Shown here: piece by piece, positions 1 through 44,190 of the stretch
Position numbering within the stretch: the first letter of the stretch is position 1
Layout of the letters: every line of letters starts with the position of its first letter
From: an uncultured Arenicella sp.
GTDB taxonomy: Bacteria; Pseudomonadota; Gammaproteobacteria; Arenicellales; Arenicellaceae
Direction of reading: 5' to 3'
Assembly: GCA_937922925.1 (NCBI GenBank)
Contig: CALAKU010000001.1
Span: 1-44,190 of the forward strand
Length of the DNA: 44,190 nucleotides
Position numbers and translations under genes: made by a program
Notes under the pieces: model-generated
Databases searched by the model: none
What the model saw: the letters and a program-made list of their open reading frames with translations, nothing else
Told to the model about the DNA's origin: nothing

Positions 1-680
1 TCAGTCAGCTTAAGTGGCTCAGACTTTTGATCACGGCGGGCTTCATAATCGAGTTTGCCGTCAATCGCATCTTGCAGTACAGCCAATGCCGCATCACGTA
101 AGTCTTCTGGAGCAACGACGCCATCGACTACCCCAGCTTTAAGCGCCACATCGGCGCGCTGCTCTTTACCCGATGCAATCCAATCAATCGCCGTATCAGC
201 TCCCGCGATACGCGGTAGGCGAACGGTGCCGCCCCAGCCTGGGATAATGCCTAGCTTGGTTTCAGGCAAACCGACTTTGGCGACAGAACTCATTACTCGA
301 AAGTCACAAGCCAAAGCCAATTCCAAGCCGCCGCCCATGGCGTAACCGTTAATGGCAACACACGTTGGAAAGTCTAAGTCTTCCAACAGGCTCATGGTCT
401 CGTTATTAACTGCTAAGGCTTCTTGCACTTTGCTTAAATCGCCACTAGCGAATAAGGGAACAAACTCAGTGATGTCCGCGCCAACAATAAAAACTGGCTT
501 GCTGCTGGTGACCAATAAACCTTTGATGTCTTCGGCGCCATCCAGCAGATCAACCGCTTCGCCGAATTCTTTAACGGTGACCGCATCAAATTTATTGACG
601 GACTCACCTTGCAGATCAAAATTGAGCTCGGCGATGCCGTTTTCCAACATCGTCAGCGAGACTGCACTTCCATTAAACAT
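1..680 (-). CDS. fadB: Fatty acid oxidation complex alpha subunit FadB, N-terminal part
   Basis: The reading frame starts at an ATG at 680 and runs open off the left edge, giving 226 residues. They form the enoyl-CoA hydratase (crotonase) domain of the multifunctional beta-oxidation subunit, which hydrates trans-2-enoyl-CoA; the 3-hydroxyacyl-CoA dehydrogenase half would lie outside the window. Visible motifs are the oxyanion segment IVGADITEF (about 66-73), GYAMGGGLE with Glu120, and GLPETKLGI with Glu140, matching the two catalytic glutamates of E. coli FadB (119 and 139). The C-terminal EPLKL near residue 222 is typical of FadB rather than a stand-alone crotonase. A Shine-Dalgarno AGAGG sits 6 bases before the ATG. 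A 14-bp palindrome lies 33-46 bases upstream of the start codon. Confidence 0.92.
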   Translation of the reverse strand, partial: MFNGSAVSLTMLENGIAELNFDLQGESVNKFDAVTVKEFGEAVDLLDGAEDIKGLLVTSSKPVFIVGADITEFVPLFASGDLSKVQEALAVNNETMSLLEDLDFPTCVAINGYAMGGGLELALACDFRVMSSVAKVGLPETKLGIIPGWGGTVRLPRIAGADTAIDWIASGKEQRADVALKAGVVDGVVAPEDLRDAALAVLQDAIDGKLDYEARRDQKSEPLKLT

Positions 681-712
681 GTTTTGCCTCTGGGTAGTAT
701 TGAAATGAAAAT

Positions 713-726
713 CGAACGATCGTTCG
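713..726. promoter_or_regulatory. Perfect 14-bp palindrome upstream of fadB (PsrA/TetR-like operator)
   Basis: CGAACGATCGTTCG is a perfect palindrome whose core GAAC-N4-GTTC resembles the GAAAC-N4-GTTTC type of site used by the TetR-family fatty-acid regulator PsrA. It lies 33-46 bases upstream of the fadB ATG and about 115 bases upstream of the divergent gene at 841, so it could control either. That it is an operator is inferred; no regulator gene is adjacent. Confidence 0.55.
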
Positions 727-840
727 GTATTGGTGCATTATGCGTCAAGCCGCACCTTAATTACCAGTAGTTTGACCCATACAACATCTGAATATTGTTC
801 ATACGATGCTATTATTTTGACCCTAGCGGAGGGCAAAATC

Positions 841-1368
841 ATGCGGCACCACAGCCTATTTTTATTTTTTTTATTGTTAGCGAATGTTCAAGCGCAGGCA
901 CAATCTTGCCAAAGTGAGGCACACAGAGCCTTCGATTTTTGGATTGGTGAATGGCAAGTCAGCAACGCAGACGGCTCTAATGCTGGCGAGAATCTGATTA
1001 CTTCGGAACAAAATGGCTGTTTGATTAAAGAATCGTGGCGCAGTGCATCAGGCAGCTTTACTGGCACCAGTTTAAATTTTTACCATCCCGTCAAAAAGCG
1101 CTGGCAGCAACTCTGGATTGATAATGGCGGAGGCTACTTAGAATTACACGGGCATCGCGAGGCAAATAAAATGATCTTGCGCAGCGAACCTTCAATCAAT
1201 AAGGAGGGTAAGACCGTGGTGCAACAAATTACCTGGGCGCTTAACGACGATAAAACGGTACAACAAACTTGGCAAACTTTGCTGGATGGCAAGGTTGATA
1301 AACTGGTGTTCGATGGCCTCTACCAAGCTCGAGACGATCAAAATACTCAAAACAAGGGCAGACCATGA
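841..1368 (+). CDS. Small secreted protein, DUF1579-like
   Basis: A protein of 175 residues. The first 22 residues are a clear Sec signal peptide: MRHH, a run of Leu/Phe, then VQAQAQS with a likely AXA cleavage site. The mature part contains FDFWIGEW near its start, followed by beta-rich segments (GTSLNFYHP, WIDNGGGYLELHG), a pattern seen in DUF1579-type proteins of unknown function. The start at 841 is preferred over an upstream in-frame ATG at 730, because 841 has a strong GGAGGG about 6 bases upstream and gives a proper signal peptide. Its stop overlaps the start of the next gene by 4 bases (ATGA), so the two are translationally coupled. The family call is moderate and no biochemical function can be assigned. 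Confidence 0.75.
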   Translation: MRHHSLFLFFLLLANVQAQAQSCQSEAHRAFDFWIGEWQVSNADGSNAGENLITSEQNGCLIKESWRSASGSFTGTSLNFYHPVKKRWQQLWIDNGGGYLELHGHREANKMILRSEPSINKEGKTVVQQITWALNDDKTVQQTWQTLLDGKVDKLVFDGLYQARDDQNTQNKGRP

Positions 1369-2006
1369 AACGCAATGCCATTCTTTGCATGTTGTCCGGC
1401 GGCATTGACTCCACCGGCGCATTGCACCAACTGTTGAGTGATGCCGACTACGCCAATCGCGACCTCTTAGTGCATCACATCATCTTGCAGAATCGAGAAA
1501 ATCGGGCGCAAGCCGAACTGGATGCCGTCTCGAGAATACTCGACTACTATCAACGGCACTTCCCTGATCGGCCGTTTGTGTATACCGAAAGCATTTTCAA
1601 TACCATGGGCTTCGCGCCGCTTCAATCCATGCGCTTTCCATTTGACATGGATGTGTGTGCGTTTATGGCCGCCAATATCGCGGTGGCCGATAAGAACATC
1701 CGAGAGGTGGCCATGGGGCGCACGCAAACCGATCTCGCGGGCGGAGGCGATCTTAAATTGCGTATGGAGCGCGCTCAGAGAATTTTTAAAAGTGTTTATT
1801 CTCTAGAACGCGAGTCGCCGCCAAACTACATCTTCCCAGTGGTCAATTTTAGTAAGGCACAGATTTGGGGAATGCTTCCTGACGAGCTTAGGAAGCTCAC
1901 TTGGTATTGTCGACATCCGTCGTATCAGGCCGATGGCAAAGCCATAAGCTGTGGAGTTTGCTCAACGTGCAAAGAGGTTGCTGCGTTTAGGAAGCCGATT
2001 AACTAG
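1365..2006 (+). CDS. QueC-like PP-loop ATPase with C-terminal zinc cysteines
   Basis: A protein of 213 residues with a PP-loop nucleotide-binding motif SGGIDST at 11-17. The C-terminal cysteine cluster, Cys182 then CxxCxxC at 196, 199 and 202, matches the zinc site of 7-cyano-7-deazaguanine synthase (QueC). QueC makes preQ0 from 7-carboxy-7-deazaguanine for queuosine synthesis. However, the GYPDCR-type motif of canonical QueC is absent; the corresponding region reads GRTQTDLAGGGDLKLR. It may therefore be a paralogue with another carboxylate or amide substrate. It overlaps the upstream secreted-protein gene by 4 bases and overlaps the convergent ogt gene by 8 bases at the 3' end. The PP-loop/zinc fold is confident; the exact reaction is not. 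Confidence 0.8.
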   Translation: MKRNAILCMLSGGIDSTGALHQLLSDADYANRDLLVHHIILQNRENRAQAELDAVSRILDYYQRHFPDRPFVYTESIFNTMGFAPLQSMRFPFDMDVCAFMAANIAVADKNIREVAMGRTQTDLAGGGDLKLRMERAQRIFKSVYSLERESPPNYIFPVVNFSKAQIWGMLPDELRKLTWYCRHPSYQADGKAISCGVCSTCKEVAAFRKPIN

Positions 2007-2469
2007 AAACTCCTAATTCGAATTCGTGCGCCAATAACCATGCTTTTCGATCTACGCCGCCAGCATAGCCACTGAGCTTGCCGCTTGCCGCAATGACTCG
2101 ATGGCAAGGAACGACAATACTTAAAGGGTTCTTGCCATTGGCTGCGCCCACCGCTCGAACCGCTTTGGGATTATCAATTTGGGCGGCAATGTCGGCATAC
2201 GAACAAGTCTGCCCATAAGGAATAGTTTGCAAACGCGCCCACACTTGTTGTTGAAACGCGGTTCCTTGGGTCACCATGGGCAAATCAAACGCTTTACGAT
2301 GGCCGTCAAAGTAGTCGCACAACTGCTTGACTGCGCTTTCGGTGATCGAGTTTGTATTGACTGGATTGGGTTCGTCGACAAAGAAAACGCTGTGCAAAGC
2401 GGCCTCACTAGCACACACTTCTAATACGCCGATCGGGCTCTCTACGTGTTGATAAAAACAGGCGTTCAT
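1999..2469 (-). CDS. ogt: Methylated-DNA--[protein]-cysteine S-methyltransferase
   Basis: A 156-residue suicide repair protein that transfers the methyl or alkyl group from O6-alkylguanine in DNA to its own cysteine. The signature PCHRV is present with acceptor Cys122, preceded by the helix-turn-helix region VRAVGAANGKNP. The start was placed at the ATG at 2469 (MNACFYQ) because AGGAGA lies just upstream; a longer frame to 2541 would overlap the upstream gene. It is 22 bases downstream of the Ada/AlkA fusion and probably co-transcribed. The small size and lack of Ada domains fit Ogt; because the Ada sensor half is fused to AlkA next door, this protein supplies the C-terminal Ada activity separately. 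Confidence 0.93.
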   Translation of the reverse strand: MNACFYQHVESPIGVLEVCASEAALHSVFFVDEPNPVNTNSITESAVKQLCDYFDGHRKAFDLPMVTQGTAFQQQVWARLQTIPYGQTCSYADIAAQIDNPKAVRAVGAANGKNPLSIVVPCHRVIAASGKLSGYAGGVDRKAWLLAHEFELGVSS

Positions 2470-2491
2470 ACGGTGTTCTCCTAAAAACGCT

Positions 2492-3898
2492 TTAGAGCTG
2501 ATTCCAAAGCTGAAAAGTAAGGTAACTGCGCCATGGGGCAAGGCGGGTCAAGTCATCGAGATCACCAACTCGCTTTAGCGCATTGTTGACGCCCGCATCG
2601 CCCGCCAACCAAACGTCTGGGTCTTTGCTACCTCGGATGCGCGCATAGTTTGCCGTCCAAGGGCCTATGCCTTTTAGCTTAAGCCATTCGTCTATGTTTT
2701 CAGGTTCAGCCGCGTTAACAAAATGATCGGCAAAACGCCGCAGGCAATCTTTACGGGCTTGAGGCATCTTAAAAAAACTTAAGTCGCTCTCCCCAACCGC
2801 CTTCGCGGATGGGAAGCATCGCAGGATTTTGCTGGATTCGGGAGTTTGCTGCGCTAGTGGCACGCCGAGTTCATCCACCAGCGTTTGCACCAATTTCTGA
2901 GCTGCCACTACCGACACTTGCTGGCCCAATATGGCGCGCACGCCAGCTTCAAAAACACTCCAGATCCCCGGTATTCGAAGACCCGGTAAATAGTCAATCG
3001 CGTCACTCAGCTCAGCTTGCAAATGCGAGTCAATTGCGTCGATGTCGGCATCCACATCAAACAGCGCTCGCAGGCGATTCTGAATACCCAACAGATCGTC
3101 AATACGATTCAGCTTGAGGCTAATACGCAGGCTCGCTTTCTCGTCATCATGACTGACCTCAATTGTGCCTCGCGACTGCCCATACTCAATCACGCGGCCA
3201 TACGAAGTTTCATCGGCCCACTCTAGGCCATCGATCAATCGTCGGCGTAAAAAGTTCAGCATTTCTTGCCAAGCAAAGGGAGGTCGATAGGCTAGAAAGA
3301 GCACTAAACCCTGTTGAGAGTTCGAGCGGCCACTGCGAATCTCTCTAGGGCTTAAACCAAGGTGTTGTTTGACGGCTTCGTTAAATCGTCGCACGCTGTT
3401 AAATCCGCTCGCCATGGCAATATCACTGATGGCGAGTTGGCTTTGATGTAAAAGTTGCTTAGCAAACAAACATTGTTGATAAATCGCATATTGCTTGGGC
3501 GACACACCTAAACCCCGAGCAAACAGTTCTCGTAAATAACGGCTAGACACGCCTACTCTTGCGGCTAAGTCATCGACGCTATTGTCGTAAAGCGCGCCGG
3601 CTTCAATCAGTTTGATCGCTCGCTGCAAAGTGGTACCCGTGCCCTGCCACGCGGCCGATCGTGGGGCGCATTCCGGGCGGCAGCGTAAACACGGGCGAAA
3701 ACCCGCTTGAGCCGCAGAGAACGCTGAACGATGGTACTCGACGTTTTTTTCTAAGGGCGGATTCGCCGGGCAAATAGGCCGACAATAAATGCCAGTGGTT
3801 TTAACGGCGGTGAAAAACACGCCATCAAAACGCGCGTCTCGTGATTTACGCGCGCGGGAAAATGAGTTTTGAGATTGACTATCATTCGAAACCGTCAT
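2492..3898 (-). CDS. Ada methylphosphotriester sensor / AraC / AlkA DNA glycosylase fusion
   Basis: A 468-residue three-part protein. Residues about 10-85 are the Ada N-terminal zinc domain with Cys39, Cys43, Cys70 and Cys73 (GIYCRPICP and CLRCRPE); Cys39 would accept the methyl group from DNA phosphotriesters and switch on DNA binding. Residues about 92-190 are two AraC-type helix-turn-helices (DLAARVGVSSRYLRELF; ISDIAMASGFNSVRRFN). Residues about 200-468 are AlkA 3-methyladenine glycosylase, with the helix-hairpin-helix LKGIGPWTANY and Asp434 aligning with catalytic Asp238 of E. coli AlkA. This architecture is known (the 'AdaA-AlkA' type). It probably activates its own operon, including ogt 22 bases downstream. 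I did not find a convincing Ada box upstream. Confidence 0.92.
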   Translation of the reverse strand: MTVSNDSQSQNSFSRARKSRDARFDGVFFTAVKTTGIYCRPICPANPPLEKNVEYHRSAFSAAQAGFRPCLRCRPECAPRSAAWQGTGTTLQRAIKLIEAGALYDNSVDDLAARVGVSSRYLRELFARGLGVSPKQYAIYQQCLFAKQLLHQSQLAISDIAMASGFNSVRRFNEAVKQHLGLSPREIRSGRSNSQQGLVLFLAYRPPFAWQEMLNFLRRRLIDGLEWADETSYGRVIEYGQSRGTIEVSHDDEKASLRISLKLNRIDDLLGIQNRLRALFDVDADIDAIDSHLQAELSDAIDYLPGLRIPGIWSVFEAGVRAILGQQVSVVAAQKLVQTLVDELGVPLAQQTPESSKILRCFPSAKAVGESDLSFFKMPQARKDCLRRFADHFVNAAEPENIDEWLKLKGIGPWTANYARIRGSKDPDVWLAGDAGVNNALKRVGDLDDLTRLAPWRSYLTFQLWNQL

Positions 3899-4003
3899 GC
3901 CAACAGTTTAACTCATTGCGAAAGTCAAACTGGCGGTTTTCGGAGGTGAATGATTTTGCTTTTACGTTTACTCTTTCATATAGAAATTCAAACAATAAAA
4001 GCT

Positions 4004-4750
4004 CTATAAGTCGGCAAACGAATCGTCTTCTTTTGCGACCAAGCGTTGCAATGCATCAAATTCCATCGAACCCGGCCCCGGGCCAGTATTGTTCCCCATT
4101 TGAATTTTCAATAGCTCTTGAGTCTGCTTACCAATTTCTTCGGATACCGGCACAATGGCTTTGCCGGTTTGATCCACGGACACTTGAATCTCGCAAGAAC
4201 GTTGCAACAAGCTCATGTTCAAAAACATCTCTTCAATCGTGCCTCCACAAGTTAGTAAACCGTGGCTTTTTAAGATCAAAAAGTTTTTATCGCCTAAGCT
4301 CTTAATTAAGTCGTCTTTTTCACCCGGCATCACGGTAATGCCTTGAAAGTCGTGATAAGCCACTTGCCCATAGAGCAATACCGAGTAAAAGTTATCGATT
4401 CGCAAGCCGTCTTGCTGGCAGGCCACCGTCATGCCTGCGGTAGAGTGAATATGGCCAATGCAATGCGCGTCTTCGCGAGTGCCATGAATGGCACTGTGAA
4501 TCAACATACCCGCCGGATTCACCGGGTAAGGATTGTCCTCAACTTTATTGCCTTCGATATCCACCTTGACTAACTTGGACGCAGTCACTTCTTTGTAGTG
4601 CAAGCCATAAGGGTTGATCAAAAAGTGGCCGTCTTCACCCGGCACCTTAACCGTGATGTGGTTATAAATAAGTTCGCTCCACCCCATGTAATCGAAAATT
4701 CGATAACAGGCGGCCAACTTAACGCGGATATCTTTTTCGGCTTGCTGCAT
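4004..4750 (-). CDS. Class II aldolase/adducin family protein
   Basis: A 248-residue cytoplasmic protein of the zinc-dependent class II aldolase fold. Likely zinc ligands are His100 and His102 in GHIHS and His163 in KSHGLL. The segment GWSELIYNHITVKVP near residue 23 is typical of the family's N-terminus. The region where sugar-phosphate aldolases such as FucA carry the catalytic glutamate reads GMLIHSAIHG, as in the family members usually annotated only as class II aldolase/adducin domain proteins, so the substrate is unknown. It stands alone, 105 bases downstream of the start region of the Ada/AlkA gene on the same strand but pointing toward it; co-transcription with the repair genes is possible but not supported by a tight gap. 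Confidence 0.9.
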   Translation of the reverse strand: MQQAEKDIRVKLAACYRIFDYMGWSELIYNHITVKVPGEDGHFLINPYGLHYKEVTASKLVKVDIEGNKVEDNPYPVNPAGMLIHSAIHGTREDAHCIGHIHSTAGMTVACQQDGLRIDNFYSVLLYGQVAYHDFQGITVMPGEKDDLIKSLGDKNFLILKSHGLLTCGGTIEEMFLNMSLLQRSCEIQVSVDQTGKAIVPVSEEIGKQTQELLKIQMGNNTGPGPGSMEFDALQRLVAKEDDSFADL

Positions 4751-5001
4751 TTGCTTGGTCTCTTGGATAAATCTGATAATTTAAACTTATTATACGCAAA
4801 CTACCTTCCTCTGTTTAGAGTGGCAGTACATGCAACAAAACGCTAAACGAGGCAATTGGGGACACTAGGGACTTTCAACGAGAATGACCTGAACTGCATA
4901 TCGGAACCTTTACGATTGAGCCTATGGAGTTTGATCGCTGGTACGCCATTAAGCATCGAGTGCTACTTGGGAGCATTAGGAAATTCATCGAGTTCTGGAG
5001 C

Positions 5002-5379
5002 TTACCAATACGACCCCTTGTTTACCCTCACAAAGATCGCAAAAGCCAGTAATCCAATAGCAAACAAATCAATGTAGGCTATTTTCATTAAAGCTGAGTT
5101 TGTTTCACTGCTTAATACAACCAAGGCGACAAAAGTCAACATAGAAACCATTACCAAAGTCGTCGCGACAGTTTGCATCGCTGGTTGGAATATAGAATAG
5201 AATAATAGCCCTCCGAGCAAGCCAAACAACAGAGCTCGGTGGCGTAAAAGGAGTTCGATGTTTGGCTCATCTATATAAATTCCGTAAGAGCGGCTTAATT
5301 GTGCGCTGGCAAAAAAACCAATGATCGGCAAAATATTGATCACCGAGACGATCAATAGAAGCACGTTGTAAATTTTCAT
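5002..5379 (-). CDS. Conserved four-helix membrane protein
   Basis: A 125-residue, strongly hydrophobic protein with about four predicted membrane segments (around 5-25, 46-66, 70-92 and 100-118). Homologues with the LLRHRALLFGLLGG-type segment exist and are sometimes mislabelled phosphopantetheine adenylyltransferase; no nucleotidyltransferase motif is visible here. An AGGAAGAG lies about 8 bases before the ATG. It follows the DUF2834 gene by 32 bases on the same strand, so the two likely form an operon. Function unknown. Confidence 0.7.
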   Translation of the reverse strand: MKIYNVLLLIVSVINILPIIGFFASAQLSRSYGIYIDEPNIELLLRHRALLFGLLGGLLFYSIFQPAMQTVATTLVMVSMLTFVALVVLSSETNSALMKIAYIDLFAIGLLAFAIFVRVNKGSYW

Positions 5380-5411
5380 ATTGCCGCTCTTCCTAAATTT
5401 TTCTGTTCAAT

Positions 5412-5699
5412 TTAGCTGTCTTTTTTAGCGGTCAGTAAATACAGCAAGGGCCCAAACGACCCCAAAACTAAGGTAATTGCCACAAATGGCCAAGGGTTGC
5501 GACCGGTGCGTTTGGCGTCGATCAACATAAAGCTAATGAGTAGAACACAGGCCACTACCAAATCAGCTAGCACCTGCCAGCCTGCTGGGCTGCGAAGTTC
5601 GTAGTCAATAATGCCCCAATAGCCTACCTGCATAACGGCATACACACTTAAGGCAGTAAATGGAACGATTAAAATGAAAGCCAATGTTCTCTGATTCAT
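5412..5699 (-). CDS. DUF2834 family small membrane protein
   Basis: A 95-residue protein with three predicted membrane helices (about 7-24, 40-60 and 71-89). The C-terminal NPWPFVAITLVLGSFGPLLY is the signature of DUF2834 proteins, which have no assigned function. It is the first gene of a two-gene operon and is divergent from the XRE regulator at 5828. Its ATG lies inside one arm of a perfect 14-bp inverted repeat, so a protein or RNA hairpin at that site could directly affect its expression. The Shine-Dalgarno is weak (AAGAG). Confidence 0.8.
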   Translation of the reverse strand: MNQRTLAFILIVPFTALSVYAVMQVGYWGIIDYELRSPAGWQVLADLVVACVLLISFMLIDAKRTGRNPWPFVAITLVLGSFGPLLYLLTAKKDS

Positions 5700-5735
5700 G
5701 ATGAGTACTCTTTTAGTAAACGAGTACTCATCATG
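5697..5735. promoter_or_regulatory. Perfect inverted repeat, 14-bp arms, over the DUF2834 start codon
   Basis: The arm CATGATGAGTACTC at 5697-5710 is exactly reverse-complementary to 5722-5735, with an 11-base spacer. The left arm contains the start codon (minus strand) of the DUF2834 gene. It could be an operator for the neighbouring XRE regulator or a hairpin that sequesters the ribosome binding region. The function is inferred; the symmetry is seen directly. Confidence 0.6.
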
Positions 5736-5769
5736 AAGTCATTTTGATTTAAGAACAAATACCTCAGAG

Positions 5770-5814
5770 GTTATTGTCGCGATAACGCCGTTGACGTTAT
5801 CCTGAACGGATAAC
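5770..5814. promoter_or_regulatory. Four alternating GTTAT/ATAAC half-sites before the XRE gene
   Basis: GTTAT at 5770, ATAAC at 5782, GTTAT at 5796 and ATAAC at 5810 alternate in orientation at start-to-start distances of 12, 14 and 14 bases. The middle pair is extended to GATAACG-N7-CGTTATC (5781-5801). The array ends 4 bases before the ribosome site AGGAG of the XRE gene, which makes autoregulation by that protein a natural inference. Confidence 0.5.
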
Positions 5815-5827
5815 TAGGAGTGACACC

Positions 5828-6664
5828 ATGCAACCAAAAGCGACCGAAATTGACCTAAACCTAGGCTTCGCTCAAGCGCTAAAACTGTGGCGACAACAAC
5901 GTAAGGTCTCGCAGCTTGAACTGTCTTTGTCGGCCGAGGTATCGCAACGGCATATCAGTTGGCTGGAAACTGGCCGCAGCCAACCCAGTCGCGAGATGGT
6001 GTTGCGCCTAAGTGAGAGCTTGGATATTCCATTGCGCGAACGCAATCGTTTACTCAATAGTGCTGGCTTCGCCAGCGTGTACACCGAACACAGCTTTGAT
6101 GCGCCGGAATTAGAACCGGTCAAAAGTCTGCTCAGTGAAATGCTCGATCACCATCTGCCCTACCCGGCTTACGTGATGGATCGGCATTGGAACATACTGA
6201 TGCAAAACAGCGCTTGTGATTTACTGTTTCTAATTCCCGAAGATTCAAATGACTTCTGGTACGCATTGTCCGAGGATGGGCCGGCCAATGCGGCCATACT
6301 CTTTACGCACCCGAAAGGCGTGCGGCCAATGATTAAAAATTTTGACGAAATCATTGCGCCATTTGTCAGGCGCTTACAAAAAGAAGCAATGGAGTATCAA
6401 GATGACCACAGCATTAAACTCGTTGAAATTTTGAAAGCTCTGGTTGGCGATGTAGTTGACCTAAGTCTACAGCCTCTCTTGCCAACCTTGCCGGTTCGTC
6501 TGGCAGTAGACGACATTGAACTGAAACTAACAACGGTTATCTCAACTTTTGGAACCGCCCAAGATATAACTGCACAGGAGTTACGCTTAGAGACGTTTTA
6601 CCCGACTGATCAAACCACCAGAGCTTTCTTTCAAGCGCAAACAGATTCTATGAAGACCCAGTGA
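5828..6664 (+). CDS. XRE-family transcriptional regulator with MmyB-like sensor domain
   Basis: A 278-residue regulator. Residues about 12-68 form an XRE helix-turn-helix (LELSLSAEVSQRHISWLETGRSQPS). The rest matches the MmyB-like ligand-binding domain found in many actinobacterial and proteobacterial regulators (HHLPYPAYVMDRHWNILMQN, then a hydrophobic core and VDDIELKL...FGTAQDITAQELRLETFYP near the end). The start has AGGAG 8 bases upstream. It is divergent from the DUF2834/membrane protein operon, separated by 128 bases carrying two sets of dyad repeats, so it probably controls both itself and that operon. The ligand is unknown; fatty acid-like ligands have been proposed for the family. 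A terminator follows at once. Confidence 0.9.
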   Translation: MQPKATEIDLNLGFAQALKLWRQQRKVSQLELSLSAEVSQRHISWLETGRSQPSREMVLRLSESLDIPLRERNRLLNSAGFASVYTEHSFDAPELEPVKSLLSEMLDHHLPYPAYVMDRHWNILMQNSACDLLFLIPEDSNDFWYALSEDGPANAAILFTHPKGVRPMIKNFDEIIAPFVRRLQKEAMEYQDDHSIKLVEILKALVGDVVDLSLQPLLPTLPVRLAVDDIELKLTTVISTFGTAQDITAQELRLETFYPTDQTTRAFFQAQTDSMKTQ

Positions 6665-6679
6665 AAAGCAACAGTAAAC

Positions 6680-6743
6680 AAACAGTGGAAGCAATGGCGT
6701 TGCATTATTGATGTTGCTGGCAACGCCATTGTTCACTGTTTTT
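6680..6743 (+). terminator. Rho-independent terminator after the XRE gene
   Basis: An inverted repeat pairs GCAATGGCGTTG (6691-6702) with CAACGCCATTG (6721-6731), extended by AAACAGTG (6680-6687) with CACTGTTT (6734-6741), loop of about 16 bases, ending in a run of five T. It begins 15 bases after the XRE stop codon and overlaps the tail of the convergent MFS pseudogene. Confidence 0.75.
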
Positions 6744-7538
6744 CCCTCAGCGGAAGAGAAGGAGGAGAGAGAGGGAGGGAAAAGAAGGTCGGGCCTGCTG
6801 GTTGGTATCCTTTAAAACCGTAGAATAAAATATACAGATAACACACCGCGGGCAAAATAAACGAGATTTGTAAACCAAGATTGTCGGCCATCACGCCTTG
6901 TAGTAACGGCACCAATGCCCCGCCCACAATCGCCATACACAATACGCCAGAGCCTTTGCTCGCTAGCGGCCCCAGTTTAGCAATCGCCAAACTAAAGGTT
7001 GTTGGAAACATTAACGAGTTAAATAGCCCGACTCCAATTAGAGCAACCCAAGCGGTGGTACCTTGTGTACTAATCGCCACCCGCAACTAGATAATCGCAC
7101 CGGCTGAATTGAGCATTAACATGACATTTGCGGCTAACATAAACATCAGCGCCACGCCAATAAAACGGCCTATCATGGCACCTAGCCAATAGTAGGCCAC
7201 GTACTTTGACGCATCGGCTTCTACCATGCCGGCAATGTTGGGCTCACCCATAAAGTTAATCAAAAAACTGCCAATCGACACTTCTGCACCGACATATAAA
7301 AAGATGGCAATGGCAGAGAGCAAACGAATTAGGCCGCAAAAAAACAGAATTGAATCAATATGGCCTGAGTGTACGTTAGATCAAATACGTTTTTTAAAAA
7401 CGGGACCAGAATGTCGTTTAAGACCATTAAAAAACCCTACATAAAAAACAGTGAAGTCAAAATAACGAGTGGAATAGTGTAGTTGCGATCGTTTGAGCTA
7501 GACGTGCTCGACGCATATGTCATCGGAGATTGAGCCAT
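6733..7538 (-). pseudogene. Degraded FucP/GluP-type sugar MFS transporter
   Basis: Reading the minus strand from an ATG at 7538 gives the N-terminus of a fucose/glucose-galactose permease: NYTIPLVILTSLFFM[20 protein letters not shown]...[14 protein letters not shown]-stop-F. A TAG takes the place of the usual tryptophan in FFMWGF, and a TAA the place of a residue that is normally Tyr. Near 7325 the similarity jumps, in another frame, to the C-terminal half ([19 protein letters not shown]), which implies loss of roughly 150-200 residues of the middle. A third stop (TAG at 7087-7089) interrupts the C-terminal half, which then continues in frame to 6733. A functional member would have about 420 residues and 12 helices. 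Three nonsense codons, a deletion and a frameshift make this a dead gene. No related sugar gene is nearby. Confidence 0.88.
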
Positions 7539-7768
7539 GGTAAGTCTCTATTTTGTTTATACGTTTAAGGCTTTGGCAAACAGCACCAAAATTTGTGAGG
7601 CGCATAAATCGCCTCTTCCTCTTTCTTTGAGTTACAACACTATTGCAGTGCTAAACTCAAAAATACGCATAAAGCGTACCGCTCTCTCCACTAACGAGGA
7701 TAGTCTTTTGCTTACTAAGTCACAAGCCCGTGGAATGAATGAAGGTCGAGATATATCGACCTACGCCA

Positions 7769-8851
7769 CTATAAAGCGTGTACCAGATTATTGATTCTTT
7801 TTAGGCGTGTTTGTGGCACCGTCAATGGCATCTCAAAGCCAGCCTGAGCAAGCATTCTATCGACCTCGCTTGAATCTTCTAATGACGTATAAAAATCAAA
7901 TGGCCGTTGCCATTTCCATAAACTGTGAGGAAGTACTTTACGACTAACCTCGACTCCTTCTATATGGATATGATGCTCACCTAATATGCGAGGCACAGTC
8001 GCGCCTTCGTCTTGCTGTGCGCGCCAATCGTCTAAACGTAGTTGCGTGTCTTTTATCACAGGTAATTGTTCACGCGACATCCGTAGTAACACGGGCAATA
8101 GCGTTTTTGGCACATGATCATCGCCGATAAGGTCACCATCAAAGGTTTCATCACTGATCATACGCTCTACCCATTTCGCCACATGTGGCGCTTTTTTGCG
8201 CATCAATTCACCGGGCGCAGGGTCGCGGTAAAGGTGAGCATAGAGAGGCCCAATTAGACCAAAATCACCGATGCTCGGGCGGGCACCCAATAAAAATTCA
8301 TGCTGCGCAAAATGTACATCAAGCTCACTCAACAGTGAGACATAAGAGTGCTCAATCGCGGGAATCGATTTTTCTGTAATACCAAGCCCGGGAACAAAGC
8401 CTCGAAATTTTGCGCCGAGCTTTTTACCTACATACCGTTTTAGAAATTTGGGGCCGTTGGGGAAAACCGCGCTGCCGAATTCTTGATAGATAAACGGTTG
8501 GTTCTGTTGTGGGAAGTTCCAGCGATAGTGCATGGCTGGGATGAGCAACCACTCATCGCCATAGACTTCAAGCAATTGAGAGACCAGACGTTGTTTTGGC
8601 GTGCTTGGATAAACCGACGGCGCGCCAGACTGCTTTTCTAGCTCGTCGATAATAACGCTGGTGTCTTGCAAGTATCGACCGTCTGCGGTTTTAACAACCG
8701 GGATAAATCGAACACCGGTATTCGGCACAATGATGTTTTTATAGACGTTGACCGAGGCTTTGATTTCCTCGAATTCAAAACCTTGCTTGCGCAAATACGA
8801 TCTCGCTTTACCGCTGTACAGCGACATTTCTGCGCCGTACAGCGTAATCAT
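7769..8851 (-). CDS. Glutathione S-transferase-like protein
   Basis: A 360-residue protein with an N-terminal thioredoxin-like GST domain ([20 protein letters not shown], about 1-80, with a cis-proline type RFIPVVK at about 48 and DTSVIIDEL at about 61) and a helical GST C-terminal domain (LGARPSIGDFGLIGPLYAHLYRDP, around 190-215). About 110 further residues follow, making it longer than a usual GST of 200-230. The start at 8851 is chosen because its ATG overlaps the thiolase stop (TAATG), indicating translational coupling; the upstream extension would lie inside thiolase. It is the last gene of the acyl-CoA dehydrogenase/thiolase operon, where a role in handling a reactive acyl intermediate is possible but unproven. 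Confidence 0.85.
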   Translation of the reverse strand: MITLYGAEMSLYSGKARSYLRKQGFEFEEIKASVNVYKNIIVPNTGVRFIPVVKTADGRYLQDTSVIIDELEKQSGAPSVYPSTPKQRLVSQLLEVYGDEWLLIPAMHYRWNFPQQNQPFIYQEFGSAVFPNGPKFLKRYVGKKLGAKFRGFVPGLGITEKSIPAIEHSYVSLLSELDVHFAQHEFLLGARPSIGDFGLIGPLYAHLYRDPAPGELMRKKAPHVAKWVERMISDETFDGDLIGDDHVPKTLLPVLLRMSREQLPVIKDTQLRLDDWRAQQDEGATVPRILGEHHIHIEGVEVSRKVLPHSLWKWQRPFDFYTSLEDSSEVDRMLAQAGFEMPLTVPQTRLKRINNLVHAL

Positions 8852-10029
8852 TACGCGACCTCGAATAGGCCAGCGGCGCCCATTCCACCGCCAACACACA
8901 TGGTGATAACCACGTATTTAACGCCTCGGCGTTTGCCCTCGATTAGGGCGTGGCCCACCATACGCGAACCACTCATGCCATAAGGATGGCCAACCGATAT
9001 AGCCCCGCCATTCACATTCAGTTTGTCGTTATCGATGCCGAGCTTGTCGCGACAGTAAAGTACTTGCACGGCGAAGGCTTCGTTTAATTCCCACAAACCA
9101 ATGTCATCTACACTTAGGCCATTGGCTTTTAACAACTTAGGCACTGCAAACACTGGGCCGATCCCCATCTCGTCAGGCTCGCAGCCTGCTACCGCCATGC
9201 CTCTGTAAATTCCGAGCGGCTCTAAGCCTTTTTGTTCAGCAAGTTTGGCATCCATCACGACTTGGGCGGAAGCGCCGTCGGAAAGCTGTGATGCGTTGCC
9301 GGCGGTAATCGTTCCGTCTTCAATTACGGTTTTCAAACCCGCCAAACCCTCGGCGGTGGTGGCGCGTAGACCTTCATCGGCGGAGACTGTCACCTCTTGG
9401 GTAGAGGTCTCGCCGGATTCTTTGTCGTAAATCAATTTGGTGGTGGTTACCGGCACCAGCTCGTCATTAAATCGCCCGGCTTCGTAACCCGCTGCCGTAC
9501 GAGTCTGAGATTGCAGTCCGTATGCGTCCATGGCATCACGAGAAATGTCGTATCGCTTAGCGACGACTTCGGCAGTTTGCAGCATGGGCATATAGATATG
9601 TGGATGCATGGCAACCAATTCTTTATCAACGGCTCGGTGCAAATTCATTTTGTCATTCTGCACCAAACTAATGCTGTCAATGCCGCCAGCAATCACAGTA
9701 CTCATGCCGTCGTGCATGATTTGTTTGGCCGCAGTTGCTACCGCCATTAAACCTGAGGAGCATTGACGGTCGATGGACATTCCTGACACGCTGGCTGGCA
9801 GACCAGCACGAAGGCCAATTTGGCGGGCGATATTTCCGCCTGTGGTGCCCTGCTGCAAGGCACAGCCCATGATCACATCATCAACTTGCGCGCCTTCGAT
9901 TCCCGCCCGTTCAACCGCTGCGCTTACGGCCGCTGCACCCAAACTTGGGCCACTTAGATCATTAAAAGCTCCGCGGTAGGCTTTGCCAATGGGAGTGCGG
10001 GCGGTAGAGACAATGACAGCGTCTTTCAT
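8851..10029 (-). CDS. Acetyl-CoA acyltransferase (thiolase)
   Basis: A 392-residue thiolase, the usual length. Catalytic residues are visible: nucleophile Cys90 in DRQCSSGL, His348 in [11 protein letters not shown], and Cys378 in [18 protein letters not shown] precedes them. The enzyme cleaves 3-ketoacyl-CoA with CoA, or condenses two acyl-CoAs. It sits 20 bases downstream of an acyl-CoA dehydrogenase and is coupled to the GST-like gene, so a degradative role in this operon is likely. It is distinct from FadA of the fadB operon, which would lie off the left edge. The substrate chain (fatty, branched, steroid side chain) cannot be told from sequence alone. Confidence 0.93.
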
Positions 10030-10049
10030 GGTTCACCTTTTCAATTAAA

Positions 10050-11189
10050 TTAGTTTTGATATGCAAGTTGGTTGAAGCGTTTTTGATAAAAACCTTGATC
10101 ACCAAACATAAGGTTGATCATCATCAATCGTCTTACGTAATGGCCAACGCTCATTTCTTCGGTCATGCCCATGCCACCGTGCAATTGAATGGCTTCGTCC
10201 CCAATGTGCTTGCCTGTTTTAGCAATCAACGTTCTTAGGGCTGCTAACATTTTTTGCGCATCGTGCGCAGATGTTTCTGGATCACTCAATTCACACAGCG
10301 TTCCCACCAGCATCGATTTAGCCTGTTCGAATGACATAAACATATCGACCATACGATGCTGCAAAGCCTGAAACGTGCTGATCGGCACACCAAATTGTTT
10401 ACGCGTTTTGGTGTACTCAACCGTTGCCCGATTTAGTACTTCCATAATACCGACGGCTTCGGCGCAAAGGGCAACTTGAGCACGATCCATGCACCGGGAC
10501 ACCAACCCATAAGCCTCACCTAGCTCACTAATAAGCACACCAGACGCATTATCAAAGCTCACATCGGCGACTTGTTGCCCATCCATTAGTGGGTAGCGAT
10601 TGATACTAACGCCAGCGGCATCAGCGTCGATCAAAAATAAACTCAGCCCAGCTTCGTCACGCTGCTCACCGCTGGTACGCGCCAAGACAATCAGCTTTTG
10701 TGCTGATGCGCCATTTAATACGACCGACTTGGTTCCGGTAATGGCATAGTGCTCGCCATCGGCTTTCGCCGTAGTCGCGATGTTACTCAAATCAAACCGT
10801 GCTTGGGCTTCGTATAAGGCTGCGCCGCCCATTAGGCTGCCGTCAATCACTTGTGGAATTAACTCGGCTTTTAATTGTGCATGATTACTTTGCTCGAGTA
10901 AGCCACCAAACATAACCATATTGGCGAAAACGGGCTCGACGACTAAGGCTCGGCCAAACTCTTCCATAATCGCCGCTAGATCGATGACTCCGCCACCGTA
11001 GCCGCCATTGTCTTCGGCAAAGGGTACCGACAACCAACCTAATTCAGCAAAAGTGGCGTAATGTTCAGCGCTGTAACCCACGTCATTATTCATGCTGGCG
11101 TTACGTTGATCGAAGCTGTAATTGTCTTGCGCCCAACGCTCAATGCTTTCTTTTAAGAGCTTTTGCTCTTCACTGTATTCAAAATTCAT
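10050..11189 (-). CDS. Acyl-CoA dehydrogenase, second subunit type
   Basis: A 379-residue flavoprotein of the acyl-CoA dehydrogenase family, with N-terminal helices (YSEEQKLLKESIERWAQDN), a beta domain, and the C-terminal domain including RKQFGVPISTFQALQHRMVD and QLHGGMGMTEEMSVGHYVRRL. The usual C-terminal active-site segment IYEGTNEIQR is replaced by NLMFGDQGFYQKRF, so the canonical catalytic glutamate is not at that position. Such proteins often pair with a second dehydrogenase encoded next door to form a mixed complex. It follows the other dehydrogenase by 18 bases and precedes thiolase by 20 bases. FAD would be the prosthetic group; the substrate is unknown. Confidence 0.92.
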   Translation of the reverse strand: MNFEYSEEQKLLKESIERWAQDNYSFDQRNASMNNDVGYSAEHYATFAELGWLSVPFAEDNGGYGGGVIDLAAIMEEFGRALVVEPVFANMVMFGGLLEQSNHAQLKAELIPQVIDGSLMGGAALYEAQARFDLSNIATTAKADGEHYAITGTKSVVLNGASAQKLIVLARTSGEQRDEAGLSLFLIDADAAGVSINRYPLMDGQQVADVSFDNASGVLISELGEAYGLVSRCMDRAQVALCAEAVGIMEVLNRATVEYTKTRKQFGVPISTFQALQHRMVDMFMSFEQAKSMLVGTLCELSDPETSAHDAQKMLAALRTLIAKTGKHIGDEAIQLHGGMGMTEEMSVGHYVRRLMMINLMFGDQGFYQKRFNQLAYQN

Positions 11190-11207
11190 TTGTAAACCTC
11201 TGGCTCT

Positions 11208-12383
11208 TTATAAGCCCAAAACGGCTTTAGCAATTACGTTGCGTTGCACTTCATTCGAGCCACCGTAGATGGTTGCAGCACGCCCGTACATGTACTCTTT
11301 GCGAGCGTAGGAGCCTTGCTGCTGTAGATCATTATTAAATTGATCAATTCGCAAGGAGCCAGAATAAGCTCCGATTACCTGCATGCGTAACTCTTGTAGA
11401 GCTTGCTGGATTTCGGTACCTTTGATTTTCAACAACGACGATTCAGGCCCCGGTGTTTCACCAGAAGACAGTTTCGCCAATACCCGAAGCTCCATAAACT
11501 CCAGGGCCATGAGCTCGATCTCGATATCAGAAAAGCGCTGCTGAATGAGCGGATCATCAAACAAAGTGCCATCGGCGTTGCTTTGCTGTTTAGCGATTTC
11601 TTTGATGTCCATCAACCAACGCTTGCTGTCGGCAACACCAGCAATTGATGTTCTCTCATGCGCTAGCAAGGCTTTGGCATAAGTCCAGCCTTGGTTTTCA
11701 ACCCCAATCAAATTTTCGACAGGCACTCGAACATTTTCGAACACCACCTCATTAAGACTATGGTGATTATCGATTGTGTGGATCGGGTTAACTTGAATCC
11801 CGTCTGAATTCATGTCGATCAATAAAAAGCTAATGCCTTGTTGGCGCTTTTCAAAGTTACCCGTGCGAACTAAGCAGAAAATCCAATCGGCGTGCTGTGC
11901 ATAGGTCGTCCAAATTTTTGCGCCGTTGACAATGTAATCGTCACCGTCACGTACCGCCTTAGTTTGCAGAGCCGCCAAATCGGAACCAGCGCCGGGCTCC
12001 GAATAACCTTGGCACCACCAGTCTTCGCTCTCTAGAATACGAGGAAGAAAGCGCTGCTGTTGCTCGTCGTTTCCAAAAGTAAAGATGACAGGGCCAACCA
12101 TGCGTAAGCCAAATGGCACAACATCGGGCGCGCCGGCTAAGCAGCGTTCGGATTCAAAAATGTATTTTTGTACTGGCGACCATCCGGTGCCACCAAATTT
12201 TTCTGGCCAATCGGGCGCGACCCAACCCTTTTTATGAAGAATTTTTTGCCATTTGACTGCGGGGGCTTTGGTTTCTTCTGATGTGGCAATAAGTTCTTTG
12301 ATTTCATCAGTGAACTCGCTGGCGAAAAACGCGCGAACTTCTTGTTGAAACTCCAGATCGGCTGAGGAAAATCGATTATCCAC
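11208..12383 (-). CDS. Acyl-CoA dehydrogenase, first subunit type
   Basis: A 391-residue acyl-CoA dehydrogenase with the characteristic flavin-site segment WWCQGYSEPGAGSDLAALQT, KIWTTYAQHADW in the beta domain and a C-terminal IYGGSNEVQRNVIAKAVLGL. The position of the catalytic glutamate of medium-chain enzymes (IYEGT) is Gly here, so if active it must use a base elsewhere, as isovaleryl-CoA dehydrogenase does. It begins with GTG; GGAG 6 bases upstream supports this start. First gene of the four-gene operon running to 7769. Together with the neighbouring paralogue it looks like a heteromeric dehydrogenase pair of the sort known from steroid side-chain degradation, but that substrate is only a guess. 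Confidence 0.92.
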   Translation of the reverse strand: MDNRFSSADLEFQQEVRAFFASEFTDEIKELIATSEETKAPAVKWQKILHKKGWVAPDWPEKFGGTGWSPVQKYIFESERCLAGAPDVVPFGLRMVGPVIFTFGNDEQQQRFLPRILESEDWWCQGYSEPGAGSDLAALQTKAVRDGDDYIVNGAKIWTTYAQHADWIFCLVRTGNFEKRQQGISFLLIDMNSDGIQVNPIHTIDNHHSLNEVVFENVRVPVENLIGVENQGWTYAKALLAHERTSIAGVADSKRWLMDIKEIAKQQSNADGTLFDDPLIQQRFSDIEIELMALEFMELRVLAKLSSGETPGPESSLLKIKGTEIQQALQELRMQVIGAYSGSLRIDQFNNDLQQQGSYARKEYMYGRAATIYGGSNEVQRNVIAKAVLGL

Positions 12384-12628
12384 CGTTCTCTCCTATTAAT
12401 AACTGTTCGAATTTATGCATTGTAAGACTTGGCCGCTGATCGATTGAACAACGAGGTACAACTCATCGGCACGTTGCCGCTGACCTGACAATCCAAATTA
12501 GCTGGATTCATTGGCGTAACTGCGCCTCAGGTAACGCCGCAAATAGTGTACCCACATGATAATCGCCAAGCGTGAAAAGCATTCATCACTTGTATGAATA
12601 GTTGATTGAAACTTTACGATATAAACAC

Positions 12629-12644
12629 CTGCTCTGCTGAGCAG
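12629..12644 (-). terminator. Possible terminator hairpin after argB
   Basis: CTGCTC at 12629-12634 pairs perfectly with GAGCAG at 12639-12644 around a four-base loop, starting 10 bases after the argB stop. On the minus strand it is followed only by GTGTTTATAT, a poor T-run, so it may be weak. No stronger candidate is seen before the next gene at 12383. Confidence 0.35.
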
Positions 12645-12654
12645 ATACCGCCCA

Positions 12655-13503
12655 CTAGTCTGGTAGCAAGCGAGTCCCAAATGCGGATTGATTTTGGGCT
12701 AAATCCAAGAGCGCGCCTTTCTTTGCAGCATTGCAGATCACAATCTGATCAACGCCTTGCTCGAGTAAGGCAAAAGACTCTCGCAATTTAGGAATCATTC
12801 CATCCTTGATGATATTCAAAGCAATGAGTTGCTCCGCTCGCTTGGGCGTCAGTTTTTCAAAGCGGCTTTGCTGGTCTTTGATGTCGGCGAACACCGCGCC
12901 CACCTCAGTCGATAACACCAACATATCGGCTTGCATTGCACTGGCAATTGCGGCGACAGTGGTATCGGCATTGATATTAAAAACACGCCCCTTCTTGCTG
13001 ACACCCAGAGACGCAATGACCGGAACAAAACCGTCCTCGAGCAACAAGTTCAATAGCCGTGTATTGATTTTTTTGACATCCCCTACTTCACCAAAGTCGA
13101 CCCTACCACGGCCTTCGATATGCATTTTAGCCCGTTTGCGAGCCTGAATTAGCTTTGCCGAAGCACCATGCAAACCCAGTGCGGGCAGGCCTTGGGCAAC
13201 ACAGGCTGACACCAAGTCGACATTTACTTCGCCGCAAAGGGCTTGCTTCACAACCCGCAAATCATCGCGGCTGGTGACTCGCCTGCCATCTATTTTATGA
13301 GGCTTTAGGCCATGAACTTGCTGCAAGGTATTGAGCTGCGGTCCGCCGCCATGCAACACCACCACCGACCACCCAATATCCACCAGTGCTGCAACATTCT
13401 TTGCAAAACCTTTGCGATCTTTGGGGTTGAGCAGCAAGTCGCCGCCGACCTTAATCACCGCCAAAGGTTTTTTATTACTCGCCTTCTGAGTGGATGCTTG
13501 CAT
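12655..13503 (-). CDS. argB: Acetylglutamate kinase ArgB (or N-succinylglutamate kinase)
   Basis: A 282-residue amino-acid kinase. It shows the nucleotide-binding IKVGGDLL (about 17-24), HGGGPQLNT (about 51-59), the acyl-glutamate-binding region DGRRVTSRDDL with the conserved arginine, NINADTTVAAIA and KDGMIPKL, all as in ArgB. ArgB normally phosphorylates N-acetylglutamate in arginine synthesis. Here it is the last gene of an operon with three arginine-degrading ast genes and argC, 69 bases after argC. That context raises the alternative that it works on N-succinylglutamate, possibly in the reverse, ATP-forming direction. The family call is firm; the physiological role is open. Confidence 0.88.
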   Translation of the reverse strand: MQASTQKASNKKPLAVIKVGGDLLLNPKDRKGFAKNVAALVDIGWSVVVLHGGGPQLNTLQQVHGLKPHKIDGRRVTSRDDLRVVKQALCGEVNVDLVSACVAQGLPALGLHGASAKLIQARKRAKMHIEGRGRVDFGEVGDVKKINTRLLNLLLEDGFVPVIASLGVSKKGRVFNINADTTVAAIASAMQADMLVLSTEVGAVFADIKDQQSRFEKLTPKRAEQLIALNIIKDGMIPKLRESFALLEQGVDQIVICNAAKKGALLDLAQNQSAFGTRLLPD

Positions 13504-13572
13504 CTTTGGTTTACCTGCCTATTTTAAGTTCAACCGAGATTTTAGGTTCGAAGGAATCAGCTAATTTCAGAT

Positions 13573-14640
13573 TTAAGGCCACATGCCCGGCTGGCCAACT
13601 CGATAGGCATTGTGATGATCGGTCATCAAATTAAAATTTTGCAAAGCTTGCCCTGCCCCGCCTTTAATTAGATTGTCCAAAGCAGCCGTTAAACAAAGGC
13701 TGCGTTTGCCGCTGACTGGATCGGTTTTCAAATCAATGCCAAGCTCGATACGCAAAGTGTTCTTGACCGAAACCACCTCAGGAGCCATACCCTTGGGCAT
13801 CACCGATATTAATGGGAAGCCTTGAAAAAATTGTTCATAGTTTGTGCGAATGTCATCTTCACTAAGACCTTCAGGCGCGTCTAATTGTGCGATCGACATC
13901 ATGCCTCGACTGAGCGGCGCCGACACCGGCACAAAATCAAGGTTAACCTTGGATGCGCCTGCATTTTGCAGCGTCTGAATAATCTCAGGCTCATGCTGAT
14001 GCTGATACACCTTGTAGGTCTTAATATTATTACTGCGGATGGTGTGATGATTACCCACTTGAGGATGCACACCAGACCCAGATGAACCAGTCAATGCCAC
14101 TAGCCGAATCGTTTGGCCATCCAAGCCACCAAGTTTGGCGAGCGGTAGTAGCGAACTAGCAATGCAAGTAGCGAAACAACCTGGGTTGGCGACATATTGA
14201 GCATCCTTAATTTGGTCTTCAAACAATTCAGGCATACCGTAGACAAAGGTGCCTAAGCGCTCGGGGCATGGATGTTCAGGCGCGTAAACGCGCTGATAGT
14301 CTGCCAAGTTCTGCAAACGAAAATCGCCCGACAAATCAATTATGCGCACATCTTTATCAAACAAATGGGTCGCTACTTTGGCTGTGGTGATATGTGGCAT
14401 GGCCAAGAACACGATGTCGGCCCCTTCAACACAGTCGGTTGGCGGAATATCTTCAAAAACCAAATCGCTTAAGCCATAGAAACTGCGATGAACTTGACCG
14501 ATGTTCTGGCCGATATGATCCTTAGAGGACACGCGCAATAAATTGACATCGTCACGGCTCAGTAAATTGCGCAGCAATTCAGCGGCTAAAAAGCCTGAAC
14601 CACCAATGATAGATACATTTGTTATTTTGCTTGAGGACAT
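13573..14640 (-). CDS. argC: N-acetyl-gamma-glutamyl-phosphate reductase ArgC
   Basis: A 355-residue NADP-dependent reductase of the aspartate semialdehyde dehydrogenase-like fold. The N-terminal nucleotide-binding glycine motif IIGGSGFLAAELLR (11-24), DLSGDFRL (about 102-109), the catalytic VANPGCFAT with Cys155, and a histidine-rich segment YQHQHEPEI identify ArgC. It interconverts N-acyl-glutamyl phosphate and N-acyl-glutamate semialdehyde. The gene follows astE by 21 bases. In this operon the reverse direction on the N-succinyl compound would supply the step normally done by AstD, an aldehyde dehydrogenase not found here. Whether it acts on acetyl or succinyl substrates cannot be told from sequence by eye. 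Confidence 0.9.
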   Translation of the reverse strand: MSSSKITNVSIIGGSGFLAAELLRNLLSRDDVNLLRVSSKDHIGQNIGQVHRSFYGLSDLVFEDIPPTDCVEGADIVFLAMPHITTAKVATHLFDKDVRIIDLSGDFRLQNLADYQRVYAPEHPCPERLGTFVYGMPELFEDQIKDAQYVANPGCFATCIASSLLPLAKLGGLDGQTIRLVALTGSSGSGVHPQVGNHHTIRSNNIKTYKVYQHQHEPEIIQTLQNAGASKVNLDFVPVSAPLSRGMMSIAQLDAPEGLSEDDIRTNYEQFFQGFPLISVMPKGMAPEVVSVKNTLRIELGIDLKTDPVSGKRSLCLTAALDNLIKGGAGQALQNFNLMTDHHNAYRVGQPGMWP

Positions 14641-14661
14641 ACGAAATAGTTTGTTTAAAAT

Positions 14662-15687
14662 TTATGTTTGAGCGCGCTCGCCCAATTTAGTCGGTGCGAC
14701 GATGAGCATCGCGCGTTGACCTATGGGTACGTTTTGAATAGGAAACACAAACCGTTCATTATCGATTTGCGTGATGTACTGATAAGTCTCGTCACTGGCC
14801 AGCAATGTGCCAGCTGGGTACGGGCTGAAATTATGCGCATCGTCTGGAATGTGTAGTTTCAAACCGTCAGAGCGTTTGATGACTTCTTCGACGACTTTAA
14901 AAACCTGTAAAGACTCTGGTTTACTTTCAAATCGTTGATGGCCTTCAATCAAGCCTCGCAACGACTCTACTAATTTTAAATACTTGCTTAAGTCGTTCTG
15001 CCCGAACGGCTTAACCCGCCCAAGCTCAACGGTAAAACTATGGGCCTGAAGATGCCGGCTAGTAAAATATGAGAAGGTGCCCGCGGGCTGGTTCGACAGC
15101 AACACCGCATCGATCCCGCATTGTTCTAAGAACGCTAATTGCGATTGGCTCCAAGATCGTTGATGTAGAAATGGGTAAACCGCGAACTTTTCGATTTTTG
15201 AACGGCGAATCGCAGTGTGCAAATCGTAGTGCAACCTAAGCGGTTTGTTAGCTGAGAGAGAGCCTGCACTTGAGAGAGAGCCCGAAGTTTTTGCATAAAA
15301 TCGTTCCACCAAACCTTGCAACTCAATCGCTCTTTGATGCTCTTTGCTTGAACCTGTTTGCGAAGCCGACGCCGAAAATAAACGGTTTAAATTATGCTCG
15401 ACAAATCGTTGCTGTTCTCTGGCCGCTGCCGGGTTACCAATAATCAACAGCAGTGGGTTTCGTGGCTCAAGTTTGCCTTTAACAATCTCATCAACCAGGC
15501 CATCAAGGAGCTCCATTGGCGCGGTCTCGTTACCATGAATGCCGCTGGAAAGAACAATGCTCTGGCCGCTCGATTGCTTTGGCAACACTTCGATCACCCC
15601 GGCAGCTAAGGCCGTCGCGCGCGATCCTAAATAGTTTTGCAGTGCGTCGGTCGAACTGCCAGCTAAGGTATGTTTTAGAAAACTCAT
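14662..15687 (-). CDS. astE: Succinylglutamate desuccinylase
   Basis: A 341-residue zinc amidohydrolase of the AstE/aspartoacylase family. Zinc ligands His51 and Glu54 lie in SSGIHGNETAP, the third in LHYDLHTAIR, and the catalytic glutamate in FTVELGRVKPFG. It hydrolyses N-succinylglutamate to succinate and glutamate, the final step of the arginine succinyltransferase pathway. The start was set at the ATG at 15687 (MSFLKHTL), 13 bases after astB; a longer frame from 15735 would overlap astB by 35 bases and has no better ribosome site. The start is the least certain part of this entry. Confidence 0.9.
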   Translation of the reverse strand: MSFLKHTLAGSSTDALQNYLGSRATALAAGVIEVLPKQSSGQSIVLSSGIHGNETAPMELLDGLVDEIVKGKLEPRNPLLLIIGNPAAAREQQRFVEHNLNRLFSASASQTGSSKEHQRAIELQGLVERFYAKTSGSLSSAGSLSANKPLRLHYDLHTAIRRSKIEKFAVYPFLHQRSWSQSQLAFLEQCGIDAVLLSNQPAGTFSYFTSRHLQAHSFTVELGRVKPFGQNDLSKYLKLVESLRGLIEGHQRFESKPESLQVFKVVEEVIKRSDGLKLHIPDDAHNFSPYPAGTLLASDETYQYITQIDNERFVFPIQNVPIGQRAMLIVAPTKLGERAQT

Positions 15688-15700
15688 TGAGACGCAATGC

Positions 15701-17071
15701 CTATCGCTGAAACTCGTAAAACGAGCCGAGTTCAAAGAGTTGGGTTAACTCATCAAGCGCGGTAAAGCATTCTCGCGCAAGTTGGGGGTCGGCTAAATCT
15801 TCGGCGATTAATTGGTCGCGATAGTGGCGCTCAACCCATGCATTCAATTCTTTAAGCCGGGAATTAGTCAGCATAAATTGAGGGTTGACTGCCGCAAGCT
15901 CTTCTTCATTAAGCGCAACTCTAAGCCTTAAACAGGCAGGGCCACCTCCGTTTTGCATGCTTTGCCGCACATCAACGAATTCGATATTACCGATCGAACG
16001 TGAAGTGTCTGCCAGCTCATTCAAATAGGCAGCAACCGACCGATTATCTCTGCTCTCAGTGGGTAAGACTAAGGTCATTTTTTCTTGACCGGGCAATTGA
16101 ACTAACTGAGAGTTAAACAAGTAGGAGCTAACCGCGTCGCTCAGGGATACGGCGCTGGTGGGCACTTCAATAATGTCGAGCTCGGTATCAGGCCTGATTG
16201 CTCGAAACTTGGTCTGCAATTCGGTTTTAAGCTCAGCTTGATCAACAAAAGCCTGCTCGTGAGTAAAAAAGGTCGAGAGGTTGGAAACCGAAACCACGTC
16301 ATTATGAAATGCCCCGGCATCAATAATCTCTGGGTTTTGCTGAGCAAACACATGCGCACCCAAATCAAGCTTGTGCAGGCGTGCAATCGACTGTGATGCC
16401 TCAAAACTCTGTCGGCTTGGAAATCGTTGGGAGCGCTGCGGGTTCGCTCGAAAAGAATAACGCCCGTAAACAAAAAGTTGCAGCCCAGCTTGATCATACG
16501 CTGCAGTAAAGCGGTTGTGATTGGCCGCACCTTCGTCAGCAAAGTGAGCGCCACTCGGCAATGCATCGTGGTGACTAAAATGCTCACCGTCGAAGACTTT
16601 TTTAAGCAATCTACTTGTTGATGAATGCTCAATTGATCGGTGACACATGCTGGACAAATTGGCCGCAGTAAAATGCACTTTCGAGTCGCTCGCGTCAGCA
16701 CTGGGGCAGACCGTTGCGGCGTTGGCCGACCACATGCTCGACGCCGAGTAACATTGGGCCAATAACTCAGGGGCGGCATTGGAAACTTGCTTGATGATCT
16801 GCTCATCAGAGCCATTGAAGCCTAAAGCTCGTAGCGTTGGCAGATGAGGTCTTTGTTGCGGTAACAGAATGCCCTGCTCTAAGCCTAAGCCCCGCATAAA
16901 CTGCATCTTTTGCAAACCTTGCAGCGCAGCGAGCTTGGGGTATGCGATTTTGAGCGCATTGGTTTTAGAGGCGACGTTACCGTGAGACAAACCACCGTAG
17001 TTGTGAGTTGGCCCGATAAGCCCATCAAAGTTAACTTCGACGCCTTGGTTGTTGCCTAAGGCCGTTGTCAT
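15701..17071 (-). CDS. astB: N-succinylarginine dihydrolase
   Basis: A 456-residue enzyme, matching E. coli AstB in length and in motifs throughout. It converts N-succinylarginine to N-succinylornithine, ammonia and CO2. Visible landmarks are VNFDGLIGPTHNYGGLS at the N-terminus, HFADEGAANHNR with the catalytic glutamate, AGAFHNDVVSV with the catalytic histidine, and GGGPACLRLRV with the nucleophile at about Cys380. Its ATG overlaps the astA stop by four bases (ATGA), and GGAG within the end of astA acts as ribosome site. Together with astA and astE it shows that this operon degrades arginine by the ammonia-producing succinyltransferase route. Confidence 0.96.
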   Translation of the reverse strand: MTTALGNNQGVEVNFDGLIGPTHNYGGLSHGNVASKTNALKIAYPKLAALQGLQKMQFMRGLGLEQGILLPQQRPHLPTLRALGFNGSDEQIIKQVSNAAPELLAQCYSASSMWSANAATVCPSADASDSKVHFTAANLSSMCHRSIEHSSTSRLLKKVFDGEHFSHHDALPSGAHFADEGAANHNRFTAAYDQAGLQLFVYGRYSFRANPQRSQRFPSRQSFEASQSIARLHKLDLGAHVFAQQNPEIIDAGAFHNDVVSVSNLSTFFTHEQAFVDQAELKTELQTKFRAIRPDTELDIIEVPTSAVSLSDAVSSYLFNSQLVQLPGQEKMTLVLPTESRDNRSVAAYLNELADTSRSIGNIEFVDVRQSMQNGGGPACLRLRVALNEEELAAVNPQFMLTNSRLKELNAWVERHYRDQLIAEDLADPQLARECFTALDELTQLFELGSFYEFQR

Positions 17072-18123
17072 GATCTAACTCCTAAAATGCGCACGCTGCT
17101 TTGAGAATTAATGTTGAGGGCCTGGGCCACATCATTGTTGAGTAAAAGCACGTCACCCTCAAAATACGCTGCAATACTAGCCACTCGAAAATCCATGGCA
17201 TTTTGGTTCGCTACAAATAGTTCGACTGGCGTTTCATTTTCGGCCGCTTTTAGTTTTAGGTCTTGCTCGTCGATCACCTGTACTTTAACTACCTTGCTCT
17301 CACGAATAGACTTCATGTCGTCGATGCGTGCATCAATGCTGGGAGATCCATCAAAAATATCCACATGGCCATTCCAACGGAAGCCTTCTGCTTTGAGCAT
17401 TTCAAACGCCGGCTTACTCTTTTCGTTGGGTTGGCCAATTACGGCCTGAGCTGACTCAGGTAACAAGTTTACGTACAGAGGATGTTTAGGCATAAGATCA
17501 GCGATAAATTGATTGCCGTTGGTTGCGCCATACAAATCCGCGTCGGCGAACTCCATCTCAAAAAAATGCTGGCCAACGGCTTGCCAAAAAGGTGAACGAC
17601 CGTGTTCATCGTAGTAACCTCGAATATCGGCCATGACGCTTTCGGGAAATCGCTCTCTAAATTGAGCCATAAAAAGGTAGCGACTGCGGGCTAGAAATTT
17701 GCCGTTGCCGTTTTTACGAAAATCTGGATGCAGATACAAGGAGGCGACTTCGGCAAAACCCTCAAAGTGGTTTGAGAGATTCAGCGTTTCAACCGATACT
17801 TTTTTGTTCAACTCTTTGCAGCTATGCGTGACCTTATTGAGTTTGTATGAGTAAAACTGCGCGTCTGCACCAAGGCAAGCAATGATCGCGGCAGTCCCAA
17901 TAAGTTGGCCAGTGCTGCTGTCCTCCATCACCAAAAAATACAATTGGTCACGTGGTGTGACATCACCACTCTCTATGGAGGTAATGGCGTGATCAATTTT
18001 GCGCGCCAATACGTCGACGTCTGGCGGCAAGGTGGTCATCCCAGGGTATGCCAACTTCGCCAACTCCAGAACGCCATCCAAGTCGTGTTTGCGAATGTTT
18101 CGAACAATAATCATGTCGAGCAT
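17068..18123 (-). CDS. astA: Arginine N-succinyltransferase
   Basis: A 351-residue acyltransferase that succinylates arginine from succinyl-CoA, the committing step of the AST pathway. Strong matches to E. coli AstA include the segments ASLYLHPDFRKNGNGKFLAR, MADIRGYYDEHGRSPFWQ, ADLMPKHPLYVNLLP, and HVDIFDGSPSIDARID. The single gene suggests a homomeric enzyme, not the two-subunit AruF/AruG of Pseudomonas. The start at 18123 (MLDMIIVRN) has a second possible ATG at 18114, and neither has a strong Shine-Dalgarno. It is the first gene of astABE-argCB. A 29-bp dyad lies about 90 bases upstream. Confidence 0.95.
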   Translation of the reverse strand: MLDMIIVRNIRKHDLDGVLELAKLAYPGMTTLPPDVDVLARKIDHAITSIESGDVTPRDQLYFLVMEDSSTGQLIGTAAIIACLGADAQFYSYKLNKVTHSCKELNKKVSVETLNLSNHFEGFAEVASLYLHPDFRKNGNGKFLARSRYLFMAQFRERFPESVMADIRGYYDEHGRSPFWQAVGQHFFEMEFADADLYGATNGNQFIADLMPKHPLYVNLLPESAQAVIGQPNEKSKPAFEMLKAEGFRWNGHVDIFDGSPSIDARIDDMKSIRESKVVKVQVIDEQDLKLKAAENETPVELFVANQNAMDFRVASIAAYFEGDVLLLNNDVAQALNINSQSSVRILGVRS

Positions 18124-18211
18124 TTTTTCACAGCCACACCCGAATTAGGGTTTGAATGCGCTTGATTGGCTTTTAGAATTTGCGGCTATAACTCCTTTAA
18201 CCGTCAATTGT

Positions 18212-18240
18212 GCGAATGCCGACCTAAGGTAGCTATTCGC
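18212..18240. promoter_or_regulatory. 29-bp imperfect dyad between lrp-like gene and astA
   Basis: The site has GCGAAT (18212-18217) and ATTCGC (18235-18240) as outer arms and ACCT-A-AGGT (18222-18230) at its centre, all symmetric about 18226. It lies about 90 bases before the astA start and 28 bases after the stop of the Lrp/AsnC gene. There is no T-run, so an operator is more likely than a terminator. Binding by the adjacent Lrp-family protein is an inference. Confidence 0.45.
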
Positions 18241-18267
18241 CTAGCGTAAATAATTCGCTTGGTGTCA

Positions 18268-18762
18268 CTAGAGTTTTAGCAAAGTATCCATAGGAAAACC
18301 AGAAAAGTCTTTGGTGCGCTCTAAGATGATTAAAGTGTTCATTTTTCCAATTCCGATATTCGAGGTAATCATCTCGTCGCTAAGACGGTTATACGACTTT
18401 ACGTCGGCGCAAACAAACTTTAAGAGATAGTCGTAGGCTCCGCTGATCTTATAGCTGTCAGTGACTTCTGCCACTTTTGCTACAGCGGTATCGAACCGTA
18501 AGAAATCATCCGGCGTATGATTTTCAAGAGTGACCTCAGCAAAGGCCTCGACATGCGGTGCCAGCTTTTCTAAATCGATCTCAGTGATATAGCGCTTTAA
18601 CACGCCCTCGGTCTCAAGACGCTTAACCCGGCTCAAACAAGCGCTGGCCGACAAATGAACTTGTTCCGCCAATTGCTGATTCGTTATCCGACCATTGGTT
18701 TGTAAAATCTTAAGAATCTTGAGATCGATTTTATTGATCTTGGTGTACTCACTCATCTTCAA
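18268..18762 (-). CDS. Lrp/AsnC family transcriptional regulator
   Basis: A 164-residue regulator with an N-terminal helix-turn-helix (about 10-60, LDLKILKILQTNGR-type start KIDLKILKIL and NQQLAEQVHLSASACLSRVKRLE) and a C-terminal ligand-binding RAM domain (EVTDSYKISGAYDYLLKFVC). Such proteins sense amino acids and often control adjacent catabolic genes. Here it lies directly upstream of astABE-argCB on the same strand and is divergent from the class III aminotransferase at 18932, so control of both by arginine or a derivative is the likely role. Length is typical of the family. Confidence 0.93.
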   Translation of the reverse strand: MKMSEYTKINKIDLKILKILQTNGRITNQQLAEQVHLSASACLSRVKRLETEGVLKRYITEIDLEKLAPHVEAFAEVTLENHTPDDFLRFDTAVAKVAEVTDSYKISGAYDYLLKFVCADVKSYNRLSDEMITSNIGIGKMNTLIILERTKDFSGFPMDTLLKL

Positions 18763-18931
18763 TTTGACCTTGTATCAAAATTAAACGCGACTTTTGTTTT
18801 GTTTTGCCGCAAACAACAATCATTTATATCGAGTCCAGAGAATGTTGTATCGAAATGGCCTGGCTCAACCACGGCGTCTTAGACCTGTGTTAATTTACTT
18901 TACCACAGATGAAATCAGCGCAAACAATTCC

Positions 18932-20302
18932 ATGACTCACACTGATCTAAGCAGACTGGACGCAGACACCATTTTGCATCCCTCGACCAATGCCGACGAA
19001 TTCGCCAAGCATGGGTCGCGCATAATGCAAAAAGGCGAAGGCATTTACCTTGAAGACACCAGTGGCCATCGCCTGATTGATGCAGTCGCTGGGCTTTGGT
19101 GCGTTAACGTTGGTTATGGCCGCCAAGAAATCGCCGATGCTATGAGTCAAGCCGCAAGCAAAATGGGTTACTACCATACGTTTACAGGCATGTCGAACGT
19201 GCCCCAAGTGGAATTAGCGGAACGCTTGATCAAGCTTGCGCCGGGCCGACTTAGTAAAGTTTTCTTTGCTAGTGGCGGTTCAGACGGCAACGATTCGCTG
19301 ATGAAAATCGTTTGGTACTACCACAATTTGATCGGCAAACCAGAGAAACGCAAAATCATTTCTCGCTGGCAGTCTTACCATGGTACGTCTATCGCTACCG
19401 CCAGCCTAACGGGTTTGCCCTCGTTTCATAAAGATTTCAATCTACCGATTGCCAATGTTCTGCACACCGAATCGCCTGACTATTTTCGCCATGCCCATGA
19501 CGGTGAAAGCGAATTGGCGTTTTCTGCGCGCCGGGCCAACGAGCTTGAAACACTGATCGACAAAGAAGGTGCCGATACCATCGGCGCATTTATTGCGGAA
19601 CCTGTGTTGGGCGCAGGCGGCGTTGTGCCGCCACCAGAAGGTTATTTTGAAGCTATCCAAAAGGTGCTAAAAAAGCACAACATCTTGTTTATTGCCGACG
19701 AAGTGGTGTGTGGATTCGGTCGCTTAGGTAAATGGTTTGGGTCTCAAGTTTATGATCTTGACCCCGACATGATGACAACCGCGAAAGCAATCACCAGTGG
19801 TTACTTTCCTTTTTCTGCCTCGTTTATCACTGACGAGATTTGGCAAGTGCTTCGCGAGGGTTCGCGCAAACATGGCAGTTTCGCTCATGGGTACACGTAC
19901 GCCGGTCATCCGATTGGGGCAGCGACAGCCATGGCAAACTTAGACATTATCGAAAACGAAAATTTGGTGTCGCGTGCGGCCGACGTAGGCGCGTATTTTC
20001 AAGCGCAACTAAAACAGCGTTTCGCCAATGACGACTTTGTCGCTGAGATACGTGGCCACGGCATGATCGCCGCCGTGCAACTGGTTAAAGATAAGAGTTC
20101 AAAAACCTTGTTTGATCCGGGCGTGAAAATCGCACCAAAAGTGACCACCGAATGTTACAACAACGGGCTCATCGCGAGACCATTACCGTCTATTGATTCG
20201 GTCGCGTTTTCGCCTCCCTTGATCACTACTAAAGCTCAGATTGATGACATCGTCGATCGTTTTGAAACATCGGTGCGATCTATTATTCCAAGTTACCTCT
20301 GA
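18932..20302 (+). CDS. Class III aminotransferase, polyamine/omega-amino acid:pyruvate type
   Basis: A 456-residue PLP-dependent aminotransferase. The PLP lysine is Lys285 in TTAKAITSGYFP; other marks are VFFASGGSDGNDSLMK, SRWQSYHGTSIATASLTG, FIAEPVLGAGGVVPPPEGYF and FIADEVVCGFGRLGKWFG. The overall sequence resembles the SpuC/beta-alanine:pyruvate branch more than AstC/ArgD. It could therefore use putrescine or another omega-amine with pyruvate, but might also serve as the missing succinylornithine transaminase of the ast pathway. The start was placed at the ATG at 18932 rather than an open extension to 18794, as the extension lacks family similarity. It is divergent from the Lrp-like gene, which probably regulates it. 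Confidence 0.9.
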   Translation: MTHTDLSRLDADTILHPSTNADEFAKHGSRIMQKGEGIYLEDTSGHRLIDAVAGLWCVNVGYGRQEIADAMSQAASKMGYYHTFTGMSNVPQVELAERLIKLAPGRLSKVFFASGGSDGNDSLMKIVWYYHNLIGKPEKRKIISRWQSYHGTSIATASLTGLPSFHKDFNLPIANVLHTESPDYFRHAHDGESELAFSARRANELETLIDKEGADTIGAFIAEPVLGAGGVVPPPEGYFEAIQKVLKKHNILFIADEVVCGFGRLGKWFGSQVYDLDPDMMTTAKAITSGYFPFSASFITDEIWQVLREGSRKHGSFAHGYTYAGHPIGAATAMANLDIIENENLVSRAADVGAYFQAQLKQRFANDDFVAEIRGHGMIAAVQLVKDKSSKTLFDPGVKIAPKVTTECYNNGLIARPLPSIDSVAFSPPLITTKAQIDDIVDRFETSVRSIIPSYL

Positions 20303-20363
20303 TCGCTTACCGTCTATCCTTGTCAGCGGCGCAAGTGCAAAACCTGTTTCGATAATTATTAAC

Positions 20364-20942
20364 TTAAACAGATCGCCAAATATCGTTAAGGGCAAGCCGT
20401 TGGTTTGGAACCTCGGCGTCACGTCGTTCAGAACTCAAGGTACTTTGATCGGCTAAACGGCCGATGGCAAAACCCATCACGACTTCTTGTTCTGTGGTAT
20501 CAATCTTAAGCATGTTAGCCGCGTCTTCGGCTTTGATACCGCCCATGCCATGGGTATACAAGCCTTCCATGCGCGCTTGTAAGGTGAATGACATCCACGC
20601 AGCACCGCAATCAAATTGAGCGAAAGCATTGGGCTTAGCGTTGTGAGAGAAATTCTTCTGCGCCACCATGAAACCCAAGACCGCAGCGTCTTTCGCCCAA
20701 GCTTGGTTAGCATCGACAAGGCAATCTAGAAAAGCACTGAAACTGGTACTGCTGGAGGTATAAATGCGCCAGGGCTGATCGTTAAAACACGAGGGCGACC
20801 AACGCGCGGCATCCATAATACGAAGCATTGCGGCATCATCGATGGTCGATTTAACGAAAGCGCGTGGAGACCACCGCTCTACAAATAAAGTGTTGGCCTG
20901 CGCATTTTCATTGCGCTGACTGTAATCAGGGAATTTGCTCAT
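20364..20942 (-). CDS. Nitroreductase family protein
   Basis: A 192-residue FMN-dependent oxidoreductase of the nitroreductase family. The N-terminal RWSPRAF and MDAARWSPSCFNDQPWRIY form the usual FMN-phosphate-binding segment, with GLYTHGMGGI and VVMGFAIGRL towards the C-terminus. It would reduce nitro compounds or quinones with NAD(P)H in the cytoplasm. It starts 60 bases after the RND permease stop on the same strand and may be the third gene of that operon, but a separate promoter cannot be excluded. Its natural substrate is unknown. Confidence 0.92.
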   Translation of the reverse strand: MSKFPDYSQRNENAQANTLFVERWSPRAFVKSTIDDAAMLRIMDAARWSPSCFNDQPWRIYTSSSTSFSAFLDCLVDANQAWAKDAAVLGFMVAQKNFSHNAKPNAFAQFDCGAAWMSFTLQARMEGLYTHGMGGIKAEDAANMLKIDTTEQEVVMGFAIGRLADQSTLSSERRDAEVPNQRLALNDIWRSV

Positions 20943-21001
20943 GATGCTTTTGCTCAGCTCGATTCAGATTTTAAATCAGGGTTTGAAATCGGGATTAAAA
21001 C

Positions 21002-24000
21002 TCAAGATTGTAGCTTCGCTTTAGTGTAGCTTGCCTTGAGTCTTAGATTACTGAAAACGCGCTTCCACAAACCGGTAATCTTGTCGCCGACGACCAACAG
21101 CGATGGCACCAAAAACAGCGTTACAAAGAAGGCAACCACTAAGGCAAAGGCCAAAGAAACTACCGTTGGCTTTAAAAACGCTGCCTGGCTTGATTTCTCC
21201 AACATCAGGGGAATCAAGCCGATAAAGGTGGTGACTGAGGTGATTAATATTGGTCGAAAACGAGTTTTACCCGCTTCGACTATGGCTTCTTTTACGTCTA
21301 AACCACGGGTTTGAAATCGCTTAAACGCATCCACCAACACTAGGTTGTCGTTGATTACAACGCCAAACGCCGCAATCACTCCAAAGAAACTAAAAATAGA
21401 AAAACTCATGTCGAGTAACAAGTGGCCTATCACCGCACCAGCGTGGGCAAACGGCAAAGCGATGACAATCACAATGGGTTGAAAGTAACTCTTGAACGCC
21501 ATCGCGAGCAAAAACAGAACCGCCGCTAAGGCCATTCCCAACAGGCCCGAGACTTCTTGATTAAACTCTTGTTGAGCCACTTGTTCGCCGACCGCGGCGC
21601 GCGTTAGTCCGGGGTAGCGCTTCTCCAGGCCCGGGAAAAAGTCGTTATCAAGCTGTTCCATGATTTGATCACGAATAGGCTCCTTTAAATAAGCCTGAAC
21701 CCGCGCGGCTCGCAAGCCATCCCAATGGCGTATCTCTTTCAAACCTTGCTCGTACGTTATATCAACCAACGACGTCAGCGGTAAAGCTCGCCCATCTGGC
21801 ATGCGCACGCGGAAATGCTTAAGGCTTTCTAGCGAATCGCGACTCGCATGTGGGTAACGCAGCATTACTTTCACGTCTTGCCCGGCGCGCGGTAGGCGTT
21901 GTACTTCTTCTCCAAAGTAGGCTTGCCGCACTTGCGCCATAACCTGCGCAAGATTTATACCGAGTTGCTCTGCTCCGGGGCGAAGGTTAAAACGGATTTC
22001 CTCACCGGCACTGTCAAGGTTATTGGAAACATCATACAAAGCCGGGAAGGTTCTCAATTTTTCAGTGATCTCGCCCACGGCGAGTTGCAGTTGATCAAGA
22101 TCAGGATGCCTTACCGAGATATCCATATCCGGTTCATTACTGTCGGCGGAGTAGCCAACCGAAACAGATTTTGCCTCGGGGATGTCGCCAATACGCTCAC
22201 GCAAATCTAAAGCGACTTCTTTTGCGCTCAAAGGCCGCACCTCTGGTGGCGCCAATCGCATAATCGCGATCACGCTATCTCGTCTCGAGCGTGTATACCA
22301 GTTTTCAATAACCTGATTTTTTGCCTCGCCGTCACTGCTTAACTCCACACTTTCGATCAAGTCTCGCTGCGCGCCTTGGATCTGATCTAACACTTCAAGT
22401 GATCGCTCAAAACTCGTGCCCTCGCGAAGCACAACATTGATATCAATTTGATCGCCTTCGACTTCAGGATTAAAAGACGAACGCACATAACCGCTGCCTT
22501 GGATTCCAAAGAGAATTACAATTAGGAAGGCAAAGAAAACCATAATAGTTCTTAGCGGTCGTTCCACCACATACTCTAATGCCGCGCCGAATTTGTGTTG
22601 ACCAAACCAAACGATGCCCTCGGAGATTCGATTCTGAAATTTGGCTAAGCGGTTTTTGGGGTTCACCGGCCCCATTGATGACAGATGCGAAGGCAAGATC
22701 AACAAGGATTCAATGAGAGAAAAAGCCAAGGCTAGAATCACTACCCAGGTTATTTGGCGAGTAAATTCCGAAGTCGCGCCGCTAACAAACAGCCAGGGTA
22801 AAAACGCGATAATGGTCGTCAGCACACCAAAGATCACCGGTTTGGATACGCGGAAAGCGCCATCACCCGCACCCTTCACGCCTGGATTACCATTTTCTAC
22901 TTCTGTGTGAATACGCTCGCCGATAATAATGGCGTCATCAACCACAATTCCCAACACCAACAAGAACGCGAAAGTAGAGAGCATGTTGATCGACACTCCC
23001 AGCATCGGCATAAACACAAAGGTACCGGCGTAAGCTGTCGCAACCCCCATCGATACCCAAAACGCCACCTTGGGCCGGAGAGTTAAGAACAACACTAAGA
23101 ACACGAGCATTAGGCCCGACAAGGCAGCCGAGCCAATCGAATCCATGCGCGAGTTAAAATCTACGGCGGCGTCTTGCCATAAGGTTAAGCTCACGCCCTC
23201 CGGAAGGGTCTTACGCCGCTCTTCGAGCCATTGATTAATGGATTCAGACATGACGATGACATCCATTACTTCGCTAGACATCACCTGAATAAGCGCAGCA
23301 GGCTCGCCATTTAGAGTTGCGAGAATCTCGTTTTCTTCAAAGCCATCGATCACTTTAGCTAGGTCGCTAAGTTTAATCACTCCACCGTCGGGCAATTGGC
23401 GAACAATGATCTTGCTAAACTCGGCCTCAGTGTCGGCTAAATTATCCGCGCGTAACGTAAACTGCCCGACCCCGGTTTGCACATTTCCTGCCGAGATATT
23501 CAAGGACGCGCCGCGAACGGCTCTGGCTATTTCATCAAACGAAATATTGTAACGGCGTAAGGCGGTTTCACTTACCTCAATGGCAATTTCTTCGGGCCGG
23601 GTACCAAAGGTTTCGACCACGCTGATACCATCAAGTTGTGCTACCTCGGCTCGCATTTGATCGGCAAGGCGCTTGAGCCGGCGTTCGCCTACGTTGCCAT
23701 GCACAGCGACGCGAATCATTTCATTGCGCGTTACCCACTGAGTTATTCGCGGCTGTTCAATGTCGGGCGGTAAGCTGGAGATGCCGCTCACGCGCGCGGT
23801 GACTTCATCCATTACTTGGCCAAAGTCAGAATTGTTTTCGGCCTTTAGAAAAACACCGCCCCAACCTTCACCAGACTCTGATCGAATCCAATCGATACCT
23901 TCGAGATCTTTCAGAGACTCTTCGATTCGCGTCACAATTTGCTGCTCAACATCCAGTGGGCTTGCACCGGGCCATGTCACAATGACTTGCATGCCCGGGA

Positions 24001-24127
24001 ACGCAATGGTCGGGAAAATTTCGCGCTCAGATTTACAGTAACCGAGCAGGCCCGACAATAAGATAACCACCATCAAGAGGTTGGCAGCAACATGGTTATC
24101 GGCCCACCATTTAATCAAGCTCTGCAT
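21002..24127 (-). CDS. RND efflux pump, inner-membrane permease
   Basis: A 1041-residue AcrB/MdtB-type proton-driven transporter. The usual two-fold layout is visible: N-terminal helix (about 12-28), first large periplasmic loop, helices 2-6 with the proton-relay aspartates in LVLGIVVDDAIIIGERI (about 400), helix 7, second large loop, and C-terminal helices including FGVVINDNLVLVDAF. It forms a trimer that would pump substrates with the adaptor encoded 8 bases upstream (24136-25377). No TolC-like outer membrane channel is in the window. The substrate range cannot be predicted; it belongs to the AcrB/HAE-like side rather than the heavy-metal CusA side, which carries other motifs. Confidence 0.95.
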   Translation of the reverse strand: MQSLIKWWADNHVAANLLMVVILLSGLLGYCKSEREIFPTIAFPGMQVIVTWPGASPLDVEQQIVTRIEESLKDLEGIDWIRSESGEGWGGVFLKAENNSDFGQVMDEVTARVSGISSLPPDIEQPRITQWVTRNEMIRVAVHGNVGERRLKRLADQMRAEVAQLDGISVVETFGTRPEEIAIEVSETALRRYNISFDEIARAVRGASLNISAGNVQTGVGQFTLRADNLADTEAEFSKIIVRQLPDGGVIKLSDLAKVIDGFEENEILATLNGEPAALIQVMSSEVMDVIVMSESINQWLEERRKTLPEGVSLTLWQDAAVDFNSRMDSIGSAALSGLMLVFLVLFLTLRPKVAFWVSMGVATAYAGTFVFMPMLGVSINMLSTFAFLLVLGIVVDDAIIIGERIHTEVENGNPGVKGAGDGAFRVSKPVIFGVLTTIIAFLPWLFVSGATSEFTRQITWVVILALAFSLIESLLILPSHLSSMGPVNPKNRLAKFQNRISEGIVWFGQHKFGAALEYVVERPLRTIMVFFAFLIVILFGIQGSGYVRSSFNPEVEGDQIDINVVLREGTSFERSLEVLDQIQGAQRDLIESVELSSDGEAKNQVIENWYTRSRRDSVIAIMRLAPPEVRPLSAKEVALDLRERIGDIPEAKSVSVGYSADSNEPDMDISVRHPDLDQLQLAVGEITEKLRTFPALYDVSNNLDSAGEEIRFNLRPGAEQLGINLAQVMAQVRQAYFGEEVQRLPRAGQDVKVMLRYPHASRDSLESLKHFRVRMPDGRALPLTSLVDITYEQGLKEIRHWDGLRAARVQAYLKEPIRDQIMEQLDNDFFPGLEKRYPGLTRAAVGEQVAQQEFNQEVSGLLGMALAAVLFLLAMAFKSYFQPIVIVIALPFAHAGAVIGHLLLDMSFSIFSFFGVIAAFGVVINDNLVLVDAFKRFQTRGLDVKEAIVEAGKTRFRPILITSVTTFIGLIPLMLEKSSQAAFLKPTVVSLAFALVVAFFVTLFLVPSLLVVGDKITGLWKRVFSNLRLKASYTKAKLQS

Positions 24128-24135
24128 GCTACCCC

Positions 24136-25377
24136 CTAACCTTGAGTTTGTTCTGCATCGCTATCTGGCGGGCTAATTGCCGTCGAATCAGGAGGCAACT
24201 TAACCGGCATACCTGAATAAGCACCAGGCACTGGCGATATGATGACCAAATCGCCCGCTTCGATCGAAGCATTATTACCTGCCAGCACCATGGCCACATC
24301 TTTAGACGTATAGATCACATCAACAGGCTTCATTAGTAAGGTGTCATTGCTCATCAAGAACACTTGATTACCGTTACGTAGAGCGTTTCTCGGCACTTCG
24401 AGCCCAACCAGTTCTCGAGCCGACGACAATTGAACATCGACAAACAAACCTGGGGCTAACAAGGCTGGCGAGTCGTCGTTCGACACAGTCTCGTCAACGA
24501 CCACCGTCGCGAAGACGAGTCGAGTTGCGCTATCGACACTGGCATCGACGCTGCGCACGCTGCCTTGCCATTGTTTAATATGCTCGCCAACACGAGCGGA
24601 AACCTTGGCTGGTACATTCGAAGCCTTCGCGCGATTGGCTGAATAACCCATGGGCAAACCAAGTTCAGCGAGTTCCACATCGGTAATCGGGATACGGATT
24701 TCCATTGCATCGCTGGCAAATACGCGACCAATACTCGAACCCGCGGGCATAAACTGGCCTAACTCGGCCGACTTGGTCATGATACGCCCGGCGAATGGTG
24801 CCGAGAGTTTGGTGCGACTGTAATTAAGCTTGGCGGCATCCAACTGCGCGCGAGCGGCACTCAAGCGAGCTTGCGCTGAATCTATCTGCGGTTTGTTGAG
24901 CACCAGAGGGCTGGCTTCGGACAGAGGCCTCTTTTGCAAAGTCTCCCACTGCTTAGCATTGGTTTCGGCGGTAGCAAGCTCTCGATCAAGAGCCACTTGC
25001 GCAGATGCGACGTCGGCCTGCGCCAACTTAAGAGCCACAAGGTAGTCGGCATCGTCTATCTGAATTAAAGTTTCGCCTGGCTCAAATTGCCCACCTTCAA
25101 TAAAGTTATCGGCAACTTTGACAACCTTGCCGCTCACTTGAGTTACCAGTTCGATTTCAGTTTTTGCGCGCACCTCGCCCTGAAATGTGGAGGCCACTTT
25201 TTGCTGCTTTAGTACCACTGGTGCGGTTCTAACCATGAGCGGCGCAGCGACGGCCTGTTCCTCTTGCGCTTTTGGCTTGAACGCTTGGAGCACCAACACA
25301 ACGCCAACGGCAACTACCAGAATTGCTAGCCCAATTAGAAAAGGTTTTAAACGATCGAATGAAATGACACAAACCAT
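24136..25377 (-). CDS. RND efflux pump, periplasmic adaptor subunit
   Basis: A 413-residue membrane fusion protein of the HlyD/AcrA type. One N-terminal membrane anchor (about 12-32) is followed by a barrel-sandwich (lipoyl-like) domain (TFQGEVRAKTEIELVTQVSG; KVVKVADNFIEGGQFEPGETLIQID), an alpha-helical hairpin (about 100-170), the second half of the sandwich (LSAPFAGRIMTKSAELGQFM) and a beta-barrel region. It links the RND permease encoded 8 bases downstream to an outer-membrane channel. First gene of the operon. The start codon at 25377 has only a weak ribosome site; the length is normal for the family. Confidence 0.93.
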   Translation of the reverse strand: MVCVISFDRLKPFLIGLAILVVAVGVVLVLQAFKPKAQEEQAVAAPLMVRTAPVVLKQQKVASTFQGEVRAKTEIELVTQVSGKVVKVADNFIEGGQFEPGETLIQIDDADYLVALKLAQADVASAQVALDRELATAETNAKQWETLQKRPLSEASPLVLNKPQIDSAQARLSAARAQLDAAKLNYSRTKLSAPFAGRIMTKSAELGQFMPAGSSIGRVFASDAMEIRIPITDVELAELGLPMGYSANRAKASNVPAKVSARVGEHIKQWQGSVRSVDASVDSATRLVFATVVVDETVSNDDSPALLAPGLFVDVQLSSARELVGLEVPRNALRNGNQVFLMSNDTLLMKPVDVIYTSKDVAMVLAGNNASIEAGDLVIISPVPGAYSGMPVKLPPDSTAISPPDSDAEQTQG

Positions 25378-25657
25378 AAATAGTACCCGTTGCTTACTGC
25401 GTTTTAGCCGCCGTGGTTAGGCAGTTAGTGCTTTCGCCCGAGAATTTATTGGTTTAGGTATGACGAGCCAGAACAAATGTTCCTATGTCTATCCTAACGG
25501 CGAAAACGAAAATTTCAAACACTAAATGTGCGCTTTAGTTATTAGATGCAAAGCCAACTGTTTTGGATTCACTTAGTTTTGGCTTTTTAACTCGCTGGTT
25601 TTTGGTGGGCACTCACTGCTAAACTTTGGGCAAATACATTGAAACTTTGTGAATCAA

Positions 25658-26875
25658 ATGACCCATGGCGTAGGCGGTTCAAACGCAGCAACTCAGTTGC
25701 AAGACTTAGAAAACTGGGCAAAAGACATGGCGCCCATTTCGGTGTCTGAGTTCGAAGCTCGCATCCAACATGCTTGTGAGCGAATGCGCCAAGCAAAGCT
25801 ATCAGCCATTTATTTAAATGCGGGCACTAACCTTTATTACTTTACTGGCACTCGTTGGTGGGCTAGCGAGCGTATGGTGGGCGCCTTACTAAGCGCTGAC
25901 GGCGAGCTGAACTACATCGCTCCTGCCTTTGAGATTGGTACGATTAAAGGCTATATGACGATACAAGGAGGCGTGCATGGCTGGCAAGAACATGAAAGCC
26001 CATATGCGCTGTTTGCCAACCTATTGAGTAAATTGGATATAGCCGAGAAAACCATCGGCCTAGATGAAAGCACCCCTTTCTTTATAAGCAATGGGCTTGC
26101 AAACTCATGTAAAACCGCGCATTTTGTTGCTGCCACGTCGGTAACCGCAGCCTGTCGTATGCGTAAATCGGCTACTGAAATCGCGTTAATGCAGCGCGCG
26201 AAGGATATGACACTGGAAGTTCACAAACGGGCCGCCAAAATCCTACGCGAGGGCATCACCACCTCCGAACTCAACGACTTTATTAATCAGGCACACCAGG
26301 TGATCGGCGCGCCAGCGGGCTCTTCCTTTTGTATCAGTTTATTTGGTGAAGACAGTGCCTACCCGCACGGAGTCAAGAATCCGAAACCACTTGCTCAAGG
26401 CGATATGGTTTTGATTGATACTGGTTGCCAAGTACATGGTTACAATTCGGATATCACTCGCAGCTATGTTTTTGGCGAACCCACGAATCGAGATCGTGAA
26501 GTTTGGGAGCACGAAAAGGCCGCTCAAGCCGCAGCCTTTGAGGCGGCACAACTTGGGCAACCCTGCGGCTCCGTGGACTCTGCAGCACGTGACTATTTAG
26601 AACAACAGGGCTACGGGCCAGCTTACGCAACCCCTGGCTTGCCTCATCGCACTGGCCACGGAATTGGTCTGGATATTCACGAATGGCCTTATTTAGTGAG
26701 CAGTGATAACACGCCGCTTGATGTGGGTATGTGTTTCTCGAATGAACCGATGATTAGTATTCCTGGTGAGTTTGGAATCCGCTTAGAAGATCATTTTTAT
26801 ATGAGTGATGCCGGTGCCCAGTGGTTTACACAGCCGTCTTACTCGATTGATGACCCGTTTGGCTTACGACACTAA
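25658..26875 (+). CDS. M24 family metallopeptidase (Xaa-Pro dipeptidase/creatinase-like)
   Basis: A protein of about 405 residues with an N-terminal creatinase-like domain (about 25-165, IYLNAGTNLYYFTGTRWW) and a C-terminal pita-bread M24 domain. Metal-binding residues can be read: Asp in LIDTGCQVHGYNSDITRS (both aspartates), His in HRTGHGIGLDIHEWP, and Glu in FSNEPMI and GIRLEDHF. It probably cleaves Xaa-Pro dipeptides, or hydrolyses a small amide, as in the ectoine or creatine hydrolases of this superfamily. The start may be the ATG at 25658 or an in-frame GTG at 25649; neither has a strong ribosome site. It stands alone, upstream of the elaA-like gene. Confidence 0.92.
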   Translation: MTHGVGGSNAATQLQDLENWAKDMAPISVSEFEARIQHACERMRQAKLSAIYLNAGTNLYYFTGTRWWASERMVGALLSADGELNYIAPAFEIGTIKGYMTIQGGVHGWQEHESPYALFANLLSKLDIAEKTIGLDESTPFFISNGLANSCKTAHFVAATSVTAACRMRKSATEIALMQRAKDMTLEVHKRAAKILREGITTSELNDFINQAHQVIGAPAGSSFCISLFGEDSAYPHGVKNPKPLAQGDMVLIDTGCQVHGYNSDITRSYVFGEPTNRDREVWEHEKAAQAAAFEAAQLGQPCGSVDSAARDYLEQQGYGPAYATPGLPHRTGHGIGLDIHEWPYLVSSDNTPLDVGMCFSNEPMISIPGEFGIRLEDHFYMSDAGAQWFTQPSYSIDDPFGLRH

Positions 26876-26921
26876 AGCTATAAACTTAAGCCCAAGAAAA
26901 CATACGCCTAAAACATTAAGC

Positions 26922-27380
26922 ATGCAGACTATCCAGTGGCGTTGTCAGAATTTTGACGATCTTTCGACGAGCGACTTATTCACAATTTTAAAGTTACGCC
27001 AAGACGTATTCGTGGTCGAACAAGCCTGTGCCTACCCAGACATAGACGACGTAGATTTAAAGGCAATGCATCTAAGCGCTTGGAGTCAAGATTCGCTGAT
27101 TGCCTATGCGCGCCTGATGGCTCCGGGGCTCACTTATGCTGAGGCATCTATAGGGCGCGTTCTTGTCGCGCGCGAAGCGAGAGGCAAGCATTTGGCACAA
27201 CAGTTGATGCAACGCGCATTATCAACACTTGCCGAGCTGTACCCAGAAGCGCCGATCAAACTTGGTGCTCAAGAATATTTGCTTTCGTTTTATACCCGTC
27301 TTGGTTTTAGTGCCGTGTCGGATGTTTATCTTGAAGACGGCATTCCCCATCTAGATATGTTGAAAGCCCCAGCGCCTTAG
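26922..27380 (+). CDS. elaA: ElaA-like GNAT acetyltransferase
   Basis: A 152-residue N-acetyltransferase closely resembling E. coli ElaA: LRQDVFVVEQACAYPDID, AYARLMAP, SIGRVLVAREARGKHLAQQLM (the acetyl-CoA pyrophosphate loop), KLGAQEYLLSFYTRLGF, and EDGIPHLDM near the end. Its substrate is not established. The ATG at 26922 was preferred over an in-frame extension to 26805, which would lie within the end of the M24 gene; it follows that gene by 46 bases on the same strand, so they may be co-transcribed. Confidence 0.9.
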   Translation: MQTIQWRCQNFDDLSTSDLFTILKLRQDVFVVEQACAYPDIDDVDLKAMHLSAWSQDSLIAYARLMAPGLTYAEASIGRVLVAREARGKHLAQQLMQRALSTLAELYPEAPIKLGAQEYLLSFYTRLGFSAVSDVYLEDGIPHLDMLKAPAP

Positions 27381-27421
27381 TGTGCGAATTAGGCAAAACG
27401 GGCCAAATCAGCTTACTAGAC

Positions 27422-28384
27422 CTATTGAAGTTTTAAGCCACCTGCGAACACAGAGCTTAAGCTTTGCCCCAAACTCACGCCCAAATCGCGCATGAATTGC
27501 TCGAACAAGGGCGGTCGATAGGTGTAATTAACAATGGTTTCTTGGCCAATTACATCTCGAGCCACTGAGTCTAAGGACCCAAAACCGTCAATTAAACCTA
27601 AGGCTTTAGCCTGCTCACCACTCCAAAAAAGGCCAGTAAATAAGTCTGGGTTTTCAACCAAACGATCCCCTCGGCCCGCTTTTACTTTCGCAATAAACTG
27701 TTGATGCACAATATCGAGCATTTCTTGAGCATGGGCTTGCTGATCAGGCTGAGTCGGTAGAAACGGATCAAGAATCGATTTGTTAGCTCCTGCTGTTAAG
27801 GACCGGCGCTCAACACCGACCTTTTCAAGAGCCTCAACAAAACCAAAACTGTCCATGCGAACCCCAATAGAGCCAACAATCGACGCTGGATTACCGTAAA
27901 TTTGATCGCCCGCCGCCGCGATATAATACCCGCCTGAAGCGCAAATATCTGAAACCACGACATGCAAGGGCTTACTGGGATGCAAGGCACGCAAGCGTTT
28001 CATCTCGACATAGATTTCATCGGATTGAACTGGCGAACCGCCGGGGCTATTGATTCGCACCACAACCGCCTTGGAGTTAGTCGACTCGAATGCTTTGCGT
28101 AAGCTCGCGTTGACTTGATCAGCAAACACGCCACCAGGAATTCCGATAGCGCCATTGACTTCAACCAGAGCGGTATGCGGTTTAGCTGCATCAACCGACG
28201 TCGTTTGACCGCTTGAAAAAAGGCCGATAATAAAAAGCAGAAACAAAACAAGAAAGGCGCTTCGCAAATAACGACGCCATTTTTGCTCACGAACATAATC
28301 CTCAGCGATGCGCGCCAACACATCGTTTGACGCCACTTGATTGCTGCCGGGCAGAGCCGGAGTTGCTTTACTTTTTCCAAACAT
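27422..28384 (-). CDS. sppA: Signal peptide peptidase SppA (short form)
   Basis: A 320-residue serine protease anchored by one N-terminal helix (about 42-58) with the catalytic part in the periplasm. The serine nucleophile Ser150 is in SDICASGGYY and the general-base Lys202 in AGANKSILDP; RINSPGGSPVQSDEI (about 110-124) forms the oxyanion region. It degrades leftover signal peptides. The length matches the single-domain SppA of Pseudomonas-type genomes, not the 618-residue E. coli form. It is the last gene in the rluC-HAD-Rieske-sppA row, separated from the Rieske gene by 172 bases. Confidence 0.94.
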   Translation of the reverse strand: MFGKSKATPALPGSNQVASNDVLARIAEDYVREQKWRRYLRSAFLVLFLLFIIGLFSSGQTTSVDAAKPHTALVEVNGAIGIPGGVFADQVNASLRKAFESTNSKAVVVRINSPGGSPVQSDEIYVEMKRLRALHPSKPLHVVVSDICASGGYYIAAAGDQIYGNPASIVGSIGVRMDSFGFVEALEKVGVERRSLTAGANKSILDPFLPTQPDQQAHAQEMLDIVHQQFIAKVKAGRGDRLVENPDLFTGLFWSGEQAKALGLIDGFGSLDSVARDVIGQETIVNYTYRPPLFEQFMRDLGVSLGQSLSSVFAGGLKLQ

Positions 28385-28556
28385 CGTTACTTTATCTACC
28401 TGTATTGTATCTGCCGTTGTTGATTTGTCGGCAGGGTTAGTTCGTTGTAGCTTAGCTGAATTGAATCAAAAAAAAGCAACCAGCGTTCAAGCATGTCCTA
28501 ATGGTTAGTTTAAAAATGTTAAGCCGTGACTACCATTGAAGAGCCCGCGAGATATG

Positions 28557-28970
28557 TCATTTTGGCGCTTTTACTACTTGATATCGATCACTCACTAAGA
28601 GCAAATCTTGATCAAGCTGCTCGACTTCCAGCGGCTCTAAACCAACACCATAGCATGGCCCACCTAAGCAAGCGCCAGTCTGCGGCGCATACTCAGCACC
28701 ATGGGTTGAGCACACTAGAGTTTCCCCATCATCACTAAAAAACTCGCCAGGCAAATAGTCGAGCTGCACTGCGATATGGCCACATCGATTCAAGTAGGCA
28801 TAAAACTGGCCTTGATATTGAATTGCAAATGCCGGAGCGACTTCGCCCCGAACCTTATCTTTTATGTCAAAGCGCAAACCAGCGCCCGAATCCCTTAGCT
28901 GGCTTGTGTTTCCAATTAAATTATCTTCAGTTTGATTCTCGCCCATTCGATTCTTCTCGTGCTTGCTCAT
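28557..28970 (-). CDS. Small Rieske [2Fe-2S] protein
   Basis: A 137-residue soluble protein with one Rieske domain. The cluster ligands are Cys63 and His65 in RCGHIAV and Cys87 and His90 in VCSTHGAEY. It would carry a single electron as a ferredoxin-like component; no oxygenase partner is in the window. Its start codon overlaps the stop of the HAD phosphatase gene by one base (TGATG), indicating coupled translation. An alternative TTG one codon upstream is less likely. The partner and pathway are unknown. Confidence 0.9.
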   Translation of the reverse strand: MSKHEKNRMGENQTEDNLIGNTSQLRDSGAGLRFDIKDKVRGEVAPAFAIQYQGQFYAYLNRCGHIAVQLDYLPGEFFSDDGETLVCSTHGAEYAPQTGACLGGPCYGVGLEPLEVEQLDQDLLLVSDRYQVVKAPK

Positions 28971-29638
28971 CAAGTAAATGCCGCCTCCACTCGATCATCT
29001 AACAGCCATGCGATGAGGTCTTGGTAACTTTGATGAACACTCAAGGCTCCGCTAGCAAAAAGCGTTTCCTTAGAATGAACCCCATAGCCGGCACCAAGCC
29101 CAGCCATACCTGCGCTACGAGCCATATCAAGATCAAAGCTGGTGTCACCAACCATAATGGCTTTACTCGCATCAAAAGATGTGAAATCCAGAATTTCGTG
29201 CAGCATTTGTGGATGCGGTTTGGAACGCGTTTCATCAGCGCACCGGGTCACAGTAAAATACCGCCCCAACCCGCTGAAGTTCAAGGCTCTATCTAGCCCT
29301 ACTCGCGATTTACCTGTGGCTACCGCCAATAAAGCGCCGCGTTCTTCAAGTTGTTTAAGACCAGTTTCAACGCCAGCAAACAATTGTTGATTGGTTTTGT
29401 CAGCCGTTACAAACTGATACCGATAAGCGTCGACTAGATTTTTTTGCTGGCCCTCACTCGCCGACGGGAACAGCACTCGGGCTGCTTCCATTAAGCCCAA
29501 ACCAATAATACTTTTGGCCTCGTCAACCGTCGGTACCGGTAGGTCAGCGTCTTCAGCGGCGGCTTGCATACACGCGGCTATCTTTGCCGCCGAATCCATT
29601 AAAGTGCCGTCCCAGTCAAAAATCACTAATTGATACAT
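28970..29638 (-). CDS. HAD-superfamily phosphatase, Gph-like
   Basis: A 222-residue haloacid dehalogenase-type hydrolase. Motif I is FDWDGTLMDS (Asp8 nucleophile, Asp10), motif II is VATGKS, the lysine of motif III is in RSKPHPQM, and motif IV is MVGDTSFDLDMA. The helical cap between motifs I and II fits phosphoglycolate phosphatase-like proteins. It lies 8 bases after rluC and overlaps the Rieske gene. The same rluC-HAD-sppA order is seen in Pseudomonas. The substrate is not known; phosphoglycolate is one option. Confidence 0.92.
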   Translation of the reverse strand: MYQLVIFDWDGTLMDSAAKIAACMQAAAEDADLPVPTVDEAKSIIGLGLMEAARVLFPSASEGQQKNLVDAYRYQFVTADKTNQQLFAGVETGLKQLEERGALLAVATGKSRVGLDRALNFSGLGRYFTVTRCADETRSKPHPQMLHEILDFTSFDASKAIMVGDTSFDLDMARSAGMAGLGAGYGVHSKETLFASGALSVHQSYQDLIAWLLDDRVEAAFT

Positions 29639-29646
29639 AAATTGGT

Positions 29647-30603
29647 TTAAAAAAGTTGTTCAACCATGCCCTTGAGCTCTGCGGGCAGCGGTGCGTCAAT
29701 TCGGATCTTGGCATCTGTTTGTGGATGGTAAAAGCTTAACGAAGCGGCATGCAAAAAAAGTCGTTTAAGACCGCGGTGTTTCATGATTTTATTAAATGCC
29801 ATATCGCCGTATCTGGAATCACCCGCCAAGGGATGGCTTTCTGATTGGCAATGCACTCTAACCTGATGGGTACGACCCGTTAGCAATTTGACCTCGATCA
29901 AACTCGCCAACGAACTAGTCTGCTTGGGCGACACAATCGAACAGGCGTATTGGCCGTCTTTATCTACCTTGACAGTGCGCTCGCCTTTATAACGAGCGTC
30001 TGTGTTCAATGGTTTTTCTATGCGCCGTTCGCCGTGACGCCAACGCCCTTTAACCAGAGCCAAATAACGCTTATCCAAACGTGAATTTTTAACACCGCTC
30101 TGCCTAAAATCAGCTTGCAGGCCTCGCAAGGCCGTCGCTTTTTTTGCCAATACCAAGCACCCTGAGGTATCGCGATCTAAACGATGAACCAGCTCAAGGT
30201 AGGCTAAGTCTGAGCGCAAAGCTCGCATGGCCTCAATAAGCCCAACTGAAATTCCGCTGCCTGAATGGACGGCCAACCCCGAGGGCTTATTGATCACCAT
30301 CAAGATATCGTCTTCAAACAGTATTGCCCGGTTAAGATAGTCGTATCGTCCGCGATCGACGTCGACTTTTGTTGCTTCGTCCAGGCGGATCGGTGGAATT
30401 CGAATGACATCGCCCAAGGCGAGGCGAGTCGTTTGCTTTGCCCGTTTTTTGTTAATTCTCACTTCGCCCTTGCGTATCAGCCGATAGACCATCGATTTCG
30501 GAACACCTTTAAGAAAGCGAAACAAAAAATTATCTAGGCGCTGACCATCGCTGTCGTCGGTGACCTCAACAAATTGAACTGACTTTAAAGCAGGTTTCGA
30601 CAA
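29647..30603 (-). CDS. rluC: 23S rRNA pseudouridine synthase RluC
   Basis: A 318-residue RluA-family enzyme with an N-terminal S4 RNA-binding domain (about 20-80, GQRLDNFLFRFLKGVPKSMVY) and the catalytic domain. The active aspartate is Asp143 in VHRLDRDTSG; GRTHQVRVH and LFLHAASL are also typical. It makes pseudouridines at positions 955, 2504 and 2580 of 23S rRNA. The frame begins with a TTG at 30603; no in-frame ATG with a ribosome site is seen upstream and the N-terminus already aligns with E. coli RluC. It is divergent from rne, the common arrangement in gammaproteobacteria, but here 1.7 kb apart. Confidence 0.94.
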   Translation of the reverse strand: MSKPALKSVQFVEVTDDSDGQRLDNFLFRFLKGVPKSMVYRLIRKGEVRINKKRAKQTTRLALGDVIRIPPIRLDEATKVDVDRGRYDYLNRAILFEDDILMVINKPSGLAVHSGSGISVGLIEAMRALRSDLAYLELVHRLDRDTSGCLVLAKKATALRGLQADFRQSGVKNSRLDKRYLALVKGRWRHGERRIEKPLNTDARYKGERTVKVDKDGQYACSIVSPKQTSSLASLIEVKLLTGRTHQVRVHCQSESHPLAGDSRYGDMAFNKIMKHRGLKRLFLHAASLSFYHPQTDAKIRIDAPLPAELKGMVEQLF

Positions 30604-30807
30604 AACGAAAAGCAGATTAGTTGGCCTAATTAGCGCGCATCATAAGGGCCTGGGACAGCAAAACCAAGCATCAATTGGTGCTGACACTTAGTTTCACGGC
30701 CTGCAAAACACTCAAGCAGCCAGAGAGCTTAGACGCATTACGAGAAATCACGCCTAAATCACTGAAATAGAAATACTTTTATTGGTTTTTTATACCTGTG
30801 ATGCTAA

Positions 30808-30836
30808 TTGCCAATGCCATAACCAGCTGTTATGAT
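30808..30836 (+). promoter_or_regulatory. Sigma-70-type promoter facing rne
   Basis: TTGCCA (30808-30813) and TATGAT (30831-30836) are separated by exactly 17 bases, one mismatch from consensus in the -10 box and two in the -35 box. Transcription would start near 30843 toward rne, about 1.45 kb before its start codon. The only immediate open frame is a tiny one, ATG at 30876 to TAA at 30902. Confidence 0.55.
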
Positions 30837-31120
30837 GCGCCTCGCAAGTCAAGGTTCTTGCACGAAGAGATTACAATGACCAAATCGCCGAAGCTTTGCT
30901 AAGGCGTTGTGTAGATTCGGTTTTGTCCGAATGCGCACAGCGAATACGATTTGATCAAGTAGCGGCCCAGTCAAAATTGGTTTAACTAATTTAACTTGTG
31001 CCCAACTTGCAATACTTAAGCCGGTTTCAAAACTCAGGTTTTGAACTCGCCAAAGCATTGAAACTTTACATTAAAATTTTAATAGAACCCTTAACCGAAA
31101 GCCTAGCTGAAAGCTTAGTT

Positions 31121-31158
31121 ATAGGATTACAGCTATAGGATTACGATTAAAGGATTAC
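31121..31158. repeat. Three 14-bp spaced direct repeats (ATAGGATTAC)
   Basis: ATAGGATTAC at 31121 and 31135 and AAAGGATTAC at 31149 recur with a 14-base period, forming a small tandem array in the rluC-rne interval. No coding role is seen. Confidence 0.75.
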
Positions 31159-31236
31159 TTTTAAGATTAGTTTCAATAATGGCCGATGAGTGCTTTTGAA
31201 TATTGCTCGATCACGCAGGCGTCTAAACGCATCGCG

Positions 31237-31277
31237 AACGTTAATGTTACGAACGTGACGTTACGAACAATAACGTT
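31237..31277. repeat. GTTACGAAC direct repeats within an AACGTTA inverted repeat
   Basis: GTTACGAAC occurs at 31246-31254 and 31260-31268 (14-base period), bracketed by AACGTTA at 31237-31243 and its complement TAACGTT at 31271-31277. It is the second of three small arrays upstream of rne. Confidence 0.65.
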
Positions 31278-31466
31278 AAGATCGATAAACAGTTGAGACA
31301 AGACAAACCAATGAGCAACAAACGGCTCATTTGATGCAGGCCAACGGGGTAATGCTTTCACCCCGATTAATGAAAGCGTTTCGCTTTTGGTATTCAGTTT
31401 TACCATTTATTTGTGGCCAACTTTGTTGGCGCACTAAATAGATAAGCTCACAGACAACAAAGCAAA

Positions 31467-31507
31467 CACTGCTAAAAGCACTCACTGCTAAAAGCACTCA
31501 CTGCTAT
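31467..31507. repeat. 16-bp tandem repeat, about 2.6 copies
   Basis: The unit CACTGCTAAAAGCACT starts at 31467 and 31483, and a partial third copy starts at 31499. Perfect identity of the two complete units suggests recent slippage. Confidence 0.8.
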
Positions 31508-31621
31508 GAGTCTGAAAGCTTAGGAACTAAAACTAAAGCGTATGAGACTAGTCACTGCCGATGTATATGAAGTCGGCTCTGATGTGATAACGCAAAGCCT
31601 TAGAGTTTTGCAAAAGAGATT

Positions 31622-31861
31622 TTATAGAATTTGAGAACCAATTTGACGACTTAGCAGTTCGCCTAAGAACAACTGACTGAGTCTGTATAAAAAATAGATT
31701 AAAACCGCGTGCACAGCCAAATTAAAACGAAACTTAGTTTGATTGGCTTGATATTTTTCAACACTTTTGGCGATAAAAGGCCATAAAACAAGCCGCTTAT
31801 TTGCCAAGCAATAAGTTGATATATAGATCACGCACGCAATACAAAGAGACAACGACAGCAT
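31622..31861 (-). CDS. Doubtful small membrane protein
   Basis: A frame of 79 residues from an ATG at 31861. It has a hydrophobic N-terminus (MLSLSLCIACVIYISTYCL) and a second hydrophobic stretch (FNLAVHAVLIYFLYRLSQLFL), so a two-helix membrane protein is conceivable. There is no clear ribosome site and I recognise no family. It may be chance in A+T-rich intergenic DNA. Confidence 0.25.
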   Translation of the reverse strand: MLSLSLCIACVIYISTYCLANKRLVLWPFIAKSVEKYQANQTKFRFNLAVHAVLIYFLYRLSQLFLGELLSRQIGSQIL

Positions 31862-32265
31862 CAAACGCAATCAGTGTGCTCCAAATCATTGAATTCTAAA
31901 CAGTAAGTTCTGATTTGGGTCACAGCGTCTTTGCAAACGGGCAAGCAACGCGCCAACTTTATAACACGGCCAAGCCGTTTGCATGATTGAACAAGCTTAC
32001 CTTGAACTATCTCGGCTAGGCGGAATACCGTCCTTGCCTTTTGGGGCTTCTAAGTTCGATCGAGAACATAGCTGTTATTGCAAAGGCATTGAAGCGTTGC
32101 TGCAAAACTTGTGTAAATCACGATTTTGGCAGTCTTGATCTCTCTTAGGTTTTTAATCGTGTTTTAGTGGCTTTAGTCGACTCCCGACAAAAGTGCGCTC
32201 ATCAAATTAGTTCCTGATCCTCCTCTTTTAACGCACATCATTAAAACAAACGACTGTCTCTGATA

Positions 32266-32290
32266 TTGGTTGGGATATTCAACCAAGGAG
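32266..32290 (+). promoter_or_regulatory. Hairpin touching the rne ribosome binding site
   Basis: TTGGTTG (32266-32272) pairs perfectly with CAACCAA (32280-32286) around a seven-base loop. The last two bases of the stem are the first two of the Shine-Dalgarno AAGGAG (32285-32290), which is 5 bases before the rne ATG. This could tune translation, in line with the known leader-based autoregulation of rne in E. coli; the function here is inferred. Confidence 0.5.
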
Positions 32291-32295
32291 ATCTA

Positions 32296-34392
32296 ATGAA
32301 AAGAATGTTATTCAATGCAACGCATCCTGAAGAGTTGCGCGTTGCAATCGTCGATGGCCAAAAACTAGTAGACCTAGATATTGAATCGGCCAACAGTGTC
32401 CTTAAAAAGGGCAATATCTATAAAGGCAAAATCACTCGCATCGAGCCAAGTTTGGAAGCCGCTTTTGTCGAATATGGTGGCAATCGGCAAGGGTTTTTGC
32501 CGATGAAAGAAGTCTCGCGTACCTATTTTAAAAATTACAATTCTGAAGTTCCCATCTCGCAGGTCAAAATTGCCGATGTACTTGAAAACGGCCAAGAACT
32601 ATTGGTGCAGGTCGAGAAAGACGAGCGTGGCAACAAAGGCGCGGCCTTAACTACTTTTGTCAGCTTAGCTGGCCGCTATTTGGTGTTTATGCCGAATAAT
32701 CCAAAAGGCGGCGGCATCTCACGGCGCATCGAAGGCCAAGAGCGTCAAGAACTTCGCGACGCGATGTCGCAACTTGAGATTCCCAAAGAACATGCTCTGA
32801 TCGCGCGCACCGCCGGTATCGGTAAAAGCGCCGAAGAACTGCAATGGGATTTGGATTACTTACAACGGCTGTCGGATGCCATTCAAGCGGCAGCAGAAGC
32901 CCAACCAGCTCCGTTTTTGGTGTATCAAGAAACGAACTTGGTGGTTCGCTCTATCCGAGATTATTTTCGCAGCGACATCTCAGAAATCATTATCGACGAT
33001 CGAGAAGTCTACGACCGCGCGACCCGATTTATGAATCAGGTCATGCCCCACAATGTCATCAAGCTAAAACTGTATGACGACACTGTGCCACTGTTTTCGC
33101 GTTATCAAGTTGAGCATCAAATTGAGTCAGCTTACGCTCGAGAAGTTCGCCTACAAGCAGGTGGCGCTTTGGTTATTGACCCAACCGAGGCCTTAACCTC
33201 GATCGACGTAAACTCTGCGCGCGCAACCAAAGGGGGCGACATTGAAGAAACGGCGCTACAGACTAACCTAGAAGCAGCTGAAGAAATCGCGCGCCAATTG
33301 CGTATTCGCGATTTAGGCGGTCTAGTGGTCATCGACTTCATTGATATGTTGTCGAATAAGAACCAGCGTGCGGTTGAACAATGCTTACAAAAATCCTTGA
33401 AGGCAGATCGCGCCCGAGTTCAGGTTGGCCGGATCTCTCGCTTTGGCTTGTTGGAGATGTCACGCCAACGTTTACGTTCATCGATTAGCGATTCAAACTA
33501 CCACGTATGCCCTCGTTGCGAGGGCAACGGCCACATTCGAAGTGTTGGGTCTTCAGCGTTGAGCGTGTTACGTATTATCGAAGAAGAAGCACTCAAAGAG
33601 AACACCGAAGCGATCAACGCTCATCTACCGATTAAAACCGCGACCTACTTGCTCAATGAAAAACGGCATGAAGTCAGCTTATTGGAGAATCGTTTAGGTA
33701 CTAATATCACTATTGTGCCGACCATCGAATTGGAAACGCCGCATTTTAAAATCCAGAGGCTACGCAGCGAAGATTTGGACGAAATGCCTGACTTACCAAG
33801 TTATAAAACCCAAATCCAAGAAGAGAAAGAAGACCCACGCAAAGCTAAGTATCAAAAGAAGAATCAGCCCAACAACAATGTTGTGACTGCTCCGAATACG
33901 GCTCCTGCGGTTGGCATTGAGTCCATCGAAATGGGCGAAAAGCCACCGTCTCCTGCGCCGGCACCTGAGCCTGCTAAACCGGGTATCTTTGTGCGCATCT
34001 GGCGCGCGCTCTTTGGCACCGGTGAAGAAGAAAAACCAAGCAAGCAAAAACCCAAACGCGGTAATCAGCGTGGCGGCCACAATAATCGCAATAAGCCTTA
34101 CAACAAACGTGGCAACCAGCGTGGCGGTCGCAACAACCGAGGCCGCGGGCATCAAGCTAAGAGTAAAGATCAAGGCGAAAAGTCGCAGGCAAAGCAAACT
34201 GGAAACTCAAACTCTCGCAACAACGCCCAGAATAAACAGTCTGATGGCAGCAGCCCTCAATCGAAAGGGGGCAACCCGAATCGAAATCGACGGCGGGGCG
34301 GGCGAAATAATCGAGGTAAAAACCCAAATGCGCAAGGTGGAAAACCGCCAGCGGATAGACAAGCCTCGCCACAATCCAAATCAGCAGACTAA
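32296..34392 (+). CDS. rne: Ribonuclease E
   Basis: A 698-residue endoribonuclease that starts RNA decay and processes rRNA and tRNA. It has an N-terminal S1 domain (about 36-120), the 5' sensor and DNase I-like catalytic region with the magnesium aspartates in LTSIDVNSARATKGGD and GLVVIDFIDM, and the Zn-link CPRCEGNGH (about 405). The C-terminal third is disordered: acidic/proline-rich, then a segment PGIFVRIWRALFG (an amphipathic membrane-binding type helix), then Arg/Asn/Gly repeats such as KRGNQRGG. It is much shorter than the 1061-residue E. coli enzyme, so its degradosome scaffold is reduced. The ATG at 32296 has AAGGAG upstream; an in-frame ATG or GTG at 32266 lies inside the leader hairpin. 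Confidence 0.96.
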   Translation: MKRMLFNATHPEELRVAIVDGQKLVDLDIESANSVLKKGNIYKGKITRIEPSLEAAFVEYGGNRQGFLPMKEVSRTYFKNYNSEVPISQVKIADVLENGQELLVQVEKDERGNKGAALTTFVSLAGRYLVFMPNNPKGGGISRRIEGQERQELRDAMSQLEIPKEHALIARTAGIGKSAEELQWDLDYLQRLSDAIQAAAEAQPAPFLVYQETNLVVRSIRDYFRSDISEIIIDDREVYDRATRFMNQVMPHNVIKLKLYDDTVPLFSRYQVEHQIESAYAREVRLQAGGALVIDPTEALTSIDVNSARATKGGDIEETALQTNLEAAEEIARQLRIRDLGGLVVIDFIDMLSNKNQRAVEQCLQKSLKADRARVQVGRISRFGLLEMSRQRLRSSISDSNYHVCPRCEGNGHIRSVGSSALSVLRIIEEEALKENTEAINAHLPIKTATYLLNEKRHEVSLLENRLGTNITIVPTIELETPHFKIQRLRSEDLDEMPDLPSYKTQIQEEKEDPRKAKYQKKNQPNNNVVTAPNTAPAVGIESIEMGEKPPSPAPAPEPAKPGIFVRIWRALFGTGEEEKPSKQKPKRGNQRGGHNNRNKPYNKRGNQRGGRNNRGRGHQAKSKDQGEKSQAKQTGNSNSRNNAQNKQSDGSSPQSKGGNPNRNRRRGGRNNRGKNPNAQGGKPPADRQASPQSKSAD

Positions 34393-34437
34393 AAATCTGC
34401 CGATAAAAGGCTTAAAAGAAAATTCGGATAAAACTAA

Positions 34438-34468
34438 ACGCTGCCAGGCTTCTGGTGGCGTTTTTTTT
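34438..34468 (+). terminator. Rho-independent terminator after rne
   Basis: ACGCTGCCAG (34438-34447) pairs with CTGGTGGCGT (34452-34461), including two G-U wobbles, around the loop GCTT, followed by a run of eight T. It lies 46 bases after the rne stop. Confidence 0.9.
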
Positions 34469-34640
34469 GATGCTTGGTTTGATCTAAAACCATTGATGGG
34501 GTTTGTGAATTTCCTAATCTCAGGCGCACTAGCAAGAAACCAAACAAAGCCTGCAATGGATGCTAATATAAATACACGGTCGATCTTTGCTTAACCCTAG
34601 CAAGATCAACCAACCCTACAACCTAAGCCTATAAAAAACT

Positions 34641-36425
34641 ATGTGTGGTATCGCAGGATATATTTCCGATGCTGCGCAACCGCTGCCAGCGCCCCAAATT
34701 GCTTCGCGAGTTAATGCGATGCAGGCAGCCCTTGTGCATCGCGGCCCTGATCATCAAGGCCTGTTTGCTTCGACCTCTGGTCGAGCCGTGTTCTGTCATA
34801 CTCGCCTTGCCATTATTGATCTCAGCGATAAAGCAAATCAGCCTATGCTGAGCGACGACCAGCGCTACGCCCTTAGCCTGAACGGCGAGGTCTACAATCA
34901 TAAAAAACTTCGGGAGCGACTCCTAAATAAAGGGCACTCTTTTAAAACAGAGTCCGATACCGAAGTCGTTTTAAAGCTGCTGATAGAAGAAGGCCCCTCT
35001 GCCTTACAATTGCTTAGAGGCATGTTCTGCCTAGCATTTTGGGATGAGGCCCAACAAAGTCTATTACTCGCCAGAGACCCGCTTGGGATTAAGCCCGTCT
35101 ACTATTGCGCGCGCGACGGCCATTTGGCTTATGCCTCTGAGGTCAGAGCCTTGCTTAAAGCCAAGTTAAGCTCGCAAAAGCTCTCGTCACGTGGCCTGCA
35201 ACACTATTTATTGCGAGGTAGCTTTAGCGAGCCCGATACTGCTTTTACCGATGTAAAGCTGCTTCCCGCCGGCACCTATTTTGTCTGGAAAAAAGGAAAA
35301 CCAAAGCTGCGCCGCTACTGGTCTTTTGGGTTTTCAGAACAGCCGATGACATCACAGCGAGCGACTGAAATCACCCGCATGGCTCTCGAGCACAGCGTCA
35401 GAGCGCATTTGGTTAGCGACGTACCCGTAGGATTGTTCTTAAGCGGTGGAATCGACTCAACGGCTATTTTAGCCATCGCTTCAAAGTTAAGCTCGACGCC
35501 AATTAATACCTATTCCATTGCCTTTGAAGACACAGCCTGGAATGAAGGCGAGATCGCCAAAAAAACAGCCGAACATTTTGGTGCCGTGCACACTGAATGG
35601 GTTTTAAGCCGCTCTGAAGCCGAGGCACACTTTGATGAATTTCTTGACGCCGTCGACCAGCCAACCATTGACGGCTTTAACACCTTTTGTATTGCCAAAT
35701 TAGCGAACAAGCATGGTGAGAAAGTTGTGTTATCAGGGCTCGGTGCGGATGAATTATTTGGTGGCTACCCAAGCTTTGAAGTGCTCCCCCGATGGTATAC
35801 AAGGTTAAACAGATTCCATTTTCTTGGCCCGTTTATCAATGCGATTCGCCCATACATCGGCAAAATATTGCCAACCAAGCTTCGTCGAGGATTGGATATC
35901 CTTAGACATGCCAATCAACTCGGCTCTTATTTCCAAGCCTTTCGCGGTGTGTTCTCTGAAATCGAGGCGCAAGCCTTGTCTGGATTTTTGAGCCGCAAGA
36001 TCAGCCCGACCAAAGCCTTAGAAGTTAAATCAACTGAGCTTCGCAACCAGGTTAGCGAACTTGAGCTAACTCAGTATTGCCGCAATCAATTGCTACGCGA
36101 TTCCGACGTCTTCTCGATGTACTTCGGTCTAGAGCTACGCGTGCCGTTTGTCGACAAGGTGCTGGTAGAGCAAATAGCTCAAATCCCCGCTGACCTGCGG
36201 CTCGAGACGGGCAAACGGCTGTTGGTCGACAGCGTAAGTGAGCTGCCTGACTGGGTTTTAGATCAGCCTAAAAAAGGCTTTCGATTTCCTTTTGACGAAT
36301 GGTTTGAAGCGCATTGGAATGACATGCCAACCCCGAAGGTTCCGAAGTGGATTAACTTATCGCCATGGTACCGTCGCTGGAGTTTGACCGTATTGCAGCA
36401 TTGGCTCAATGCTCACTCGAAATAA
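34641..36425 (+). CDS. Asparagine synthase (glutamine-hydrolysing) family amidotransferase
   Basis: A 594-residue two-domain enzyme. Residues 2 to about 190 are a class II glutamine amidotransferase with the nucleophile Cys2 (MCGIAGYI), HRGPDHQG and NGEVYNH. The rest is the ATP-pyrophosphatase synthetase domain with FLSGGIDSTAIL, GLGADELFGGYPSF and a C-terminal LRVPFVDKVLVEQ and PKKGFRFPFDEW. It would amidate aspartate, or a sugar carboxylate in a surface polysaccharide, as the AsnB-like proteins of O-antigen and exopolysaccharide clusters do. The start must be here, since Cys2 is catalytic, although no Shine-Dalgarno is obvious. It is directly followed by a glycosyltransferase, which favours the polysaccharide role. 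Confidence 0.92.
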   Translation: MCGIAGYISDAAQPLPAPQIASRVNAMQAALVHRGPDHQGLFASTSGRAVFCHTRLAIIDLSDKANQPMLSDDQRYALSLNGEVYNHKKLRERLLNKGHSFKTESDTEVVLKLLIEEGPSALQLLRGMFCLAFWDEAQQSLLLARDPLGIKPVYYCARDGHLAYASEVRALLKAKLSSQKLSSRGLQHYLLRGSFSEPDTAFTDVKLLPAGTYFVWKKGKPKLRRYWSFGFSEQPMTSQRATEITRMALEHSVRAHLVSDVPVGLFLSGGIDSTAILAIASKLSSTPINTYSIAFEDTAWNEGEIAKKTAEHFGAVHTEWVLSRSEAEAHFDEFLDAVDQPTIDGFNTFCIAKLANKHGEKVVLSGLGADELFGGYPSFEVLPRWYTRLNRFHFLGPFINAIRPYIGKILPTKLRRGLDILRHANQLGSYFQAFRGVFSEIEAQALSGFLSRKISPTKALEVKSTELRNQVSELELTQYCRNQLLRDSDVFSMYFGLELRVPFVDKVLVEQIAQIPADLRLETGKRLLVDSVSELPDWVLDQPKKGFRFPFDEWFEAHWNDMPTPKVPKWINLSPWYRRWSLTVLQHWLNAHSK

Positions 36426-36428
36426 GTG

Positions 36429-37610
36429 ATGCGAATACTGCATGTTATCCCATCCATTTCGCCTAAGCGCGGCGGGCCAAGTCAAGCCGTCGTCGAGATG
36501 GTCAAATCGCTGCGTGAGCAGAATATAGAGGCCCAAATTGTAACCTCTAACGACGATGGCGAAGGGCTCTTAGTGGTCCAAACTCATGAATTGATCGACT
36601 ATCAAGGTGTTCCCGTTCGATTTTTCCCGCGTTGGTCGCCCCCTATTCGAGCACTCAGAGAGTTCGCGTTCGCACATGGATTTAGCGATTGGCTGAGCAA
36701 GCACATTCACGAGTTCGACCTCGTGCATATTCATGCCTTGTTTTCCTATTGCTCTACGCAGGCAATGCGTATCGCAAGGGCTAACAACATACCGTACGTG
36801 CTAAGACCTCTGGGGCTGCTGCAACCGTGGTCACTCAATCAATCGGCATGGCGGAAAAAGCTATTTTTAACACTTTGGGAGCGCACCAACATTAATCGCG
36901 CTGCCTATATTCACTGCACCAGCGATCTTGAAGCACAGCAAGTCAAACACGGCTTTAAGAACGCCAAGGTCAAGACAATTGCGCTGGGAATTGAGATGCC
37001 TAACATTGAGCTGGAGAACATTGAGCTAGAGCGACCTGATAGCAAACAACTCGGTATTCCGGCCCAACAGCCATTGCTACTGTATTTGTCGCGATTGCAT
37101 CCTAAAAAAGGGTTGGAGCAAACCCTAGAAGCATTAAGCCTCTTACAAAACAAACACTGGCATTTCGCGATCGCGGGCGACGGAGACCCGGCATATATCG
37201 AAAAACTCAAAGCCAAAGTTGACTCTTTGGAACTCACGCAGCGTTGCTCTTTTCTTGGACACATAGGCGGCCAATCAAAAGCTCACTTATTTCAAGCCGC
37301 GCACTTGTTTGTTCTCTGTTCTCATGCTGAAAACTTTGGCATCAGTGTTTTAGAAGCAATGGCCCACGGAACCGCTCCGCTGGTTAGTTACGAAGTTGCA
37401 CTGGCGCAAATCATTAAAGAAAACAAATTGGGTTACACTTGCGAGCTAAACACAGACGCCATCGCCGACGCGCTTAACGAAGCCTTAGACAATACTGATG
37501 AAACAAAAAAGCGCGCCGAGTTGGCGCGCCTTTATGTGGCCGATCATTTTCAGTGGCCGGCGATCGCAATACAGCTTAATGAGATCTATCGCTCTAGCTT
37601 GCGGCAATAA
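36429..37610 (+). CDS. Glycosyltransferase family 4 protein
   Basis: A 393-residue GT-B fold glycosyltransferase. The N-terminal HVIPSISPKRGGPSQAVVEM with a Gly-Gly-Pro-Ser loop, DLVHIHALFSY, the mid-protein LLYLSRLHPKKGLEQTLEAL, and the C-terminal SHAENFGISVLEAMAHG (the E-x7-E type motif) are characteristic of GT4. It transfers a sugar from a nucleotide donor to a lipid-linked or growing polysaccharide acceptor in the cytoplasm. Its ATG is 3 bases after the stop of the amidotransferase gene, so translation is likely coupled. There is no flippase, polymerase or other cluster gene nearby. Confidence 0.93.
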   Translation: MRILHVIPSISPKRGGPSQAVVEMVKSLREQNIEAQIVTSNDDGEGLLVVQTHELIDYQGVPVRFFPRWSPPIRALREFAFAHGFSDWLSKHIHEFDLVHIHALFSYCSTQAMRIARANNIPYVLRPLGLLQPWSLNQSAWRKKLFLTLWERTNINRAAYIHCTSDLEAQQVKHGFKNAKVKTIALGIEMPNIELENIELERPDSKQLGIPAQQPLLLYLSRLHPKKGLEQTLEALSLLQNKHWHFAIAGDGDPAYIEKLKAKVDSLELTQRCSFLGHIGGQSKAHLFQAAHLFVLCSHAENFGISVLEAMAHGTAPLVSYEVALAQIIKENKLGYTCELNTDAIADALNEALDNTDETKKRAELARLYVADHFQWPAIAIQLNEIYRSSLRQ

Positions 37611-37618
37611 ATTTCGAT

Positions 37619-37678
37619 TCTTAGTGCGGCTCTTAGTGCCGCTCTTAGTGCCGCTCTTAGTGCCACTCTTAGTGCCAC
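37619..37678. repeat. Five 12-bp tandem repeats after the glycosyltransferase gene
   Basis: The unit TCTTAGTGCCGC is repeated five times head to tail (37619-37678). Units 2 and 3 are identical, unit 1 has one change, and units 4 and 5 both end in CAC. The array begins 9 bases after the glycosyltransferase stop codon. It looks like a minisatellite (VNTR-type) created by slippage. Confidence 0.95.
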
Positions 37679-37744
37679 TACCTTGAACGCAAATCTCAAC
37701 TCAGGACTGCCGTCTTTTGCGTCTCAGTTCGGCAGTTAAGTCTC

Positions 37745-39205
37745 TTATGTTTTTGGCCAGCCAAATTCAGCTTTGTTGCCAAATACAAAACGATTAACGA
37801 TCAACGCAAATGGGACTGAGGTGATCAGGGTTACGAACATTTTGTGAATGTAATGGATTTCTGGGAACCACACAAACAACAACATTGCATAGAGCGCCAC
37901 ACCAAAAATCACCGCGAGAATCGCCGCTCGGTAGTCAACATTGCGGAACATTAAGCCCACAATAAAACACGACAAAATCGGCATACTCAATAAACCGTAC
38001 AAGCGTTGTACGATATTGATGATGCTTTCTTGTGTTTGATATATCGGCACTAATGCCAATGCAATAACCACAAACACCACAGTGACCATCAAGTTAAGTC
38101 GGCTGATATTGGTTTCTTTGTCGCTGTTTTTGGTGAAATACTTTTCATGCATATCGCAGATATAAATCGCGCTGGACGCATTTAAAATACTATTAAACGT
38201 TGTCAACACTGCGGCGGCGATACCCGCAGCAAATACACCTGAGAGCCATAGCGGCAACACTTCGGCGACAATCATGCCATAGGCGGCATCGTTCACATCG
38301 CCATAGAGTTTGTAGGACACCACACCTGGCAACACGATGATTGGCGGGATGATCAAGAACCGAATAACCGCGGCCGTTAATACGCCCTTCTGCGCTTCTT
38401 TGACCGAAGGCGACGCCATAGCACGCTGAGTAATGGTTTGGTTGGTGCTCCAGTAAAAGATCTGGATAAAAATCATACCGGTCAACAAGGTGTGCCAAGG
38501 AATCTCTGATGCGCTATCGCCAATTAGAGTAAGCCGCTCAGCGGGAATGCCACTGAAATCCCAGTTGATGGCGTTCAAAGATAAAAACACCACCACCATA
38601 CCCAAGCCAAGCAAAAGTACACCGCTGTAAGTATCTGACACCGCGACCGCTCGCAAACCACCTAAAACAGCGTAACAAGCCCCGATCACAGCGAAGGCGA
38701 TCGACAACGTCATTATGGATACGCTTTCCAAGCCGAACATGCTCTTCATGAATAGCGAGCCGCCATACAAAACGGCAGGCAAAAAGATAAAAATATTACC
38801 CAGCAAAAACAACAAACCGATCAAGGCGCGAATATGGTGATTGTTGTAACGCTTCTCAAGGAGTTCTGTTGTGGTGGTGCATTGGTACTTGTAATAAATC
38901 GGTAAAAACACTTTGGCCAAAATAAGCAGACCAACGACGGCGGCAAGTTCCCACCAGGCCAGCAAAATCATTTGATTGCCGTTCATACCCACCAATTGAT
39001 CGGTGCTCAAATTGGTTAAGGTGATAGAACCTGCGACAAAAACCCAACTTAAGGTTCCGCTGGCAAGAAAAACTTCCTTATTGCCTCGTTCGATACCTTG
39101 TGCGGCCTCAGCACGCAACACATTACGGCATTTGATGTACGTTAAAAAACCAATAAGTGCCGTGATCGCAACAAAGACGGCGACTTGGACAAATTGCATT
39201 TCCAT
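37745..39205 (-). CDS. Sodium:solute symporter (SSS/SLC5 family)
   Basis: A 486-residue membrane protein with about 13 predicted helices spread over its full length. Family marks are the N-terminal GTLSWVFVAGSITLTNLSTDQLVGMNG region (about 49-75), YGGLRA-type VLGGLRAVAVSDTYSG (about 180), and GIAAAVLTTFNSILNASSAIY, a conserved sodium-site helix. It would import a sugar, amino acid or organic anion with sodium. The ATG at 39205 has GGAG 6 bases upstream. It is monocistronic as far as can be seen, flanked by a convergent glycosyltransferase and an upstream DUF533 gene, so no neighbour indicates the substrate. Confidence 0.94.
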   Translation of the reverse strand: MEMQFVQVAVFVAITALIGFLTYIKCRNVLRAEAAQGIERGNKEVFLASGTLSWVFVAGSITLTNLSTDQLVGMNGNQMILLAWWELAAVVGLLILAKVFLPIYYKYQCTTTTELLEKRYNNHHIRALIGLLFLLGNIFIFLPAVLYGGSLFMKSMFGLESVSIMTLSIAFAVIGACYAVLGGLRAVAVSDTYSGVLLLGLGMVVVFLSLNAINWDFSGIPAERLTLIGDSASEIPWHTLLTGMIFIQIFYWSTNQTITQRAMASPSVKEAQKGVLTAAVIRFLIIPPIIVLPGVVSYKLYGDVNDAAYGMIVAEVLPLWLSGVFAAGIAAAVLTTFNSILNASSAIYICDMHEKYFTKNSDKETNISRLNLMVTVVFVVIALALVPIYQTQESIINIVQRLYGLLSMPILSCFIVGLMFRNVDYRAAILAVIFGVALYAMLLFVWFPEIHYIHKMFVTLITSVPFALIVNRFVFGNKAEFGWPKT

Positions 39206-39385
39206 GATGAACTCCCGATTTGGTGATTAAACGCTCGCAAACTGCTGATTCAAGCCCAGCTATTGCTTTTATGCGGCGCATTATTTTTAATTGTCAGACA
39301 AATACTAGCAACAATCCTGTTACCGCTCCACTTTTGTTTTAAGAGATGCGGCTCACCTCTTATAGGGGATCCTATAGGCAATCTG

Positions 39386-40087
39386 CTAGGCGATCTGCTT
39401 CTCCAACGAATCGATCAAGTCGTCGGGCAAACTCAATGATTCGCTGAGCTGTTCCAAATAGAGCTTTTCAGACACCGAGGACTGCGCTCCAATCAACAAC
39501 CGACTCGCCAGATAAACCTCGCTGGCGACCTCTAAGTCGCTTACTTGGGCGGCTAAAGTTTGTAAATCCAACGGCCCATCAAGCATGGGCTCCAGATCAC
39601 CGGCCATTGATTCAGGCAAATGCATCTGAAGAATTTGGTGCTTAATTTGCTGTTGCTCTTGATCGTCTATTTTTCCATCCGCGTTGGCTGCCGATATCAT
39701 GGCATTGATTAATAGTCGCGCACGCAGTTGCGCAGCATCATGATCAAGTTCATGCACCGCAGAAGACATATCCTCAGTTTGCGAGTCTTGTGATTGCTGC
39801 CAGTGCTGATAACCTTGGTACGCCGCTGTTCCCAAAGCGGCAATGCTTCCAAGTTTTAAGGCTGTGCCGGTGAGTTTTCGACCGCCTTTGGTGCCCAGCA
39901 AGGCCACGAGCACCGCCGAGGCAATCGCGCCTTTTTTAAGCCCATCGAGCATCACTTCTCGTTGCTCTCCAGATTCTGGAATGTCGAGTTTTTGCTCAGC
40001 CAGCTCTTGGCCTTTTTCCAAATACTCTTGCCCCATGCCCAATAATTGATCCAAAAGGCGACGCACACTTAATGGCTGTTCACTCAT
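39386..40087 (-). CDS. DUF533 / TerB-like membrane-associated protein (YebE-like)
   Basis: A 233-residue protein. Residues about 50-90 include a Gly/Ala-rich hydrophobic segment (GLKKGAIASAVLVALLGTKGGRKLTG, LGSIAALGTAAYQGYQHW) typical of DUF533 proteins such as E. coli YebE. Residues about 115-230 form a TerB-like helical domain (RLLINAMISAANADGKIDDQEQQQI with its DGKID acidic motif). Function unknown. The start at 40087 (MSEQPLSV) matches the family; a longer frame to 40132 is less likely. It is 87 bases downstream of rlmD on the same strand. Confidence 0.88.
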   Translation of the reverse strand: MSEQPLSVRRLLDQLLGMGQEYLEKGQELAEQKLDIPESGEQREVMLDGLKKGAIASAVLVALLGTKGGRKLTGTALKLGSIAALGTAAYQGYQHWQQSQDSQTEDMSSAVHELDHDAAQLRARLLINAMISAANADGKIDDQEQQQIKHQILQMHLPESMAGDLEPMLDGPLDLQTLAAQVSDLEVASEVYLASRLLIGAQSSVSEKLYLEQLSESLSLPDDLIDSLEKQIA

Positions 40088-40174
40088 GCTCTGCTCTTGT
40101 CGATTTACGTTGTCGCCAGCATTAAAGCACAATTCGAGCTTTTTCAGTAAATTTCGGGCTTTTGTTCAAGGTTC

Positions 40175-41524
40175 TCAAGACCGCTCGAATACAGCGATAG
40201 ACTCGACGTGTGAGGTATGAGGGAACATATCGATCACGCCTGCTTTGCGCATCGTATAACCTAATTCATTCACCAAAACACCCGCATCGCGCGCCAAGGT
40301 CGCTGGCCCGCATGACACATAAACGATGCGCTCAGGTTTAAAATCAGACATGCGTTTGATCATTTCAGCCGCACCGGATCTAGGAGGGTCAAGCAACACT
40401 TTGTTAAACGGGCACTCTAACCAAGAACCGTGTGACTCAGCCGACATGTCTTCTTTGAACAGGTCGCCAAAGTAAAAATCGACATTCTCCAGCTTATTGA
40501 GCCTTTTATTGTGCTCAGCGCGATTCACTAGCGCCTGATCGCCTTCTACTCCAACCACGTGACTCGCCTTTCGTGCTAATGGCAAGGTGAAGTTACCAAC
40601 CCCACAAAAGAGATCGAGCACGGTGTCGTTTTCATTCAGCTCAAGTAAATCGATGGCTTGCGCAACAAGACGTTGATTGATTGAACCATTAACTTGAATG
40701 AAATCGGTTGGCAAAAATTCAATCCGAATATCGAAATCGGGGAAGTCGTAGTACAAAGCGTCTGGCTCTGCCGGCCACAACGCGTGCACGCTTTTCAAGT
40801 TGCCGGGCTGAAGAAACAAGGTCACTTGATTGGCCTTAGCAAACTCAGTTAAGACATCCAAATCAGTTTGCGTGAACGTTTCTAGATGACGCACGATCAT
40901 GGCTAAGGCATTGTCGGCAACTGAAACTTCTATCTGGGGAATTTTATCCGGGCACGATGTTTGCGCCAAACACGCTCGTAGCGCCGGTAACAAATTGGAA
41001 ACTTGCGGATACAACACGTCGCACTGCTGGGTCGGCTGAATATAGCTGGTATTGCGCTCACGGAAGCCAACGATAACGCCGCCTTTTTTTTCAACAAATT
41101 TTGCGCCTAGCCGCGCTCGGCGGCGATATCCCCAATGTTCGCCAATCAAGGGCGGCATTAGCTCTTGGGGCTGCACATCGCCAATTTTCTTAAAATTCTC
41201 GATCAACTGTTGTTGCTTGTATTGTATTTGCATCTTGGCGTCCAGATGCTGTAAAACGCAACCACCACATTGACCAAAGACTTGGCATTTTGGCAACACT
41301 CGATGCTCAGAAGGCTCTAGTACTTCGATGGTCGAACCGAACAAGTAGCTCTTGCGGTGCATCACCGGGACATAACGAACGTGTTCGCCGGGCAAGGCAT
41401 AGTCGACAAACACAACCTTGCCTTCTTCATCGCGCCCAACACCTCGGCCATCGTGAGCCAAGGAATCGATACGAATGTCTTTCGGCGTTTGATCTATCTT
41501 TTTGTGGCGACGGCGGCGGGCCAT
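40175..41524 (-). CDS. rlmD: 23S rRNA (uracil-1939-C5)-methyltransferase RlmD
   Basis: A 449-residue SAM-dependent RNA methyltransferase. An N-terminal TRAM domain (about 14-70) is followed by the iron-sulfur cysteines of CQVFGQCGGCVLQHL and QQCDVLYP, then the SAM-binding VLDLFCGVGNFTLPLA, LLDPPRSGAAEM, and VYVSCGPATLARD with the catalytic cysteine. These are diagnostic of RlmD (RumA). It probably forms its own transcription unit with the DUF533 gene. In Pseudomonas rlmD lies beside cysM and relA; here cysM is 1.7 kb upstream with two genes and a repeat in between. Confidence 0.96.
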   Translation of the reverse strand: MARRRRHKKIDQTPKDIRIDSLAHDGRGVGRDEEGKVVFVDYALPGEHVRYVPVMHRKSYLFGSTIEVLEPSEHRVLPKCQVFGQCGGCVLQHLDAKMQIQYKQQQLIENFKKIGDVQPQELMPPLIGEHWGYRRRARLGAKFVEKKGGVIVGFRERNTSYIQPTQQCDVLYPQVSNLLPALRACLAQTSCPDKIPQIEVSVADNALAMIVRHLETFTQTDLDVLTEFAKANQVTLFLQPGNLKSVHALWPAEPDALYYDFPDFDIRIEFLPTDFIQVNGSINQRLVAQAIDLLELNENDTVLDLFCGVGNFTLPLARKASHVVGVEGDQALVNRAEHNKRLNKLENVDFYFGDLFKEDMSAESHGSWLECPFNKVLLDPPRSGAAEMIKRMSDFKPERIVYVSCGPATLARDAGVLVNELGYTMRKAGVIDMFPHTSHVESIAVFERS

Positions 41525-41645
41525 AGAAAGTCCAGCAAAGTTGGGTTAAATAAAAACTTGCGCAGTGTAGTGCAAGCACTCCCTCAGTGTAAAACAATCG
41601 TGCTATGTTTTAGCTTCAAATCTTCCCATTTATTGAGAGTCTGTT

Positions 41646-42026
41646 ATGACCACCATTGCTCTAGTTACTCTACTGATATTAATCGAATATTCTTTCTTTT
41701 TTATGCTTACGGGAATGGCTCGCGGTAAGACTGTCGCAGCGCCAGCAGTAAGCGGCGAGGAGCGATTTGAGCGAGCCCTTCGAGTGCAAATGAACACGCT
41801 AGAACAAATGGTGGTGACCATTCCGGCAATGTGGATATGCGGCTTGTATTTTAGTTTTAATGTCGCTGCTATTTTGGGCCTGGTGTTTATTGTCGGCCGA
41901 TTGATTTATGCAATTAGCTATATGAAAGAACCCGCCAGTCGCACTCTGGGTTTTGTAGTTGGATTTTTTGCCAACGTTGGCCTAATTCTTTGTGGCCTAT
42001 ACGGTTTGATCAGCCAAATGGTTTAG
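41646..42026 (+). CDS. MAPEG family membrane protein
   Basis: A 126-residue protein with four predicted membrane helices. The segment ERFERALRVQMNTLEQMVVTIPAMW (about 39-62) is the hallmark of MAPEG proteins (microsomal glutathione transferase-like), where the ERALRVQ-N-E pattern contributes to the glutathione site. Enzymatic activity in this bacterial subgroup is not established. It is divergent from rlmD, separated by 121 bases, and its stop overlaps the convergent exonuclease gene by four bases. Confidence 0.9.
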   Translation: MTTIALVTLLILIEYSFFFMLTGMARGKTVAAPAVSGEERFERALRVQMNTLEQMVVTIPAMWICGLYFSFNVAAILGLVFIVGRLIYAISYMKEPASRTLGFVVGFFANVGLILCGLYGLISQMV

Positions 42027-42805
42027 TCAGCCGCTGCCCACACTTCGAGAAATTCCACCAAATGTGGCGCGCCTTTTGATAGCGCGCCTTTAACCGTTTG
42101 GTGCTCGCGCTCTAAATCGGCATCAGTCAAATGCCCGCGAACATGCAACCAATGCAAGTAAACCAAATAGGTATTCAGAGCGTCGGTTTCGCAATAATCT
42201 CGAATGGCTTTAATTTCGCCAGCGCAATATTGTGACCACACCTTAGAACCACTCATCCCCATTTTGCCAGGCAGCCCAAGTAAGACAGCGATCTCGTCCA
42301 GCGGCGCGAACGCTCGATTGTTATAGCCCGCCAAAACATCCATTAAGTCGGTATGACGCAAGTGAAAGCGGCCGATGTAGTTATTCCATTTAAAATTGCT
42401 GTCATCGTCGCCTAAATCCCAATAGCGCGGAGCTTGTACGCCATTAATCAAGCCTCGGTAATGCAATACGGGTAAGTCGAAACCTGATCCATTCCATGTA
42501 ACTAGTGTTGGCGTGTGTTTATCGATGCCATCAAAGAAATTCTGAACAATCTCTTTTTCGGAACTGTCTTCTTGGCCTAGCGTCCAAACTGAAAATTGGT
42601 CTTTGTGGCTATTACGATAGACCGCTGAAATCGCCACGACTTTTTGCAAATGCGTAGCGATGAAATCCGAACCGGTTTTTGCTCGGCGTTGCGCGAACAT
42701 AGCTTCGGCAACTTGTTCGTCAGAGAGATCATCACTGAGTTCCAGCAAGCGGCGACCGCCTGTTGTGTCTGGGATGGTTTCGATATCGAAGGCTAGGATA
42801 TTCAT
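42023..42805 (-). CDS. PolB-like 3'-5' exonuclease
   Basis: A 260-residue predicted DEDD-type nuclease of the 'exonuclease related to the proofreading domain of DNA polymerase B' family. Metal-binding acidic residues are visible in LAFDIETIP (Asp7, Glu9), VTWNGSGFDLPVL and YCETDALNTYLVYL. No polymerase domain is attached. Its role in vivo is not known; nucleic-acid repair or RNA trimming are possible. The gene is conserved as a stand-alone gene in Pseudomonas-type genomes. It overlaps the end of the MAPEG gene by four bases. Confidence 0.9.
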   Translation of the reverse strand: MNILAFDIETIPDTTGGRRLLELSDDLSDEQVAEAMFAQRRAKTGSDFIATHLQKVVAISAVYRNSHKDQFSVWTLGQEDSSEKEIVQNFFDGIDKHTPTLVTWNGSGFDLPVLHYRGLINGVQAPRYWDLGDDDSNFKWNNYIGRFHLRHTDLMDVLAGYNNRAFAPLDEIAVLLGLPGKMGMSGSKVWSQYCAGEIKAIRDYCETDALNTYLVYLHWLHVRGHLTDADLEREHQTVKGALSKGAPHLVEFLEVWAAAD

Positions 42806-42879
42806 ACAATATTCTTTACAAATAAATCTTTAGATTTTCGTTTCGGGCTGAAAGATAGAATCTACCATTCTGGCAGATT

Positions 42880-42911
42880 GTTCATTTCTTTGCGCGTGCA
42901 AAGAAATGAAC
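42880..42911. repeat. Perfect inverted repeat with 14-bp arms and GCGT loop
   Basis: GTTCATTTCTTTGC (42880-42893) is the exact reverse complement of 42898-42911, with a four-base loop. It lies upstream of the exonuclease gene, next to the larger repeat at 42934-43062, and both probably belong to one dispersed element. Confidence 0.85.
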
Positions 42912-42933
42912 CAAAGAAAAACGCCACGGTTGT

Positions 42934-43062
42934 GATCGCCCTGCGGGTTCCCGAGTTAACGGCATCATAAGCGGCGCTGCGGAACTCGCTACGCGCTTTG
43001 CGCCGCGCTCAAACAGTCCTCGCGACTACTCCGCTTATGATGCCGTTAAACTCGGCGATCTC
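42934..43062. repeat. Long-armed intergenic repeat element
   Basis: Arms of 24-25 bases (42951-42974 and 43031-43055, both containing AACGGCATCATAAGCGG or its complement) match with a single bulged T. Outside them GATCGCC (42934-42940) pairs with GGCGATC (43054-43060). The roughly 56-base centre is G+C-rich (GCGCTGCGGAACTCGC..GCGACTACTCCGC). The A+T-rich flanks contrast with it. Similar G+C-rich intergenic repeats are common in gammaproteobacteria; I believe this is one of that kind but cannot confirm copies elsewhere. Together with 42880-42911 it fills the 406-base gap before cysM. The remaining bases (43063-43211) hold nothing I recognise. Confidence 0.7.
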
Positions 43063-43211
43063 AAAAGTGGATGGGTTTGTAAGGGCAGCCAAAGCCTTCT
43101 CCAATCAATGGGAAGAGTGTTTTTTGTCCAAAATAGGTAACTATCCAGACAGTTTTCAAGCCGCTTACAGGCGCGATGTATTTGTTTGGGCGCTAAAAAA
43201 GATTTAGTGAT

Positions 43212-44111
43212 TTAATACACTCCAGTCGACAAATACCGATCACCGCGATCGCACACTATTGAAACTATTACCGCCTTCTTTTTCAGCGCCTCTTGCTCGG
43301 CTGCAACTTGAAGGGCAATCGCCATTGCTCCGCCGGACGATACGCCGGCAAAAATGCCCTCTTTGGTTGCCAATTCGCGCATGGTATTTTCGGCTAGGGT
43401 TTGATGCACATCCAAGGTTCGATCAACACGCTTGGCTTCAAAAATCTTGGGGAGGTATTCTTGTGGCCATCGTCGAATGCCGGGTATTTGCGACTCGCCT
43501 TCGGGTTGCACACCGATGATTTCGACGTCGGAATTCTGCTCTTTCAGATATCGAGAGACCCCCATAATCGTACCCGTGGTGCCCATGGAACTGACAAAAT
43601 GTGTGACCTCACCATTGGTGTCGCCCCAGATTTCAGGGCCGGTGGATTCATAATGAGCATTCCAATTGTCGGGGTTGGCGAACTGATCAAGCACCTTACC
43701 TTTGCCATCAGCCTGCATTTGGGCTGCCATATCTCGGGCCAGCTCCATGCCGCCCTCTGACTGCGAGACCGAGATAATTTCAGCGCCAAAGGCGCGCATC
43801 GACGCACGCCGCTCTTCACTCATGTTATCAGGCATGATCAACACCATCTTGTAGCCCTTCATGGCCGCTGACATCGCCAGCGCGATACCGGTGTTACCAC
43901 TGGTGGCTTCGATCAAGGTATCACCGGGTTTGATGTCACCACGCGCCTCGGCTTTGGCAATCATATTCAATGCTGGGCGATCTTTGACCGAACCCGCTGG
44001 ATTATTGCCCTCTAGTTTGCCAAACACGCTTGCGTATTCACCTTCCCAGAGTCGCTTGATTTTCACCAACGGCGTATTGCCGACAAAATCTTCAAGAAAC
44101 TTATCCGTCAT
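43212..44111 (-). CDS. cysM: Cysteine synthase B
   Basis: A 299-residue PLP enzyme that makes cysteine (or S-sulfocysteine from thiosulfate) from O-acetylserine. The PLP lysine is Lys43 in NPAGSVKDRPA; the substrate loop TSGNTGIALA and the phosphate-binding SSMGTTGTIMG are also present, and GVQPEGESQIPGIRRW is characteristic of CysM rather than CysK. Length is right for CysM. It appears monocistronic. A terminator of a gene beyond the right edge ends 55 bases upstream of its start. Confidence 0.95.
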   Translation of the reverse strand: MTDKFLEDFVGNTPLVKIKRLWEGEYASVFGKLEGNNPAGSVKDRPALNMIAKAEARGDIKPGDTLIEATSGNTGIALAMSAAMKGYKMVLIMPDNMSEERRASMRAFGAEIISVSQSEGGMELARDMAAQMQADGKGKVLDQFANPDNWNAHYESTGPEIWGDTNGEVTHFVSSMGTTGTIMGVSRYLKEQNSDVEIIGVQPEGESQIPGIRRWPQEYLPKIFEAKRVDRTLDVHQTLAENTMRELATKEGIFAGVSSGGAMAIALQVAAEQEALKKKAVIVSIVCDRGDRYLSTGVY

Positions 44112-44165
44112 AAAACTTCGCTTGTTATTTTTAGCTCAATTGTGATTATAGATCGCTCAACAAAA

Positions 44166-44190
44166 AAAGCCGCTCCTATTGAGCGGCTTT
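44166..44190 (-). terminator. Rho-independent terminator of a gene beyond the right edge
   Basis: AAAGCCGCTC (44166-44175) pairs perfectly with GAGCGGCTTT (44181-44190) across a five-base loop. On the minus strand the stem is followed by a run of seven T (44162-44168), so it ends a minus-strand transcript that enters from the right of the window. Confidence 0.85.

Follow-up and report, generated by a model that had tools for sequence, protein, structure and literature searches.

An arginine succinyltransferase operon whose paralogous ArgC and ArgB probably replace AstD with recovery of ATP

How does an arginine succinyltransferase (AST) operon that carries no astD convert N-succinylglutamate semialdehyde to N-succinylglutamate, and what are argC and argB doing at its end? 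The question is raised by positions 12655-18123, minus strand, of the window (the whole 44,190-nucleotide stretch analysed here), where an Arenicella-like gammaproteobacterial MAG, 87.6% complete, encodes astA-astB-astE-argC-argB. We refer to the ArgC and ArgB of this operon as ArgC2 and ArgB2, as opposed to the biosynthetic copies. Our analysis suggests that the pair is probably a phosphorylating, ATP-recovering replacement for AstD acting on N-succinyl intermediates, a reading in which we infer the reaction direction, the substrate and the ATP gain.

The operon and its relation to AstD

ORFs, translations and HMMs confirmed the five packed minus-strand genes that an earlier note on this DNA had described, with one overlap of 4 bases and gaps of 13, 21 and 69 bases (Table 1). 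The canonical AST components AstA, AstB and AstE are all present by HMM, with AstA passing its subfamily model while scoring 363.5 bits on the equivalog model TIGR03244, below the cut-off of 391. We placed the astE start at the ATG at 15687; a longer ORF from a TTG reaches 15735, and the ATG is backed by relatives whose alignments start at about residue 17.

Table 1. Genes of the operon and its immediate neighbours, with the models on which each assignment rests
Feature	Positions	Strand	Assignment	Model match
argB2	12655..13503	-	paralogous acylglutamate kinase	TIGR00761, 202 bits
argC2	13573..14640	-	paralogous acyl-glutamyl-phosphate reductase	TIGR01850, 305 bits
astE	14662..15687	-	N-succinylglutamate desuccinylase, last step	TIGR03242, 353 bits (cut-off 306)
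astB	15701..17071	-	N-succinylarginine dihydrolase, step 2	TIGR03241, 640 bits (cut-off 538)
astA	17068..18123	-	arginine N-succinyltransferase, step 1	PF04958, 398 bits; TIGR03243, 382 bits (cut-off 284)
Lrp/AsnC-family gene	18268..18762	-	regulator adjoining the operon	PF13412, PF01037
AAT3	18932..20302	+	class III aminotransferase, candidate AstC substitute	PF00202, 311 bits

Of the 13 Arenicella genomes that bear ArgC2, 11 have the five genes in this order, unbroken on a single contig; in the remaining two (G008 and G017) contig ends interrupt the run. This conservation rules out chance adjacency of the ast and arg genes. The neighbouring genes also recur. A gene 72-83% identical to the Lrp gene lies near the operon at 9 of the 13 loci read in the other 12 Arenicella genomes with ArgC2, two of the four loci without it being short contigs. 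AAT3, read from the ATG at 18932, fell short of the ArgD subfamily model (219 bits, cut-off 410). At five loci (L114, L115, L117, L118 and L119) a gene 69-71% identical to it opens the astA-astB-astE-argC2-argB2 run on the same strand. AstC is not within the operon; elsewhere in the MAG one ArgD-family member scored above cut-off, at 454 bits.

No match to the astD model was reported in the contig that holds the window, and none in the MAG was above cut-off: seven matches of the aldehyde dehydrogenase (ALDH) family were obtained, the best at 252 bits against an astD cut-off of 579. A gene missing from a MAG may reflect incompleteness. AstA was found in 21 of 61 relatives, 13 of which have ArgC2/ArgB2 and no AstD above cut-off, while the other eight have AstD and no ArgC2. 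In seven of these eight AstD scored 657-776 bits; in the eighth, G046, it lies in two pieces, below the cut-off. Completeness is at least 95% in nine of the 13 argC2 genomes, and ArgC2/ArgB2 and AstA occur together in 13 of the 18 genomes of the genus. The adjacency of astE, argC and argB recurs in relatives and goes with the absence of astD, a correlation that the earlier note had proposed to check.

A further 19 genomes with AstA and ArgC2, reached via ArgC2, include SAR92-like, Kangiella, Pleionea and Aliikangiella members; 16 are without AstD and three have both. AstD did not score above cut-off in two Pleionea genomes, two Aliikangiella genomes or strain IMCC1989, and in both Aliikangiella genomes, as in G080, the genes astB-astA and astC are grouped with no astD between them. 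In Kangiella and Aliikangiella no adjoining astE is seen. The 22-genome set from which these 19 come was picked by ArgC2, which biases the frequency with which AstD is missing from it. Over all 32 genomes with AstA and ArgC2, three also have AstD (Colwellia RSH04, G074 and G076), which rules out strict mutual exclusion. Arenicella genomes of the astD type carry a different ast operon, whose AstA is only 35-39% identical to that of the window, and a simple in-place swap of astD is therefore ruled out in this genus. A class-wide scan of 369 genomes found ArgC2 (above 700 bits) only in its four Arenicella genomes, with the next ArgC at 247 bits; evidently it sampled no other ArgC2-bearing group, and it says little on how common ArgC2 is.

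These distributions bear on a first alternative, that the place of AstD is taken by some other, unrecognised aldehyde dehydrogenase, with ArgC2 and ArgB2 handling N-succinyl or N-acyl glutamate compounds in a different way. Generic ALDHs could perform the AstD step, seven family matches are at hand in the MAG, and the three genomes with both systems would fit. We nevertheless regard this explanation as unlikely in view of the 13/8 pattern among relatives and the conserved operon order. ArgC and ArgB would also supply exactly the missing chemistry, and the annotated genes of the operon region include none that would provide N-succinylglutamate for a forward reaction.

ArgC2 and ArgB2 as paralogues

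The earlier note had named, as evidence against its own reading, a normal astD elsewhere in a genome whose only argB and argC are those of the operon. We found the reverse, since no AstD is above cut-off and the MAG has a separate canonical argC and argB. All 13 ArgC2-bearing Arenicella genomes have canonical ArgB and 12 of them have canonical ArgC, so the operon genes are extra copies and not the sole biosynthetic ones.

Phylogenies against canonical ArgB and ArgC placed the operon copies in clades of their own, apart from the biosynthetic copies of the same genomes in both trees, with support of 100/100 for the ArgC2 clade. Part of the 80 loci of the ArgC2 search was collected for the trees. 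Of 111 sequences collected, 102 entered the ArgC tree: nine that repeated ArgC2 or myxobacterial loci already included were omitted, along with any exact duplicates and rows shorter than 250 aa. For ArgB, the tree and the counts rest on 112 distinct rows free of X, with L119 dropped. No canonical ORF was obtained for L021, L024 and L187. ArgC2 keeps Cys155, His214 and His216 in 12/12 rows, and its loop signature is matched by every row of the 29-row clade except L119. The catalytic residues of ArgB2 are likewise kept.

Two features set ArgB2 apart. The equivalent of E. coli Leu65, which is flanked by G64 and R66, described as substrate residues, is Arg74 in the window's protein and Arg in 34/34 ArgB2 rows. 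Bacteroidota ArgB, on the biosynthetic branch, has H, L or Q at this position (9/9 rows) despite the known N-succinyl route of that group, so succinyl substrates do not require Arg65. The Arg65 rows do not form one clade in the ArgB tree (two changes, with the remote rows L143, L148 and L155 outside or beside), and the marker may therefore be an ancestral trait and not a mark of AstD-replacing function. The second feature concerns the C-terminal arginine-site motif of arginine-inhibited ArgB, described in PMC3236213 as E-L-F-(T/S)-x-x-G-x-G-T. Counted with a loosened pattern, this motif occurs in 31/31 Arenicellales biosynthetic ArgB (ArgB1) and in 0/34 ArgB2, an absence that a catabolic enzyme would need.

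The canonical copies, the distinct clades and the missing arginine-inhibition motif together make it very unlikely that ArgC2 and ArgB2 are an ordinary biosynthetic N-acetylglutamate kinase and reductase lying in the operon by happenstance, an alternative the earlier note had kept. Both proteins do pass the biosynthetic equivalog cut-offs (304.7 against 233.6 bits for ArgC, 202.3 against 151.3 for ArgB), and their remote homologues sit in arginine-synthesis clusters. Against this, Kangiella G067 (completeness not known) has the pair although neither an ornithine nor an acylornithine carbamoyltransferase was found and no further ArgC match exceeded 36 bits, and the biosynthetic cluster of Kangiella G071 is separate from the pair. 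In G063, however, canonical ArgC is present and no carbamoyltransferase was found, an example of how absence from a MAG may reflect incompleteness.

It is also very unlikely that astE-argC2-argB2 serves a separate pathway (for example, N-acylornithine catabolism) and is merely co-regulated with astAB: the unit does occur without nearby astA or astB at L127, L130 and L134, and at the myxobacterial loci L137-L142 an M20 deacylase accompanies ArgC2-like and ArgB genes, but the unit lies in or beside ast genes in Arenicella, SAR92-like loci, Kangiella and Pleionea, and AstA is present in 19 of the 22 ArgC2 genomes tested, one of the misses (G072) having a contig cut within astB. The two such myxobacterial genomes tested (G081 and G082) are without AstA, which indicates that the ArgC2 family is not tied solely to the AST pathway.

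The proposed route and its N-succinyl substrate

The astD pattern, the extra copies and the residue signatures lend support to the bypass of AstD put forward in the earlier note, in which direction, substrate and ATP gain are still matters of interpretation. AstA and AstB would form N-succinylornithine, and an aminotransferase, presumably the adjacent AAT3 or the ArgD encoded elsewhere, would convert this to N-succinylglutamate semialdehyde. Instead of the non-phosphorylating AstD, ArgC2 would then oxidise the semialdehyde, using phosphate and NAD(P)+, to N-succinylglutamyl phosphate, from which ArgB2 would pass the phosphate to ADP, yielding ATP and N-succinylglutamate. AstE would finally release glutamate and succinate. 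One ATP would be regained per arginine degraded, approximately the energy spent as succinyl-CoA in the first step. Reaction direction is not readable from sequence.

For the N-succinyl part of this reading, carbamoyltransferase residues beside remote homologues provide independent, sequence-based support. A residue triplet that distinguishes substrate types in these enzymes is described in PMC4581275. Three remote pairs share the ArgC2 loop signature and adjoin carbamoyltransferases with the N-succinylornithine triplet A/S-P-E (S-P-E, A-P-E and A-P-E), in remote clusters rather than in the window operon. In the ArgC tree the remote rows attach on the ArgC2 side, in part with weak support (83/44, 90/55 and 98/85). 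Within the 26 ArgC2-bearing genomes, the six carbamoyltransferases above the acylornithine cut-off are all E-N-K, the N-acetyl type. It seems reasonably likely that an N-succinyl-specific ArgC/ArgB family was recruited in marine Gammaproteobacteria, where it would run in reverse, freed from arginine inhibition, to recover ATP in place of AstD, and that related pairs serve a little-known N-succinyl arginine synthesis in Sumerlaeota, Peribacteria and Woesearchaeota.

Literature searches for an ATP-recovering AST variant, judged by title and the start of the abstract and with the largest result sets sampled in part, found no paper describing one among those listed. If correct, the proposal would add to a textbook catabolic pathway a form that conserves energy, built by reversing two biosynthetic enzymes, and would explain the absent AstD of marine groups such as Arenicella, SAR92-like bacteria, Kangiella, Pleionea and Aliikangiella. 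It also carries a warning for annotation, as the genes will be called argB and argC and biosynthesis may be mispredicted; ArgB Arg65, the ArgC loop signature and the lost arginine site offer candidate markers for the N-succinyl branch.

Comparison with known systems

The AST pathway is encoded by astCADBE in E. coli and by the aru genes in Pseudomonas. The operon described here shares AstA, AstB and AstE with it, and the intermediates on either side of the variant step are the same. It differs in having no AstD, the oxidation being proposed to proceed via two enzymes and an acyl phosphate, and in having no AstC within the operon, which a different class III aminotransferase adjoins. ArgC2 and ArgB2 resemble biosynthetic ArgC and ArgB in family models, catalytic residues and acyl-phosphate chemistry. 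Unlike those enzymes, they are paralogous to the genome's own copies and fall in separate clades, ArgB2 has Arg at E. coli position 65 and no arginine-inhibition motif, and the direction (reverse) and substrate (N-succinyl) are both proposed to differ.

LysW-dependent LysY/LysZ is another ArgC/ArgB-like pair. ArgC2 and ArgB2 lie on other branches of both trees, and five LysZ-like rows, named by resemblance, form a separate ArgB branch with Ser at position 65; trees and residue together rule out a LysW-type identity. None of the seven operon-region genes that were scanned is LysX-like. A LysX-like-looking cluster was noticed in other families of the order (L057 and L058).

B. fragilis ArgB is described as an N-succinylglutamate kinase (PMC7311316). 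The use of the ArgB/ArgC family on N-succinyl compounds, proposed here, would be common to both systems, but the Bacteroides route is biosynthetic and the Bacteroidota rows lie outside the ArgC2 and ArgB2 clades.

In glycolysis, GAPDH with phosphoglycerate kinase (PGK) is an ATP-yielding two-enzyme route, and the non-phosphorylating GAPN oxidises the aldehyde with one enzyme. ArgC2/ArgB2 as against AstD would represent the same choice, made with a different substrate and different enzyme families, and would be its parallel in amino acid catabolism.

The ast operon of the window, its genome and its genus

The earlier note had described a five-gene operon joining three arginine succinyltransferase (AST) pathway genes to argC and argB. 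This arrangement, close spacings included, was borne out by open reading frames, translations and Pfam and NCBIfam models, and a search with the astD model reported no match in the contig carrying the window. We consider it quite probable that the best explanation of the operon-type ArgC and ArgB (ArgC2, ArgB2) is a phosphorylating, ATP-recovering replacement for AstD, the succinylglutamate-semialdehyde dehydrogenase of the standard pathway, acting on N-succinyl intermediates; we infer its direction, substrate and ATP gain. Downstream of the operon lie two acyl-CoA dehydrogenase genes and a thiolase gene (8851-12383); nine of the 13 Arenicella loci read likewise have the dehydrogenase pair downstream of argB2.

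Operon genes and flanking genes in the window
Feature	Position	Strand	Basis or setting
astA	17068-18123	minus	ORF, Pfam/NCBIfam models
astB	15701-17071	minus	ORF, Pfam/NCBIfam models
astE	14662-15687	minus	ORF, Pfam/NCBIfam models
argC (argC2)	13573-14640	minus	ORF, Pfam/NCBIfam models
argB (argB2)	12655-13503	minus	ORF, Pfam/NCBIfam models
Lrp/AsnC regulator	18268-18762		flanking the operon
Class III aminotransferase (AAT3)	18932-20302		flanking, divergent from the operon

Second, canonical copies of both genes (ArgC1, ArgB1) were found genome-wide in the host MAG (G000; 2.69 Mb, 104 contigs, 87.6% complete), scoring 424 bits for argC against 304 for the window copy and 249 for argB against 202. 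No astD over the cut-off was found in this genome, the best of seven aldehyde dehydrogenase matches reaching 252 bits against a cut-off of 579; in seven relatives AstD over the cut-off scores 657-776 bits. That a generic aldehyde dehydrogenase carries out the AstD step is the closest alternative to the phosphorylating ArgC2-ArgB2 route. One ArgD-family aminotransferase over its cut-off lies elsewhere in G000. A class III aminotransferase unlike ArgD or AstC, the pathway's transaminase, adjoins or heads argC2-type operons (in the window and in L114, L115 and L117-L119), and is a candidate AstC replacement.

In an alignment-based scan of named genomes, the nearest relatives of the operon ArgC were from Arenicella and gammaproteobacterial MAGs, the five best matches being 77-80% identical and near-full-length. 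ArgC2 occurs in 13 of the 18 searched genomes of the genus (G000, G002, G003, G005-G008, G011-G015, G017), always with AstA and a second ArgB (178-207 bits); gene order is unbroken on one contig in 11, with contig ends interrupting it in G008 and G017. Identity to the window copies is 73-80% for ArgC2 and 47-55% for AstE (near-full-length matches). All 13 have a canonical ArgB and 12 a canonical ArgC (two contig-end pieces in G003), which was not found in G006 (82% complete). G010 and G016 (85 and 81% complete) showed no AstA, ArgC2 or AstD over the cut-off. G001, G004 and G009 carry another operon, Lrp / astC - M20 peptidase - astA - astD - astB, whose AstA is only 35-39% identical to that of the window. 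The M20-family gene lies between astC and astA at all three loci (L095-L097) and astE was not seen in the stretches read there, where AstE itself may have been replaced.

Distribution of ArgC2 and AstD

AstA was found in 21 of the 61 relatives first surveyed. Thirteen of these have ArgC2 without AstD over the cut-off and eight have AstD without ArgC2, none having both or neither; arithmetic alone puts the chance of this split at 1 in 203,490, a figure left uncorrected for the relatedness of the genomes and hence no proper probability. AstD in one of the eight (G046) consists of two adjacent pieces, each below the cut-off; the matches (contig C146, 18396-19807) lie in different frames, which reflects either a genuine interruption of the gene or faulty assembly.

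A second set of 22 genomes (20 gammaproteobacterial, 2 myxobacterial) was picked for ArgC2-like genes and is biased by that selection. AstA was found in 19 of them, the exceptions being both myxobacteria and G072, in which a contig end interrupts astB. Three genomes, Colwellia RSH04 (G069) and the Kangiellaceae MAGs G074 and G076, have AstD over the cut-off, and both routes may coexist in them. Over both sets, the second being selection-biased, AstD is missing from 29 of the 32 genomes that have AstA together with ArgC2, and the other three carry it too, so that ArgC2 and AstD do not strictly exclude each other. Another ArgC above 150 bits is present in 19 of the 22; that of G074 is a 94-bit contig-end fragment, and G067 and G076 have, besides ArgC2, only ArgC matches below 65 bits.

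The astE-argC-argB adjacency recurs beyond Arenicella. Five loci (L114, L115, L117-L119) from Porticoccaceae, Cellvibrionales and unclassified gammaproteobacterial MAGs, which we take to be SAR92-like, have AAT3-astA-astB-astE-argC2-argB2 on one strand; Pleionea has astE-argC2-argB2 flanked by astB and astA, and astC farther out; Colwellia RSH04 has astC-astA-astD-astE-argC2-argB2; and the two AstD-bearing Kangiellaceae MAGs have astC-astA-astD at one site and astE-argC2-argB2 at another. Kangiella shows astC on the minus strand, then astA-astB-argC2-argB2. Two Aliikangiella genomes and G080, all without astD over the cut-off, have astB-astA and astC together, with astD absent there and argC2-argB2 elsewhere.

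Phylogeny, residues and remote relatives

In maximum-likelihood trees, for which long remote rows are a caveat, ArgC2 (29 rows, support 100/100) and ArgB2 (34 rows, 100/99) each form a clade separate from the same genomes' biosynthetic copies. Myxobacterial rows are nearest to both; G014 ArgB2 groups apart from other Arenicella ArgB2. A biosynthetic role for argC2-argB2 is spoken against by the separate biosynthetic copies or cluster, by the distinct clades and by their presence in Kangiella G067, a genome in which no carbamoyltransferase for arginine synthesis was found. A search of G067 with the model for acylornithine carbamoyltransferase, which in other genomes catches lower-scoring carbamoyltransferases as well, gives only a 47-bit match (presumably aspartate-type), although this genome holds argC2-argB2; G063 and G076 give none. 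MAG gaps can mimic such absence, as the canonical ArgC present in G063 shows. In Kangiella G071 a cluster of N-acetylornithine-type carbamoyltransferase, argG-like, M20, NAGS/kinase fusion, argC and argH-like genes stands apart from argC2-argB2, argG and argH being labelled by resemblance.

The myxobacterial loci (L137-L142) pair an ArgC2-like gene and argB with an M20 deacylase; their ArgBs have Arg at position 65 and lack the arginine-site motif (0/6). AstA is missing from both myxobacterial genomes tested, G081 and G082, the latter encoding an N-acetyl-type carbamoyltransferase of its own. In other families of the order, L057 (7712-12154) and L058 (6112-10731) hold LysX-like ATP-grasp, argC, glutamine amidotransferase, argB-like and argD-like genes, by resemblance a LysW-type pathway.

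ArgB2 retains E. coli K8, G11, G64, R66, N158, D162 and K217 in 34/34 rows and G44 in 33/34. Leu65 of the E. coli enzyme lies between substrate-binding G64 and R66, according to PMC3236213. This position is Arg in all 34 ArgB2, all six myxobacterial and all three remote rows; no Arg stands there in the 64 other ArgB and five LysZ-like rows. Because the ArgB tree needs two changes, not one, to account for Arg65, the residue may be ancestral to this section of the family; in ArgB2 it could bind the succinyl carboxylate. B. fragilis ArgB is an N-succinylglutamate kinase (PMC7311316), and none of nine Bacteroidota ArgB rows has Arg65. The arginine-inhibition motif, in loosened form, is present in 31/31 Arenicellales ArgB1, 0/34 ArgB2 and two of three remote biosynthetic ArgBs, the third (L148) nearly matching. 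Before the first strand, 27 of 35 ArgB2 ORFs have only 5-17 residues and seven have more (some probably over-called starts; one not measured), against at least 27 in the ArgB1 measured. Freedom from arginine inhibition is what a catabolic enzyme working while arginine is plentiful would need.

Remote ArgC-ArgB pairs adjoin an acylornithine carbamoyltransferase in Peribacteria (L148), Woesearchaeota (L155) and Sumerlaeota (L143). The first two sit in arginine-synthesis clusters with argG-, argD- and argH-like genes; at L143 nothing was seen but argC, the carbamoyltransferase, argB and an upstream gene without a family assignment. All three ArgCs carry the ArgC2 loop signature TGSSGSG...HHxxR, found in 28/29 ArgC2-clade and 6/6 myxobacterial rows and in 0/38 canonical rows and 0/26 other relatives collected. 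They are about equally similar to ArgC2 and ArgC1 (35-42%) and join the ArgC2 side with support 98/85, 90/55 and 83/44. This weaker placement, and the two changes that Arg65 needs, slightly lower the probability given to the ATP-recovering explanation. N-acetylornithine carbamoyltransferases have Glu92, Asn185 and Lys302, and the N-succinylornithine type A/S/P/V/Q, P and V/I/E, by the rule in PMC4581275. By this rule the remote enzymes read A-P-E (L143), S-P-E (L148) and A-P-E (L155), and those over the acylornithine cut-off in six of 26 ArgC2-bearing genomes (G071, G073, G074, G077, G080, G082) all read E-N-K; L311 and L312, two of the lower-scoring sequences inspected, belong to a different type. 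The remote carbamoyltransferases thus read as N-succinyl type, and the L148 cluster also has an AstE-family deacylase, which ties the ArgC2-related lineage to N-succinyl chemistry in its biosynthetic members.

Directly upstream of argC in these clusters lies a family (L155, 3610-4641; L143, 6829-8001; L148, 6887-7996) 39-44% identical across three phyla. It matched no Pfam or NCBIfam family over cut-off, with weak P-loop matches for L155 alone, and a PDB search with the L155 protein, the sole copy used, gave no match. It may be the missing N-succinylglutamate synthase.

The proposed route and known systems

No description of argC/argB in place of astD was found among the papers listed by searches of an open-access library; the terms Kangiella, succinylglutam and argB are absent from the GapMind carbon-source paper (PMC9007349). 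The proposed replacement would swap one irreversible aldehyde oxidation, the AstD step, for a GAPDH-like phosphorolytic oxidation followed by a kinase step that would recover an ATP. ArgC is reversible in assays, and the pair of reactions has its thermodynamic parallel in GAPDH and PGK.
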